Assembly (NCBI GenBank): GCA_001600175.1 | Contig: BCJC01000005.1 | Location: 228,471 to 292,470 of the forward strand | Direction of reading: 5' to 3' | DNA length: 64,000 bases | DNA from: Erythrobasidium yunnanense | Lineage: Eukaryota > Basidiomycota > Cystobasidiomycetes > Erythrobasidiales > Erythrobasidiaceae | Part shown: in pieces, positions 1-64,000 of the stretch | Layout: each line of letters opens with the position of its first letter | Numbering within the stretch: the stretch's first letter is position 1 | The notes under the pieces: generated by a model | The model's database searches: none | Told to the model about the DNA's origin: nothing | Seen by the model: only the letters and a program-made list of their open reading frames with translations | Position numbers and translations under genes: made by a program

Positions 1-541
1 GCGTAAACGCTTGAGGCGGCTCTTCTTCTAAGGTTGCCCATGACTTACCGCAACAGCAAGGCAGGACGCTCGACTGGATGCGGTTTTGGATACGTTCAGG
101 TTGTGCAACGCTCTGATACGCTTCAGCCCGAGGTCTTACCCGCGATTGAGCATTCAGTCTGATTCGTGCAAAGGCAAGAAGCGAAGGGCGTCAAACAGCG
201 AAAGCAAGCCAGCTGAGCTTGTGTATCACACCACTATAGATGTCGAGAAGTTGGCGGGACACGTTCGTGCTTGTTTCAGTAATGATAATTCAGGACAACG
301 CAAAGCTGCCTGCGCCGCAGCTATGTTCAGGACGCTAATTTCTGTCTGATTTGAAGATATACATGTACCTTGTATTATCTGTTTCAATGTCCACTCTGGT
401 CTTCTGCTTTTGCTTTCCGACCTTTTCCTCTACTAAATACCGAGTACCAGCAGCATTACCGAACACGCTCTCTGCCGATGAGCGGACTGCGAGCTTAGCA
501 TTGACTGTCATTTATGCAGAGAGTCCTTTTTGCAATGTTTT
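1..541. other. no gene recognised (window edge)
   Basis: Short open frames occur on the plus strand (about 86-349 and 351-545), but their translations show no domain, no low-complexity protein style and no plausible splice joins. The region lies beyond the 3' end of the minus-strand F-box gene. I see nothing supportable here. Confidence 0.5.
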
Positions 542-1324
542 CTAAGCTTGTACGTTGCTGTCTTCTCTGGACCAGTACAGCACACCATGTTCACCATGTT
601 CTCGGACGTGCTTAGTGGGTATGGGTAAGCTTACACATACTAGAAACCGCTTTACGACGACCTCTTCTATGTAAGCGTTCTCGCAGGAGATAGTGAGCAG
701 ATCGACACCGAGAGGGGGACAGGCGACGGAGCGAATTTCTGAATACGGATGAACGGAGAAGTCGGGCGGGAAGGATATGATGTGGAGGGTACGAATACTG
801 CGAAGGCGAATGACTGTGCGAAGGATCGAATGGGCATAGCCTATGTTCTTGGGATAAACCAGATTATCGAAATTTAAAGTTGGAGACGTGATTGAGACGT
901 GCGTAAACAAGGATTTCGATAGCTTCTCAGTAGATATATAACTGAAGTCGGTCTTGAACGTCAAATGTAGGCGTTGCAATGCGGATATACCATCGAGGAT
1001 CGAGTATTCGCGTCCGGTACGAACTGGCAGCATCAAACTTCGACAGTACTGCATGTCCGCGTTCCATAGGGATGTGCGATATCTAGCCAGTTCCTCATGG
1101 ACATTTCGAATGCTAGGCTCGATGATACATTGCAAGGCCGGACGAGCTGCCGCCCGAATGCGCTTCGATGTGCGGCATAGCGAGCAGAGGGTGCGAAGTT
1201 TCATGCGGTCATCGGTGTTACAGAGTAGTGGCCGTCGATGCATCCGTTCGTCCCATTCCCCACGGAAGATGTCGCATATCATGCAGAGGAGCTCATTTGG
1301 GAGGTCCAGCAGCGAAGTAGGCAT
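542..1324 (-). CDS. F-box protein (copy 1 of 2)
   Basis: A 260-residue single-exon protein that opens directly with an F-box, MPTSLLDLPNELLCMICDIF at residues 1-20. This motif binds Skp1 in SCF ubiquitin ligases. The rest (roughly residues 60-260) has the Leu-rich, irregular pattern of fungal F-box substrate-binding regions without a nameable repeat. I chose the Met at 1324 because the F-box begins there; 59 further codons are open upstream but look like leader. A paralog with nearly the same first 20 residues lies 1.1 kb away on the same strand (2422-3270). Substrate unknown. The F-box assignment is firm; the SCF role is inferred from the family. Confidence 0.75.
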   Translation of the reverse strand: MPTSLLDLPNELLCMICDIFRGEWDERMHRRPLLCNTDDRMKLRTLCSLCRTSKRIRAAARPALQCIIEPSIRNVHEELARYRTSLWNADMQYCRSLMLPVRTGREYSILDGISALQRLHLTFKTDFSYISTEKLSKSLFTHVSITSPTLNFDNLVYPKNIGYAHSILRTVIRLRSIRTLHIISFPPDFSVHPYSEIRSVACPPLGVDLLTISCENAYIEEVVVKRFLVCVSLPIPTKHVREHGEHGVLYWSREDSNVQA

Positions 1325-2421
1325 CTTGAGTTGATGTGGGTATGAAGGCCGCAGTTTCAAAGCGGAGCTTGATGCTGGCTTATCGGCTTTTGACTCTGGC
1401 TGAGCAACCGCGCCTTTGCTTCGAGCTGATCGCAAGATCCAGCGGGAAGCAGAATGAATCAGTCGACTTGAATGCACGCGTAGGGTGTATGACTGGTCCA
1501 CCTGCTCTGCTCGTGCGATGTCTCAACCTGCGCGCAAGTTACGAGTTGTCCGGAAGCAAGAGGTGTAGCGAGAATGACGGACGGAACACCGCGGCAGCAG
1601 CCTCGTGTTTCTGGAAGCAATAGCAAGAGCAAGAGCATAGGATCCTGACAATCTGCGTTCTCGCGAAAGAGCGCCTGCTTGGTGCCGAAGAACGAAGCGC
1701 CATGACATTCCACAACCTGCTGCAGCTCTCTATCCTAGGATTCGATGGCATGTAAAATGCTCATTGTTGCAGCAGACAGGAATGACTAGAGAAAGGGATC
1801 ACCAGTGTCGTAGAAAGCTACCTCAGGCTCTTTGCGGATTTAGAAGTTTATGCCAGGCTAGGCGGGCCGCAACAGCTAGTGACAACCACATCGACGAAGA
1901 CTAGTATGCCACTTAAGAGGACTGCCTGCCGTAGAATGCTGTCGCTGCGAGTCCTCTGCAGAGCTTTCGCAGCGAGGCTGAGCAAACGAAAATCCCGCTG
2001 TGAGGAGGAGGGTGCTGATTTAAGGGTGGTGTCGAGTCCTGCTATACTCTGAGCCTTATGCCAGATAGCGCCGCCGAGAGCTTTTTGGAAGTGAAGGTGC
2101 AAGATCTGAGATTGAGAGAGTTGTATGACGCTTCTTTAAGCTAGTCTTCTGCTGTTATAGAGTCTGGATGTAGGGTGCGTCTGAATCCGAGTTTGAGGGA
2201 AGCAATGCAGCTATGTTGCGAAAAGGCCGGCTCGAAAGAATGACTGACGTAGGGAAAGAAGAAGCCGCAATCGGAAGAAGAGTGGAGGTAATATCGCGTA
2301 AAGAAGGGAGATTGAACATATAATGAAAGAGCGGTCGGAAGCGTGTTTGTAGGTTAGTTGAACTCGCGAAATGCTGATTATGTTTGCGATGTCGGCTCCG
2401 TCTGGAAAGGTACGACCACCT
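1325..2421. other. intergenic between the two F-box genes
   Basis: About 1.1 kb holding the upstream region of F-box gene 1 and the 3' flank of F-box gene 2, both on minus. Small open frames on both strands show no domain and no continuing exons. No tRNA or repeat array was seen. Confidence 0.5.
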
Positions 2422-3270
2422 TCACTTATTTGTTTCGGCTGCTAGGACACTAGCTGTACGCTTCCAGGTCAGAAAATGGGGAGTGCAAGCAAAGTCCACT
2501 TCCTTGTCCATTTCCACATATTCCAGAAACTGGCTGAGCCTGTGCGCCCCTGGGTCTTCCTGCTCCCTGAAATCTCTGAATATATGGAGAGTCTGCAGCG
2601 GCGACAGTGGGCGACTGACTCCATCATCGGCAACATCGATTTTATACTGATTGAGGAACCCGTCTATATAGAGATGTCGGAGGCTTGGTAGATGGATGAA
2701 TGCATGTAGTATCTGACAAGCGCCGATGCTCGCTCTCTTCCGATCCCCTCGCCATATTCGATCGTAGGACATACCACGCTCGCCTAGATGAAGGGAAACG
2801 CGCGAGATGCTAGGATGCTCGTAGAGTTGGTCAAGGAATCGAGTCTGAGGCTCTGCTTCGAGGAACTCGCAAAAGTAGAAGTGCAGATGTTTGGGAGTCG
2901 GCCGGTCTTCTAGCCATTCAAGCTCGTTCCCATCCTTGACATAGATGAAGAGACTTTGACAGCCTCGGAAGTTTGCAGCAAGCAAGCCCTTGCCGTAGTT
3001 CTGCATAGCGTGACCCCAGTTCCAGTTAGGTGGTGTGTTGCAAGGTCGGATAACACGGTAAAGAGCCAAGTGGGCGACACCTCCTAGACGCTTAGAGGTG
3101 AGGCAGAGTCGTAACAGGTTGTATCGATCTTCTATTTGTTCCTCGTTTAGTCCTATGCAAGCAGTTCTCGCTAGATCTGCGAAATCCAGCTTTCCGTCCT
3201 TGTCGAGCGCGAAGTTGTCGCATATCTGGAGCAACAGCTCGTCCGGGAGGTCCAGTAGAGAGACAGGCAT
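2422..3270 (-). CDS. F-box protein (copy 2 of 2)
   Basis: A 282-residue single-exon protein with an N-terminal F-box, MPVSLLDLPDELLLQICDNF at residues 1-20, followed by a basic segment and Leu/His-rich stretches such as PTPKHLHFYF and LPSLRHLYIDGF that look like degenerate leucine-rich repeats. It is expected to be an SCF adaptor; the target is unknown. The start is placed at the Met beginning the F-box. Another 124 codons are open upstream, but they run into the promoter and start of the divergent RED-like gene (ATG at 3398), so they are unlikely to be used. It is probably a tandem paralog of the 542-1324 gene. Confidence 0.75.
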   Translation of the reverse strand: MPVSLLDLPDELLLQICDNFALDKDGKLDFADLARTACIGLNEEQIEDRYNLLRLCLTSKRLGGVAHLALYRVIRPCNTPPNWNWGHAMQNYGKGLLAANFRGCQSLFIYVKDGNELEWLEDRPTPKHLHFYFCEFLEAEPQTRFLDQLYEHPSISRVSLHLGERGMSYDRIWRGDRKRASIGACQILHAFIHLPSLRHLYIDGFLNQYKIDVADDGVSRPLSPLQTLHIFRDFREQEDPGAHRLSQFLEYVEMDKEVDFACTPHFLTWKRTASVLAAETNK

Positions 3271-3397
3271 TGTAAAATGTAGGAATGAGTAGGGAAGACC
3301 AGACGTGTGACTGGTTCCTGCAGATTTTACGACTTTGGCTCGCTTCAAACAATCGCCGGCTCTCTTGTTCAAGCTGACCGATTTGTCGATACTTGCG

Positions 3398-4873
3398 ATG
3401 GACCAGTCTGCTTTTCGGTCGATGCTGAGTGCACCTCGCGCGTCGACGTCCTCCTCTGCTGCTGCGTCAACTTCACTGCTTGGAGCTGGAAATCGCAAAA
3501 GAGCAAGAGACGACGAAACGACGTCAACTACAAAGAAGAGCTTCGAGCAGCTAAAACCGCGAACTGGCAAAGCAAAGACTAATACCAAGAATGACGACAA
3601 GCATAAGGAAGATACTGCTGAAAAAGAACGGGATCCGTTCAAGCGATATGGCCATACTGACAGAGCGGCACTGAGGAGAGCTGAGGATAAGCTCGGGCAG
3701 GAGCAGCAGGAAGAAGAAGAGAGAAGGCCAAGAGGTGGGTTGTGCTGGACTTACCGCTCAGACCTAGCTGAGATTTTTTATTCAGGCCTGGATCTATCAC
3801 TCCTGGACGCAAGCAAGCGGGCAATACTGCTGGGCGACAAACAAGATGAGTTCATAGAGCCGGAGCCATTACTCCCTCAAAAGACGGAAGAAGAGATAGA
3901 GCGTGAGCTGGAAGAGGCAGAACAAGCTCTCAAAACAGCCGCACCTCAAGAGGAGCCAGTTGCAAAGCAGGACAAAGACACACCTGCAGCACCATCAGGC
4001 AAGAAGCCGAAACGATCTCGAGCAGATATGCTGCGAGATTTGCAAGCGAAATTGGCAGCTTCGAAATCTGGAGATTCAGCAGGCACGCTTCCTGAAGCTA
4101 GTGGGGCATCAAAGACTTCTACGAATGGCGCAGAGACAGTCTCACAGCCTGCTGCTATGAAGGGATTCAAGCCGATAGCTGAAAAGCCGAAGAAAAAGAA
4201 GAAGAAGAAAGAGATTCCCGTCAATAACTCAGTCGCTGCACTCTCGCACCCCGAAGAGCTTGCTGGGAAACCTTCGAAGGACAGTGTGGTAGTCGATACG
4301 AATGCTACGAATACTGCACTGGCGCAAGAGGGAGACAGCGATGATGACGATATGGACATCTTCGCGGGCGCTGGACACTACGTCGATGAGTTTGCAGAGG
4401 ACGATGAAGAGAGAGACGAAGCTACGAAACAAGGACAAGAACGAGAAGGTGCTGATATAGGGCAAGGTCACGGCGATAAAGCAGCTTCTGGACCTCCTAT
4501 TCGGGCTAAGTATTTCGACGATGAAGAGAGCATCATTCCCAGATTCCAGACATATCGTTCCCCTACTCCACCACCTCGGCGCGCCTCTCCTTTCGGCGAG
4601 CACGACGGTGTCGATTCCTCCAAGCCACAGCGCCTAGAAGGCCTTTCCACATCTTCGATGTCTGCAAAGCAACTTCTTGCATACGACGACTATCAAATCA
4701 AAGAAGAGAAGCGAAAGTTGAAGAAGTTAAAAGGAAAAGAAAAGAAAGAGGCGCTGGAGAGAGAGGCGGAATTGGATGGAAAGAAGAGCGCGGACCAGAA
4801 GGAGAAAGATAGGCTGAATAAAGAAGTGCAGGAGTATGAGAAATATGAGAGGAAGAAGGCGAAACACGCGTAG
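3398..4873 (+). CDS. RED/IK-like spliceosome-associated protein
   Basis: A probable fungal homolog of RED (IK), a component of the activated spliceosome. The start at 3398 is chosen because it opens with FRSMLSAPRAS, matching the FRKLLMTPRA signature at the start of RED. Further family landmarks are GLDLSLLD (RED has GLDFALL), MDIFAGAGHYVDEF (RED has NIFEDIGDYV) and the short AKYFDDEE block (compare SYFEKP). The remainder is charged and Lys/Glu-rich, with a C-terminal coiled-coil-like basic tail. A 51-nt intron at 3735-3785 (GTGGGT...TTCAG) is inferred. It lacks stops and is a multiple of three, so retention adds 17 residues just before GLDLSLLD. The spliced product is 474 aa. It shares a 127-bp divergent promoter with F-box gene 2. 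Confidence 0.65.
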   Translation: MDQSAFRSMLSAPRASTSSSAAASTSLLGAGNRKRARDDETTSTTKKSFEQLKPRTGKAKTNTKNDDKHKEDTAEKERDPFKRYGHTDRAALRRAEDKLGQEQQEEEERRPRGGLCWTYRSDLAEIFYSGLDLSLLDASKRAILLGDKQDEFIEPEPLLPQKTEEEIERELEEAEQALKTAAPQEEPVAKQDKDTPAAPSGKKPKRSRADMLRDLQAKLAASKSGDSAGTLPEASGASKTSTNGAETVSQPAAMKGFKPIAEKPKKKKKKKEIPVNNSVAALSHPEELAGKPSKDSVVVDTNATNTALAQEGDSDDDDMDIFAGAGHYVDEFAEDDEERDEATKQGQEREGADIGQGHGDKAASGPPIRAKYFDDEESIIPRFQTYRSPTPPPRRASPFGEHDGVDSSKPQRLEGLSTSSMSAKQLLAYDDYQIKEEKRKLKKLKGKEKKEALEREAELDGKKSADQKEKDRLNKEVQEYEKYERKKAKHA

Positions 4874-5405
4874 ATTGGTCGTTTCTGCTAACGGAATCTG
4901 GCGAAACGGACAGCGTAAATACTGTAGCTTTAGCATGATGGTTCAGACCGCGCTTTGGTGGACGAAGTAATAATGCCTCTTCACACCAGGCAACAAGTAC
5001 TCGCTGTCATAGCTTCGCTTTTCGGCAATCTATGGAGACCTTTGCTTCTCTCCCTGCTCTACGGTAGCTGCATGCGGGCATGTAGTCAATGATACATCTA
5101 GCCCAGAGTTTTCTACGGTACATCTACGCGCTCTGAATCGCTCAAAAGTCGTCAAACAAAGATAAAGAGACACAAAGGAAGCAGCGGAGCTGGCCTGGTC
5201 TGCCATTAGGCTGGCCCTCAGTTCTATAGCACATCTTAACTCACATCACTATCACATCACGTCGTGTGACACCTCGAAAAGCTATTGCAACGCCGTTGAA
5301 CGCGGTACGCTCAGGGCATCGAAGAAGCTAGCAAAATCGGGCCGCACACTTTTTGCAGGCTTGTCTTTACGCCTTTTACTATCCTGAATCTACGTACTAT
5401 CAATC
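4874..5405. other. intergenic, upstream of the giant helicase gene
   Basis: The 3' flank of the RED-like gene and the promoter/5' leader of the plus-strand helicase gene that starts at 5406. A run of polypyrimidine lies just before the ATG. No further gene was detected on either strand. Confidence 0.5.
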
Positions 5406-8400
5406 ATGCTTCAAGCCCTCGAAAGCGAGCTGCAGACTGCTATCGTATCGCATTTCGCCGGTTGCGGGAGCGCGACGACAGCAGCCAATGTCGCTGCTCT
5501 GGAGCAAGCTCTAGCAGCAACTACCGGTGACATACCTATCCTATCACGCCCTTACATTCTCGAACTATTACTGGCGTCATGCATCTCTTCCCAAAACACC
5601 AAGACATCGACATTCAAGGTCTTCGACTTCTATCTCACTCTGCCTTTCAGACTTGCAAAAGGCAAATCTGTCAATGATAGCTATGATCCAGCTCTGTTCT
5701 GCCCTTTCCCAAGCAATGGCAGTATCGACGCTACAGCGAAATATTGGGCCGATAAGCGACCAAACACCACCGACAAAGACCTGTTTCTCAAATCGATCTC
5801 TGCGTTTCCGCAGTATTGGCATGTCTCGCAGGAGTGAGTACTTACTTCGCCCGGCGCCCGCCGACCCTCCAGGCGATATACTTACTAAAAGTCTTGTCGA
5901 AAATACAGGGAGTTGCGTGCAGCAGACTACAAACTTGGTCAGATTCGACCAAGCGCCGCTACACAAACCTCTTCGCCATCCATCAAACCACTCACAACAC
6001 CCATCACCCCACTATTTCGATCGATTCTCCTGCGCCTGCGGGACTTTCTAGGTCGCTTGCCGCCTGGCGTCTACGCCAAGCAGCGCAATATCGACGATTC
6101 TTCAAAACGTCTTGATATTCTAGTCACCTCGCTGGAAGCTCTCGAGCGCCTGCTCATGCACGATGCTGTACAAGCCCTGCTTAAGAGCGCAAACACGAAT
6201 GGCGATAGCAAGGAGACAGACGAGCTGACGAACCTAGGTATCAATATGAAGAGCAAGAAGAGTCAGAAGCAGAAGAAGAAACAAGCGCGTTCGGGCTATA
6301 TGACGGAGCGAGAGGAACAGCAATTGCGCGATGTCGAGACTCTCAAGAAAGCAGGCTTCCATATCCCTGTACTGGAAGGCGAACGCCAGCAGTTGAAAGA
6401 CCAAATCAATCAGGAACTATTATCTATCTACAAAGTCAGTAGATCTGTACTTGCTTCGCATTGGTAGTTTAGCTGATGTGGGTTCGCGTTATAGCTATTT
6501 ATCGATGCTATACAGTCGAAGGAACTGGTTGAATTCATCAAAGACCGCTACAAGCAGCATCAGGAAACTCCTACCAAAGCCTCTGCCCCGATCGTTGCCA
6601 AAGCAGTAGATGAACCAAAGGCAGTCATCGAAGACAAAGCTGTGCCCGCACAGCAAGTTCTTCCACCTACCTATCCTCACATCCAGCCTCTAAAAGCTGC
6701 AAGACTATTCGAATGCGATAGCAAAGACCTCGGTCTCTGGCAACTCTATTTCTCGAGCAAGTCGGTGTCGCAGCTCAGGCAGCTCGATAATGAGATGCAG
6801 CAGATCGTCGTCAAGAAGGTCCAACAACTGTCGAATGGGCATTTCTCACGAGACAACATGGTGCGGTCTCCGCTTCCTCCACATTCGATACTATTTTGCT
6901 GATGTCCACATCGCAGAAAACGCTGAAAGGCACAGACAAGAATATACCTATCTATGAAGCGAAATGCTCTCGTGATATCCGAATTATCTATCAAGTCGAT
7001 CTGCATGTCAATGCAGAAACATCTATGGAAAGCCAGATCTTGAAGATGTGGGCTATCGCTACACATGCAGAGGTCGATAATAGACTTTGGAGTGCTATTT
7101 CGCTGGAGCTGTCTAAGGCACGCTCGCCTGAATACAGAAAGCGGTGAGCGCAGCATTTTTAACAAATCAGGGCCGAGGCCAGGCACTGATGTACTCGACA
7201 AAGTGTGATTGAGCGATCTACTATACGCAAAGCGGTTGGACACGGTGTGGACGACTGTTTCGATCCTATTTCCTATGCTCGAGCTTCTTCGGTCACGGAG
7301 CCAGAGAGCGACAGCAAAGCTTCTTCGAAGAAGCCAATGGCCGAGGAAGATGCCATTGCAGTGTGTTTAGCTTTCTCTCGGTTTCGAACAGCACTTCAGC
7401 TGATGAATATGCTTCTAGCTGCATGACCTGTTGGCTCTGCAGAAATGGATGCCGTACAGTCGAGCCCTCATCAACTCCACTATTGCAAAAGTTGGAGATG
7501 CAAAGCATGCTTTCCTGCTTTCGGAGCATGAACAGGAGGTCATCAATCACGAAGGCAGCGCAATCGTTATTGGTCGCTCCGGTAAGTCGCAGCAGATTGC
7601 GTCTGGAAAGACAAATCATCTGATTAGTGGTGTCGATAAAGGTACTGGCAAGACTTCTTGTGCGCTCTTCCGCCTGATCGGCATCGAGGAGACCGCTAGG
7701 CTCGAAGGCAGAACTATAAAGCAGGTCTTCGTCACTAAAGTGAGCTTGCTATCCTCTTGTCAGTGACAGAAGACTAATGTCCACCTGAAACCTACAGAGT
7801 CCTGTCTTGGCGACCAAGATCAAGGAATACTATCATAGCTTGCGCCAAACTCTCAATCTATCGACAAAGCCGCCGAAAGAAGAAGCCAAAAACAAAGAGC
7901 TTGATCTATGGCTCACGGACGACACTGATCGCGAGAAAGGACTTCCACACGCCTGGAGTCAGTTGCAGGATCAGCACTTCCCTCTATTCCTATCTTTCGA
8001 CCACTTCTCAGCCCTCCTGGAAGCGGATCTTGGCACTGGTCATTTGAGCGCTGCGTCTCACAGCGAAGAGACGCGGCGCCTCAATTCTATGCTAAGCGGA
8101 ACAGCCGCAGTCGACACCGGTGCCGAGCTCAACATCGATGCAGCAGAATCGCAGCCAACAGCTGGCTTGGCCGTAACTCGCGAAGACGACTGGATGCATT
8201 TCGTAGACTTACAAGCCTTTGTTGAACAATATTGGAAGCACTTCGACGAACGCTTGACTAAAGGCTTGGACCCCGCACTCTGCTTTAGCGAGTTTGTAGG
8301 AGTAATTCAGGGAGGAGAAGACAGTCTTGGAGAGGCAAGCGGATGTCTAAGCCGCGAAGCTTATCTGAACCTATCGCTAAGAGCGCAAGCGACGTTCGCT

Positions 8401-11400
8401 CATGCTCGAGAGCAGATCTATACTCTATTCTTGGCTTATCGGGCAGAGAAAGGTGGGTCGCCAATCAAATTTATCTGATGACTTGCTAATGACGACTTTG
8501 AGCACAGGAGTGCGTGGTGATTGGGATGCCGCTGATCGGACGCACGCTATACTTCGAGCTATGCAACAGCTCAAGCTCGACCTGCCCAAAATCGAAGCAT
8601 GCTATGTCGATGAATCGCAAGACAACCTCTTGATCGATGTAGCCCTGCTTCGCAGTGTAGTATCCAACCCGAATGGATTCTTGTTCGCTGGCGACACTGC
8701 TCAATCTATATCTGTCTCGACATTCAGATTCGAAGATCTAGGCGCTTGCTTCTACCGCGCTGAAGAACGAGACCCGCTTGTTGTTGCCGGTGCCAGACAA
8801 GCTCTGCAGCCCAAAACTTTCAACTTACTGCTCAACTATCGAAGTCACCGAGGCATTACCAACATCGGTGCTACACTGGTCGAAGCTATTCGAAGTCTAT
8901 TTCCCGATGCAATCGATGCTCTGGACAGGGAGCGCGGCATCACCGAGGGTACCTTGCCCATCGTGTTCGACGGCTTCAGCGACTCTAGCGATCTTCAGCT
9001 CGAGTCTTTCTTGTTCGCTGGTTCAGAAGCGTGCGAATTTGGTGCAATGCAGTGTAAGTCTTGCCCAGTATCAGTGTCGGAGCTTAAGTACTGAGTACAA
9101 CCATGCTCTAGGTATTATCGTCCGCGATGAGGCTGCAAGAACCGAATTGCGTCGCCTTTTGGGTGACGACTTCGGCTTGATCCTGACAATCTATGAAAGC
9201 AAAGGTAGGTCTTCGGCATACCATCGCAGACACATTAGCTGACTTGAGCTTCAGGCTTGGAGTTCAATGATGTCCTACTGTACCGCTTCTTCAGCGACTC
9301 ACAAGCAACGGAAAGTCAATGGAGAGTCATCCTCGCCTTGCTCAACGATCCCAATATCCAAGTCCCGAAGTTGGACTCTAGGAAGCACTCTATCATCTTG
9401 AACGAGCTTCGGAACCTCTATGTTGCGGTCACGCGCGCCCGCAATCGACTCTGGATCTTCGATACCTCATCAAAAGCCGGTCCCATGAAGACGCTGCTAG
9501 CGCAGAGAGGCCTTGTCCAGATCTGCAAGCCCACAGATCCTCGCCCTCAGATGGCTACATCCAGCTCTCCTGCAGAATGGCAAGCTACCGCCTTAAAACT
9601 ATTCAATCAACAACTATACTCCCAGAGCGCAAAGTAAGTCACGTAGTTGCACCGCTATCCGCTGTCCACCTGGTCTGACTTGAGTTTGAGTGCCTACTCG
9701 AGGGCCGGCAAATCGCATGAAGCGAGCATTGCTTTGGCTTACAATCAACGAGAGAAGGCTCGCTTTGCTCATAGAAGTACCAAAGGATCCGGGAAACTCT
9801 ATCAAATCGAGTTTGAGAAGGCTGCAGCCCAGTTTGAGAACGCAGCCAACGAATCTTCGTCCGATAACAACGCAGAAAAGCTCTTTAGACAGGCGGCTCA
9901 ATGCTACTCCAATGCGGCTAAACCGCTAAAGGCCGCCGCTTGTCATGAAAGCGCGAAAGAGTATACTGAGGCTGTCAGGCTCTACCGCCTTAACAAAAAC
10001 TACGAACAAGGCCTTAGGATATTGCGGGAGCATGCTCCACTGGAGTATGAGTGGCTGAAGCCTGCAGATTGTCCGGCAGCAGACATGACGGTGGAGATCA
10101 AAGAGGCTAAGAACATGCTGCAATCCGCCCGCCTGTATTTTGTGAAAGAAGAACAGCTTCAGCAGGCCAAAAGTCTTTTCGAGACAAGCGACGGTATGGC
10201 TTCCTCTCGCGGTGCGCGATGCTCTCCTTGCTGAAGTGATATACATAGATCAACTCGAATGGCTCGAAGACTACGATTTTGACACATCTGCACTCGAATT
10301 GCTGGAGTCGCTAGGGAAGTTTTCAGAATGCGCCCGCATACACCTTGCAGCGGGATCGGAAAGGGAGGCCGCTCGCTTCCACACTCTGGCCGGAGATCTC
10401 CCTTCCGCTGCATCGTGTCTTTACAGATTGCTGTTGGACCTCGTCCCCATAGGCACAGAGTATGCGACAATGGCAGACAAATCTCTAGTCAGATCAATCC
10501 TGAATCAGCTCGAACCGATTATAGAGCACTTGGATGCCCAGGAATCATCACGAGCGGTCATTTCGATTATACGGCAAGCGACGAGAGACAAGCCTGTTTT
10601 CGAGAATCCCCTAGAAGAAGCGGCGAATTATGGGCCGTCGGAACAGATCATGTTATTGGACGCGGCTCTCCAATATGTCCCTCCAATTGAGACGATGTCT
10701 CCACTGCAGCTCACCACTGCCATCGTTATGCTTGACAGGTAAGTGAAAATGTCCTTCAAATTTCCTTCTCCTTTCAGCTGATGCTGCTCATTTAGATACG
10801 TTCACTTGCTCCGGCCTATGTGCATCAAGCAAATCTTCCCCGACGGCATGCTCGATTATCTCGGCTTTCTAGAGTCTCCAGACGGGACCGAAGCAATCGT
10901 CGCCCCGGCTTGTCCGTTCTACGCTCAACTCACCTTCAAATCTGAAGGGACCATGTTTGGAAAACTTCTCGTCGACGTTCGGAGAATTGGCTTGCCATGC
11001 TCAGCGTTCTTCAGTATGAGGGCTTTTCGACTTCTCCATTCCTTTTGCGGGCAGGTTGTATTCTTCAAGCGCCTCAATCCGCCCTGCTTAGCCTACACAG
11101 CTACTCGTCGATGCAACGAGGGCGAAAAATGCAAACGGTCGCATATTTCTGATAAGCATCTGGAGCTCTTGCGTATTCGTGCGGATATATTGCTGGAAGC
11201 GTTATCTCTATCTGCTCATCTCGGCTGGCTTGCTACCCGCCTGTCTGCGTATACTTGGGATACGGGGAGTGCCAACGTACTCGGCGATCTATCCTGGAAT
11301 TGATAGGGTACGAATTGTGCTATCACGAGTCAAGTAACGCAAGCTGAAAAGAATAGTAGATACTGCTTCTACACGTCGCACCATGCGAATGGAGGCTTGT

Positions 11401-14187
11401 ACTATCTCTATCAAAAGCCTGACATCTGGACTGCAAGGATCAAAACTTTGCTCTACAACGAGGCCTCCGACATGCTGTCTAAAATCAGCCGTAACTTGCG
11501 TGTCGAAGTCATCACTGCACAGCTGCTCCTTTACAGTTCGCTCGCCAGTATCGCAGCGCCAGACCGCTTCCAACAGGAAAGTGGCCACACCAGAATAGCC
11601 GCTATGGCGAGCAGTAGCGAAGGTCAATCGTTATTGCTAAGTTGGACTGGGCCGAGGCGCAACTTCGCGGCGTTGGTCTACATGTTTCATGCAGAAGTGC
11701 ATCTAAAATCCAATATTCCGGTCGACGTGTTCAATCGATGTGTCGCCTTCATCCGGCGAGTTGCGTTATACATCCAGCATCTAACAGGCATATGCTGAAT
11801 TTTACACAGGACTATCCTTGACTACAACTACCAGCTCGAGCTTAATGTTTTATTGAACATGCTTGAGACTCTCTTCCTCATGTTAATGATAGGCGGTAAG
11901 CAAGGCGGCAGATCTATTCACGGATTCGAATATCAAACACTTCCGGAGCATCTTGCACGACAAGCGGTCCATCTCTTCAACAAGTCCTCCATCCAATTCT
12001 TTTCGCAGGTCGCGCAAGATGTTGCCGCCATCGTCGGCGATTTAGCCGTGAAGATCATGCACCACACTAGCAACAGCTTTAGGTGTGCTGCGTCTCTTAC
12101 TCATTGCATGAAGCGGGCTGATCCTCCCCACTAGGTTGGATGGCGCTCCGCTCTATAACTCAGCCAAGCCTATTGTAGTTTACCGGCTGCTACGTTGCAT
12201 GGCACTCGTCGCCTATAATAACACCAATTTTCGGATTGCTGGCGACTTGCGTAATCATAGTAAGCTGTCTAATACATGCTAGCGGCGCTTCTGACGGTCG
12301 ACGATCCGTCAACAGCCCTTCAGCAGTTCCATCGTATTCGCAACGCTGTACAAACCAATCAGCAGAACGCCCAGCGAGCCCCAGTCAAATTTCCAGAGCA
12401 CATCGATGCATTGCTATCTGCCAAGACATGGGACGACATTGGTGCAGCCATCCGCAAGGGCGTATCACAACCTGCACTCGATGCTGTTGTTGAGCTCTTC
12501 CCGTCTGGCCAGCCAGCAAAGAATATAGCACGAGGTTTGCGACCAGTACTCTCAGACTCGCTCGACAACCTCTTCAACCGTTGGCATGGTCTCCCTGAGA
12601 TTAAGGTAGTCCCTAAAAAAGCAATAACCCAGACAAGCCGGGCTGCTGCTCCGAGTACCAACCTAGTCCCTTTTCAACTATACAAGAAGCAAACTTTGGA
12701 GACTTTCGCCGCCAACAGTGCTTCCGCCAAAGCGGCCGAGCTGACTTTGGACGGTGAAGCTACGTCGGAGAATGCAGAGATCTTTCAACCCAACGGCGTC
12801 GATCATAAGGACGATGGCCATCGTTCTGAAGGTGAAGAACTACCAGAAGGCGACACAAGTGTGGCAGAGGTCGTGATTTTTGAACCTCTTAAGGAAGAGG
12901 AGCACACCGAAGAACCACTTAGCGAGGTCAAGCTGGCTTCTGCTAGAAGAATCGCAGTATGGTGGAGACGCTGCCGGAGACGACGGCAACTTCGGGCGAA
13001 GGACTTTACGCCCGCCTTCAAAGATGCACTGACGCTGGCCAGAAGTGTTCCCAAGACTGCGCAGCGACGCTTGGACTATATGACGATGATCCTAGTCTCG
13101 CATGCCGAGTTCAAGATTGCATCAGAACTGCTTGCGAAGGAGGCCGACACATGCAAACGAAAGGTCAGATTATGGCACACTTGTCTGGCTTATATCCCTC
13201 GCTAAGATTTACTGCCATGTTTCCAGGCCACTTCTAGACTGGTAGATGCAACTGTAAGCGGACAAGAGCTAGAGATCCTGCATGAACGTATTTCTACCTT
13301 AGCGTAAGTGGCGATGACAGTCCGGTTCGAGCATTACTGACAAAGCATCGGATAGTTCTCTGCGTAGACGTATCATGCAATATCGAAAGACAGCTGATGA
13401 AGTGCTGCCCAAAGGCAGTTTCGACCTTACCGAAACGGAACTTGCGCCAATCGACGCATACATTTTAGAGCTGTTCGACACGCCTGGCAATGGAGCGGTA
13501 GCTGCTAAGAAAGCAGAGATTTCGGTCCATCTCGCCAAAGGCAGGCGTCTCTTCGATAAGACCGTTCCTCCGATTCAGCCTAAGAAGAAAGAAAAGCGAC
13601 CTACGCTCAATACCAACGAAGATGATGAAATGATGGATGATGGCTATATATCGGAGCTCGACTCGGTTTACCGAGACGAGCACTTTGACAACTACATGGA
13701 CTATGAGCAGCGCCGTCCTGAAGAAGCTGCGCCTGAAACCGATACCTCCAAGCCAGCCACGATTCCCGGCCTGCCTCCCACTACCAAGCAAGGAAAAGAT
13801 AGTAAATCTGCTGCAAAGGCAAAGTCGGACAAGCCAGTCCAGGCTGAAGCACCCAAGAAGAAAAAGAAGAAGAAGTCCAAGAAGTCCGCTGCGCAGAAGG
13901 CTGAAGCTGCTGCGGCTGTCTTGGAGCCCGTCACAAACGGCGAACAAGTTAAAGCAGAATCAAAAGAGAACGAATCGGATTACGAAATGCCTGAGCTTGA
14001 ACCCATTATTAGCGACGATGAGCCAGCAGAGAAGGCACCTGCACCTGTGCAAGCGAAGAAACCGGCGGAAAAAGAAAAGAAGAAGGAGCCGAAGGAGGAA
14101 AAGAAGGCAAAGGAAGCAGACTATCAAAGCGATACTTCGCTACCAGCGTTAGAACCCATGTACTCTGACGAAGATGACCTTGATTGA
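5406..14187 (+). CDS. giant UvrD/Rep-family helicase, TRANK1-like
   Basis: Twenty exons join to 7638 nt, about 2545 aa. The UvrD core shows Walker A GRSGTGKT (about residue 620, assembled across the 7582-7641 intron), Walker B-type ACYVDESQDN (about 905), GDTAQSI, LLNYRSHRGI, motif V-like SKGLEFNDVLLYRFF (about 1086) and LYVAVTRARNRLWIF (about 1140). This order is that of superfamily 1A helicases and of TRANK1 (TPR and ankyrin repeat-containing protein 1). Downstream come helical repeats rich in Ala/Tyr (TPR-like) and a CCCH finger C-x8-C-x5-C-x3-H near residue 1641. The last 270 residues are Lys/Glu-rich with a polylysine run. Exon ends: 5833, 6434, 6860, 7143, 7360, 7581, 7739, 8452, 9053, 9204, 9633, 10193, 10738, then about 11248, 11755, 12082, 12259, 13163, 13303. 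The donor near 11249 is the least certain. No cellular role can be read off; RNA or DNA processing is inferred. Confidence 0.8.
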
Positions 14188-14483
14188 GCGAAGTTTCGGT
14201 GCCGGGGAAGGAGGAGTGTTTGGTAGGGATGTTTGGTCAGTCAGGATCGCAGTATAGGATATTATCTAGAAGTAGCAAGTACGTAGTAGCTTGGGTTGTT
14301 AGAGACAAGGGCAAAGTTATCCTCTTGTCGATGTACAGCAAGAGCGTGACAAAGGCAAAAGCGTGCAGATTGACCCGCACCTTGGCAGACCCGCTCGCCT
14401 GCATTGCCTAACGCACTTTGCGCTCCTCCATGACCTGCAAGTGTGGTATACCAGCAAGACCTCTTCAGTGTGATACCTGAAGC

Positions 14484-15450
14484 ATGAAACTCAAGCGTCC
14501 GAACTGGGCTCGCCGGCATGACCTGGAGCAGGCAGATGAAAGGGTGTTTCTGAAGCTCGATACGTTCAGTATCGTCAGATTCCCTGCAAATGCAGTACCT
14601 CCAGAGTACGAGAACCCGCGGAAGAAGCAGCCTGTACCACGTAAATCCGCTGGACATCCCAACCAGCTAGACGTGTCGCATACAGCGAGCTCTCACAGTA
14701 GAAGACGTCGCGGAACAGTGGAAGACTCTTTCAGCACAAGTAGAAGAAGTACCGATGAACAGGCCAGAGGAAAGCGAAAGTTCGCCAAAAGAGCCGCTAA
14801 GGGTGTAGCTGAATCGCCTTTGCGATTCGCTGGGTGGACATTTGGAAATGCACTCATCACTACGCTTTATTCACTCAACAAGGTAGACGATGCGGTCTTC
14901 AAGACGAAGGATTGGAAACGGAAGAGGAGGGAGAGGAAGGGGGACCATCAACCAGCAAACAGTCGTCCACCAGGACGCCAGAGAAGCTCAAGTTGCGGCG
15001 TAGATATCAGAACAACCCATTGAAAGCCTTGCGACCCAACACCTGGCGACTTCGACCTGATCACCAAGATCGTGCCAGCTCATCGGATATCGGGTTCACC
15101 TCGGACAGGTACACGCAGACTGTGCACAGCATCCAGATAATACGTAGACGAATGCCAGCTCAAGACATCGAAGAGCATCGGCCATCCTAAAGTCCGTCAA
15201 TTTGCGCGCTTGGCAGAAAGACGCAGCCGCTGAGGTCAGTCCATGATGGCTGTTTCTTCAGTACATACAGCAGCGGTAGGATAGGTATAGGAACGGTGTA
15301 AGATCAGGAGAATAAGGAGAGTCGTCCGCAAGCGCTCGCAAGGCCTGCCATCCCACCTTCTTGAAGCAGACGAGCTGGGCTTGCGCAAGATTATCGAAGA
15401 TCTCGCAGTGTTGGCTGGCTTTTCAAGGGTTCCTGCTGGGTTTCTTTCCT
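14484..15450 (+). CDS. unassigned multi-exon protein (model incomplete)
   Basis: Coding-quality sequence runs from an ATG at 14484 (basic, starting MKLKRPNWARRHDLEQ) through at least two further frames. These are an acidic/basic block (EEEGEEGGPSTSKQ, then LKLRRRYQNNPLKALRP) at about 14927-15110, and VVRKRSQGLPSHLLEADELG followed by LRKIIEDLAVLAGF at about 15320-15425. Introns must link them; candidates begin at 14883 and near 15118 and 15230. The 3' end could not be fixed, and the last coding-like codons lie only tens of bases before the protease ATG at 15467. No domain is recognised. Confidence 0.4.
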
Positions 15451-15466
15451 GTAGCACTACACATCG

Positions 15467-17403
15467 ATGCCGGCTTCGACATGCAACCTGGTCCTGGGCT
15501 TCCTCTACCTCTTCCTCGTCGGTCTGGTCCAAGCGGCGCCCGTTAAGCAGCGGCAAGGATCTTTTACCTTTGGCTTTTCGCAGCAACGAGTAGCGAGCTG
15601 GCATGGGAGAACAAATCTACGGCGGCGTAATGCAGCCGCTTTGATGGCCAGGCAAGGCGTCGACGATACTCAGCAGCTCTACAACCTCGATGATGCTCGG
15701 TAAGATCACTTGGCGCAGTTTTTGAGATAGCTTTCCAGGCTTCTGACATGTCTTATTACATTACAGATACATTGTAAACATCACAATAGCAGGCCAGCAG
15801 CTTCAGGTGCGCCCTGCTTTCGAGAGATCTGCCCCTATCCAGCTGACAGATGTGCTCTCGGCATAATAATGACAGGTCATACTTGATAGCGGGAGCACAG
15901 GTGAGATCATATATCTACACATGGGACATACGCTGAATTGTGTGCGAACTCAGATACCTTCGTCTACTCCGTTCAGCCATCCAACCAATTTGGGCGAGCA
16001 GAGCCAGCTGTCTTCGAGAACAGTACAGCGTCGCCGTTATACGATACTGGTCTCACCTATAATGCAAGCTATGGCTCGTGCGTCCATACTACCCTATTTC
16101 GTCCGCGAAAGTCGGCCAAGCCTGACGTCTATTCCTTCTACATCGCAGCGGAAACGGCCTGACGGGTACACAAGGAGCAGTGCAGCTGTCGAATGTCAAC
16201 CTAGATGACTCAGGCCTCTCGGTCACGAATCTATCGTTTGCGAACATCTGGCATACGGATAACGGCGTCTCAGCATCAGGTCTGCTAGGTTTGGGCTTTC
16301 CTCTGAATGGAAACATCTGGTCGGTAAGTATTCTCCCTACTAGATCAAAGTGCGCTTTGTTCCGAGCTGATGCGACTGTGATTCTAGCAAGCGATGAATG
16401 CCATCTACGCTTCGACACGGCAAGCTGTTTCGGCTGCCACTTCTGCATCCTGGTTTCCTATCGTACCTCTTTTGCAAGCACAAGGGAAGATCACCAATGC
16501 GATGTTCAGTGTTGTCCTGACGCGCTTAGGGCCAGCTGGCTCGAACAACCCACGTACATCAGGCGGCACTCTCCCTACCTCACCACAGGCGACGTTATCC
16601 CAAGGATCACTCACGTTCGGCGACTATCCAGAAGGCTACTCGTCGAGCGATTTCGTGTGGTCGAGCGTGCCGGTTGTCACGATCAGCAATCAGTATAGAG
16701 CGTATGGATGGCCGCAGTCGACGGGAAATCGGTGGACGACACAATTGGAAGCGATATACTTCAACGGAGCGAAACTTATAGACAGTCAAATACAGCCTGA
16801 AGCTGGGGCAAACTATGCTTTGATCGATACGGGTGCGTGAATTGAGGGTAGCGAGGTCGATAGTTGGAGCTAAATCAATGCATTGTTGGTCAGGGAATCC
16901 CATTATGGGCATAGCAAGCGATCAACTTGCGCAAATAACGAACGCTTGGGCTGCCAATCCAGATGTAGGCTTCCGTCTTTCCGGTCCTTGATCTTAGCTC
17001 ATCCGCAATGCTTCTCCAGAACTACGTAATACCCTGTAACACGACATTCGACCTGATATTCCAGTTCGCGGGCAACAACTTTACCCTATCGAAAGAAGAT
17101 ACCCTCGTGCCGTCTGAGGCCGCCATCGACTCTGGCAACTACGGAGGATACGCAACTACAGACTGCCAAGCGCAGATGCAGCCTTTCACACCTACGGCGA
17201 ACGAGATTGGAGACGATACGTCCCAGACATATCAGCTCGGCGATGTGTTTATGCGGAACGTCATCACCGGTGAGTCGGTTGCCGTGGGTGTAAGAGGATT
17301 GGACTGACAAGATGTTCTAGTCTTCGACTATGGGAGCCTTACGAACGCCGCTTCCAACCCTCCGCGGATAGGGTTCAGAAGCACTACATCTAGCTCGGGC
17401 TAG
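15467..17403 (+). CDS. secreted pepsin-type aspartic protease (A1 family)
   Basis: Nine exons sum to 1446 nt, 481 aa. A signal peptide (hydrophobic LVLGFLYLFLVGLVQA, cleavage likely before APVK) is followed by a basic propeptide. The first active-site motif VILDSGST has Asp95. The flap is YGSGNGLTGTQG, split by the intron at 16078-16148. The second active-site motif LIDTGNP has Asp346. Asn-x-Ser/Thr sites (NITIA, NASYG, NTTFD) fit secretion. Introns: 15700-15766, 15807-15875, 15901-15953, 16078-16148, 16324-16387, 16833-16893, 16965-17019, 17270-17320. Exon 3 is only 25 nt and carries the first catalytic Asp. No GPI signal is seen at the C terminus, so release into the medium or vacuole is likely. 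Both catalytic aspartates are present, so an active enzyme is expected. Confidence 0.88.
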
Positions 17404-18324
17404 GTACTCAAAATGGACACTTCAAGCATTTCAATCGCAATGTACCATAATCTGCAATACTCACTCACTTATACACATAGATAAAAGGGACATTTTCTGC
17501 CCCAGATATAGCAGTGCCCTCTTGTACCGGCCTCCATACTACGCAGTCGATGTATACCCTATGCTAGCATTTCGTTTTCATCTCCTGATCAGGGTTCCTT
17601 GATGTTGTCAGTATCAGTATATTATCTTCATCTTAGACTCGAAGTCAGAAGACTGCTCTTCTCTAATCCCCTACATGACCTTCGAGAAAAGGACCACATT
17701 CGGCCTCCAGCTGCACACTATAGCTGCATAATGATACTGCAATATCTTCCCTGCTTGCATCGAGGTTGAACGGCCGTATAGCGGTCAAGTTTCCTGACAC
17801 CATCAAGCAGGCAAGACGCTCATCTACCGGCTCTCGCACGCGGCTGCAGCGACTCTCGATACCTCATCATCTTGTTGCTGCCCTGAATCCTGCCCAATGC
17901 ACTCAAGCTCGCGACCTCTTTGGACGGCTTACAGCCGGAGTTGCAGATTTTTGAGCTGCATCCACTACTTGGGAGGTTGTCTCTGATCCTCTATGTGCAA
18001 TAAGCTCGACCTGCTCTTCTGGCTCGCCTTCCTACACCTCACTTGGCTGCTGTAGCCTTTCGCCCATCCCTTCTCTTCGCGGGCTTCGGTCGTCAATGGC
18101 CCTCTCTCCATCCTACCTGAGTCCGATGGCAAGGATGAATGAGGCATTCGTCTTGGGCGAGGCAATATCGTACACTTCCGACATAGATGGCTTGTTTGCC
18201 CTGGCTTCTCAGAGCATCACTGTGGGTTGACTCGGCTTGCACATGACCCATTCTGGCTCCCTCAATTGGCCAGACAAGCCTTTTTATCTTGTTTCAGCTG
18301 ACGCTCGATCAGCTATCTCAAACG
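17404..18324. other. intergenic; no supported gene
   Basis: About 920 bp between the protease and the BTB gene. Short open frames on both strands lack domain-like translations. The end has a pyrimidine-rich stretch and TTTCAG at about 18283-18288, which could be a 3' splice site for an upstream non-coding or short coding exon of the BTB gene, but no matching donor exon was recognised. Confidence 0.45.
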
Positions 18325-20387
18325 ATGGGCAACGGTATTGAACATGAACGGCCAAAGGCTGTTAAGGCTATGTCCGACATTATCCGCTACAGAGATCCCT
18401 ACTTCAATTGGGACTGCCGAATAGTAGCGACGCTGATCCCAACGATTGACGGGCATGAGCTGCGCATAGCTTGTGAACCTCTGGTTTCGCCTGCAACTCG
18501 CCAGATACCGTTGGTCTTTGAGCTGGACGTTGACATCACACTTCAGGTATGGACCAGCCCTCCTTACCTTCGTGATTTTTCAACAACGTCTCAATGTCCT
18601 ACATTCCAGATTGCTGGACTATACCGGGCAGAGATGGATCATCGCTTAAAACTTCGTGCTCAGACCAACGGTCGAACGAAATTTACATGGATAGTCAGCG
18701 ATTTCGACTTGCGACACAAAGCTCCGACACCCTCCAGATTGGAGCAGGTAGTCGATGCTTGATATGTCAGCTACTGCAGAGCTGACCGGACTCACCCGGG
18801 TTCAGCCGGGTTTAATATTCGCAGGACATATCGAACTGAGTCCTTCCACACGATTCACGGAAAGCATGCACAGGTACAACGCGCGCCAGAAACGGGCTCT
18901 ACTGCTGCGGCATGCATCGCAAGAGTGCGATACATGCTTTGTCTTTTGTGAAAGTGGGCGAGTCAACACTACCAATCGTATAATATGGGCGCATTCGGTA
19001 ATACTGGAAACGGTACCATACTTTCGAAATTGTAAGTAAGGCTCTTAGGGAACGAGGGAGAGAGCCAGTAGCTGAGTCAGGACAATCGATAGTACTCAAG
19101 GGCGGCTTCAGGGAATCAATCATGCACCATCAGATTCATGACGAGGGCTGTGGCTCGTATGACGCCGCAAGCGGGCTTCAGGTGCAGAAGGTGCCGCACA
19201 GCATTCTCCGTTCCGATGGAGGCTGATCAAGCGAGAGCACATCAGCTTGGCTGTCAATGTAGAGCTCTTCCTCGACCAGCACATATCGTGCGAGTCAACG
19301 ACAGTCTGTGGGTACTCGATAGCTCTCAGAGCGATTTGCCCAGCTGACTTACCTTCCCAGACCCGAGGCATATGAGGAGCTCCTGCGCTACCTCTACGGT
19401 TCTGCCATGGTACATCTGCCGAAAGAAGGCCGATGGCTTATGCCGGAGACACATTCTGCTTGCTTCAATTTGGCTGGCACTGCCAAAACAACTCTTACGC
19501 GCAGTTCCGTCACGGAAGCTCTCGCTACATTGGCTGACAAGATCGGCTGTGACGACATCAAGAGATTTCTTGCACAACGCTACTCTCCTCGTGTCACCCG
19601 CTCCTACATCTTACCAACTTCGGGGTCTAGGCGCTGTTGCTGGCTTTACGCGGAAATGGCAGAGGCATATCGAGGCGTGCCCGATTTTACGGTAAGCGAT
19701 AGTCTGCGCTGTTACCGTCCTCTGCTCGCCGCTGATGTCTGCTTAGATACGTAATGAGGTTCGTCTGGCATGCGCAGCAGGGACAACTTTGTCTTGCAAA
19801 TCACCCGAAGCCAGACACGAGGGAGGTCTTCAGATGCTCGCTTCGCAGAAGCAGTCAGACCCTACGAACGGCCTGACGTATAGCGAGTACCTTTCGCCCT
19901 GCTGGCGTGTACGTCTCAAGCTTATAAACGGTCACTGGCCGGTGATCAGCGTGCATAGTACCGACACGTTCCCTGTGGACTCGGACGGGTTGGATAGGTA
20001 TACCAGCATCACAGTACGAGCAGCTAGAGTCTTTCAGCTTTTCGTCCATCTGAGCTGCCTCTATGCAAGGTTCGCGAATCTCGGCAGTCTACCGATACTG
20101 GTTCTTTTGAACGTGTGATCAATCCAGAGGTCCCAGAAGGACTGCATCTTGGTAGACACAAGGGTCATTATGAACTATCACCAGAGGTGCAGCTGCCTAC
20201 TTACTCTGATCGCCTCGCTTGAAAGGCTGAACTTCATTTTATGCAGAGTGTCTTTGTGGTGGAGGCATGGGAAAACTGCAATGTGCGAGAGCTGCGCGAG
20301 TACCTTAACTGTCACTTTCCCTTTTTAGGCCAAGCAGAAGTAGATGCTTGGTTGGAAAAAGGTGATCTAGATGGCTTAGACATATAG
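18325..20387 (+). CDS. BTB/POZ-domain protein with MATH-like N-terminal half
   Basis: Nine exons sum to 1590 nt, 529 aa. The N-terminal half (to about residue 150) has KFTWIVSDFDLR and resembles a MATH-type beta domain, weakly. The BTB fold follows: DTCFVF, then RIIWAHSVILETVPYFRNLL and KGGFRES, IVRVNDSLPEAYEELLRYLY, and LADKIGCDDIKRFLAQR, in the usual order. The C-terminal part ends FVVEAWENCNVRELREYLN then a short acidic tail. Introns: 18547-18609 (63 nt, stop-free, least certain), 18748-18805, 19032-19092, 19182-19245, 19308-19360, 19692-19746, 20029-20087, 20187-20246. Such proteins usually serve as Cullin-3 substrate adaptors; the substrate here is unknown. The start could also lie a little upstream. 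Confidence 0.7.
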
Positions 20388-20598
20388 TAACGTGATTAGT
20401 GTGACAAAGCTCAGGTTTGGACTTAGTCTGCAGGGAGAGCCTGCAGTTGCTGTTGCAGCTTCTTCAGGTCCAGAGCGGTAAAGGAAACCGCGCACGGGAG
20501 GCAAGTCTTACAGTATTAGACCTCACCAGTATCATTAGCTTCCTTTGGAGCTCATCCTCGTGTGGTACTACGATGGGTATTCTATGCTCGATAGCTCT

Positions 20599-21060
20599 TC
20601 AATACCCGACTTTCGACCTGTACACCTTGTTTGCATAGTATGCTCCGCTCAGTAGACCTAGGGACGATAGACCAAGTGGTAAAGGAACGAATTTCAATGC
20701 TCTTCTGGCGCTGCTACCGACGAGCAGAAGAGAGGCGGCTATTGATCGGATGGCATCAGCTTGCCTATGCCTTAAGTTAATCTGCTGAGTACACACCCAG
20801 CGACACTGCAAAGCCATTGTCCAGGTTCTGCGCAATCATATATCCCTAGAGACAGATCAAAGAGCCAGGTGAGGACGAGAGATGGAATAACCGGCTGCAG
20901 ACATACGCCGGTACCATATAGAGAGCTGACGGCGAGTCCTCCTAGCAGAGATGGGAGACTCCTTGCTTTCAGATACCCGATTGCGCCGCCGACAGCAGTG
21001 AGGCCAGCAAGGGTGTAGGAAGGATGTTGGGCCTGCCGTCGTCTGTCATCATGGAGGTCA
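20599..21060 (-). CDS. TMEM14 / UPF0136 family membrane protein
   Basis: Three coding segments match the small TMEM14 family (human TMEM14C, yeast Tmh11), inner mitochondrial membrane proteins linked to porphyrin/heme transport in animals. Segment one reads HPSYTLAGLTAVGGAIGYLK then SLPSLLGGLAVSSLY; segment two GYMIAQNLDNGFAVSL; segment three AASLLLVGSSARRALKFVPL then GAYYANKVYR. Four hydrophobic helices are expected. The intron between segments two and three is clean (20739-20796, 58 nt). The join between segments one and two (about 20846-20920) does not keep frame with a simple GT-AG intron unless VSSLYG is lost, and the first codon is not resolved. The promoter is shared with PRP22 on the other strand. 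Confidence 0.65.
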
Positions 21061-21187
21061 TCTTGGGTACATCAGAGCAGACTTGCCATGTTCTTTGCAG
21101 AGAAAAGTCAGGGAATTATCGAAGAAGTCGGAAACCGGCGAAACGGCGAACGACGAGGTCAATCTGTTGCCAATTCTTGCAGTCAAG

Positions 21188-24100
21188 ATGGACGCCCTTG
21201 CTGATTTGGAGCTGCTCTCGCTGTACAACAGCATCGTGACGCCGCTCAAGACGTTTCTGGGCGATGACTGCGCCGACAAGACGCTCGCTGAATTCATCGT
21301 ATCGATGCACGAAGACAGCAAAAGCCCTGCTGATTTCCAGAACAAGCTGCAAGAGATTGGCGGTGATCAATTCACAGAATCCCTCGTCAGCAATCTAAAC
21401 AGACTCGTATCCAATATGCACCCAAAGTACAAGAAGAACCGAAACTTGAACAAAGCCGGAGCTGGCCTCGTCAAAGCTTCGGCAGCAAATACCAATGGAA
21501 AGAACGCTAACCCTGTCAAGATGAATGCTCTCAGTCTGCCAGATGGTGCCAAATGGCAGAGTATCGAAGAATTGGTCGAGGAGGAGCAACGGGAGAAAGC
21601 TGCACTGAATAAAGGCAAGAACCCCACGGCGAAGGACGTGGATGATCTCATGAGCCAGCTAGAGAGCGTAGGCGAGAAGAGGAGAGCTTCAACGAGGGAT
21701 AGCTACGACCGGAGCCCAAAGAGATCTCGAAGAATCAGCGTCAGCCCGCCGAGAATGAGCAATGGTCGACAACGCGTGGACGATAAACCAGTTCTATACA
21801 AGATCTACAACGGCAAAATCACAGGCGTGCGAGACTTTGGTGCTTTCGTTGCGCTGGAAGGGCTAGCGTCAAGAGCAGAAGGTAGGCTCGATGTAGAGAC
21901 CTGATCTAGGTTCGCACGCTGATGTCACATCATTATAGGCATGGTACATATTTCGGCGATCCAGCAAGGTGTCCGCTTGAGCCATCCTTCAGATGCCGTC
22001 TCGAAAGGCGAATCAGTCAAAGTCAAGGTGATGAGCATAGCGGCGAACAGGATAGGACTATCAATGAAGGATGTAGATCAGACAACAGGGCGAGACTTGT
22101 CGCCGCAGCTACGAGTGAAGACGGAGAAGGAGCTAGCAGAGGAGAAGTTGGCAGCGGCGACTGGGTCGAACAACGCACCTTTGGGCAGGAGAGGAGAAGG
22201 AGGTCAAGAAAGACAGCCGCGAAGCTTCGCAGATGATGGAAGGCGGTCTGCGAAGCGTATGACGAGTCCGGAGAGATGGGAGATCAAGCAGCTCATCGCA
22301 TCTGGCGCCGTATCTGCAGCCGACTACCCCGATCTGAACGACTTCGACACGAACGCCGACTTCAGCAACCCCAACAACACTGAACAAGATGAAGAGCTCG
22401 ATATCGAGATCAGAGAAGACGAAGCGCCGTTCTTGGCGGGTCAGTCGAAACGCTTATTGGATCTTTCGCCTGTCAAGATTATTAAAGCTCCAGATGGAAC
22501 GATGAACAGAGCAGCACTATCTGGTGCTTCATTAGCGAAAGAAAGGAGAGAGCTGCGACAGCAAGAAGCGAACGATGCAGCCGATGCAGAGGCCAAGGAT
22601 CTATCTTCAGCATGGAACGATCCGCTTGCGAATAGAGGAGACAGACAATTCGCGATGGATGCGCGTGGCAATGCGATGGGGAAGAAGGCAGAAGAACAGC
22701 CTGCATGGAAGAAGGACACGTTCGGAAAAGCGAATGTCAGTTATGGTAAAACGACGTCTTTGACAATGAAAGAGCAAAGAGAAGGACTACCTATCTACAA
22801 GTTCCGGAAAGAACTCATCGACGCAGTGCGGACGAACCAGATCCTCGTCGTCGTCGGCGACACGGGATCAGGCAAGACGACGCAGATGACACAGTATCTA
22901 GCGGAAGAAGGCTTTGCAGATCGACAAAAGATAGGATGCACACAGCCAAGACGTGTAGCAGCCATGTCCGTCGCGAAAAGAGTCGCGGAAGAAGTAGGGT
23001 GCAGATTAGGGCAGGAAGTGGGGTATACAATCCGTTTTGAGGATTGTTCGGGACCAGAGACGAGGATCAAATACATGACGGATGGTATGCTGCAGAGAGA
23101 AGTACTCATCGACCCGGACATGTCCCAGTACAGCGTCATCATGCTGGATGAGGCGCACGAACGTACTATTGCGACAGATGTGCTGTTCGCGCTACTGAAA
23201 AGTGAGTCAAATCCTCTGATACATACTTGGAGACATACTGATAAATCTCTCGCAGAGGCCGCCAAGCGAAGACCAGACCTCAAGATCATCGTTACTTCCG
23301 CTACCCTGGACGCCGAGAAATTCTCTTCCTACTTCTTCGATGCACCCATCTTCACTATTCCCGGTCGAATGCATCCTGTCGAGATCCTCTACACGAAAGA
23401 GCCTGAATCCGACTACCTCGACGCGGCTCTTATTACAGTCATGCAGATCCACTTGTCGGAACCTCAAGGCGACATCCTGGTCTTCTTGACTGGTGCAGAG
23501 GAGATCGATACAAGTGCAGAGATCCTGTATGAGCGGATGAAGGCGCTAGGCAATCAAGTGCCGGAACTTATCGTCTTACCCGTATATTCGTCCCTACCTT
23601 CAGAGATGCAGTCGAGAATCTTCGACCCTGCTCCGCCTGGCGCAAGAAAGTGTATTCTCGCTACGAACATCGCAGAGACATCCCTCACCATCGATGGTAT
23701 CTACTATGTGGTAGATCCGGGTTTCGTTAAGCAAAACGCATATGATCCGAGACTCGGAATGGACTCGTTGGTCGTTACGCCTATCTCGCAAGCTCAGGCA
23801 AGGCAAAGATCTGGAAGAGCTGGACGTACTGGACCTGGAAAGTGCTACAGACTATATACGGAAGCGGCCTACCAGAACGAAATGCTTCCTACTCCTGTTC
23901 CGGAGATTCAGAGACAAAGTAAGCAATCCGTTCCGGTATCATTGAACGTCTGTGCTGAAACTGTGCTATAGATTTGGCTTCCACGATTCTTACGCTCAAA
24001 GCTATGGGCATTAACGATCTTCTCAACTTCGACTTTATGGACGCTCCGCCTCAGCAGACTATGGTGACAGCGCTCGAGAATCTCTATGCTCTATCCGCGC

Positions 24101-24991
24101 TCGACGACGAAGGTCTTCTGACTCGCTTGGGGCGGAAGATGGCCGATTTCCCGATGGAGCCGTCTATGGCCAAGATGCTTATCGCTTCTGTCGATCTCGG
24201 ATGCTCAGAAGAGATCCTCACTATCGTATCTATGTTATCAGCGGACAATATCTTCTATAGGCCTAAAGACAAGCAAGCGCAAGCGGATGCTAAGAAGGCT
24301 AAATTCCATCAGCCAGAAGGTGACCATCTCACACTTCTGACGGTGTATAATGGCTGGAAGGCGAGCAAATTCAGCAATCCCTGGACGCACGAGAACTATA
24401 TTCAAGGACGATCGCTCAAGCGTGCACAGGATGTACGCAAACAGTTGCTGGGCATCATGGACAGGTACAAGAATGATATCATCAGTTGTGGGACGAACTA
24501 TAACAGAGTCAGGAGAGCGATTTGCTCTGGCTTCTTCAGACATGCAGCCAAGAAAGATCCGCAGGAAGGGTACAAGACGCTGGTCGAGGGAACTCCGGTC
24601 TTCTTGCATCGTGGGTGCATACTTTCGGCTTCTCTGTACCCTGCTAACATACCTCACAGCTTCATCTGCACTCTTCAATCGTGCTCCTGAATGGATCGTC
24701 TACCACGAACTCCTACTCACCACGAGGGAGTACTGCCGGCATGGTGGGTCTTCTTTTGCAGAGTACACCTCAAAGTTGGTCTAATCCCGTTCTCAAACAG
24801 TCACGACAATCGAACCCAAATGGTTAACGGAAGTGGCTCCTCAATTCTTCAAAGTAGCAGACGCTGCCAGGATTTCGAAACGAAAGAAGAATGAAAAGAT
24901 ACAGCCTCTCTTTGACAAGTATGCTGAGTCACAAGACGATTGGAGGTTGTCACGACTCAAGAAAGGCACGCGCACATCACAGACATTCTGA
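21188..24991 (+). CDS. PRP22: DEAH-box pre-mRNA splicing helicase Prp22 (DHX8)
   Basis: Six exons sum to 3534 nt, 1177 aa, close to human DHX8. The N terminus starting [17 protein letters not shown] is the Prp22 N-terminal helical domain. An S1 RNA-binding domain follows ([16 protein letters not shown], then [10 protein letters not shown]). The helicase core shows [10 protein letters not shown] (motif I), [18 protein letters not shown] (Ia), DEAH in MLDEAHERT (II), SAT in [10 protein letters not shown] (III) and [12 protein letters not shown] (VI). The C-terminal HA2/OB region ends with [14 protein letters not shown]. Prp22 releases spliced mRNA from the spliceosome and is essential. Introns: 21882-21938, 23202-23255 (stop-free, 54 nt), 23919-23971, 24611-24659, 24744-24800. 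The start is at the Met that begins the conserved N-terminal domain. Confidence 0.93.
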
Positions 24992-25244
24992 TCTCGATGT
25001 TTTCGACATTGTTTGACGGGTCTCGAGAGCGCGATGGAGTCGGACGTGAGGTCGCATTTGTGTATTGTTAGATATCATAGTGCTACTGAATGCATTCTGC
25101 TGGATTCCTCATCACTTCCTCTACTTCCACCTTCTTTTCTTCTTTCCTTTCCACCCGCCGTCATCTTCTTCACTCTTTCCCTCTTTCGTAAGCTCGTACG
25201 TTGACATACGATTGAGATACGTACATACACGTACGCTGCGTACC

Positions 25245-26599
25245 ATGGCTCGACGTTCTAAAGCGGCTTCTACGAGCAAGACGCGCGTTCATGCACCGAG
25301 CGGAGCGGACGACGAGAGCGAGCACGAAGACAGCGGGTACTGGCTTAAAGTACTTGAAAGAGCTGTGCACGGCTGATACAACGTTTTCTTGAAAGCTTTC
25401 GCGACCAGGACGCCAGTTCCGTCAACGGCTCGGACGATGGCTCCAGCGACATGGACGAGGAGGAACGCATGTACGAGGCAGCAGAACATGAAGATGAGAT
25501 AGATCAGCAACTACTGCTATTGATGAAAGAAGACGATCCTTTAATCCCACATCCTGAGCCCGCGCTGGCTGCCCAGCCAGGAACCTCAAAGGAAGAAGTC
25601 CATGCCTTCAACTACTCCAAGGTGGCCGAATCAGCTCGCAAGGTTCTCTTACAGCAGATTGGGCTAGATCAGCTTGTTGCGCGCTTCAAAGGCTCCAAAG
25701 CCCGTACCACGCCTGCCCTGGATCCCAGACAAGTCATGCTTGATGCTTTACCACAACTCGATAAGCTGGCCAAGTATGGGAAGATGCCCTTGCTGTCGAA
25801 CTTGTAAGCTGTCGCCTGAACAGTCTTTGTGCTTTCATTGATTTCTTGCGCAGCCGAAGTTCGGTCACTTCCAGAGTCGATACAATCGCAATAGCCTATC
25901 TGAGCGCGCATACGAACAGCAAGACGATTCTCGTAGAGTACGTCCACGTACTAAAGAAGCTTTTGGCTTTGCTGATGTCCCGTATAGTCAAGGGTCCGAA
26001 GAAGAGCCGTACGGCGAAGATCGCATCCTAGGCAATTGGGCCATCACCGAAGCAGTCTTTCACAAGTCTATCAGAAGCGGGAAGAGCGTACTCGAAGCAC
26101 GTCGTCTCGCTCAGATTGAGCTCAAATCCAAGCGGGTTGCGGTTCATTCTTTTCTTACCATCCCATGCGCAACAACGTCTATTGGAGACGAGCACAAGCT
26201 TACGGGCCTGAGTGATGTGAGTTATGAAGCCTGCATTACATATCCATATGCTGACGCCTCGCGAAGGTTTCATACCGTGATTGTCAGCATATCTTGGATA
26301 CCAACAAGGCCTCGGGCACTCATCCACAGCGCCATATAACCCGAAGCTTTTACAAAGGAGCTATCCTTATGTTGGGATTGGATTTACTTACGTGGCTCCG
26401 TTGCGGTGGAAGACTGTCTCTCGTATTGAGCGGAGAATCTTCTTCGGACATGGAGGAAATCTGCAGACTATTGGCAGATTTTGGCATCATCAAATACAAG
26501 AAGAAGGAGTTTGCATGCAAGAGCTCGGATGGGCAGAGAGCCGCTGTCAATTACCTGAGTTGGTTCTCTTCCGAATTGCCGTTTATCGCAGACTGCTGA
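25245..26599 (+). CDS. unassigned acidic protein, 381 aa
   Basis: Five exons sum to 1146 nt with introns 25337-25395, 25804-25853, 25938-25987 and 26217-26266, all with good GT-AG signals. The first 60 residues are very acidic after a basic start (MARRSKAASTSK, then runs of Asp/Glu/Ser). The middle has predicted helices (VAESARKVLLQQIGLDQLVA; QVMLDALPQLDKLAKYGK). The last part reads GNWAITEAVFHKSIRSGKSV and ARRLAQIELKSKRVAVHSF, then a hydrophobic run LMLGLDLLTWLRCGG. I do not recognise a family. An acidic N terminus and charged middle could suit a nuclear protein, which is a guess. The next gene downstream on the same strand starts 168 bp away. Confidence 0.6.
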
Positions 26600-26767
26600 T
26601 ACATCTCATACGTAGTCATCGAAGATCAGACTACTAAGGCATCAGCCATAGTCATCCTATCCTGTCACCTCACGGTACCTATATACGCTGGCTCACGTAC
26701 CCTCGCAAAGCGAACGCTGGACTTCTCCATCTTTCTTTTCCACCTTTTGCGCAACGATAAGTCCTGC

Positions 26768-28040
26768 ATGGACGACAAAGCCATGAATACCGCCATCAAT
26801 ACTATTCCTTCCTTCAGAGTAAATGACGATGATACTCGTCAATCACTACCGGCTTGGGTTCCGTGGGCGTGGACAATGTCAGTCGAGTACGAAGGGAAAG
26901 AGCTTGAAGCTGTAGACTGGGCGTCCCTCGCTAAGGAGCACCACGAAGCTACTGCGTTCCTCACAATGTGGGAGCGCTCACGCGCAAAGATCGTCAAGCT
27001 GTTAGGAGATCAAGCTAGAGGTTGGAATGAGATCTCGACATGGGCCAAATACGCTTCTCATCGAACATCGGTTTACTTCCGCTCCCTAGCTACGATTAAG
27101 GAGTTTGCTCAGCTGAAGAACCTCCTCGGATGCAAGCCAGACGATCTACCCTCTACCTCTCAGCTCCCTCACAACGTACAGGAGGCGCTCACCTTCCTCA
27201 AAGATTCTCCTGCTTGGAAGCTACGTTACGAGAACTCTCCCAAACTTCAAGCGCTTCCCCCTTTCCCTCGTGCATTGCGCATCTTGCAGACCATGGAGCC
27301 CAAGAATCGTGCTCGCCTTCAGGAGATCGAAGAAGAGCATATGGACATCTTTACAAGTTGGCGACGAAATCCAGCCATCACATACGACCAGATGAAGAGA
27401 AGCAATCCCCAGGCGTATGCAGCGTTTCTCGAATACGTGGAGTACGCTCCCCACAAAGTCGCTTCTACTGGAAAAGCTAGGAATGAGATCGATCAAGTAG
27501 TTGGAGCTATGCATGCTCGTCGATTCGCTCGCGAGAAACGTCAAGGGAGCAAGTATATAGCGAACAGAAAGAAGCATCGTAAAGGCGAGGCATATAACAA
27601 GAACGAGTACATAGTAAGCGCAACATAGACCTTCCGAGAAATCTGGCTGACGATAAAGCCTGTAGTATCGCAGAACAACGGTCGTCAAAGCCAATCAGAA
27701 ACGCTATCGTCGCCGCACAAAGAGCAAAGCTCTCGAAAGAACCGAGAAGTGCATTGTACCGGACTGCAACATCGTCAAGCGATCTCGCGATCACTATGGC
27801 GGTCGAATGTGCAATGCTTGCTACTGTCAGTTATGGAGATGGAACGAGGAGAAGCAAGAGCTCATTCCAGGCAAACCTGTCCCCAAATGGAGGCGCTTCT
27901 CTCTGCACGGTCTGGCTACTCGCGTCATGACTGCAGGCCCACAGAAGCATTCTACAGCCTATCAGGGTAACGAAGACGATGCCTCCGAGCCCGATGATCA
28001 AGCCGGAGACGACGATGACTACGACATGGAGAATGCATAA
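26768..28040 (+). CDS. unassigned protein with C-terminal Cys4 zinc finger
   Basis: Two exons (intron 27614-27665) give 1221 nt, 406 aa. The first 280 residues are Trp- and charge-rich helices without a nameable domain. After the intron a basic stretch (NQKRYRRRTKSKALERTEK) leads into C-x4-C-x14-C-x2-C (CIVPDC ... CNAC), followed by QLWRWNEEK. The spacing recalls a GATA-type or other treble-clef finger, but the loop is shorter than in GATA factors and the GATA signature residues are not obvious. The last 35 residues are acidic and end EDDASEPDD ... DMENA. A chromatin or DNA-binding role is plausible but only inferred. The start is the first Met that keeps the whole frame. Confidence 0.6.
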
Positions 28041-29002
28041 GACGCATCATCACGCCTCATTCAACTCGCTCTGATACGAATGTCATGCACATGCTTCCAC
28101 GCCTTCCGTACGCCGGCATGTACGCCTGCCTTTAGTACGATCTCCAGGGGAGGGTATGGCCATACCCCCCTTCTTCACTCTTCCCATCCACCCCGTGGCT
28201 TCCTTCAGCTCTACCTCAGTTCTTCAGTGTCGTCTGCAGCTCGCATCCCAATCAATCAGCAACTCATAAGATCCATACCATCTCTTCGATAAATTTCAGC
28301 AGATACCCAGACTTTGTCGCCTACTACCCCTCAGATAGGACGCGCACGCCTTCACACATTCTAGATATTCACTTTACGACTTTTACATTTCTCTCCATCA
28401 GCTAGTCAGTCTCGTTTCCCGCACTCCGCCTTCGTCAGTCTTATTCAGTCTCATGTCTTACTAGTACCTATACTTTCGTACTATGTATCGCAATGCAAGT
28501 GCAAGCTAGCTTTATGCCTTTCATCTACGGTCTCTCTTCGTCTCTCTCTCGCTTCTCTCCTCCTCACCAATCGGCTAGTCTCTCTTCATCTCGCCCATCT
28601 CCATCTCCTATTCTAGCTGCTCGGCGTCCTCACTGGCTATCCGCTTCTCTCCTCTCTCGCGCCCTTCACGTTCTGCTCCTCCCGTCGTTCAAGCACGTGC
28701 GGCCGCAAGACCATGTTCCTAGCTGCCGGATAGACGACCGTGCGGATGCTCAATAGCAATGAATGGACGAGAGGACAGTGCGCTAAGGCAGGGATAGGCT
28801 GGATGGCCGTGGACAGGACTGGCCGCCCATCTTCCCGGTCGACCTACTTGATGCCTCAACTGCAAGTCTTCCAGCAGTCTATCAATCACACCTCCTTCTT
28901 CACAAGCGACATCATCTACGCGCTCATCCGCGTGTCTGGAATCGCGTTCAAACAGGTTCGGGAAGTCTGCATATACGTCGCAGACTCAGAAGAGACAGCA
29001 CA
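28041..29002. other. pyrimidine-rich upstream region of BTA1
   Basis: Nearly 1 kb upstream of BTA1 with long CT-rich tracts, strongest at 28500-28680, as in fungal promoters and long 5' leaders. A CACGTG hexamer sits at 28694-28699. Open frames here encode Ser/Leu/Arg-rich translations of the CT tract and are not convincing genes. A short non-coding first exon of BTA1 is possible. Confidence 0.5.
28694..28699. promoter_or_regulatory. CACGTG site upstream of BTA1
   Basis: A palindromic CACGTG, the core bound by bHLH factors such as Pho4, lies about 304 bp before the BTA1 ATG. Betaine-lipid synthase genes are induced by phosphate starvation in fungi, so a Pho4-type site would make sense. The hexamer also occurs elsewhere in the window (near 32774 and 47157), so chance occurrence cannot be excluded. 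Confidence 0.3.
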
Positions 29003-31979
29003 ATGCTAGACCTATTCAGTTCTCATTTGAAGGATCTGCATTTCAACAATGTATATCTCAGCAAATTATCCCTCTCAACCACCGCCCCTGCACATCCTCT
29101 CTTACCCGTCTATCTTGGCCTCCTCTTCCTCTCCATCCTGATCCTGAATGCGCGAAAACAGATCTATCTCGTAGCGAGATTCGCTTACTCATGCTTCTTG
29201 GCGCCTATCGGCAAGTCCGGGCAGCAAAAGGATAGACTCGACAAGTTCTACAGCACCCAAGCTAGTATTTACGATGCTACAAGGACTAGGCTACTCAAAG
29301 GACGAGAAGAGATGCTCAGACTCACAGCTGCGCACCTGGAGGACCAGATTCAGTCGAAAAGATTAGCTGGAGAGCCCGAAAAGAAATTAGTTTGGGTAGA
29401 CATCGGAGGTGGTACAGGTGAGTCATCAGACCAGTATATTGCTCGTGTCACTCGCTAACGTTCGGTGTCAGGCTACAATATCGAGGCCATGGACGAGTAC
29501 TTCAAGATCGACAAATTCCATGCGGTTTTCCTGATCGACCTATGCGAGTGCGTCCCCATCCTCTGATACACTCAAATACTCGATCTTACGATGTTCGTAG
29601 GCCACTCCTTGAAGTAGCTCGTGCACGGTTCGCTGCGAGAGGATGGAAGAACGTCCATGTTCTCTGTCAGGACGCCTCGGCTTTCGTGTTACCTGATCTA
29701 CCAGGCATTCAAGGTATCTCCTTATGCACGATGAGCTATTCGCTGTCCATGATACCCAATTACTATGGGTGCGTGCGATGTCTTACCAAAATGTACAGAG
29801 CGATCTGACGATGTCCTGTTTCTAGCATGCTCGATCGAGTGGAACAGTTCCTAGACCCTCAAGATGGCATAGTCGGCTGTGTAGACTTCTATGTTTCAGG
29901 AAGAGGCTCGCAAACCGTCATGAATGCCGGAGATACGCAGAGACACTGCTCTTGGTGGTCGAGGACATTCTGGCAGCATTGGTAGGCTGGCTCGTCTTTC
30001 TTGTATCCAGCACTTTGCTGATGTTAGCATCCCTACAGGTTTGAATGGGATCACGTCGAACTGCACCCTTCGCGCAGGAATTGTAAGCCATATGTTCCCA
30101 GATAAGCACATACGACATCTAACAAGATGATTTGACAGACCTGGAGTTCCGCTTCGGTACAATCAAGAGTCACAACGGCCGCAACAACTTTGGCATCTTC
30201 GCTTCTATACCATACTATATCTGGATAGGCTGTAAAGCGCATCGCGATCTGCCTTCTCGGCTATCTGTGTTCGGGCAAGATCCTCTTACTCCTCTCTTAT
30301 CACCCACCTTGACCTCTACCGCCGTCACGAGCCTTGAAACTATTCCGGATCTGTCCCTCTCCCCTAAGATGAGAGCATCGGGCTCGGAATCTTCCTTGAC
30401 TAAAAGCTCTCCTTCATCAAAGCCAGCGCTAGTAGACATACCTTTCGAAAGCACCGGTTCCTCCGCCCTGTCTGCCTTCTACTATCAGAAGCACAACTAC
30501 CGCATGCCGTACATCCACGGAGCAGACCAGAAGCAATTCAGGTCATTCATTTATGGCTTCACGTGGGAAGATCCGTACGACGATATGAAGCGGTTCAAGA
30601 TAGGTAGGAAAGATACGGTGCTTTGCATTACTTCTGCAGGGGATAATGCACTCCACTACGCTATTGAAGGCAAACCTAAGCGCATACATTGTGTCGACAG
30701 TAAGTATCGCCTTGAACAGCTTTACGGGGGGAAGCTAACGAGATTATCAGTGAACCCTTGTCAAGGCCATTTGCTGGAACTCAAGCTTGCGGCAATTCAT
30801 GCTTTGGAGTATGAGGATTTCTGGAAGGTAAGCGCTGACAAGTCTGTCACTCCCATGCCCTAGCTGAAAGCGCATGCTCCTTGCCCAGCTCTTCGGAGAA
30901 GGTCATCATGCAGACTTTGAAACGCTTCTGGATGACAGGATTGCTCCTCATCTGTCTGCTCATGCTTATGCTTTCTGGAAGACGAACGCTGGTGACTTCA
31001 ACGACAAGTTCTACCTACGAGGGTACAGCGGGTGCGTGCACCTCTACTCTGACCTCCCTGGAACAAGGCTAACATGTTCTCTGCTAAGATGGGCGCTGCG
31101 AATCCTGAATGTGATCTTCCGACTTCGCGGTCAGCATGCCTATCTTCAAGCTTTCGCAGATGCACCTACTCTAGAAGCTCAGCGCGAGATCTACGAGAAA
31201 CATATTCGACCGGTGTTGCTGAGCGGCTCGTTCGTCAAAGCTATACTCAGCAACCCCGTCTTCCTCTGGAATAGCTTGGGCGTGCCTATGAATCAGCTTA
31301 AGCTGCTTACCGACGAGAGCAGTAGGTTGTGCAATCGTTCTTGAGGCTGATGATGGCTGACGAATTGGTTCGCAGGCGTCAGGCAATACTGCATCGACAC
31401 ACTCGATCCGCTTGGCAGGACTGTACACATCCGTACATCGAACTATCACTATTACCTTACTCTCACTTCTCGCTACAATCCCGAAAACCCACCACGCTAC
31501 CTATCCCGCTCGGGTTTCGCAGAACTGAAGGCATCAAACTGCGCTTCGCTAGAACGCTTCCGCCTACACACTGACAGGTTGTACAACCTTGTTCAGCGAC
31601 TAGAGCCTGGCTCATTGGACGTAGCGATCCTAATGGACTCTACCGATTGGGCGAGCCAGACTGGATCTAGCTATGAATCTAGTTCGGGATCGGATGTAGA
31701 GGAACTTAAGGGATTCGTGAGAGCTACGAGGAAAGCTATGCCTGTCGGTGGTAGAGTGTTCTGGCGATCCGCAGCTATGAAGCCGTGAGTATATCTTCTT
31801 TCAGTGCTGAGAAAGCTGACCTTGCTGATACATTGTGCTGCGATCTTAGATGGTACGCGGAACTTTGGGCGCAAGAAGGCTTTAGGGTGGAAAGACTGTC
31901 AGTCAGAAGTATCGGAACCGACGTGCCGGTCGACCACGTCAACATGTATGCATCGCTATGGCGTGCAATTAGAAGCTAG
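29003..31979 (+). CDS. BTA1: betaine lipid (DGTS) synthase, BtaB-BtaA fusion
   Basis: Eleven exons sum to 2412 nt, 803 aa. An N-terminal hydrophobic segment (LLPVYLGLLFLSILIL) is followed by a SAM-dependent methyltransferase with motif I VDIGGGTGYN (about residues 132-141) and motif LCTMSYSLSMIPNYYG. This is the BtaB-like part, which N-methylates diacylglyceryl-homoserine. The C-terminal BtaA-like part (from about residue 390) transfers the 3-amino-3-carboxypropyl group of SAM to diacylglycerol: FIYGFTWEDP, DTVLCITSAGDNALHY, LELKLAAIHALEYEDFW, FNDKFYLRGYSG and DHVNMYASLWRA. The product, DGTS, replaces phosphatidylcholine under phosphate limitation in ER membranes. Introns: 29418-29471, 29548-29600, 29769-29825, 29982-30038, 30083-30138, 30700-30750, 30828-30888, 31032-31088, 31322-31375, 31785-31849. 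Confidence 0.92.
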
Positions 31980-32185
31980 AGAATCTGTGTAGTCAAGCGT
32001 GTCTAGATGCGCCGACATAGGGGAGTGCTGGGCAGCCTGTAGGAGAGGCAACCACGGGTTTTGTGAATTAGCTAGATTTGTGATCTAGTGTTCACTGTTA
32101 CGCAGTCATAGATACAAAGCGCTTCATCCTCTTCTATTGTCTTTGCTACATAGCTTCTGCCGCGGCTTCAGAGGCGCTTGTCGCT

Positions 32186-32666
32186 CTACTTGCTCTTCTT
32201 CTCGGTAGGATGGATAGCTTCAGGAAGAGCGCGCTCGACAGTCTCAGGTGTAACCATTTGAATTACTTCGGGCAGAGCGCTGCATTACGATGCAGACTCA
32301 AATCAGCCTACTAAAATGTATAATCTGACGAGACGGCTTCAAAGTACCTATCATCACCGGCTACAGTGCCAGAAGCGTGACTCCTAACATTGTTGGGCTT
32401 GTTGTGCATAGCTTCGCTGGTGTTCTTGCCAACTGATGCCGTTGGGTCAGGAACCTGATTATTCGGATCTACGTCCGCGCTGGTCGCAAAGCTTCAGCAG
32501 AGCTCTATACATGAATGAGATATACCTACTGATCTCCACTAGCTTCTGCGACTGCTCCAGGTCCCATGTTTGACACTTTCGGCTCTGCTCTTCTGACTGC
32601 CCCGCTCACGAAACCTCTCTGCAGGGTTGCTCCTCGAACTGCAAATGTCCGTCTGAATGCTTGCAT
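32186..32666 (-). CDS. small probable mitochondrial protein, 126 aa
   Basis: Three short exons (32530-32666, 32330-32479, 32186-32279) separated by two 50-nt GT-AG introns sum to 381 nt. The N terminus MQAFRRTFAVRGATLQRGFV is Arg-rich, amphipathic and free of acidic residues, a classic mitochondrial presequence. The mature part contains DPNNQVPDPTASVGKNTSEA, HNKPNNVRSHASGTVAGDDR, then YFEAVSSALPEVIQMVTPET and a Lys-rich end EKKSK. I do not recognise the family. It lies tail to tail with BTA1. The short exons would hide it from a length-based ORF scan. Confidence 0.6.
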
Positions 32667-33237
32667 TGTTTATAACTTGCGTTGTTAGATGGTTGTGGTA
32701 GGAAGCCAAGCTGTTGCAATGCCTTCGAACTGGATCGTCATCTCTCATGACGAGGCCGTTCATCGATCACGCACGTGCAGGAATAAGGTGTGCCTGACCG
32801 ATAAGACGTGAAAGATGTGTTCGCAAGCGTAGCTTAGCTGCATCGCATACAATGTACTGTTTCAAGCCCTGGAAGACGATACCAAGCCTGGCGTTTTTCG
32901 CGGGAGGCTAGCCAGCATGTCAAAGACGCCGGAAGTATCATACCACGATAGCCGGCGTTGTATGCTGCTTGCTCACACGAGCTATACATTACGCTACCCT
33001 CGTCTGTAAGCCGGAGTGTGGCCGACTGTAAGCAGCGCCTCGCAGTTGCGTCGCCTCATTGTGCTGTATGAGAGCAGGATGAGAGCGAGCTAGCTTGGCT
33101 CTCTTGCTCTCTTCAGTAGCAAGAAGGCTACTCATCATCATCATCTCTTTCGTCCACCCGAACACTGCTAGAGATGGGTGCATTGCGCATGAGGCTGTGA
33201 AAGGAGCGAGATTACTGAAACCTTGTTTTCAGCGACC
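32667..33237. other. intergenic; no supported gene
   Basis: The upstream region of the small mitochondrial gene. A second CACGTG lies near 32774. Short frames on both strands do not show conserved features. Confidence 0.4.
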
Positions 33238-33567
33238 ACGGTCCTGCCTCCTAACATATACCTTCAATCACCACTCATATACGTAGATGAAGACGATGAG
33301 TGCAGTGAAGACAGCTGTGAATCTTCTGACTCGGAGTCAGAGGAGGTGGAGACTCAGATGACCAAGACACAGCCTTCAATTACGGCATGTTGGAGTATCG
33401 ATCAGGTGAAGGACCATGTCAAGAAAGGTATGCCACTGCAGGATGGCTGCTTCAAGGCGAGTCGCGGGCCAAGGACACGAATATGCAGCTCATGCTATCG
33501 CGAGCTGGTCAGCATTCTGGAAGGTTGCTTGACCATATATCCTTGTAATTGCTTCTCAGTAGAATGA
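33238..33567 (+). CDS. possible short acidic/Cys-rich protein (fragmentary model)
   Basis: After a TTTTCAG acceptor-like site at 33231-33237, an open frame runs through YVDEDDECSEDSCESSDSES, EEVETQMTKTQPSI, SIDQVKDHVKKGMPLQDG and RTRICSSCYRELVSILEG. The acidic start and the CxxC pair look more like real protein than chance. No convincing ATG-bearing first exon was found, and the 3' end may involve another intron near 33521. Treat as a candidate only. Confidence 0.25.
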   Translation, partial: TVLPPNIYLQSPLIYVDEDDECSEDSCESSDSESEEVETQMTKTQPSITACWSIDQVKDHVKKGMPLQDGCFKASRGPRTRICSSCYRELVSILEGCLTIYPCNCFSVE

Positions 33568-33987
33568 ATAGATGCGTGCTGGCGTTCAAGCTGTGTACTA
33601 ACGTCGTTCTGAGCTGGCAGTGCCCATGCTTATCGGATATCCGCCAGATGCGGGTGAATAGTATATGCCCAGGTGGCTGTAGCACTAGTGAACATGTTGG
33701 GAAACAAGTCATTAGCGTTGAGGAGAGGAAGTATGGCATGCGAGAGGCATGAGCCGTAAGGTGAAGAGGGAGGGATGCGGCATTTTCGTCTAGTCTAGAG
33801 AAGAACAACACAGACAGTCGTGGTAAGACAACAAGAAGATCTGGCTCTTACAGAGGGACAGCTTAGGCTACATAGCCGCAAGAAAACGAAGTTTTCGGAT
33901 AGATTGGGTAGTCGCGACACCGGCGTTGCCAGTTTGTGCGTTCGTGATCGAATGCTGGATATTCGTCGGTGAAAGCGGGTTGGCTTA

Positions 33988-35960
33988 TCATTCCTGCTCC
34001 ATATCTTCTTTGAGCATCTCGAGCATTTCGTAACTTTCCGACAGATTCGCATTAAGAATAGCTTGTCCCTCCGGCATAGTCGTTCCATCTTTGCCCATGA
34101 ACTTGCCATCAACTCTACAGTTCTCGATCTGCGCAAGAGCCAGCTGATACGGATATAGGTCTTTGGCGCTGAAGGGTCCTCCGAATTTGAGAACTTCGTT
34201 TAGGCACCTTCGGATGGTTGCGATCTTGTTTCCGATAGCCATAAGTTCCTCGGAAATAGGTTCAGATGAGGACATTAGGCGGTAGATGAGACCATAACAG
34301 CGACGAATGTTGAAGAGCAGGACCTGCAACACACCCGGATCAGCTGACGAACGTGACAATACTTGGATATGACTCACTCTCTGACCATGCGGCTTATTAC
34401 CCTCTGCATCCACGAACTTCCCGCCTTTCCTCATCCTATCGATCTCCTGCAGCGATACTTGGAAATTATATAGATCCGTCTCTCTTAGCGTCCATCTATG
34501 CGTCAAGTTCAACTTCTCCAGCTGCGCCCTCATCTCCGTCAATCTCTCATAGATAGGCTGTAGCAGCGGCGAGACTTCTTCTTCTTTCGATTGTATTTCT
34601 AAGAGAGCTTCGAATGTCTCTTCTAATAGACCTGAGAGGAGTGCTTGACCAGGTGGAATGATAGGCTCCTCATCCGCCACAGAAGAAGCGTCGTCTGCCT
34701 CATCTCCTTCGCTGGAGTCTGGTTTCGCGGACTCGTTCGCAGGTGGTTCTGAACCATCTTTCACTACTCCACCCTCGACGATGAATTTGCCATCCACTCG
34801 CGCAGCTTCTATCTTTCTCAGCTCCTCCGCTATCGCATCAATCTCCGCTTTGTTCGTCTTGATTCCCTTTGCGCTCAATGCTACCAATTGCCGTCTCAGC
34901 GTGATGAGTTTCTGATGTAACGGCACCAGCTCCACTCCAATGACGCTCAACGAAGTGATGAGTTCCTTCAAGCGAGTCGTACACCTGTCGTGCTTCTTCA
35001 AGAGCAGCTTTGTAAGCGCTGCACGGGATGCAGGGTCGTCTCCCTCCAGCCAGGCATTCTGCGTCTGCGATGTATCGTTGCGAGGAGGGTGCGGGGCGTC
35101 TTCAAGCTGAGGTGTGGAGGGTTTGGAAGCTGAAGGCATATCGGCCAGGATCATAGTCTTGAGATCATTCAAGCGGCCTTTGAAAGGGTTCAGGTCGTTC
35201 ATAGTATACACTCCCGACTCCTTCATGTGGTCAAGGAGCTTTGTGATGATTGCGAGCTGGCAGTATGTCGCAGGCGCACTTCTGCTCTTTCCGATAGTGA
35301 GGAAGAACAGCGAGAGAAGCTGGAAGACGTCTGCGAGGGTAGTGTCTACTCTGTTCATCTCCTTCTGCACTTCTTCCTGCGTCTGCGACATGAGCGATGT
35401 TGTCCCATTGCTATTATTAACGGTGCTGCTGCTGCTGCTGTCGGCGGTTTCGGTATTGTTCGCAAAGGAAAGAGCTGCCAACGGTGCATTCAATCTGTCG
35501 ACATGGGATGGTGTAGATGCCGGATGGGATGTAGATTGTTCTGCAGCGTCGTTGGCTAAAGACGCCTCGTTTGCTTCGCGAACTTCGTTCAGACGGTGGA
35601 CTAGATATTAGAGATCATTAGATTTAAGTTCTTGCTATCATTCAGGCCAGGTAACCTCAAGCCAGATTGTTGAATCTGCTGACTTTCGAGGTACCTTTCA
35701 AGCCCAAACGACGATGAATGCCAACTCACCCTGCGCGATGACCTGTCTGTACAGCGCCAGTACATCCTGCGGTTTGATGAATTCTGTCCTGTCCTTCTTG
35801 AGATGCGTCAACCGGATACGGATGGTCACCAATGCTTCAAGGATAGGGAGCTCGGCTTCTGGGACTGCGAAACAACCGAAATCCAGCAAGATCTCAGCTA
35901 CTTCCCTGATGATAGGATCCTGGCGAACGATCTGAGCTGACCTGGCATCGTGTGCGATTG
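33988..35960 (-). CDS. DUF2408 / UPF0662 family protein
   Basis: A long protein of the fungal DUF2408 family (for example S. pombe SPAC30C2.08). Two family repeats are visible: one with KLITLRRQLVALSAKGIKTN and IAEELRKIEAARVDGKFI, the other with IATIRRCLNEVLKFGGPFSA and DLYPYQLALAQIENCRVDGK. The N-terminal part is in a separate exon reading QIVRQDPIIREVAEILLDFG then LTHLKKDRTEFIKPQDVLAL. Introns: 34324-34377 (54 nt, stop-free, donor GTGAGT, acceptor TTGCAG) and 35601-35729. The first exon and start codon were not resolved; coding-like sequence continues to about 35960. Function unknown; mostly helical and probably cytosolic. Divergent from the Con-6-like gene. Confidence 0.75.
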
Positions 35961-36259
35961 ACTTTGGGCTCGTTTGAGTGCAGAGTCAAGATAGATAGGT
36001 ACAACGGCCGGCTGATGGGCAACGCAAGAAACAGCTGCGAAGTATCGTCGAATCTGTAGCAAGAAAGCCGTGATGTCCGTGATATCGACGCACCCATGCT
36101 GCCCGTACTCAAAAGCTGCATCCAAACAGACATGACCGAAGGATGACGAGCGTCGTTGGGCACGCTCGAAGACAGCCAAGACGGCTTCCTTTCTGCTTAT
36201 CTTCTTCTCTCCTTTGCTTCTGCGTCTCCCAATCTTCTTCTGAATACACCCTGCACACC

Positions 36260-36760
36260 ATGTTCGGACGCTCATCGCACTCCACCACCCGCTCGCACGG
36301 CTCTTCGCACCACAGCAGCTCACATCGAAGCCACCATATCGGCAGTCATGGTCATTACGTAGACACCGAGCGAAGCAATGCTGGTCTCAAAGTGCGTGCT
36401 GCCGTCCTCTCGCCGCAAGGCTCACGCATAACTGACTTTCCCTTCTCTCCTGCCTTGGTTTCGCTATCTTCTTTATTCCATTTCTTACATGAACAGGGAG
36501 CGATCAACAACCCTCGCGTGTCGAATGGAGCAGCCAAGGATGCGAAAAAGGAGCTGAAAACACGGGTCAGTTGTGCCCAGATATAAGCGTCTTCTTTCCC
36601 TCAGATAGAATACTGATACTTTCTACTGCCTTTGTGATCTTTATAGCGCCTTCCTTCACGCGACATCCCTTCTCGGAGCCTGAAGACCTACGTCGAGCGA
36701 TTGGGATACAAGCTTGGTCTGCGCGGCCGAGCTCACTCGCGTGCGCGGTCTCGTTATTAA
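36260..36760 (+). CDS. Con-6-like small protein with His/Ser-rich N terminus
   Basis: Three exons (introns 36392-36496 and 36566-36646) sum to 315 nt, 104 aa. Residues 1-35 are almost all His and Ser (GSSHHSSSHRSHH). The centre has GAINNPRVSNGAAKDAKKEL, which fits the conidiation-6 repeat (NPxVSxxAKxxAxxxL). The C terminus is basic (LGLRGRAHSRARSRY). Con-6 proteins are small, abundant, development- and light-associated proteins of unknown biochemical role in fungi. Only one repeat is present, where many members have two. The phytochrome gene starts 385 bp downstream on the same strand. The intron placement is well supported; the family call is moderate. Confidence 0.6.
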
Positions 36761-37144
36761 GCGGAAGGCTGAGGAGTAGCTGCTTTGATTGTACAAGATG
36801 ATCTTCATACCGTTCCGCGAGCTGTCAATTACTGAACAAGGTCTCCGACACGGATGATCATCGCCTTCAAAGAACGACAAAGCTGTAGCGATGATCCAAT
36901 TGACATGTACTAGTGATGTACGATATGTAGCTATGCTATGCAATGCTCTGCCGATTGTACTAAGTTACTACATACCCAAGCTTGCCACTTTCCTTGCTTG
37001 ATCCAAGGGCAACCGATATTGGACAAGAAAGCAGAGGGAAAGTAGGGAAGGAAGCGACGACGAAGAATAGCGAGATCTTCTCGCTTTCAAGGCTCGCAAA
37101 CATACTGCAGCGCAGTTGAATCGCTGCGTTTTCTCTCGCCTGCG

Positions 37145-40100
37145 ATGCCTGAAGAGCCAGAGCAGCCGCAAACTGCCGCCGATGGTGCTGGCGCTGGCAT
37201 TTCAGCTGGATTAGTGACGAGCAGCGGCCATAACACCACACCGGACAGCGACGACAAGACGAGTACGATCCACGACTTCTTCTCGGCGGCCTCGAGCGTC
37301 AAGTCTGGCGGCCAGCAGCAGGCTGCAGGATCAGCCGTTGCGGAAGCAGCAGCAGCAACATCGCAGGATCCATCGCCATCGACTTCTAACAACAACGACA
37401 ATGACAATGACCTTGTATCGCCCAGTCTGAGCGCGAAATCGTCGATGGACCCGCCTTCATCTGAAGACAACGATGAGCACCAGGCGGCTACGACGAGGAA
37501 ACAGCGCATCGCCAAAGAGGAAGCCCACGCAGAGCATATAAGAGTACAACAACAACCTCAAGAAGCATCCCCTACCACTTCAAAGAGAGAATCATTGAGG
37601 CAAGGCTACTTTGAGCGACATCCGGATCCAGACGCAGACCTCAGAAGACAACGATATGGCGGGGGAGGGATGGCCTCGAGCAGTGGTGGAAGTGGTTCGC
37701 ACAGGCAGACTGCATCGTCTACAGGTGGGAGCAGCATCGCTAGCAACAGACAGCAACAGCAGAGAGATGGAGTGATAGCGGGCAGCGGGAGCGGAAGCAG
37801 CCGCAAGCCTGCAAGTGCATCGAGGAGAGATGCACATAGAGACAGTACTTCCTCTTCACAATCACAGTCTGATAACGAAAGCGGCACTGGCAATGCGCCC
37901 CTCTTCAGCCCTGCTCTTTCGACGTCAACAACCCTCTCCGCGGGGATCAGCATCGGTGCAACGATGGGAGGAAGCAGCGGCGAACGCATCTTCCCTATCA
38001 AGAGTGTCATAGCACCTTCTCAACAACAGCGCCCACCACCTCCTACTCAATCAAGCTCAACAGCCTCCTCCTCCGCCCTGACAGCAACTCCTTCGACTTC
38101 TTCTAAAAGCTACTCTTCCTCCTCAGCTGCTAGTGGTGAATGGGCTGAGCGTACTACTCAACCACGCTCTGTCTCTGGCTCCTCCAACTCAAACACCTTC
38201 AATCCCTTTCGCTTCCAGTCTGCGGGAGAGCTATCCCCTGCCGCGCAGTCTTCTTCCTCTGGGCGGTACTTTCCATCGATCGCAGAGGGCGTAGCAGCTG
38301 GCCAACAGCAATACAGAGATGACTCGCCGAATGATGGAGAGAACAGCTCTGGTGACGGACACGGCACTTATGGGCAAGACTACTCGAGGCGCTCCCCTAT
38401 GAGAGATGACGCTTCAGACTTCTCCTTCCCTAATACTAGTGGTACAGGCCGAGGCAGCAGCAGTACTGCACAAGCGACTTATGGCACGCGAGGACCTCGA
38501 TCAAGCAGTAATTCAGGCACGAGCAGAACTGGTACCGCGATGCCCGATGCATCCGACAGCAGAAGCCAAAACTATGGCAAGCCCCCAGTTTACAGAAGAC
38601 TAGATTCACAAGCTACTTCTGGAGTCGGGTCTGCTCTATCGCATCCTTCAGACACTTTGGCCTCTTCTTCACACCCTACCACTACCTTCTCCCGCATGTC
38701 GACAGACTCGGACCCGACTGCTCGAGATGGAAATGGAAGAGGGTCCAAAGGCTCGACTGCGCCCTCGACCGTTCACTCGCAGTCGCAGTCGCATCTAGGG
38801 AAACAAAGCTCCTTAGGCGGCGGCGGAAAGAAGGGAACGCGGCGGCGACTGGTACGAAAGAAGACTTCTGAATCACAAGATTCAGGGCGATCAGTCTCTG
38901 ACGCCGATGAGGAGGAGGGCGAGTACGACGAAGACGAGATTGAGGAAGGGGACGAGCCGTCGACAAGCGATGACGAGCGGCCGAAAGCATCTGAAGACGA
39001 CATCGTGCGGCGTGCTAAACAAGCATACGATGAAGGCGGAGCGGAAGAAGGGCCCTCTGTCAATGCAGACACGCTAGGTTCCCTGGGCACCGAGGAGGAC
39101 GGAGTTTTCCTTACGGTCCGCTTCGAACACCAGGAGACAGAAGACGGTCATGCTATCCTTACGGGAAGGAAAGGCCAGCTGCTTAAATGCGAGGATGAAC
39201 CGATACATATTCCCGGCGCGATCCAAGATTACGGTGTCCTTATCGCGGTGGAACAAGTCGGGGATGAGCAATTTGAAGTCAAGCAGGTTTCAGAGGTACG
39301 CAGTATATATCTACTGTACTGTCTCATTCGTCTGCTGATTTGGATTCCACCGACAGAACTCGAGTGCCCGTCTTGGTCTTTCCCCGAAGCTTTTGTTCAG
39401 CCTCAATTGCTTTACCGACATTCTCGATGAAGACAACAAGGATACATTCTTGGAAGCCATTGAAAACATGGACGAGAACGATGCGAAAAACGAGAACGAA
39501 GAGTCGTCTGGTGTTCCACCTACATATGCGCCATCATCTAGCTCTAATCCAAACAGCAGCTTGGCGAGTCTGAATAACTTCCAGCTTTCTGGACAAGGGT
39601 CGCCGGGCAGCGGAATGGAGGGCACCGAGTCTCAGATAGAGTGGACGTGCTGGTGTGCTGTACACCGGCCAGATCCTCATAATCGACCAAAACTAATTAT
39701 TATCGAATTCGAGCTCGAACAAGATATCATGAACCCTTTACTTCGAGAGCGCACGCAGGAAGAGATTGACGAAGACAGATCGACAGAACAAGCGACAAGT
39801 TTGTTTGGCGATAAGCCTTCTTCTCTGGATGTGCAGCGCGATGTAGCCAAAGAAGCGCATACCAATGAAAGAGACCCTTCAGCTCAGTCGTATACCAAGG
39901 GAGCGATACCAGGCATGGGCAGAGCGGATGGAGAGGCGCCAGATCCTGCTGCACCCGAGAGTTCGCTGCCTGGTACGATAGGTCGTGGAGGCAACAACGA
40001 TTCCGATGCAGCTGCACAGACTAGCAGCGGAGTCGAAGATCGGCATCGAGAAGGTGTGCACGACCCTGGCAGCGCTCTCCCGCCTGCATCACCCTTCGAC

Positions 40101-43100
40101 GAGCAGAGGCCAAAGACCGCAAATACTATCGGAACAGACGAAGGCCTCGGCGAAACTGCTACACAAGAAGAAATCGATTCATCAACGAAAAGCAGGGTCA
40201 AACCCATGAGAGCGCTAAGACGGTTGAGGAAAGCTGCAGGAAGCGGCAAGAGTGGAGCCGATGCGCTTAAGCTCTTCTCCATCCTGGGCCAAATCAACGA
40301 TGAGCTGTTCAAGGTCGAAGATTTACAAACGAGCTTGGAAATCGCAGCAGGTGTGGTCTCAGAAGTCACCGGCTTTCATCGCGTAATGATCTACCAGGTA
40401 ACAAATCATCATCGTGGGTGGCCTAGCTGTTCGCTGACATCATTCTTTCTTCCTCAGTTCGACGAATCATGGAACGGCCAAGTCGTCGCCGAGCTAGTCG
40501 ATTACAAGCAGACCCGCGATCTTTACAGAGGTCTCCACTTCCCAGCTTCCGACATCCCCGCACAAGCTCGAGAACTGTATAAAGTCAACAAGGTGCGCCT
40601 CCTCTACGATAGAGACCAGCCTACAGCAAGAATAGTCTGCAAAAACAAGGACGAACTAAAAACACCTCTCGATCTTACCCACTCTCATCTCCGGGCAATG
40701 TCGCCCATACACATCAAATACCTCGCTAACATGGGTGTTGTATGTTGCTGCCTTATAACATATAGTGAAGTGAGCTAACAGCCTTTCCGATCTTTCGCAG
40801 CGCGCATCCATGTCAATCTCCATCATCGCCTTCGGACAGCTATGGGGACTGATCTCCTGTCATACATATGGCCGATATGGCCAAAGAGTCTCTTTCCCTG
40901 GACGGCAGTTGTGCCGGATAATTGGTGATCAGATCAGTCGCAATATCGAACGTCTTTCCATGGCGCAACGACTACAATCTCGCAAGCTCATTAATACCAT
41001 ACCTACCAATACAAACCCTGGCGGCTACATTATCGCAAAAGCAGAAGATCTTCTGGCCTTGTTCGATGCTGAGTTTGGCGTGTTGAGCATCGGCAACGAA
41101 GCAAAGATCCTAGGCAGCCTGGAAAATTCGCAAGAAGTGCTGGCCGTCCTAGAGTATTTACGCGTCAAGGCGTTCGAGTACGCTGGCATTCACGTTTGCA
41201 CGGAGGTATCTGGCTAATGCTTTGATTGTACTTGCAGCTCAGTACAAGTCACTACAAACCTCGTTGCCGATTTCCCTGATCTCGATTATCCTGCCGGCTT
41301 CCAACATGTTGCAGGCATGCTTTCAGTACCGCTTGCACGAAATGGAAAAGACTTCATAGCATTCTTCCGAAGAGGCCAGCTTCAGCATGTACACTGGGCT
41401 GGTAACCCTTACGGCAAGGTTATGCGGGAAGCAAGGCAGTCCAAGAGCTTCCTCGAGCCGCGAAAGTCCTTCAAGATCTGGTCAGAGACGATTGTTGGCA
41501 AGTGCAAGGCGTGGTCGGACGAGCACATTGAAACGGCTGCTGTCTTGCGTCTTGTCTACGGAAAGTTCATCGAAGTCTGGCGACAGCGTGAAGCTGCTCT
41601 CACGAGCTCCAAGCTCACGACTCTATTACTGAGCAATGCTTCGCACGAAGGTAAGCAGGCTTTGTTGGCACTTGTCGAGTCGATGTTAAAAGTTTCTTGC
41701 AGTTCGTACACCGCTCAATCACATCATTAACTACCTCGAGATGGCTCTTGAAGGTCCTCTCGACGATGATACACGAGAGTCCCTCGTCCGCTCGCATTCA
41801 GCTTCCCGTGCTCTGGTCCATGTCATCAACGACCTGCTCGATCTGACAAGAACCGAATCCGGCCAACAATTCTTCTTGCAGGATCCATTAGACCTGAGTG
41901 AGACGATACAGGATGCGGCGTCTATGCATCGCCTTGAGGCAGAGAGGAGAGGGATAGCCTTCGAAATCTACGAGAATCCATCCGGTACTCCGCAGATACT
42001 GCTCGGGGACAGAGGCAAAATACGACAAATCATTGCCAACGTCACTGCGAATGCCGTCAAACATACTCAAGAAGGCAAAGTAACGATAGAGTGGGGCGAG
42101 CTTCCCAAAGATATCGAAGATCCCAGCGAGGCTTCCCAAGATACTATCAAGATCGGGATAGCTATCAGCGATACAGGTGTCGGTATCCCCGAAGATCAGC
42201 TTGAGGACATGTTCCGGACTTTCGAGCAGGTCGAGATGGAAACCGACTTGCCTTCACCGAAAGGAGGAGGTCATCTTGGATTGGGTCTGGCTGTAGTAGC
42301 TCGGATAGTGTCGCAACTTGGCGGACAGCTTCGAGTAGAATCGAAAGTCGGCACTGGGTCCAAGTTTACATTCGTCCTTCACTTCCGCCTGCCTGGCCCG
42401 GAACAGAGTCTACCTCCTCGCCGGCCTTCTGTAGACTCTGCCCGCGAGGCTACCCCCCGAGATTCGCATGGAAAGCCAGCATCGGGCGGGTCTGCACCTC
42501 GAAAAGGGCGTCGTTCAATTGAGAAGTCGACCAGTAGCGGCGGAGACAGCTACAAATCTACTTCGATCTCCATCCGATCCAAGCATAGCGAAATCGACTC
42601 GCTTGTCGAAGCAATCTCCTCAGCGCCAGGAAGTCAGCAAAGTATCGCTGGGCGGCCCGACGCTCCCGAAAAACGTCCTGGGCAGATCAATGTACAGGAT
42701 ACGAGAACGCCACTGCGGAGTATTCGAATGGAGCAAGGGGATACCGAAACCCCTCAAATATCTGGCGATGCTTCCGAGGCACAACGGTCGTACGGCGCCC
42801 GACCTACGATGGGAAGACGCCGGACCTCTATGCGAAATGTTGCAGCCGGAGCAGGACCCCAACTACCCAATCGTTCGCGCACACTTTCTTTCGATCAACC
42901 TTCATCCCCCAAGCAAGCCTCCACACCGAGCTCACCGAGGAAGCCCCTGCGAGTGATGATAGTCGAAGATGATGCCATCAACCGTGCTATACTATACAAG
43001 AAACTTATCAAGGACTTCAGCTTCACCGTCAAACAAACTGTACATGGGGAGGAAGCCGTGCGCCTATATGAGAAAGATCAGGACTTCGACCTGGTATTGA

Positions 43101-43512
43101 TGGACTTACAGTATGTAGACGTGATTCTGTGTAGAATGACGACGGCTAATGAATTTTCCTTCTTAGAATGCCCATCTGCGATGGTTTCACTGCAACTCGC
43201 CGAATTCGAGACTTTGGTCAATCACAAGGTCCAGATCTGGAGCGACACCCTGTCACTGGTGGCTATGTCCCTGTTTTTGCGGTATCAGCTTCGCTGCAAG
43301 AGAATCAGAGGGCACAGTTACTCGAGTGTGGATTCTCGGGCTTCATCCTTAAACCGCTCGATTTCTCTCGGTTGGGTGACCTCATGCAGGGTACATCAAG
43401 TCGAGAAGCTCGAGATGCATGCCAGTATGTACCGGGGCGTTGGGAAAAGGGAGGCTGGCTCGTTAGCAGCGAAACCGAAAAGGACAATACTCAGACTACC
43501 CAACCGAATTAA
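37145..43512 (+). CDS. fungal phytochrome (PAS-GAF-PHY hybrid histidine kinase)
   Basis: Seven exons sum to 6018 nt, 2005 aa. A low-complexity Ser/Gln-rich extension fills residues 1 to about 640. The PAS domain starts at KCEDEPIHIPGAIQDYGV; Cys682 is the expected biliverdin attachment site of fungal phytochromes. The GAF domain has FPASDIPAQARELY (Asp near 1096) and SPIHIKYLANMG then VRASMSISI. PHY follows (VADFPDLDYPAGF, then FFRRGQLQHVHWAGNPY). The HisKA box is SNASHEVRTPLNH with His1420, and the ATPase has DTGVGIPEDQL and GGGHLGLGLAVV. The receiver has VEDDAINR, Asp1889 in LVLMDLQMPICDG and Lys in LKPLD. Introns: 39296-39356, 40398-40457, 40740-40800, 41178-41237, 41651-41702, 43111-43166. 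All key residues are present, so a working red/far-red sensor with phosphorelay output is expected. Confidence 0.95.
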
Positions 43513-43912
43513 TCTCATCACATATCGACCAACACATCGACTTCTTCCTCCTTCTTGTGCAAAATCAAATCTCGTAAGCCAGCCAACTCTGGCTCGTATT
43601 GGAATCTGCCCGTCTCCCTGAACATCGCGGCGTTCTGCTGTGATGCAGTAGTATTATGGAACGAAAATCCTCAAAACGAAAGTGCTGTCATATTGTGTAT
43701 CTGACCGTATCTCAGCAGTAAACTGTACAAATAGTGGTATAGCGGTTCTAGTGTACGTGGTCTGCTAGCAGGGGAACAATCTGTAATCATAACAATCCTT
43801 AGAAGGTATTAGTATTCTTAGCATGCACTTATACAAGGAGTGCCCTTTTACATCTCAGTCGCTTGACTCAGAACTTGTCTTTCAACGATCCTTTGAAAGC
43901 GCGCGCATCAAG

Positions 43913-45387
43913 ATGGTCATTCCTTTGGCCAAACCATTTACGAACAAGACTTCTGCTCTATTACTGCGACGCTCCTTTGCTTCCTGCTCGATATCGCAAG
44001 CTCCCGACAAGAGCAAGTACATCTTGCATGAACGAGACGCCGTTTTCCCGAAAGGCTTCAAGGCTGCTGTGCGTCCACGTCTGTGTCAATACTTCTGGTT
44101 TCCATTCTGAAACTCTGGGATTGCTACAGGCAACACACTGCGGGATCAAGAAAGTCAAGGGAGCCTTTGACTTGGCTTTGGTCACATCAACTACAGAAAA
44201 GCCAGCTTCTGCAGCTGCATGCTTCACCAAGAATGTGTTTCAAGCTGCCCCTGTCCAAGTCTCGCGTTCCGTCTTGCTTGAGAACGCTGGTCGCGCAAGA
44301 AGCTTGATTGTCAACTCCGCTTGCGCAAACGCAGTTACGGGCAAGCAAGGTCTAGAAGATGCTTGGAATATGTCGCGGAGTATCGATAAATTGGCAAATG
44401 GAGGCGGCACTCTGGTCATGTCGACCGGAGTCATCGGCCAAAATCTGCCTATGCAGAAGATCAACGCAGGAATACAAACTCTGCCAGAGAGGCTCTCAGA
44501 CTCTTTCAGCGCCTGGCACGATACCGCCCAGGCGTTTATGACCACCGATACCTTTCCTAAACTTCGGACACGCAAATTCACGTTAGGAGGGCAGGAAGTG
44601 CGGATAGCGGGTATAGACAAAGGCGCTGGCATGATTCATCCTCGAATGGGACCGCCGCATGCGACTCTCCTTGGACTCATAGCTACAGATGCGAGCATAG
44701 AGCCGAAAGCCCTCCAGTCAGCTTTGACATATGCGATAGATAGGAGTTTCAACTCGATATCAGTCGATGGAGACATGAGTACAAACGATACCGTCATTGC
44801 GCTAGCGAATGGTGCAAGCGGATCTAAACTGATTGGCAGCGAAGAATCGGCAGATTGGCAGGCGTTTAGGGATGAATTGACAGACTTTGCTGTCGAGCTT
44901 GCCGGGCTTGTAGTAAGGGACGGAGAAGGAGCTACTAAGTTTGTCAAGATCTCAGTACAGGTGTGTTACAACAATTGGGCATGCGAGCTTTCCTGACATA
45001 GTCTCGCAGGGCTCTCCTACGTACGAAGATGCTCATCACATCGCATCGGTGATCGCTCGCTCCCCGCTTGTCAAGACAGCTATACACGGCGCAGATGCCA
45101 ACTGGGGCCGCATCCTATGCGCTGTCGGCTATTCGACACCAGCCAGCTTCCAGGTGGATCCTACCAAAGTCAGCGTATCCTTCGTGCCAAGCGACGGCAG
45201 CGAGATCTTGAGGACATTGGTGCGGGGCGAGCCTCAGAAAGTCGATGAAGCCCGTGCGAAGAAGATCCTCGATTTGGAAGATATCGAAATTCGAGTCGAC
45301 CTGGAGCAGGGCAGCGAAAGCGCAGCATACTACACCTGCGACTTCAGCAAGGAGTATATCACGATCAATGGAGACTATCGTTCGTAG
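43913..45387 (+). CDS. mitochondrial ornithine acetyltransferase (ArgJ type)
   Basis: Three exons sum to 1365 nt, 454 aa. The enzyme transfers acetyl from N-acetylornithine to glutamate in the arginine acetyl cycle, often with N-acetylglutamate synthase activity as well. Family blocks are [89 protein letters not shown] and [17 protein letters not shown] at the C terminus. Autocleavage is expected between Ala230 and Thr231 (PHA/TLL), giving the two subunits, Thr231 being the nucleophile. The N terminus is a mitochondrial presequence ([15 protein letters not shown]). Introns: 44069-44129 and 44961-45009. A longer in-frame start at 43823 exists but lies before the basic presequence. Confidence 0.93.
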
Positions 45388-46332
45388 AGGCATAAAACAA
45401 TACAGCTGGTTATTCGCTATGCTAGGGCAGCCGAAGATGATTTACGCTGGACATGGCTACTCGTAGTAGCAACATAGATCCCGACAAGCCGGACGGAGGG
45501 GTTGCATATTCGATTGACCGGTCTCCGCCCGCGGTAGAGGACTTCAGTAGTCCACAAGCCTATCTGCATGGGAGCGCTCTGGTGGCGGCGAACATGGACA
45601 TCTGTATTGGTGTGGTGATTTGCACCGATGTACGTACAACTAAATCTAAGTATCCTCTTGGTCCAATCGGATGCACTTCAATGTATACCTCGCCAAAGCA
45701 GATGGAACGTATTGACGTAAGAACCAACCGCTGAGTGCAGAGTCTTTACCCGTACAGAGTCACGTCATGATCGGCTCAGTCGATTGTTCCAAAGAGAAGA
45801 CGTAGAAGAGCACTTTGAGCTGATGAAATGTTTGAACATACTGTTGGCCATGTCAGCACAATATCAGGGGAGGATGTATGAATAGCACTGGATTAGCTCG
45901 ACCTTGAGAAATAGATTAGTAAGACTGGTAGGGAAGCTTTGTGATTCCGATCAGGATGAGTGCTCGAAGTGTATGATGGGAGCATAGAAAGGCTGTCACT
46001 GCTGTACTGCGATCTATGACAGCGTCTGAATGTGCTAGCACCTTGCAACTTCCGTAATCATGGAAGTGTAATATCTAGCGCGGCAGAACCGAGTTTCTGC
46101 AAGGCAGACAGAGTGAATCATCTTGTGGGGCGACAGAGGATATACGTGCTCAGAAGCAGTCAAGAAGACGGACAAGGCGCGCCAGCCAGCCCTTCTATCG
46201 AACTTTTGATAGCGAAGTTGGAATTTCTCGCTAAATAAAGTGCTTGCCATCGTTTGTTGGTGAGCACCAGTATCTTGGACGCCAGACTAAGTCCATCCAC
46301 CAGCTACGACTGTCGGAAGAAACCCAGGAAGG
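45388..46332. other. intergenic; weak ORF only
   Basis: A 93-codon frame at 45453-45734 on plus has an ordinary-looking translation but no domain and no splice context. The rest of this 0.9 kb between argJ and the convergent glycosyltransferase shows nothing that I can support. Confidence 0.4.
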
Positions 46333-47996
46333 TCAGAGAAGCTGGGCGGATGGAAAAAGGGACACGACCCACCAAACTTCCGTTTCGAGCAGTTCTGCCG
46401 TTTCTTGAGTGTGTAAAGCTGACAGGTTCCATTTCATATAGTCTGACATGCCCCAATCCTCTATCGAGACCGAGTATGCCGAAGTATTCCCGACTATCTC
46501 GAGCAGATCTTGCAGAGAATTTGGCGCGGTCAAAGACAGCCTATGGTTGTTCTCCTCTTCTATACGTGTCTTTGAAACGTAGCGCTTAGCATTGTCGAAG
46601 TAGGAAGCTTCCACTAAGGGCACTTGTTCTATCAGGGCTCCGACTGGGAAGACCTCGATGAATCGGCGATGGTGATCTTCGGAGTATACCTCTCTCGGCG
46701 ACCAAATAGTTCGATTTGTGAGTTTACCAATAGCAAATAGAATGCGAGCGGCTTGTTCGATCTCTTCTGTTGAGCCAGCAAGAATGGGCGTCGTGATAAG
46801 GGCGGCCGGCGCTTGCGAGTAGTACGAGTTGATGTCGCTAAACCAGCCAAATTCGCGAGCCAGAGGTGCTCTGAGATGGACTTATTGTCAGCGCATGTTG
46901 GACTCCGGCAAATAATGCTGCTTTACCTAAGCTTGGCCCAGATCGCCGTGAGATGCTGCAGGATGGGCTCCCGATCCGGAAGCCAGTGTCTTCCAGACAT
47001 CAGATGGTGCTGGTAGAAGCGAGACCAATCTAGCACCCAGATCTTTAGACTTTTCGATTCAAACATCTCCCCATACTCGTTAAGGCCAGTTGACACCATC
47101 GGCACCATCACATTGTGCACTATAACCTGTTCGCATGCTCAGCGCACATCTCTGAGCACGTGCTAGGGTGTGTGTGTCACCTGGTCCCATTCCTGTGGGC
47201 GAGCCTCCCATTCTTGGAAGCACTTCTGCCAGAACCGCTTTGCTCCAGCGGTCGGGCGAGAGAACATCCAGCCAAAGTTGATGCGAGTCATCCCATCATA
47301 TCCGAATTGTACGTCCCAAGCATCGTCCGCTCCGAGCATGTATTCGAAGGGATCGCTGAGACAGCCTTTCAGCGCTACTTCTTTTATTGACATTGTCAGA
47401 TATACATACCCGGTGAGGTATATGTCCCCTTCAAACCATACTGAAGACCATCCTTGCTCTACCAAATCCCGCAGAGCGGTAAACTTCATTCGCGGAAGCT
47501 CGCCTGTTCGGGCGGCATGCTCCTGGCCTTCAAAGCTTGATGCATCGACTTGTAGAGTACTTTCCCGCATGTAGTTGCCATATGCGTATAGACCATGCTT
47601 TCTGGCATACTCCATGCACGCTTGGTCGGCACAAAGCATAATGGCAGGGTTGGAGAGGCCAATCTCTCGGAGCTTAACATCGAAGTTGTGAGCTGCTTCA
47701 ATGTAAAGACCATCCACCAAGGTGACGAAGGGGATTGTAGTGTTTCTGTCAAAATGCCAGCTGAGAAAGTCGCCGATATTTGTTCCGTTATCAATAAGGA
47801 CGGTTGGGTGTATCGGCTCTTTGGTAGATTCATGAAAGAGATGTATGATGCTGTCTGGGCGTATAGTCCAGTCTGGCTGTATGTTGCGCTTGGAAGAGCT
47901 TCCGAGCGCGAGTATGGTAATGCAGAGACCCAGAAGGGCTGCAAAGCCCTTTGGTCTCGTATGTGATGGTTGCGATTTGTGCATAGCTGGTAGCAT
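46333..47996 (-). CDS. type II membrane glycosyltransferase (nucleotide-diphospho-sugar transferase, GT77-like)
   Basis: Four exons sum to 1500 nt, 499 aa. A short cytosolic N terminus and one hydrophobic helix (GFAALLGLCITILAL, residues about 17-31) give a type II membrane topology, as for Golgi enzymes. The luminal part has LVDGLYIEAAHNFDVKLREI, AIMLCADQACMEYARKHGL, VEQGWSSVWFEGDIYLTGDP (the acidic EGD is the likely metal/nucleotide-sugar motif, at about residues 190-196) and MTRINFGWMFSRPTAGAKRF. This order matches the Nucleotid_trans family (GT77 and relatives). Introns: 47356-47409 (stop-free), 47127-47180 and 46871-46926. Sugar and acceptor are unknown. Met at 47984 is an alternative start. 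Confidence 0.72.
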
Positions 47997-47999
47997 GCT

Positions 48000-48496
48000 G
48001 TGTAGAGCAGACTAAGCTTGGCAGATCTTGCAGATAGGCGCTCATGTCCTCGAACAAAGGCAGTTGTGGGCGGAAGCTATGCGCATTTAGCAAACAGCAT
48101 ATGTTTCTCCCTTGGTGCATGTCGGTGCTGAGCCTGGTGGTGTGTAAGCCGACCATCGCCAGTTCGCAGTAATGGTGCATTGTAGTTCAAGCGGAACATG
48201 GAGGATTGCAGGAAAGGGTCTCCCAACATGTTGAAAGTACAGTGTCTACTCATGCGAATCATATGTGCTTAGTGTCGATGCCGTGCGAACGTGATCCAGG
48301 CTTTGCGAACGTCGTTCCGATTTTGACATCTTTTCAGTCAAAAACGTAGATGAAGGTTCGCAGATTGTTTCGTACGATAGATGCACCTTCTAAATATATG
48401 TTGAGTATGCCTGGGCTGCGCGCCAGTGCTTGCTCCGCGAAGCTTTCCGGGAAGAAGCAAAATAAGTTTTTCGGGAAGGACTAAAAGAAAACCAAG
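48000..48496. other. intergenic between glycosyltransferase and tRNA gene
   Basis: The promoter region of the minus-strand glycosyltransferase, followed by the 3' flank of the minus-strand tRNA-Arg gene. No coding feature is supported. Confidence 0.45.
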
Positions 48497-48502
48497 AAAA
48501 AA
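48497..48502 (-). terminator. oligo-T Pol III terminator of tRNA-Arg
   Basis: Six A on plus, that is TTTTTT on the transcribed minus strand, 43 nt past the tRNA 3' end, followed by two further T-runs (TTTT). This is a normal RNA polymerase III stop signal, although the trailer is somewhat long. Confidence 0.6.
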
Positions 48503-48554
48503 GAAGCGCAAACGCTCAGAAGATCGATTCACATCGAACGCGTAGGTCCACGCG

Positions 48555-48565
48555 GGGCTCGAACC
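48555..48565 (-). promoter_or_regulatory. Pol III B box of tRNA-Arg
   Basis: GGTTCGAGCCC on minus fits the B-box consensus GGTTCGANNCC. The two inserts push it 72 nt further than usual from the A box. Confidence 0.75.
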
Positions 48566-48568
48566 CGC

Positions 48569-48628
48569 CTGTAGAGAAACACTGTCAGAACCATGGCCGG
48601 GCAACCGCAAGGAGTCATCCAGGCTCAC
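48569..48628 (-). other. spliceosomal-type intron inside the tRNA gene
   Basis: Exactly 60 nt between tRNA positions 48 and 49. On minus it begins GTGAGC (the same donor as the 62488-62540 and 58318-58379 introns) and ends TTTCTCTACAG, with TTCTGAC about 20 nt before the 3' end. Its removal restores a 5-nt variable loop and a perfect 5-bp T stem with TTCGAGC loop. What is seen is the fit of sequence and structure; splicing by the spliceosome is inferred. Confidence 0.7.
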
Positions 48629-48639
48629 AATCTTCAGAT

Positions 48640-48651
48640 CACGACGAATCG
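48640..48651 (-). other. canonical 12-nt tRNA intron after position 37
   Basis: Reads CGATTCGTCGTG on minus and lies one base 3' of the TCT anticodon, the position cut by the nuclear tRNA splicing endonuclease. Removal gives a 7-nt loop CTTCTAA on a 5-bp stem. Confidence 0.75.
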
Positions 48652-48669
48652 TAGAAGTCTGACGCGTTG

Positions 48670-48680
48670 CCATTACGCCA
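48670..48680 (-). promoter_or_regulatory. Pol III A box of tRNA-Arg
   Basis: TGGCGTAATGG on minus matches the A-box consensus TRGCNNARYGG and forms the D arm of the tRNA. Confidence 0.75.
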
Positions 48681-48767
48681 GCAGACCGAAACTTGATTGC
48701 GCTGTCTACTGCAAAACGTCCTCATCTCGCGCTCTGTTGCAGGCCTGCGCGAGCGTCTAGGAACGAT

Positions 48768-49934
48768 ATGTCAAAACAAAAATCATACGCTAGCGCTACA
48801 AGAGTCAAGCACGATAATGCTGTAGCATCCGTGGTCCCGAATATCGCGTCAGAACGGGCGAATTGTCTCTCCTTCACGATCCCCAAAGGCACCAAGGTTT
48901 CGATTCCGGATGTAGCCCAAGCCCTGGAGAAGCTAGGAGAAGGCGTAGAGTGCTTTGTACCGTTGATTGAAGATGGTACAATCATACTACAAGTCCTCGA
49001 AGACTCGGAAAATACAAAGAAACTGGTCTATAGGATGATCGAAGATGGACTACCACTCAAAGGCATTACGGCAATGATTGCCAGACTTCCCCAGGCTGCA
49101 GCTGGAGGAGAGCGTATTGCAGGACGCGTTCAAGACTTCACACCCACGTCCCTGGGAATCGCCGCTCTCAAGGCTCACCTCGAGAAGTTTGGCGATCTGA
49201 TCAGTTTCCGTGTCAATCATCATGCGGGCACACGCGTCTATAATCGTACAGCAGACTTTCTGATCAATATCTCCCAATCACACAAGCTTCCCNNAGCCGC
49301 GTTCCGTGTCGACAACGAGACTTGGGCCGAAGACGCGAAAATCACCATTGTTACCAGGNCGAAATTTTGCTACTTCTGCAGGAGCACTGAACATGTGCGT
49401 AAAGACTGCACAGAGGCACCTCGCTGCTGGCACTGTTTGGACCGCGATCATCCTCCATCTCGATGCCGCAACCGCAACAAGCCCGTCCAGTTCAACTACA
49501 AGTCTGCTTACGAGTTCACGGATCCTTACAGTGGATGGNATGCCGAAGATATGCCAATNGACGACTTCGAAATCCATCGCGAACCNGAACCAGTTTTNCA
49601 GGGCTCGATCACCAGTGCACACGCTCCTGGANGAGCCCTAGCAGCACCAAAAGCGCCGCAGACGGAGATGATGGAGGTAGTNCCGGCTACAGCTGTGCAA
49701 GCCACAGGAAGCGGAAGTCCAGCAGTCATTCAGACCAGCGTTCCGCCTTCTGTGAGTANCGAGCCGATCCTTGGGAAAAGAGCTCCGACTGCCATNGATT
49801 CATCAGGTTTCCAAATGGTTACGAAGAAGCAGCACAGAGGAGCCCCAAGCATCAGCATTCCTCGTCCCAGCCCGTACGATCCAAGTCCACGCAGGATAGG
49901 CGAAATGCAAAGGCGACTTTCCACCTCTGCATGA
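48768..49934 (+). CDS. LINE ORF1 (zinc-knuckle RNA-binding protein)
   Basis: 388 aa starting MSKQKSYASATRVKH. Two CCHC knuckles stand in tandem near residues 206-238: CYFCRSTEHVRKDC, then CWHCLDRDHPPSRC, both C-x2-C-x4-H-x4-C. The N-terminal 200 residues (LSFTIPKGTKVSIPDVAQAL; FGDLISFRVNHHAGTRVYN) look like an RRM-type fold. ORF1 proteins bind the element RNA. I chose the ATG at 48768; the frame is open further upstream to 48693 but without a better Met. Eleven ambiguous bases fall in the second half. The stop TGA overlaps the ORF2 ATG. Confidence 0.82.
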   Translation: MSKQKSYASATRVKHDNAVASVVPNIASERANCLSFTIPKGTKVSIPDVAQALEKLGEGVECFVPLIEDGTIILQVLEDSENTKKLVYRMIEDGLPLKGITAMIARLPQAAAGGERIAGRVQDFTPTSLGIAALKAHLEKFGDLISFRVNHHAGTRVYNRTADFLINISQSHKLPXAAFRVDNETWAEDAKITIVTRXKFCYFCRSTEHVRKDCTEAPRCWHCLDRDHPPSRCRNRNKPVQFNYKSAYEFTDPYSGWXAEDMPXDDFEIHREXEPVXQGSITSAHAPGXALAAPKAPQTEMMEVXPATAVQATGSGSPAVIQTSVPPSVSXEPILGKRAPTAXDSSGFQMVTKKQHRGAPSISIPRPSPYDPSPRRIGEMQRRLSTSA

Positions 49935-52900
49935 GGAGAGAGATCACCATCGCATCATCAAATGTGCAGCGTATTTCCCACTCTGCACTTCGTATACCCT
50001 TCTTTTCTCACTACGCAAAACGAACGGTGATCGACATTTTCCTTCTCTCAGAAGTAGGGATCTTGTCCGATGCCGATGTAACAACACTTACTCAAGAAGC
50101 TCAGACACAAGGCTTCGGCTCTCTCTTCTTCGCTTCTACACAGGCTGCGATCCTATGGCGGCTCTCTTGTTCGCTCCTGGCTGAGGGCCCCCGCTCAGTC
50201 AACGTCCTCGCTGCCAAGCTCGCTATCTCGAATCGCATCGTAGATGCTACCTTCGACATCTACGGCAATCCCTATCACTTCGTTTCTGCCTATGCACCGG
50301 TCAATCCCACAGAAAGGAAGCTCTTCCTCAAGGACTTGAATACGCACCTTCCTCCCTTCGTCGATGATACACGTCTTGTCATCGGTGGTGATTGGAACTG
50401 TGTACAAGACCCCCTCCTCGATTCTTCGAATNCTTTGAGCGCCAATCTGGGCGGACCAGAATTACAGACAATCATTTCGCAGTCTTCCCTCACCGATACA
50501 TTTCGCCTACAGAATCCGACGAAGCGCCTATTCACCAATCGAGCATCTCATGGCAGCGATAGACGATTGGATATGATCTTCGTCTCACCATATCTCGAAG
50601 GGCTCGTCCATTCTACTTTCCACCTGCAACGCTTCAAGCAACAACATACGCATCTTCCCATCGGCTTGCGGCTCACTATACCGGAGGCTATACCAGTAGG
50701 CAAAGGTACCTTTCGGCTGCGGGACGATGTCCTTGATCGACCACTAGTGGTCAATGATTTACGGCGAACGATCGTCAGATTGTACGATTCCGCCATTCAA
50801 GATGGTTCTAATGCCATTTCTGCCTGGCGAGCCGTTAAAACAGCTCTAGCGTTCCACATTAGAGAGCTAGACAAAGAGACTGCCCCAGAAGGCAGAACCC
50901 AGCAACAAGAACACCGGCTTCTTTCACAACGAGCACGGGTTCCTTCATATCAGATCGGATCTTCTTCCGTCAAGCTTCGCTTACGGCATGTCCGCGATCA
51001 AGACTTGATCCCTTGTTTGAGGGACGAAAACAATACGGTNTTGACGGATCCGCGAGATATGCTCGCTGAGTGCCATTCATTCTTCCGCAAGCTCTATAGT
51101 GAACCAGAAGCCCCATCTGACTCCTCTATCAGTGATCTTCTGAAGAATGCCTCCACTCGTTTGTCCAGAGACGAAGCAGGGCAAATGGATAAGGACTTCG
51201 ATTTGGAAGATCTGACGGAGGCACTTGGCAAATGCAACAGAGGCAGCTGTCCGGGTCCAGACGGCCTATCCTTCTATTTCTATCGGCAATTATGGGACAT
51301 CCTAGGCCCATACCTCGTCGATTACATGAACGCTTTGGGGGAGGAGACCGATCCGGCAGTCTCTCACCTCGCTCATATCTCCCTCCTTCATAAAAAGGGC
51401 GATAAGGACCTGCTCAACAACAAGCGACCTATATCGCTCATNAATACCGATGATCGCATCTTGGACCAGGCTTTGAATATGCGCCTGTGTTTCAAGCTTC
51501 TCAAGCTTACGCACCCATCACAGACAGGTTTCGTTCCTACACGGTGGATCNGCGATAATATCGAAGCGGTTCAGCAAGTTCTGGATGAGGGAGCCGGAGG
51601 CATGCTGGCCTTNCTGGACTTCGAGAAGGCTTACGACCGTCTTTCTCACAAGTACATATTAGCCGTCATGAAGAACGCTGGTCTAGGTCCTAGATTTAGC
51701 CGCTGGACGATGCGCAGCCTCAGCAAGGCCTCTGCAAGAGTCGTCATGAACGGCTGGATTTCTGAATCTTTCTCGATCCAGCGAGGTTTACGGCAAGGCA
51801 GCCCTCTCTCTCCATCTCTATTCGCTCTCTGCATCGAACCACTTGCTGCTTTACTACGCAAGCGACTTCATGGAATTCGGGCAAAGAATCTGGCACCCTT
51901 TCAGGAAGACATCCCAGCTCTTCAGTCTTTGGGCTTTGCAGATGACATGGTAGCTGGATTGTTTGGAGATGCCGACCTACAACGACTTCAGCAGTCGGTC
52001 ATCATTTACGAGAAAGCCTCTGGAAGCTCCCTCAGTCCTCCGAAGACATTTCTATACGAGGTCGGAGCACCTTCGCAGCGTGTCAGGATAGGAGGATGGA
52101 GAGTAGAGAAGGAGCAATTCCGCTATCTCGGTATACAAATGGGCCGCTCAGTCAATCCTGACCTCATTTGGCGAGCTGCTGCTGACAAAACCATTCATCG
52201 AATATCTTCAGCACCTATGTGGGACCTTCCTATCCACATACGATGCCTCATCATCAACATCTACTGCTATACAAAAATTCTCTACCTCGACAAATTCATG
52301 CCGGCCAATGACGAAGTCATTCGCAAAATCGAAGAAGCGGCAATCAGAGCAATTGCTGGCAAGTCTTCACCGAAGGTCAAAGAAGCAGAGCTTGTACGAC
52401 CTCGAGAGATGGGCGGCTTTGGCTTGCGGCCTTTGGCCCTACACCTACAATGCACTCGAGCCGGATGGGTTGCAGACCTTCTTGGAGACAGATGGAGGGA
52501 GCAGCGACATTACGGAGCTATCAGACTTCTCCTTTCTCGCAAAATCGCCAACGCTGATCAAGCGATTCTGCAGAAGACCTCCGCTTCCGCCATTTGGACT
52601 CGACGCGTACAGTGCCGCAATACGCTTGTTTCCTCATATATCAAGTGGCCATGGCTAGGCATCTTCTTCAAACAAGCATCATATGAAGACAAGAGCAGCT
52701 CGGAATGGGATGCCGCAATCCTGGCAACGCGCAAGTTCCTCCCATACAGGTGGGAATGCTATACTCGGGCGTGGCATGCTACCATTCAGCTCAAGGATCA
52801 ATACATCAAGAGCTGGCTCGTCACTTTCAGCCAGAAGAAATTTCTAGACTGGCGATGCCCCGATCTCCTCCAATTCTTCCGTCCTCGCTATGGCAAGCGA

Positions 52901-53470
52901 GACAGCCCGATATCGGCTACGGCCAATAGCTATAGGCAAGTGCATTCTCTCACCAGCACCTTATGTCGACCTAGCTGGCACCTGGAGCTGCAGAACCCAA
53001 ACATCAACTGGAAGAACGTCTGGAAGATCCTATGCGAGTTCAGCAAGGAAGCCTCCGGACTGGAGAATAGCGTTCGGTTGTTCTTGCTAGGCAAGCTCAC
53101 TACTCCCGCAGCTTGGGCCACAGCAGATTCCGACAAATGGCCTAACAACCTCAGCAAGATNTGTCTGTTCTGCTCGGTTGAGCCCGAGTCTCGCAGTCAT
53201 CTTCTAGAAGGATGTCAGAAAGTACAGGAGATACTGGTCAGAGCCATCGGAGGATACGGGAACGGCTTCATGAGAGCATTTGCGGATAAAGACATCATGG
53301 ATCCAGACGATATGGGCATGCTTTACGGACGCGCTTCGGCCATCCATCACTTATTCAAATTCATCAGAAGTCGACGTCTCAGTCGCAATCCCCTTCCTGA
53401 TATCACAGAGAAAGACATAGATAAATTGACCGATCAGATTAGTCTTGATGCAGCACCCGCATCTCCATAA
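49931..53470 (+). CDS. LINE ORF2 (endonuclease and reverse transcriptase)
   Basis: 1179 aa. Endonuclease (about 1-230): IASSNVQRIS, VSAYAPVNPTERKLF, VIGGDWNCVQDPLLD and HGSDRRLDMIFVSP, which are the APE-type catalytic blocks. Reverse transcriptase (about 430-720): NRGSCPGPDGLSFYFYRQLW, ISLLHKKGDKDL, LDFEKAYDRLSHKYI, RGLRQGSPLSPSLFAL, and the catalytic box LGFADDMVAGLF (FADD). Near the C terminus C-x2-C-x8-H-x4-C (CLFC ... HLLEGC) is the Cys/His motif common in LINE ORF2. The start ATG at 49931 overlaps the ORF1 stop as ATGA. No inactivating change is visible, though ambiguous bases hide a few residues. Confidence 0.88.
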   Translation: MRREITIASSNVQRISHSALRIPFFSHYAKRTVIDIFLLSEVGILSDADVTTLTQEAQTQGFGSLFFASTQAAILWRLSCSLLAEGPRSVNVLAAKLAISNRIVDATFDIYGNPYHFVSAYAPVNPTERKLFLKDLNTHLPPFVDDTRLVIGGDWNCVQDPLLDSSNXLSANLGGPELQTIISQSSLTDTFRLQNPTKRLFTNRASHGSDRRLDMIFVSPYLEGLVHSTFHLQRFKQQHTHLPIGLRLTIPEAIPVGKGTFRLRDDVLDRPLVVNDLRRTIVRLYDSAIQDGSNAISAWRAVKTALAFHIRELDKETAPEGRTQQQEHRLLSQRARVPSYQIGSSSVKLRLRHVRDQDLIPCLRDENNTXLTDPRDMLAECHSFFRKLYSEPEAPSDSSISDLLKNASTRLSRDEAGQMDKDFDLEDLTEALGKCNRGSCPGPDGLSFYFYRQLWDILGPYLVDYMNALGEETDPAVSHLAHISLLHKKGDKDLLNNKRPISLXNTDDRILDQALNMRLCFKLLKLTHPSQTGFVPTRWIXDNIEAVQQVLDEGAGGMLAXLDFEKAYDRLSHKYILAVMKNAGLGPRFSRWTMRSLSKASARVVMNGWISESFSIQRGLRQGSPLSPSLFALCIEPLAALLRKRLHGIRAKNLAPFQEDIPALQSLGFADDMVAGLFGDADLQRLQQSVIIYEKASGSSLSPPKTFLYEVGAPSQRVRIGGWRVEKEQFRYLGIQMGRSVNPDLIWRAAADKTIHRISSAPMWDLPIHIRCLIINIYCYTKILYLDKFMPANDEVIRKIEEAAIRAIAGKSSPKVKEAELVRPREMGGFGLRPLALHLQCTRAGWVADLLGDRWREQRHYGAIRLLLSRKIANADQAILQKTSASAIWTRRVQCRNTLVSSYIKWPWLGIFFKQASYEDKSSSEWDAAILATRKFLPYRWECYTRAWHATIQLKDQYIKSWLVTFSQKKFLDWRCPDLLQFFRPRYGKRDSPISATANSYRQVHSLTSTLCRPSWHLELQNPNINWKNVWKILCEFSKEASGLENSVRLFLLGKLTTPAAWATADSDKWPNNLSKXCLFCSVEPESRSHLLEGCQKVQEILVRAIGGYGNGFMRAFADKDIMDPDDMGMLYGRASAIHHLFKFIRSRRLSRNPLPDITEKDIDKLTDQISLDAAPASP

Positions 53471-53530
53471 ACTCATTTCAAGTGTATAACACACATATTC
53501 ATTCGCTGTATAGATTAACTTGTACAACGC

Positions 53531-54353
53531 GACTATATACACAAAAAGAGCGTGGTCTGGAAGGAGTATTTCGACTCGTAGCATGCACATGAGTACCACA
53601 GTGAACATCTGTATGTGTGTGACCACGACCGGAGGCCAGATCGACCAAGTGCAGGCCAGGGACAGCCAGTTGTAGCGAAATCGGCTCTTGGGGGCGAGAT
53701 CGGTAAGGTATGCTGGCATGGTTGTGATAGGATATAGTGACTATTAAGTGCTTCTCCTAGGTAGAAGAATCCCAGACTACGGCGGTGAAGGCTGTCGTCG
53801 TAGAACGATTGACTTCTTCCTCCGGGATAAGGCAGATATTGGCCTTCTACGGATTGAAGGATTGATTACTTGATAGGAACGTCACCAGGTGCTTTGCGAG
53901 CAATCTTCAGTGGTGCAGAGGGCGCTTGTCTTGCTAAAAAGGACATTTGCTCATCTGGATATTATGAACGCCGTATCAATTCGGTAGGCTTGTGATACAT
54001 TGCTTTTAACCGTTCGGTAGCTTTGAGCTTCGGACAACTTGGGCTTTGCTAGCTGGCCTCCGAGTTTGAGCGTACCTGTGGAGGCACAGGCACAAGTAGC
54101 TTATCTTGGACAACAGAGAAGCTGTACGCTTGGAAGCAGGACCATCTCCAAGAACACTATAACGGTTGAATATCCTGAGAAGGCGCTTGTGGTGTATCTT
54201 GCTGAAGCAGTCGGTATTACGAAAGTGACAGGCCCACAGATGACAAGCCGAAGCGTGATATCAGCAAGATGTACATGGTCTTCAGTAGCACACACGCGTA
54301 TAATCTGTGTGTCATATTTTGGAGATGTTTGTATGTTGCTATTCGACGGAATC
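53531..54353. other. intergenic between LINE and RRP46
   Basis: The 3' flank of the LINE and upstream region of the exosome gene. Short frames on both strands do not resemble known proteins. No clear repeat or second element was seen. Confidence 0.4.
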
Positions 54354-55282
54354 ATGCAGAGAGCGGATCAAAGACGCCCAACGGACTTGCGGCAGCTAGC
54401 GTTGACTACATCGCTGTTGACGCGAGCAGATGGATCTGCAAGGTTTTCGGGAGGTAAGTACTTCAAGTAACCTGGAAGCGTCATGTCGACATTTTCTTGC
54501 AGGACCCGTCTCCGTTCTTGCATCTATCGCTGGACCGCAAGAAGTACGTTTGAGGGATGAGCTTGTGGACCGAGCAACTCTCGACATCAACGTCAGGCCA
54601 GCAACAGGATTACCGGGTAGGCAAAAGAACAGCGACCGGTCAGGCTTGACTGACCTAGAAGACAGGACCTGCCGTAAAGGCTTTCGCCGATTCTCTATCA
54701 TATCTACTCCTACCTATTCTCCTCCTCTACCGCCATCCCCGCTCCCTCATCCAGCTTTCATTACAAACTGTCTCTATGCCCACCACGAAATTCTCCAAAC
54801 CTTTCCGGACTTTCACAGAGCAGGAGAATGACATGGAAGAAGAAGAGGGTCCTAGTGAGTTCGCCAGCGAAAGCGTAGCAGAAAAAGCGGCCCAGATCAA
54901 TGCCGCGATTTGCGCACTGCTAGATGCTGCGATAGGCATGAAGGGCGTGGTATGTGCAGTAGGTGTAGCACTCATGGCAGACTCTACGATAGTGCTGGAC
55001 CCGACTGCGGAAGAGGAGCGGGACGCATCGGCGACTCTCTGTCTGGCATATTCTTTCGGACAGGACTGCGGTGGTCAAGAGGGCGATGTATGCTTCATCG
55101 AGACCGGCAAAGGCAGCTTTGAAGAGGAAGAGGTGCGATCAAAGGCTAGGTTTCGAAAGCTTGCAGAAGCTGACGGTGTTCTACAGCTTCTGACCGCCAT
55201 AGGCACGGCTCGCATAGCGGCGCAAAGCATTCTAGCGTTCATTCGCAAGAGCCAGGAAGCGCGATACAATGTTACAGCTTAG
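54354..55282 (+). CDS. RRP46: RNase PH-like exosome core subunit Rrp46 (EXOSC5)
   Basis: Three exons (introns 54454-54502 and 54617-54665) sum to 831 nt, 276 aa. The N terminus has LLTRADGSARFSGGPVSVLA and GPQEVRLRDELVDRATLDIN then VRPATGLPG, the RNase PH fold as in Rrp46. Next come ILLLYRHPRSLIQLSLQTVS and INAAICALLDAAIGMKGVVC, then STIVLDPTAEEERDASATLC. An acidic insert (NDMEEEEGPSEF) of about 25 residues sits between the two halves, where family members have a short loop. Rrp46 is one of six ring subunits of the 3'-5' RNA exosome and is structural. The start at 54354 fits the first in-frame Met; splicing restores family order. Confidence 0.85.
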
Positions 55283-55879
55283 TTGCATGAGAAGCCAAGG
55301 TCGCTAAATCACAAAGAAATAGAGCAAGCCTGCATACAAGCTGAAGGAATGCAATATCTGGGACGGCTTTGATCTACGGGGCTAACCATTTGGTGGAACC
55401 TGGCTCTGCTCTGCATACGTCCCAAGAATAGCTGTCCAGCTGAGAGCGCTCTCAAAGGGCATCTACTGCAGGCCCTTGCCAGGCTGCGACAATTAGAAAA
55501 GCACGGGCGTAATATGCTCTGCTGGCATCCGTTCGCAGTACCCATCGAGCAGCTACAAGTCCCTGCAGATGTACATGTAACTAGAAATGCCGATTATCAC
55601 GTCAACATAGATGCTGTATACAAGATTAGCTTCTTACGTATGAGGTTTAGGATTCTAAAGTCAATGGCCAAGAGAGAATAAGACTTATTCTGCTAAACTG
55701 TAGGAGTTCGCTACTTCGACTAGGCTTGCCTGCCTCGATGGATATATGATACAGAAGATCTAGAATACATTGGCTTCTGCATTATGCTTGGAAGGATCTA
55801 TCTACTAGGTGCGTAATACAGGGTAAGATGCGTTGACACATAGGGAGTCTTACAGGAAGGCGAAATATTCGCGTGTCAT
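55283..55879. other. intergenic; convergent gene ends
   Basis: Shared 3' flanks of RRP46 (plus) and the PAS histidine kinase (minus). Nothing else was seen. Confidence 0.45.
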
Positions 55880-58800
55880 CTACTTTTCGGGAATCGGCGG
55901 GTATGGACTCCGTATATCCCCGTCTGATGGTAAAGAAGGAGACTGCGAGGGTGCAGACGACCTCGAAGCATACGAGCTGAGGGACGGAATGGTAGAAGTG
56001 CTCGACTGCGCCGAGTCGCCATACGAAGAGGAATACCCCTGCGCCATGTGATCCTCAGTCAGATGCCCCGCTGGTTGACGGGAAAGAGGTGGTCTCTCTG
56101 GGATGTCCGAGGTAGACGCTTCCGCTTCGGGTATCGCTGTCAGAGACGGATCGAGCTTCTCCCGTATCGCCTTCTTGACCGTAGTAATGACGCTCTGTCT
56201 AGCCAGTTCTTCATCTATCTTCTTCTCCCACTTCTTGATGACTCTTTCGAGCTCTTGCAGCTTGAACGGCTTGACGATATAATCGTCCATCCCACTGGCG
56301 AATGCTTGATCTACAAGCTCTTTCCTTGCATTTCCTGACAATCCAACAATAGGCACCCTCCTTCTAGGTGCCAAGACGGGCGAAGAAGCTCCAGGCGAGA
56401 AGTAATGGTCGTTTGCGGGGCTGCCAGGTGTCGTGAGAGCATTGATCGTAGATGCTGAGCTATGTAGACTAGCAGGAGAGGACAGAGGCGTGACAAAGTC
56501 TTTGACGTGCTGCTCAAATTGCCGAATGGATGCTGTCGCTTGTCGGCCATCCAAAATTGGCATCTAGCGGAGAGACAAACATCAGCACCATTGCAACAGG
56601 ACTGCTACCACGCAGGCGGAATGAGCTTACCTCGCAGTCCATCAAGACAAGATCTATCCGGCCATCAGAGTTTACTGTCTTCAAGTAGAAGTCGACCACC
56701 TCCTGACCATTCGCGACTATTGTAAAGCCATAACCAAGTTTGCGCAAGTATGTCTTCATAATATTTTGATTGATAGAATTGTCTTCAGCCACTAAGATAT
56801 GCTTGAAGGTGAAAGGCTGCCGCTGCTGTGCTGTCTCCTCCACTTGCCGTTTAACAGCTTCAAACTGCTCTTTCTGAATATCGGACAGCGCTGAGAGCGA
56901 GGTATCAAGTTTTCCGGGCTCGCCAGCTATCGTCGCGACTGCCGGCAGCACCTTGTACAGGGCGGTAGCTGTGAGGCCGGAAAGTGATTCGCCAGAAACA
57001 GAGGATGTCTCTGAGGAAGAGTCCCGCCGTGATGCGCCTCCAGACTCCACTGTGTTATCTTGTGCTTCTTTGTCAGTTGCCTTGTTGTAGTAGGCAGTAA
57101 AGGAGAAAGTACTGCCTTTGCCCTTTTCACTAGTGACGTCCATCTTTCCGCCTTGTAGCTGCACAATCTCTTGACAGATAGATAGACCCAAGCCAGTTCC
57201 GCCATATTCGGCCTGTATACTCCTCGAAGACTGCCCGAAGCGCTGGAACAGATTCTTCATCTCTTGTGCGGACATGCCCACTCCCGTATCTGTGACGTAG
57301 CCGGATAAAAGCCATCTATTGGCTTCCAACGCCATGGTGAAGCTCAAAGTGACAGTTCCGTTGGCGGGCGTAAACTGGACAATGTAATGAGTCAGCCTAA
57401 GCGCAAACAACCGAAAGAGGGCAATGAAGATTCACCTTGATTGCATTTGAGAGCAGGTTCAGGAAGACCTGAGCCAAGCGTGTACCGTCTCCTCTCACTA
57501 CGATGTCCTCCTTTGGCGAGTTTAGCGCAAGCGATATATCCTTCTCCTGCGCTCTCGCCGACATCATATCGATAGCTAGACCCGCGACTCTCACAGGATG
57601 TATGACATCGTCCAGAAGCTCGACTTTGCCCGCCTCGAAGCGCGACAGATCCAGCACGTTGTTCGTAATATGCGTAGCGTGAGAGACGCATTCTCGTATT
57701 GACGTGATGAAAGACTGAGCGGATGATAGTATGTTTTGCGACTCAAGCGTGCTGCTACTGCTCATTTGCGTACTTGCTGCAGAAGGCGAAGTCGTCCGTG
57801 CGGGTGTAGGTATGCCAGGCGAATAATGCTGCTCGTGCATGACTTGATCGTGGGACCTCATGAGTGCATTCGAAGTAGCTGTTGAAGAAGCTATATCTGC
57901 CAATAACGGCGACATAGCTATTGCGGCTGGACTACTTCGAAGGGGATTGGACTTGTCGTCTGGATTGTTATGCTGCCATGTCGAAGGCTCCTTCTCAGGC
58001 ATGGAAGAGGAGGTATGTGACTTTTGTTGATATGACTTGCTAGTATTGCCGAGATGAGATTGATCCCGCATGACAGCATGCGAAACTCCGATAGGGACAC
58101 CAGAGACTGCTGAACTCAACGCTTCAGACGACCGCATCGCAGGCGACCGTGGCCGATTCGTAGATGTAAGAGACAGCTGGCGTGCTTGTCGAGGCGAAGA
58201 AGTCTCTTGTATCGGATCTGGTTCCCGGCTATCGAGCTCGGTGAGCGTCCGCGAGATGCTCTGCTGCAACAGCCCTAAGCTATCTCTCAGGAAGTCGACA
58301 TTCGCCGCGATACCGTGCTGCAGATTCACATTCCTTTGTCAGCACAGCTTCTACCTTCATCCAGACGAGACGAGCTCACCAAAGGATTCCGAAGTTCATG
58401 TGCGATATAATCCACAAACTGCGTCATCTTCTGTTTGTGGAGTATAGCTTCTTTTATCCGGATATCCTGATGCTTGGCGTTGAGTGTGGCTTTTATGCGA
58501 TCTTGCTCCATATTGCGCTCTTCAGTGACATCTCGGAACTCGATGACACAGCCTATAGTGTTGCCCATGCGCTCGATGGGTGTAGCAGACCTGTGAAGGA
58601 AACGTATGGTTAGCTAAGGTGAAGAAGGCCTGGACGAATGCAATGATGTGAAGATACGCACCAGACGACAGGGAAGAGAGTCCCGTCTTTGCGGACAAAG
58701 ACCTCAGTCTGGTTCTGCACCTGCACAATCTGAGCATTCGAGTTGTCTATAGGGCACTCTTCCATCGGGTAATGCGAGCCGTCTGGGCGCTTGTAGCTGG

Positions 58801-60348
58801 GAGCGCAGAAAGGCATTAGCTCTAGACATGCACTAGTAAGAGATGGGTAAAGCATACTGCACTGCATAATGCAACGGCGCATGCTTGATCTCATCAACTG
58901 AGGCATAGCCCGTGATGACTGAAGCTGCTGTATTCATGAAAGTAGGGTGACCTTTCGCATCCATCCTAGCATCGACAAAGTCCTGTTAGCTACAGCCATG
59001 AAACCTTCCAATGCAGTCTATACGCACATAAACAAGCCTGAAGCCGTATTATCGAGTATCGTATGGATGGTTTCACTGCCGATGAACGATATTCCACCTT
59101 TGGGCACGCTTCGCAGGAGACGGACTCTAGGCGCATTGAGTGCTTCTGCGATCTTCATCCTCTGTTCGGGTGAGAACATGGCGCCCAGCGCAGACATTGG
59201 ATGTCCCGTCTCTGAGTCTCGCGTAATATGTAATTGGTCTAGAACGGTGAGGAAATCTTCGGGTGCCGTGTCTTCTCGGAAGTGATGGGTATGTTGCGAA
59301 GAGTTGGAAGAGTCGTCCGTCCGCGTTGAGGTTGATGAAGATTGAAAGCGTCGAGTAGGTTTGGGTCTGATCCGAGCTGTTGCAGAGGCGATTCCGGTAG
59401 AAGTGGATGTCGCAGTAGCACTAGTAGTAGTAGCTGAGCCTGAGACTGTATACTCCGATGCCTCGCTGAGCGATGGCGAGGACGAGCTGGGCGTCTGTTC
59501 ATGGGGTGACGACGGCTGCCACTTGCCATAATGAAACTGGGTTCCCGCTCGATTGTGCCTCGGCGTAGGTGTAGAAGGTGTACTTGAGTGTTGCCTATAT
59601 ATGCGAAAGCGATACGACTCGCTCCAGAAGCGTGCCGTTGGGTTTTCGAAGAATCTTTCGAGGGAGAGGCAGACTCTCTGCCTGTCGTCTGTGTGTATGC
59701 GGTCCTCCCACCACTGCCATGTCCCTTCTACAGCCTCTGGAGGATACCCCAAACATCTCTCGAAGCTCGCTGTGTCGTGGTGTATTACGGCGGCCTTTCC
59801 CAAAGAAGAACCGCTCGCTCGTCGATGATCGCATGTCTCGGACGAGCAGCAGGGCTCCGGGAGTGACGGGTATTGCTGATGATGTTGCTTGTTCCATGTC
59901 CACCTACGAACGACGTCTGAAGCATAGTCGAGGGACAGATACCTAATGCTTTCCGGGTCGTAGATGGATGACGCTGGCTTGCTCGAGAGGCCTTCGAGGG
60001 CTGGAAGAGAGGTTCGCCGGGGATTAGAAGTAAGATGGAAGCATATTAAACATCATTAGCAACCATACTATCCAGCTTCATCGCTGCTTCCAGGCCATCC
60101 CGCCGGGGAGAGCTGGCTGGCAGGCAGGCAGAAGTGATGTATGTCGGCCTACCGTCTGAAGCTCTGCCTGATCCACCGCAGTGTCTGCATCGTTCGCCAT
60201 CATCTTGCTCTGTCTCGTCATCGTCCGGCGTTTGCTCTCCTCCCTCATCGTTGCGCTCTTCCTCGTCGTCTTCGTCGCCGTCTTCTTGCTGGTACTGATG
60301 CTGATGCTGGTGCTGTTTCGCCGTTGTCGGGGGACGCTGCTCCGACAT
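55880..60348 (-). CDS. PAS-domain hybrid histidine kinase
   Basis: Eight exons sum to 3933 nt, 1310 aa. The N terminus is Gln/His then Asp/Glu-rich. A first PAS domain includes FERCLGYPPEAVEGTWQWWE (with IRYLSLDYASDVVRRWTWNK upstream), and a second includes NTAASVITGYASVDEIKHAP, then FVRKDGTLFPVVW and EFRDVTEERNMEQD. The H-box is YIAHELRNPL, His535. ATPase: LSNAIKFTPANGTV, VTDTGVGMSAQEM and YGGTGLGLSICQEIV. The receiver has VAEDNSINQN, Asp1081 in LVLMDCEMPILDG and Lys in DYIVKPFKL. It should sense a cytosolic signal by PAS and start a phosphorelay to Ypd1; the signal is unknown. No membrane helix. Introns: 60001-60152, 58966-59027, 58797-58857, 58591-58661, 58318-58379, 57375-57435, 56564-56630. 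Confidence 0.92.
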
Positions 60349-61558
60349 AGCACCAATAGTATCTTGTACTTTTACTGCTTTCTGCTTGCTCCTCTAACTT
60401 CTTCTCCTTCGCATTCTTGTCGAAATCGGTGGGAGAAAAGAGCAAACGGACGCCGACCACCAAATTATCGACCGAAATGCAAAGACTTTGTCGCTCTTCT
60501 GCTACCTCACTATGCTATCTATTACGCTACTTTCTTTCCGGCTAGGCTTTCTGCAGACTTCGCCAAAGCCTCGAGAAGCTTGCTGGCTCGCTCGCTGGCC
60601 TGGTCGATGTCTCGGGAGACGCTACGAATGAATCGATGTATGTAACGTATGTACCACACCGGATGGAAAGCACATGTATGATAGGCGCCCGTATACGCTG
60701 GGAGAATTCTCAAATAACGCAGGTTTAATTCACCAACTCAGTCCGCGCCTCGGTAGCATACGATGACAGATCCCGTCAAAGATGTGTACCTGGTCGAAGA
60801 TAGACACTGACAGATCAAGCATGCACAGCTACTGTACGATTGTATTTCTACTCTGATGCAGAGAGAGGCGGCTTTGTTATGGGTAAGCAGTGCTGGTATA
60901 AGTACAGCAGGGAACAGGGAAAGGGAGGAGAAAAACAGGTTACTGCTCAGTCTTGGGCATGTACGAAAGAGGGGAAAGGAGGATAAAGCTAAACAGACTA
61001 TTCTATGAGAATTGCAGACGAGAGGGAGGTAGGAAGCCTGTACAAGGTAAAACAGCGAAGAAAGGTATAAAGAAGACGAAAGGAAGAAGGTAGGGAAAAA
61101 TGGCGAAGTAATACATAGCAGGGTGTCGCTTAAACGCGGAGAAGGTAAAACGAAGAGGGTTGTTGACAGTGCAAGCGTCGCCCTAGGTAGAAGATGGGAA
61201 TATTGGGTGATATCCGCAAGGAGAGACGAGATTGAAGAGTTGAGATCGGAGTATGCCGTCTAGTTGCAAAAGGCAGATGACGTCCATGAAAGGGCATGTC
61301 CAGCAGTTCTTCAGCATGAGATCTAAGCTTGAGAGGTAGCCATGGCGAGTCGTGAATCGTAAGGTCGCAGCGAGGAAGCGAGTCTGCGCACAGCAGGGGT
61401 AATTCTTGCTGATCCAGCCAGCAAGGGTATACTTGAAGGTAGCGGAGATACTTGAGGATTAGATGGGAGGGTGGAAAGGTGGAAGGCGGACAGAAGCTTC
61501 TGCTGGCAGCGAGTCTATTCCAGATGAAAGCCATACGAAGCTCTTGTCGCTTCTTCAT
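60349..61558. other. intergenic, 1.2 kb
   Basis: The promoter of the PAS kinase and the 3' flank of the cyclin gene. A GA-rich tract lies near 60895-61110. Open frames here (for example minus 61130-61558) give composition-driven translations with no domain and are not taken as genes. Confidence 0.45.
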
Positions 61559-63892
61559 CTATTCAAAGTCCAACTCCTGAGCGACTTCTCCCTCCTCCTC
61601 CCACTCCTCCAGACGTCCACTCCCCTCGAGCGCCGGGAACAGATTCGCGATTCCACTTGCTTTTAGCTCCGATCTCTTGTACAGATATCTCGCCTCAGCC
61701 CACTCTCGGACAATCTCAGCTGCGCGATAGAACTTCTTGGCGCAGTACTTGCGGTGGAAGTGGGGGTGCTCGAGTGGTTCGCCCGGTTGTTGGGAGCGCC
61801 GGAGAATGTAGTCTAGCATGATTTGCGCAGTGGGAAGAATCTCAAGTTGGGAGTATGTAGAGTAGTGGACCAAATTTGCGTGCTGACATCACAATGGACA
61901 GCGAATCAGCGAGCGAGTTCAGCAGAAAACAGGCGACGTAGACCCACCCATTCTCCTCTATCTAGTACCTTCCTAGCCAACCACATGGAAGCAGCAGCAA
62001 TCATTGACGGTGGGGCACCCATTAATTTCCTCTCCACAATCGACATCTCCAAAAAGTATTTCGCGACTGTTCTAGTCTGGATATCATATCCGTCCGCCTT
62101 CGAGATTCTCCTTAGGAAGTTAATCGGATTCGGATAAGATAGATCAAAGTCGATCTGTTTGAGGACGTATCGTTCTGCAGACAGGATCTCTTCATCGGCA
62201 TAGTGCCCGTCTGACATATGTAAGAAGGAAGACACAGAGGGACAGACGACTTCTTCGTATTTAGCAGCGATGAAGAGCGCTACCAGACCGACGAGCTGGA
62301 ACTTGACGAGCGCGACGGTCCGGATGGAAAGGAAGCGGTCGATGATGTTTTGTGCGAGGAAGATGGTTTCGGGAAGAAGGCGGAACTTGCCGTGGCATTC
62401 AATGAGCCAGTCGACCAAGATTGAGCGTGCGCCCCAAGTCACTTCAGATTGCTTGTTCATGTACTTCGGGTTTGGCATTGATCGGACCTGGAATACTACA
62501 GTCAGCTTCTACGTCCTATGTAGATATAGTTGCAGCTCACCTCAAGCTCCTTCATGTATGCGTGAATCTCCTTAACATACTCTGATACCATGAGTGGATC
62601 CTCCTCATCTCCAATATCGAGGTCCTCCCATCCTGCATCTTTCGCATCCTCATCATCGCTATAATCCGTCTCCTCATACACGTCCGGACCATTCGAGCTT
62701 TCTCGAACGACGCGTCCAACGATCGAGGCGACTTTGGCGTTATCGACAGCAGCGAGGGGGAGTGCGTCTTCCGGTTCGCTTGCGCGTAGGCGCTTAGAGC
62801 GTCTTCTTCCACCGACTGCTGCTCCATCATCGTCTTCTTCATCTTTGACGCTGGAAGGGTTTTCGTCCTCCGCTACTACTTCTTGAATCTCTCGCTTCAC
62901 CCGTAGGCCAGCATTCTTGGATGACTTCTTCACTTCCTCAACAGGCTCAGACTTGATATTCGACGACTTCTTCAAGCCTGCATTCTTTGAAGATCCAGCA
63001 GTAGCAGCAGTAGAGACGCTCGACTTGCGAGGGATGTTGGAAGGTACACCAGCAAGCGGAGCACCACGCGTGTTCACGGAAGATGACTGGGAACGGAGTG
63101 ACTTGATGGGCCTGGTGTCGTTGCCAGCGGTACCGTCATCCATCAGAGCGTCACCATCCGCGTCTTGGGCTGCTCCGAGAGACGAACGCGTTCGACGCGC
63201 AATGGGTCGCTGCTGAACGACAGCAGCGGCAGGCTTCTCTGCTACTACTGCAGCTGGCTTTGTTGCTCCTGCTCCTCCTTTGCCCTTCAAGCCGACTTGG
63301 TTGACCTTGTTTGACGAATCTGCTAGAGCTGTTCTCTTTCTAGCACCAACGACAGCGTTGTTGCCCTTGTTGGCAAGAGCACCTCCAGCTGGAGCGCCAG
63401 CAACGGGTACCTGTAGCGATCCAACATTGGCTTATGCGCCCGTCCCTGAACAGAAAGAACAGCAAGGCTCACCTTTCCCTTCAGAGCCAATCCAGCGTTC
63501 TTTGTAGTTCCTACAGCTTTTCCTACACCCTGAGTGACCTTGTTCTCGTCACCAGCGACAGGGTTCTGTCTTGTTGCTCTTCGAGTCTGTTGATTTCGCG
63601 GCGGATGTTGGCGTTGTTGTTGTTGTTGTTTCGGTTTATTTTTGTTATTGTTGTTGTATCGACGACGACGATGTGGATGAGCATTGTTCGAGGTTGATGG
63701 TGCAGCAGGTGCAGGTGCAGCGTCGTTGTTGTTTTCGACAATATTAGGCGCGTCACCGTTTGAGTCGAGGGTAGCGTTCGGGTGAGCGTAAAAGCCGTTT
63801 CGAGCAGGTATACGGATGCGTAGTGGTGCGAGTGTGTGCGGTAGCGGTGAGGTCGACATTGGTTGTAGAGCGGTTGCGAGAGATGGGAGCAT
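61559..63892 (-). CDS. B-type mitotic cyclin
   Basis: Four exons, all joined in phase 0 (introns 63411-63472, 62488-62540, 61883-61947), give 2154 nt, 717 aa from the Met at 63892, or 706 aa from the Met at 63859. The N-terminal region is low-complexity (Asn/Gln run, Ala/Lys-rich). A destruction box RTALADSSN (RxxLxxxxN, about residues 166-174) is the expected APC/C degron. The first cyclin box opens DPLMVSEYVKEIHAYMKELE and continues SILVDWLIECHGKFRLLPET, NIIDRFLS, LVGLVALFIAAKYEEVVCPS. The second box has RTVAKYFLEMSIVERKLMGA, then STYSQLEILPTAQIMLDYIL. It partners Cdk1 in M phase. A long acidic stretch (DYSDDEDAKDAGWEDLDIGD) precedes the cyclin box. Confidence 0.93.
63606..63657. repeat. 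GTT/TTG trinucleotide microsatellite
   Basis: Interrupted (TTG)n on plus within exon 1 of the cyclin gene; on minus it codes an Asn run (NNNNK) and a Gln run (QQQQQR). Such tracts vary in length between strains. Confidence 0.7.
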
Positions 63893-64000
63893 CGTATCGT
63901 GTCGGGGTCGGAGATGGGCGAAAGTAGAGGAGAGTTTGTGAGTTGAAAGAGGGAGAATAGCACAATCAGTATATGTTGACAGTGTGACAGCTAGGAGTGC

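Follow-up and report, generated by a model that had tools for sequence, protein, structure and literature searches.

A minus-strand tRNA-Arg(UCU) gene with a canonical 37/38 intron and a separate 60-nt insert resembling a spliceosomal intron in the basidiomycete Erythrobasidium yunnanense

The tRNA-Arg(UCU) gene described here is interrupted twice: by a 12-nt intron at the canonical 37/38 position and, separately, by a 60-nt insert further along, an arrangement that is real and lies well beyond chance. It was found in a 64,000-nt stretch of the E. yunnanense genome (contig BCJC01000005.1, positions 228,471 to 292,470), referred to below as the window. The reading we favor, at a probability of roughly two in three, is that of an intact nuclear gene made by RNA polymerase III (Pol III), from whose precursor the 60-nt intron would be taken out by the spliceosome and the 12-nt intron by the tRNA endonuclease. 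If so, the mRNA-splicing machinery may be needed for making a tRNA in this species.

The interrupted gene and its neighborhood

The features of the locus, all on the minus strand, are as follows.

48544..48687, minus strand: whole interrupted tRNA-Arg(UCU) gene (Rfam tRNA model, ARAGORN, stem pairing)
48652..48687, minus strand: exon 1 (36 nt), with the 5' strand of the acceptor stem, the D arm, the 5' strand of the anticodon stem, and the anticodon TCT to A37
48640..48651, minus strand: 12-nt tRNA intron CGATTCGTCGTG at the canonical 37/38 position
48629..48639, minus strand: exon 2 (11 nt), with A38, the 3' strand of the anticodon stem (TCTGA) and the variable loop AGATT
48569..48628, minus strand: 60-nt GT-AG insert, a candidate spliceosomal intron, between tRNA positions 48 and 49
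48584..48590, minus strand: branch-point-like TTCTGAC, putative branch A at 48585, 16 nt to the insert end
48544..48568, minus strand: exon 3 (25 nt), with the T arm, the 3' strand of the acceptor stem and the discriminator T (48544)
48670..48680, minus strand: A box TGGCGTAATGG (from the sequence, against the A-box consensus)
48555..48565, minus strand: B box GGTTCGAGCCC (from ARAGORN, against the B-box consensus)
48497..48502, minus strand: T6, candidate Pol III terminator, after a 41-nt trailer

The insert, running from 48628 to 48569 with GTGAGC and CTACAG as its ends, separates the variable loop from the T stem. Removal of both introns leaves a 72-nt RNA in which all 21 stem positions are paired (7+4+5+5 pairs, two of them G-U), the variable loop reads AGATT and the T stem GCGGG/CCCGC; ARAGORN identifies this doubly spliced form as tRNA-Arg(tct). 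An earlier, sequence-only reading had proposed a 12-nt intron after position 37, an insert at 48569-48628 carrying GTGAGC, TTCTGAC and CTACAG, and, on removal of that insert, an AGATT variable loop with a perfect GCGGG/CCCGC T stem, all of which the sequence bears out, the 12-nt intron lying at 48651-48640. It had also placed a minus-strand tRNA-Arg(UCU) at 48545-48687: the identity holds, but the gene ends one base further on, the discriminator T being 48544.

T8, A14, G18G19, A21, T33, TTC and C61, the residues usual in tRNAs, are all found in the spliced form. The eukaryotic tRNA endonuclease requires a pair between base 32 and intron base -3, and here C32 is able to form a C-G pair with the G at -3 of the 12-nt intron, which has both the position and the pairing of canonical 37/38 tRNA introns. 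The gene also has what is looked for in a nuclear tRNA gene: internal A and B boxes, a T-run terminator, and no run of four T within it. Its longest T run is three, so that an internal Pol III stop is not expected; the missing T4 is weakly informative, being shared by 21 of the 25 mRNA introns used for comparison below.

The main rival to the reading of a working gene is that the insert hit one of several tRNA-Arg(UCU) genes, leaving a silent or dead extra copy while uninterrupted copies supply the tRNA; we consider this unlikely, and two further rivals discussed below, an ectopic endonuclease intron and a single 61-nt intron, are weaker. AGA is the commonest arginine codon in six open stretches taken as coding (67 of 203 arginine codons, among 3,026 codons in all), so that such a tRNA must be made somewhere in the genome, and probably from several gene copies. 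In the available text of a review of tRNA introns, most short insertions of eukaryotic tRNA genes are said to affect one copy among many synonymous ones and are supposed to mark pseudogenes (PMC4090602); no other argument weighs as heavily against the gene being functional. The position of a LINE-type retrotransposon, head to head with the tRNA gene and with the initial ATG of ORF1 lying 81 bases from the tRNA 5' end, also fits a silent or dead copy. Against this, the gene shows no sign of decay: its stems pair, and the usual residues, A box, B box and T6 are present. A random insert would, moreover, be unlikely to bring every intron signal at the right spacing and to end exactly at the junction.

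The retrotransposon occupies 48768-53470 on the plus strand. Its ORF1, with 48768 as first ATG, has a zinc-knuckle-like stretch by eye and no Pfam match at 1e-5; its ORF2, which ends at 53470, matches RVT_1 (3e-27), its nearest solved structures being LINE-1 ORF2 proteins. All 17 ambiguous bases (N) of the window fall inside the element, which suggests that it is multi-copy. Targeting of tRNA genes by a LINE-type element of this kind, seen in one copy in the window, is possible. A search for target-site duplications compared 48501-48800 with 53461-54000 for exact words of 7-12 nt; the longest in common, of 10 nt (48628 and 53901), was rejected: it lies in the tRNA gene and more than 400 bases past the ORF2 stop. 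Relatives of ORF2 in the viral_contigs collection amounted to one weak match of 21 residues (L013).

Other genes of the window include a Prp22/DHX8-like helicase, ArgJ and a DUF2408 gene, which together with the short GT-AG introns mark the DNA as eukaryotic. Two large sensor-kinase-like genes stand on opposite strands in a span of about 23 kb (37046-43621, plus strand; 55880-60052, minus strand). The first is phytochrome-like by eye, with HisKA and HATPase_c domains at 41690-42892; pieces 39339-40775 and 57400-58338 have no Pfam match at 1e-5, and the remainder of both genes was judged by eye.

The 60-nt insert compared with mRNA introns of the window

For comparison, mRNA introns were collected from this window as GT-AG stretches that connect open frames (150 nt or longer) on both sides and pass a strict motif filter. 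This gave 27 non-overlapping frame-supported introns. Two candidates, 91 and 103 nt in length, were set aside as doubtful; the other 25, all at most 75 nt (49-71 nt), served to train weight matrices for the two splice sites (5' and 3') and the branch site. The training introns were chosen with a CTRAY branch site, so that the branch-site part of the score is mildly circular. The 60 nt of the insert fall inside the host range of 49-71 nt (n=25). The sequence-only reading had set the insert against the same range of lengths in some 85 mRNA introns: the range stands, and the count comes down to the 27 that are frame-supported.

GT and AG stand at the exact ends of the insert. Its intron score of 19.1 exceeds those of 10 of the 25 training introns scored by leave-one-out (range 10.7 to 25.4), and its 5' and 3' scores (7.3 and 6.7) are both inside the leave-one-out range (n=25). 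Between the branch site, CTGAC, and the insert end lie 16 nt; the same spacing spans 11-23 nt in the training introns for which a branch site was called (n=24). The fit is imperfect just upstream: a G precedes CTRAY in 19 of those 24 branch sites and is absent from the insert, whose TT at this place recurs in only 1 of the 24.

How easily might such a stretch arise? When the letters of the insert were shuffled 200,000 times, GT and AG fell at the exact ends in 1,482 cases, 4 of which also reached its score. The strict motif GTRNGY..CTRAY..YAG stood at the exact ends in 3 of 300,000 shuffles and in 21 of the 25 training introns; it was found in 0 of 124,833 real 60-nt stretches of the window, training introns and insert excluded. 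GT-AG pairs of 45-75 nt reaching 19.1 are less rare (72 of 15,460, counting the insert and its overlapping alternatives), and in the non-overlapping list of scores the insert is row 56, with training introns making up 21 of the 55 rows above it. The intron score alone proves little for the insert; the weight of the evidence comes from the set of intron signals stopping precisely where the tRNA resumes. Taken together, these numbers support a likeness of the insert to spliceosomal introns, as far as sequence goes. Within the window the insert matched nothing but itself at E 1 or better, giving no sign there of a mobile intron family (introner).

Another possibility is that the insert is a tRNA-type intron in an ectopic place that the endonuclease cuts out at an unusual position, the tRNA ligase joining the ends. 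While the 12-nt intron matches canonical nuclear tRNA introns of eukaryotes by position, the insert, at 48/49, does not, and is off the usual endonuclease site. Introns at positions other than 37/38, in some cases accompanied by a canonical one, are on record in some eukaryotes and archaea (Cyanidioschyzon merolae, the Guillardia theta nucleomorph, Crenarchaeota; PMC4090602, PMC3978253), and a reference title within PMC3978253 names an archaeal tRNA intron in the variable loop. The archaeal and Cyanidioschyzon ectopic introns are associated with motifs of the bulge-helix-bulge type (PMC4090602, PMC3978253). The insert junctions allow 0 fully paired placements of such a motif (helix 3-5 bp, bulges 2-4 nt), but those of the 12-nt intron also allow 0, so that this strict criterion does not tell the two kinds of intron apart here. 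Many of the Guillardia introns are reported to form no defined bulge-helix-bulge (PMC3978253); the Guillardia introns, unlike the insert, are 3-24 nt long (PMC3978253, PMC4090602). GT-AG or branch-site signals go unmentioned for known ectopic tRNA introns in the available portions of the same two sources, and under this explanation the GT, branch site and AG of the insert become a coincidence (4 of the 200,000 shuffles). An ectopic tRNA-type intron is highly improbable.

A further alternative accepts the insert as an mRNA-type intron, removed from a Pol II transcript, coding or noncoding, that crosses the tRNA gene on the same strand, with the Pol III RNA left unspliced. The joined minus strand does have a 107-codon open frame over the junction, measured from stop to stop; but this frame runs through the tRNA itself, the other two frames are open for 14 and 20 codons, and there is no reason for an unrelated intron to stop precisely where the tRNA needs it to. 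There is only a very small chance that the insert belongs to such a transcript.

Detection, partition and folding

The gene is easily overlooked. Rfam found no match in the whole window at gathering scores, nor up to E 1, and ARAGORN run without introns found no tRNA. In a 1,201-base stretch with laxer filters the Rfam tRNA model does score 35.7 bits, above its cut-off of 29; ARAGORN, once introns are allowed, also detects the gene, though as a tRNA with a single 61-nt intron in the anticodon loop. The Infernal/Rfam alignment too puts the long insert in the anticodon loop. Both tools thereby build the anticodon stem with the TCTGA found inside the 60-nt insert as its 3' strand, leaving a variable region of about 16 nt. 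The TCTGA that forms the 3' anticodon strand recurs in the branch motif TTCTGAC, and this leads the tRNA finders to a different partition. The covariance-model scan suggested by the sequence-only reading, with the insert in place, accordingly has two outcomes: it fails in the whole window and succeeds in the 1,201-base stretch with the other partition.

Could the tools be right, the gene having one 61-nt intron in the anticodon loop, with the TCTGA of the insert completing the anticodon stem and the variable region measuring about 16 nt? This is the type of partition that both ARAGORN and Infernal choose on the genomic sequence, and the numbers come close: ARAGORN scores are 119.6 with both introns removed, 112.1 with the 60 nt removed and 111.1 for the single 61-nt intron, and the minimum free energy (MFE) is lower in the 83-nt rival form (-31.9) than in the 84-nt RNA lacking only the 60-nt insert (-29.8) or in the 72-nt form (-26.6). 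A scan of single excisions gave 61 forms with full or near-full pairing, so that pairing alone singles out none; the best 25 of these 61 hold both types of partition, 13 being of the anticodon-loop type, which in all 13 costs the variable region a further 11-12 nt.

The choice between partitions rests on AGATT, the variable loop of budding-yeast tRNA-Arg(UCU), and on the splice signals. The single-intron partition leaves unexplained why TCTGA followed by AGATT should occur 13 nt past A37, and a 16-nt variable region would be unexpected for a tRNA-Arg. The MFE structure of the 83-nt form is not a cloverleaf; the 72-nt form, folded alone, fails likewise. That of the 84-nt RNA is a cloverleaf whose anticodon helix is lengthened by the 12-nt intron. 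The partition with two introns is preferred on account of AGATT standing directly after TCTGA, the higher ARAGORN score and the cloverleaf MFE of the 84-nt form, and we give the single 61-nt intron the least credence of the explanations considered.

In the unspliced RNA, insert included, the MFE structure is not a cloverleaf and its stability is no greater than that of shuffled sequences (z -0.08); going by this folding model, the insert most likely has to leave before the tRNA can form. Predicted openness is at least that of 17 of the 25 mRNA introns at the 5' splice site and at least that of 14 of the 25 at the 3' splice site, compared in equal frames. The predicted unpaired probability of the 5' site depends on the stretch folded, at 0.18 in the longer stretch 48720-48495 versus 0.31 in the comparison frame.

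Sequence collections were searched for relatives of the gene. The exon-1 pattern had 0 matches in viral_contigs and 0 in genome_contigs. A looser, uninterrupted pattern matched two stretches of viral_contigs (L001 and L002), both tRNA-Arg(TCT) by ARAGORN; the AGATT common to these two is circular, having been required by the search pattern. The same pattern matched two stretches of genome_contigs (L011 and L012), where ARAGORN finds no tRNA. With the interrupted pattern, eight stretches of viral_contigs were retrieved (L003-L010), none of them a likewise interrupted tRNA-Arg(TCT) by ARAGORN and by eye; the tRNA-Arg(TCT) in one (L008) has a different variable loop. Both collections being assumed poor in fungal DNA, the missing interrupted relative means little.

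Proposed processing, precedents and meaning

Assuming that the gene is intact and has two introns, its expression might proceed as follows. Pol III, guided by the internal A and B boxes, would transcribe a precursor ending at T6. The nuclear spliceosome would read GTGAGC, the CTGAC branch site and CTACAG, and release the 60-nt intron as a lariat; its loss would join the variable loop to the T stem, allowing a cloverleaf to form. Excision of the 12-nt intron by the tRNA endonuclease and ligase would follow in the usual way at 37/38, and the resulting tRNA would decode AGA. The sequence-only reading had likewise suggested a Pol III transcript spliced by the spliceosome: the anatomy and the likeness to spliceosomal introns support it, while Pol III synthesis and spliceosomal splicing, like the order of the two steps and the use of the product, are what we infer from them. 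That one RNA goes through the spliceosome and then the tRNA endonuclease, with the reading of AGA dependent on the spliceosome if this is the main tRNA-Arg(UCU) gene, is a more tentative proposition, possible but on balance doubtful.

The closest precedents are other small structured RNAs. U6 of Schizosaccharomyces pombe and other fungi is, like the proposed precursor, a Pol III-made small RNA carrying an mRNA-type intron, which in S. pombe is spliced out (PMC10484740). The intron of U6 is thought, in the available text of the same source, to come from reverse splicing near catalytic bases (PMC10484740). Unlike the present host, a tRNA with a second, tRNA-type intron, U6 is itself a component of the spliceosome. 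Fungal U3 snoRNA genes, widespread hosts of such introns in Basidiomycota, offer another parallel, with introns that are computationally normal spliceosomal ones in a small structured RNA, though here a snoRNA rather than a tRNA (PMC5832005). That source, from 2017, names U3 and U6 as the sole small structured RNAs then known to carry introns often (PMC5832005).

For nuclear tRNAs, no case of a spliceosomal intron was found among the papers listed in searches of an open-access library, subscription papers being mostly outside its coverage; and the tRNA intron review cited above, which covers archaea, Cyanidioschyzon and nucleomorphs, does not use the stem "spliceosom-" in its available text (PMC4090602). 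The sequence-only reading had held that removal of the insert would be new whether by spliceosome or by endonuclease. This is too strong for the endonuclease, ectopic tRNA introns being known (PMC4090602), and for the spliceosome it has to be set beside the close precedents of U6 and U3. What would be new is the extension of mRNA-type introns of small structured RNAs to a nuclear tRNA, alongside a tRNA-type intron.

Nuclear tRNA splicing is described as spliceosome-independent (PMC13149111, for example). If the proposed route is correct, a spliceosome-dependent nuclear tRNA would break the separation of the two splicing systems, and Pol III precursors besides that of U6 could undergo splicing; the gene would also offer a clean test of whether the spliceosome requires a Pol II transcript. 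Genes like that at 48544-48687 may escape annotation, since both the default whole-window Rfam search and ARAGORN without introns miss it. If, in addition, E. yunnanense relies on this gene alone or chiefly for its tRNA-Arg(UCU), its translation capacity would be tied to its splicing capacity.
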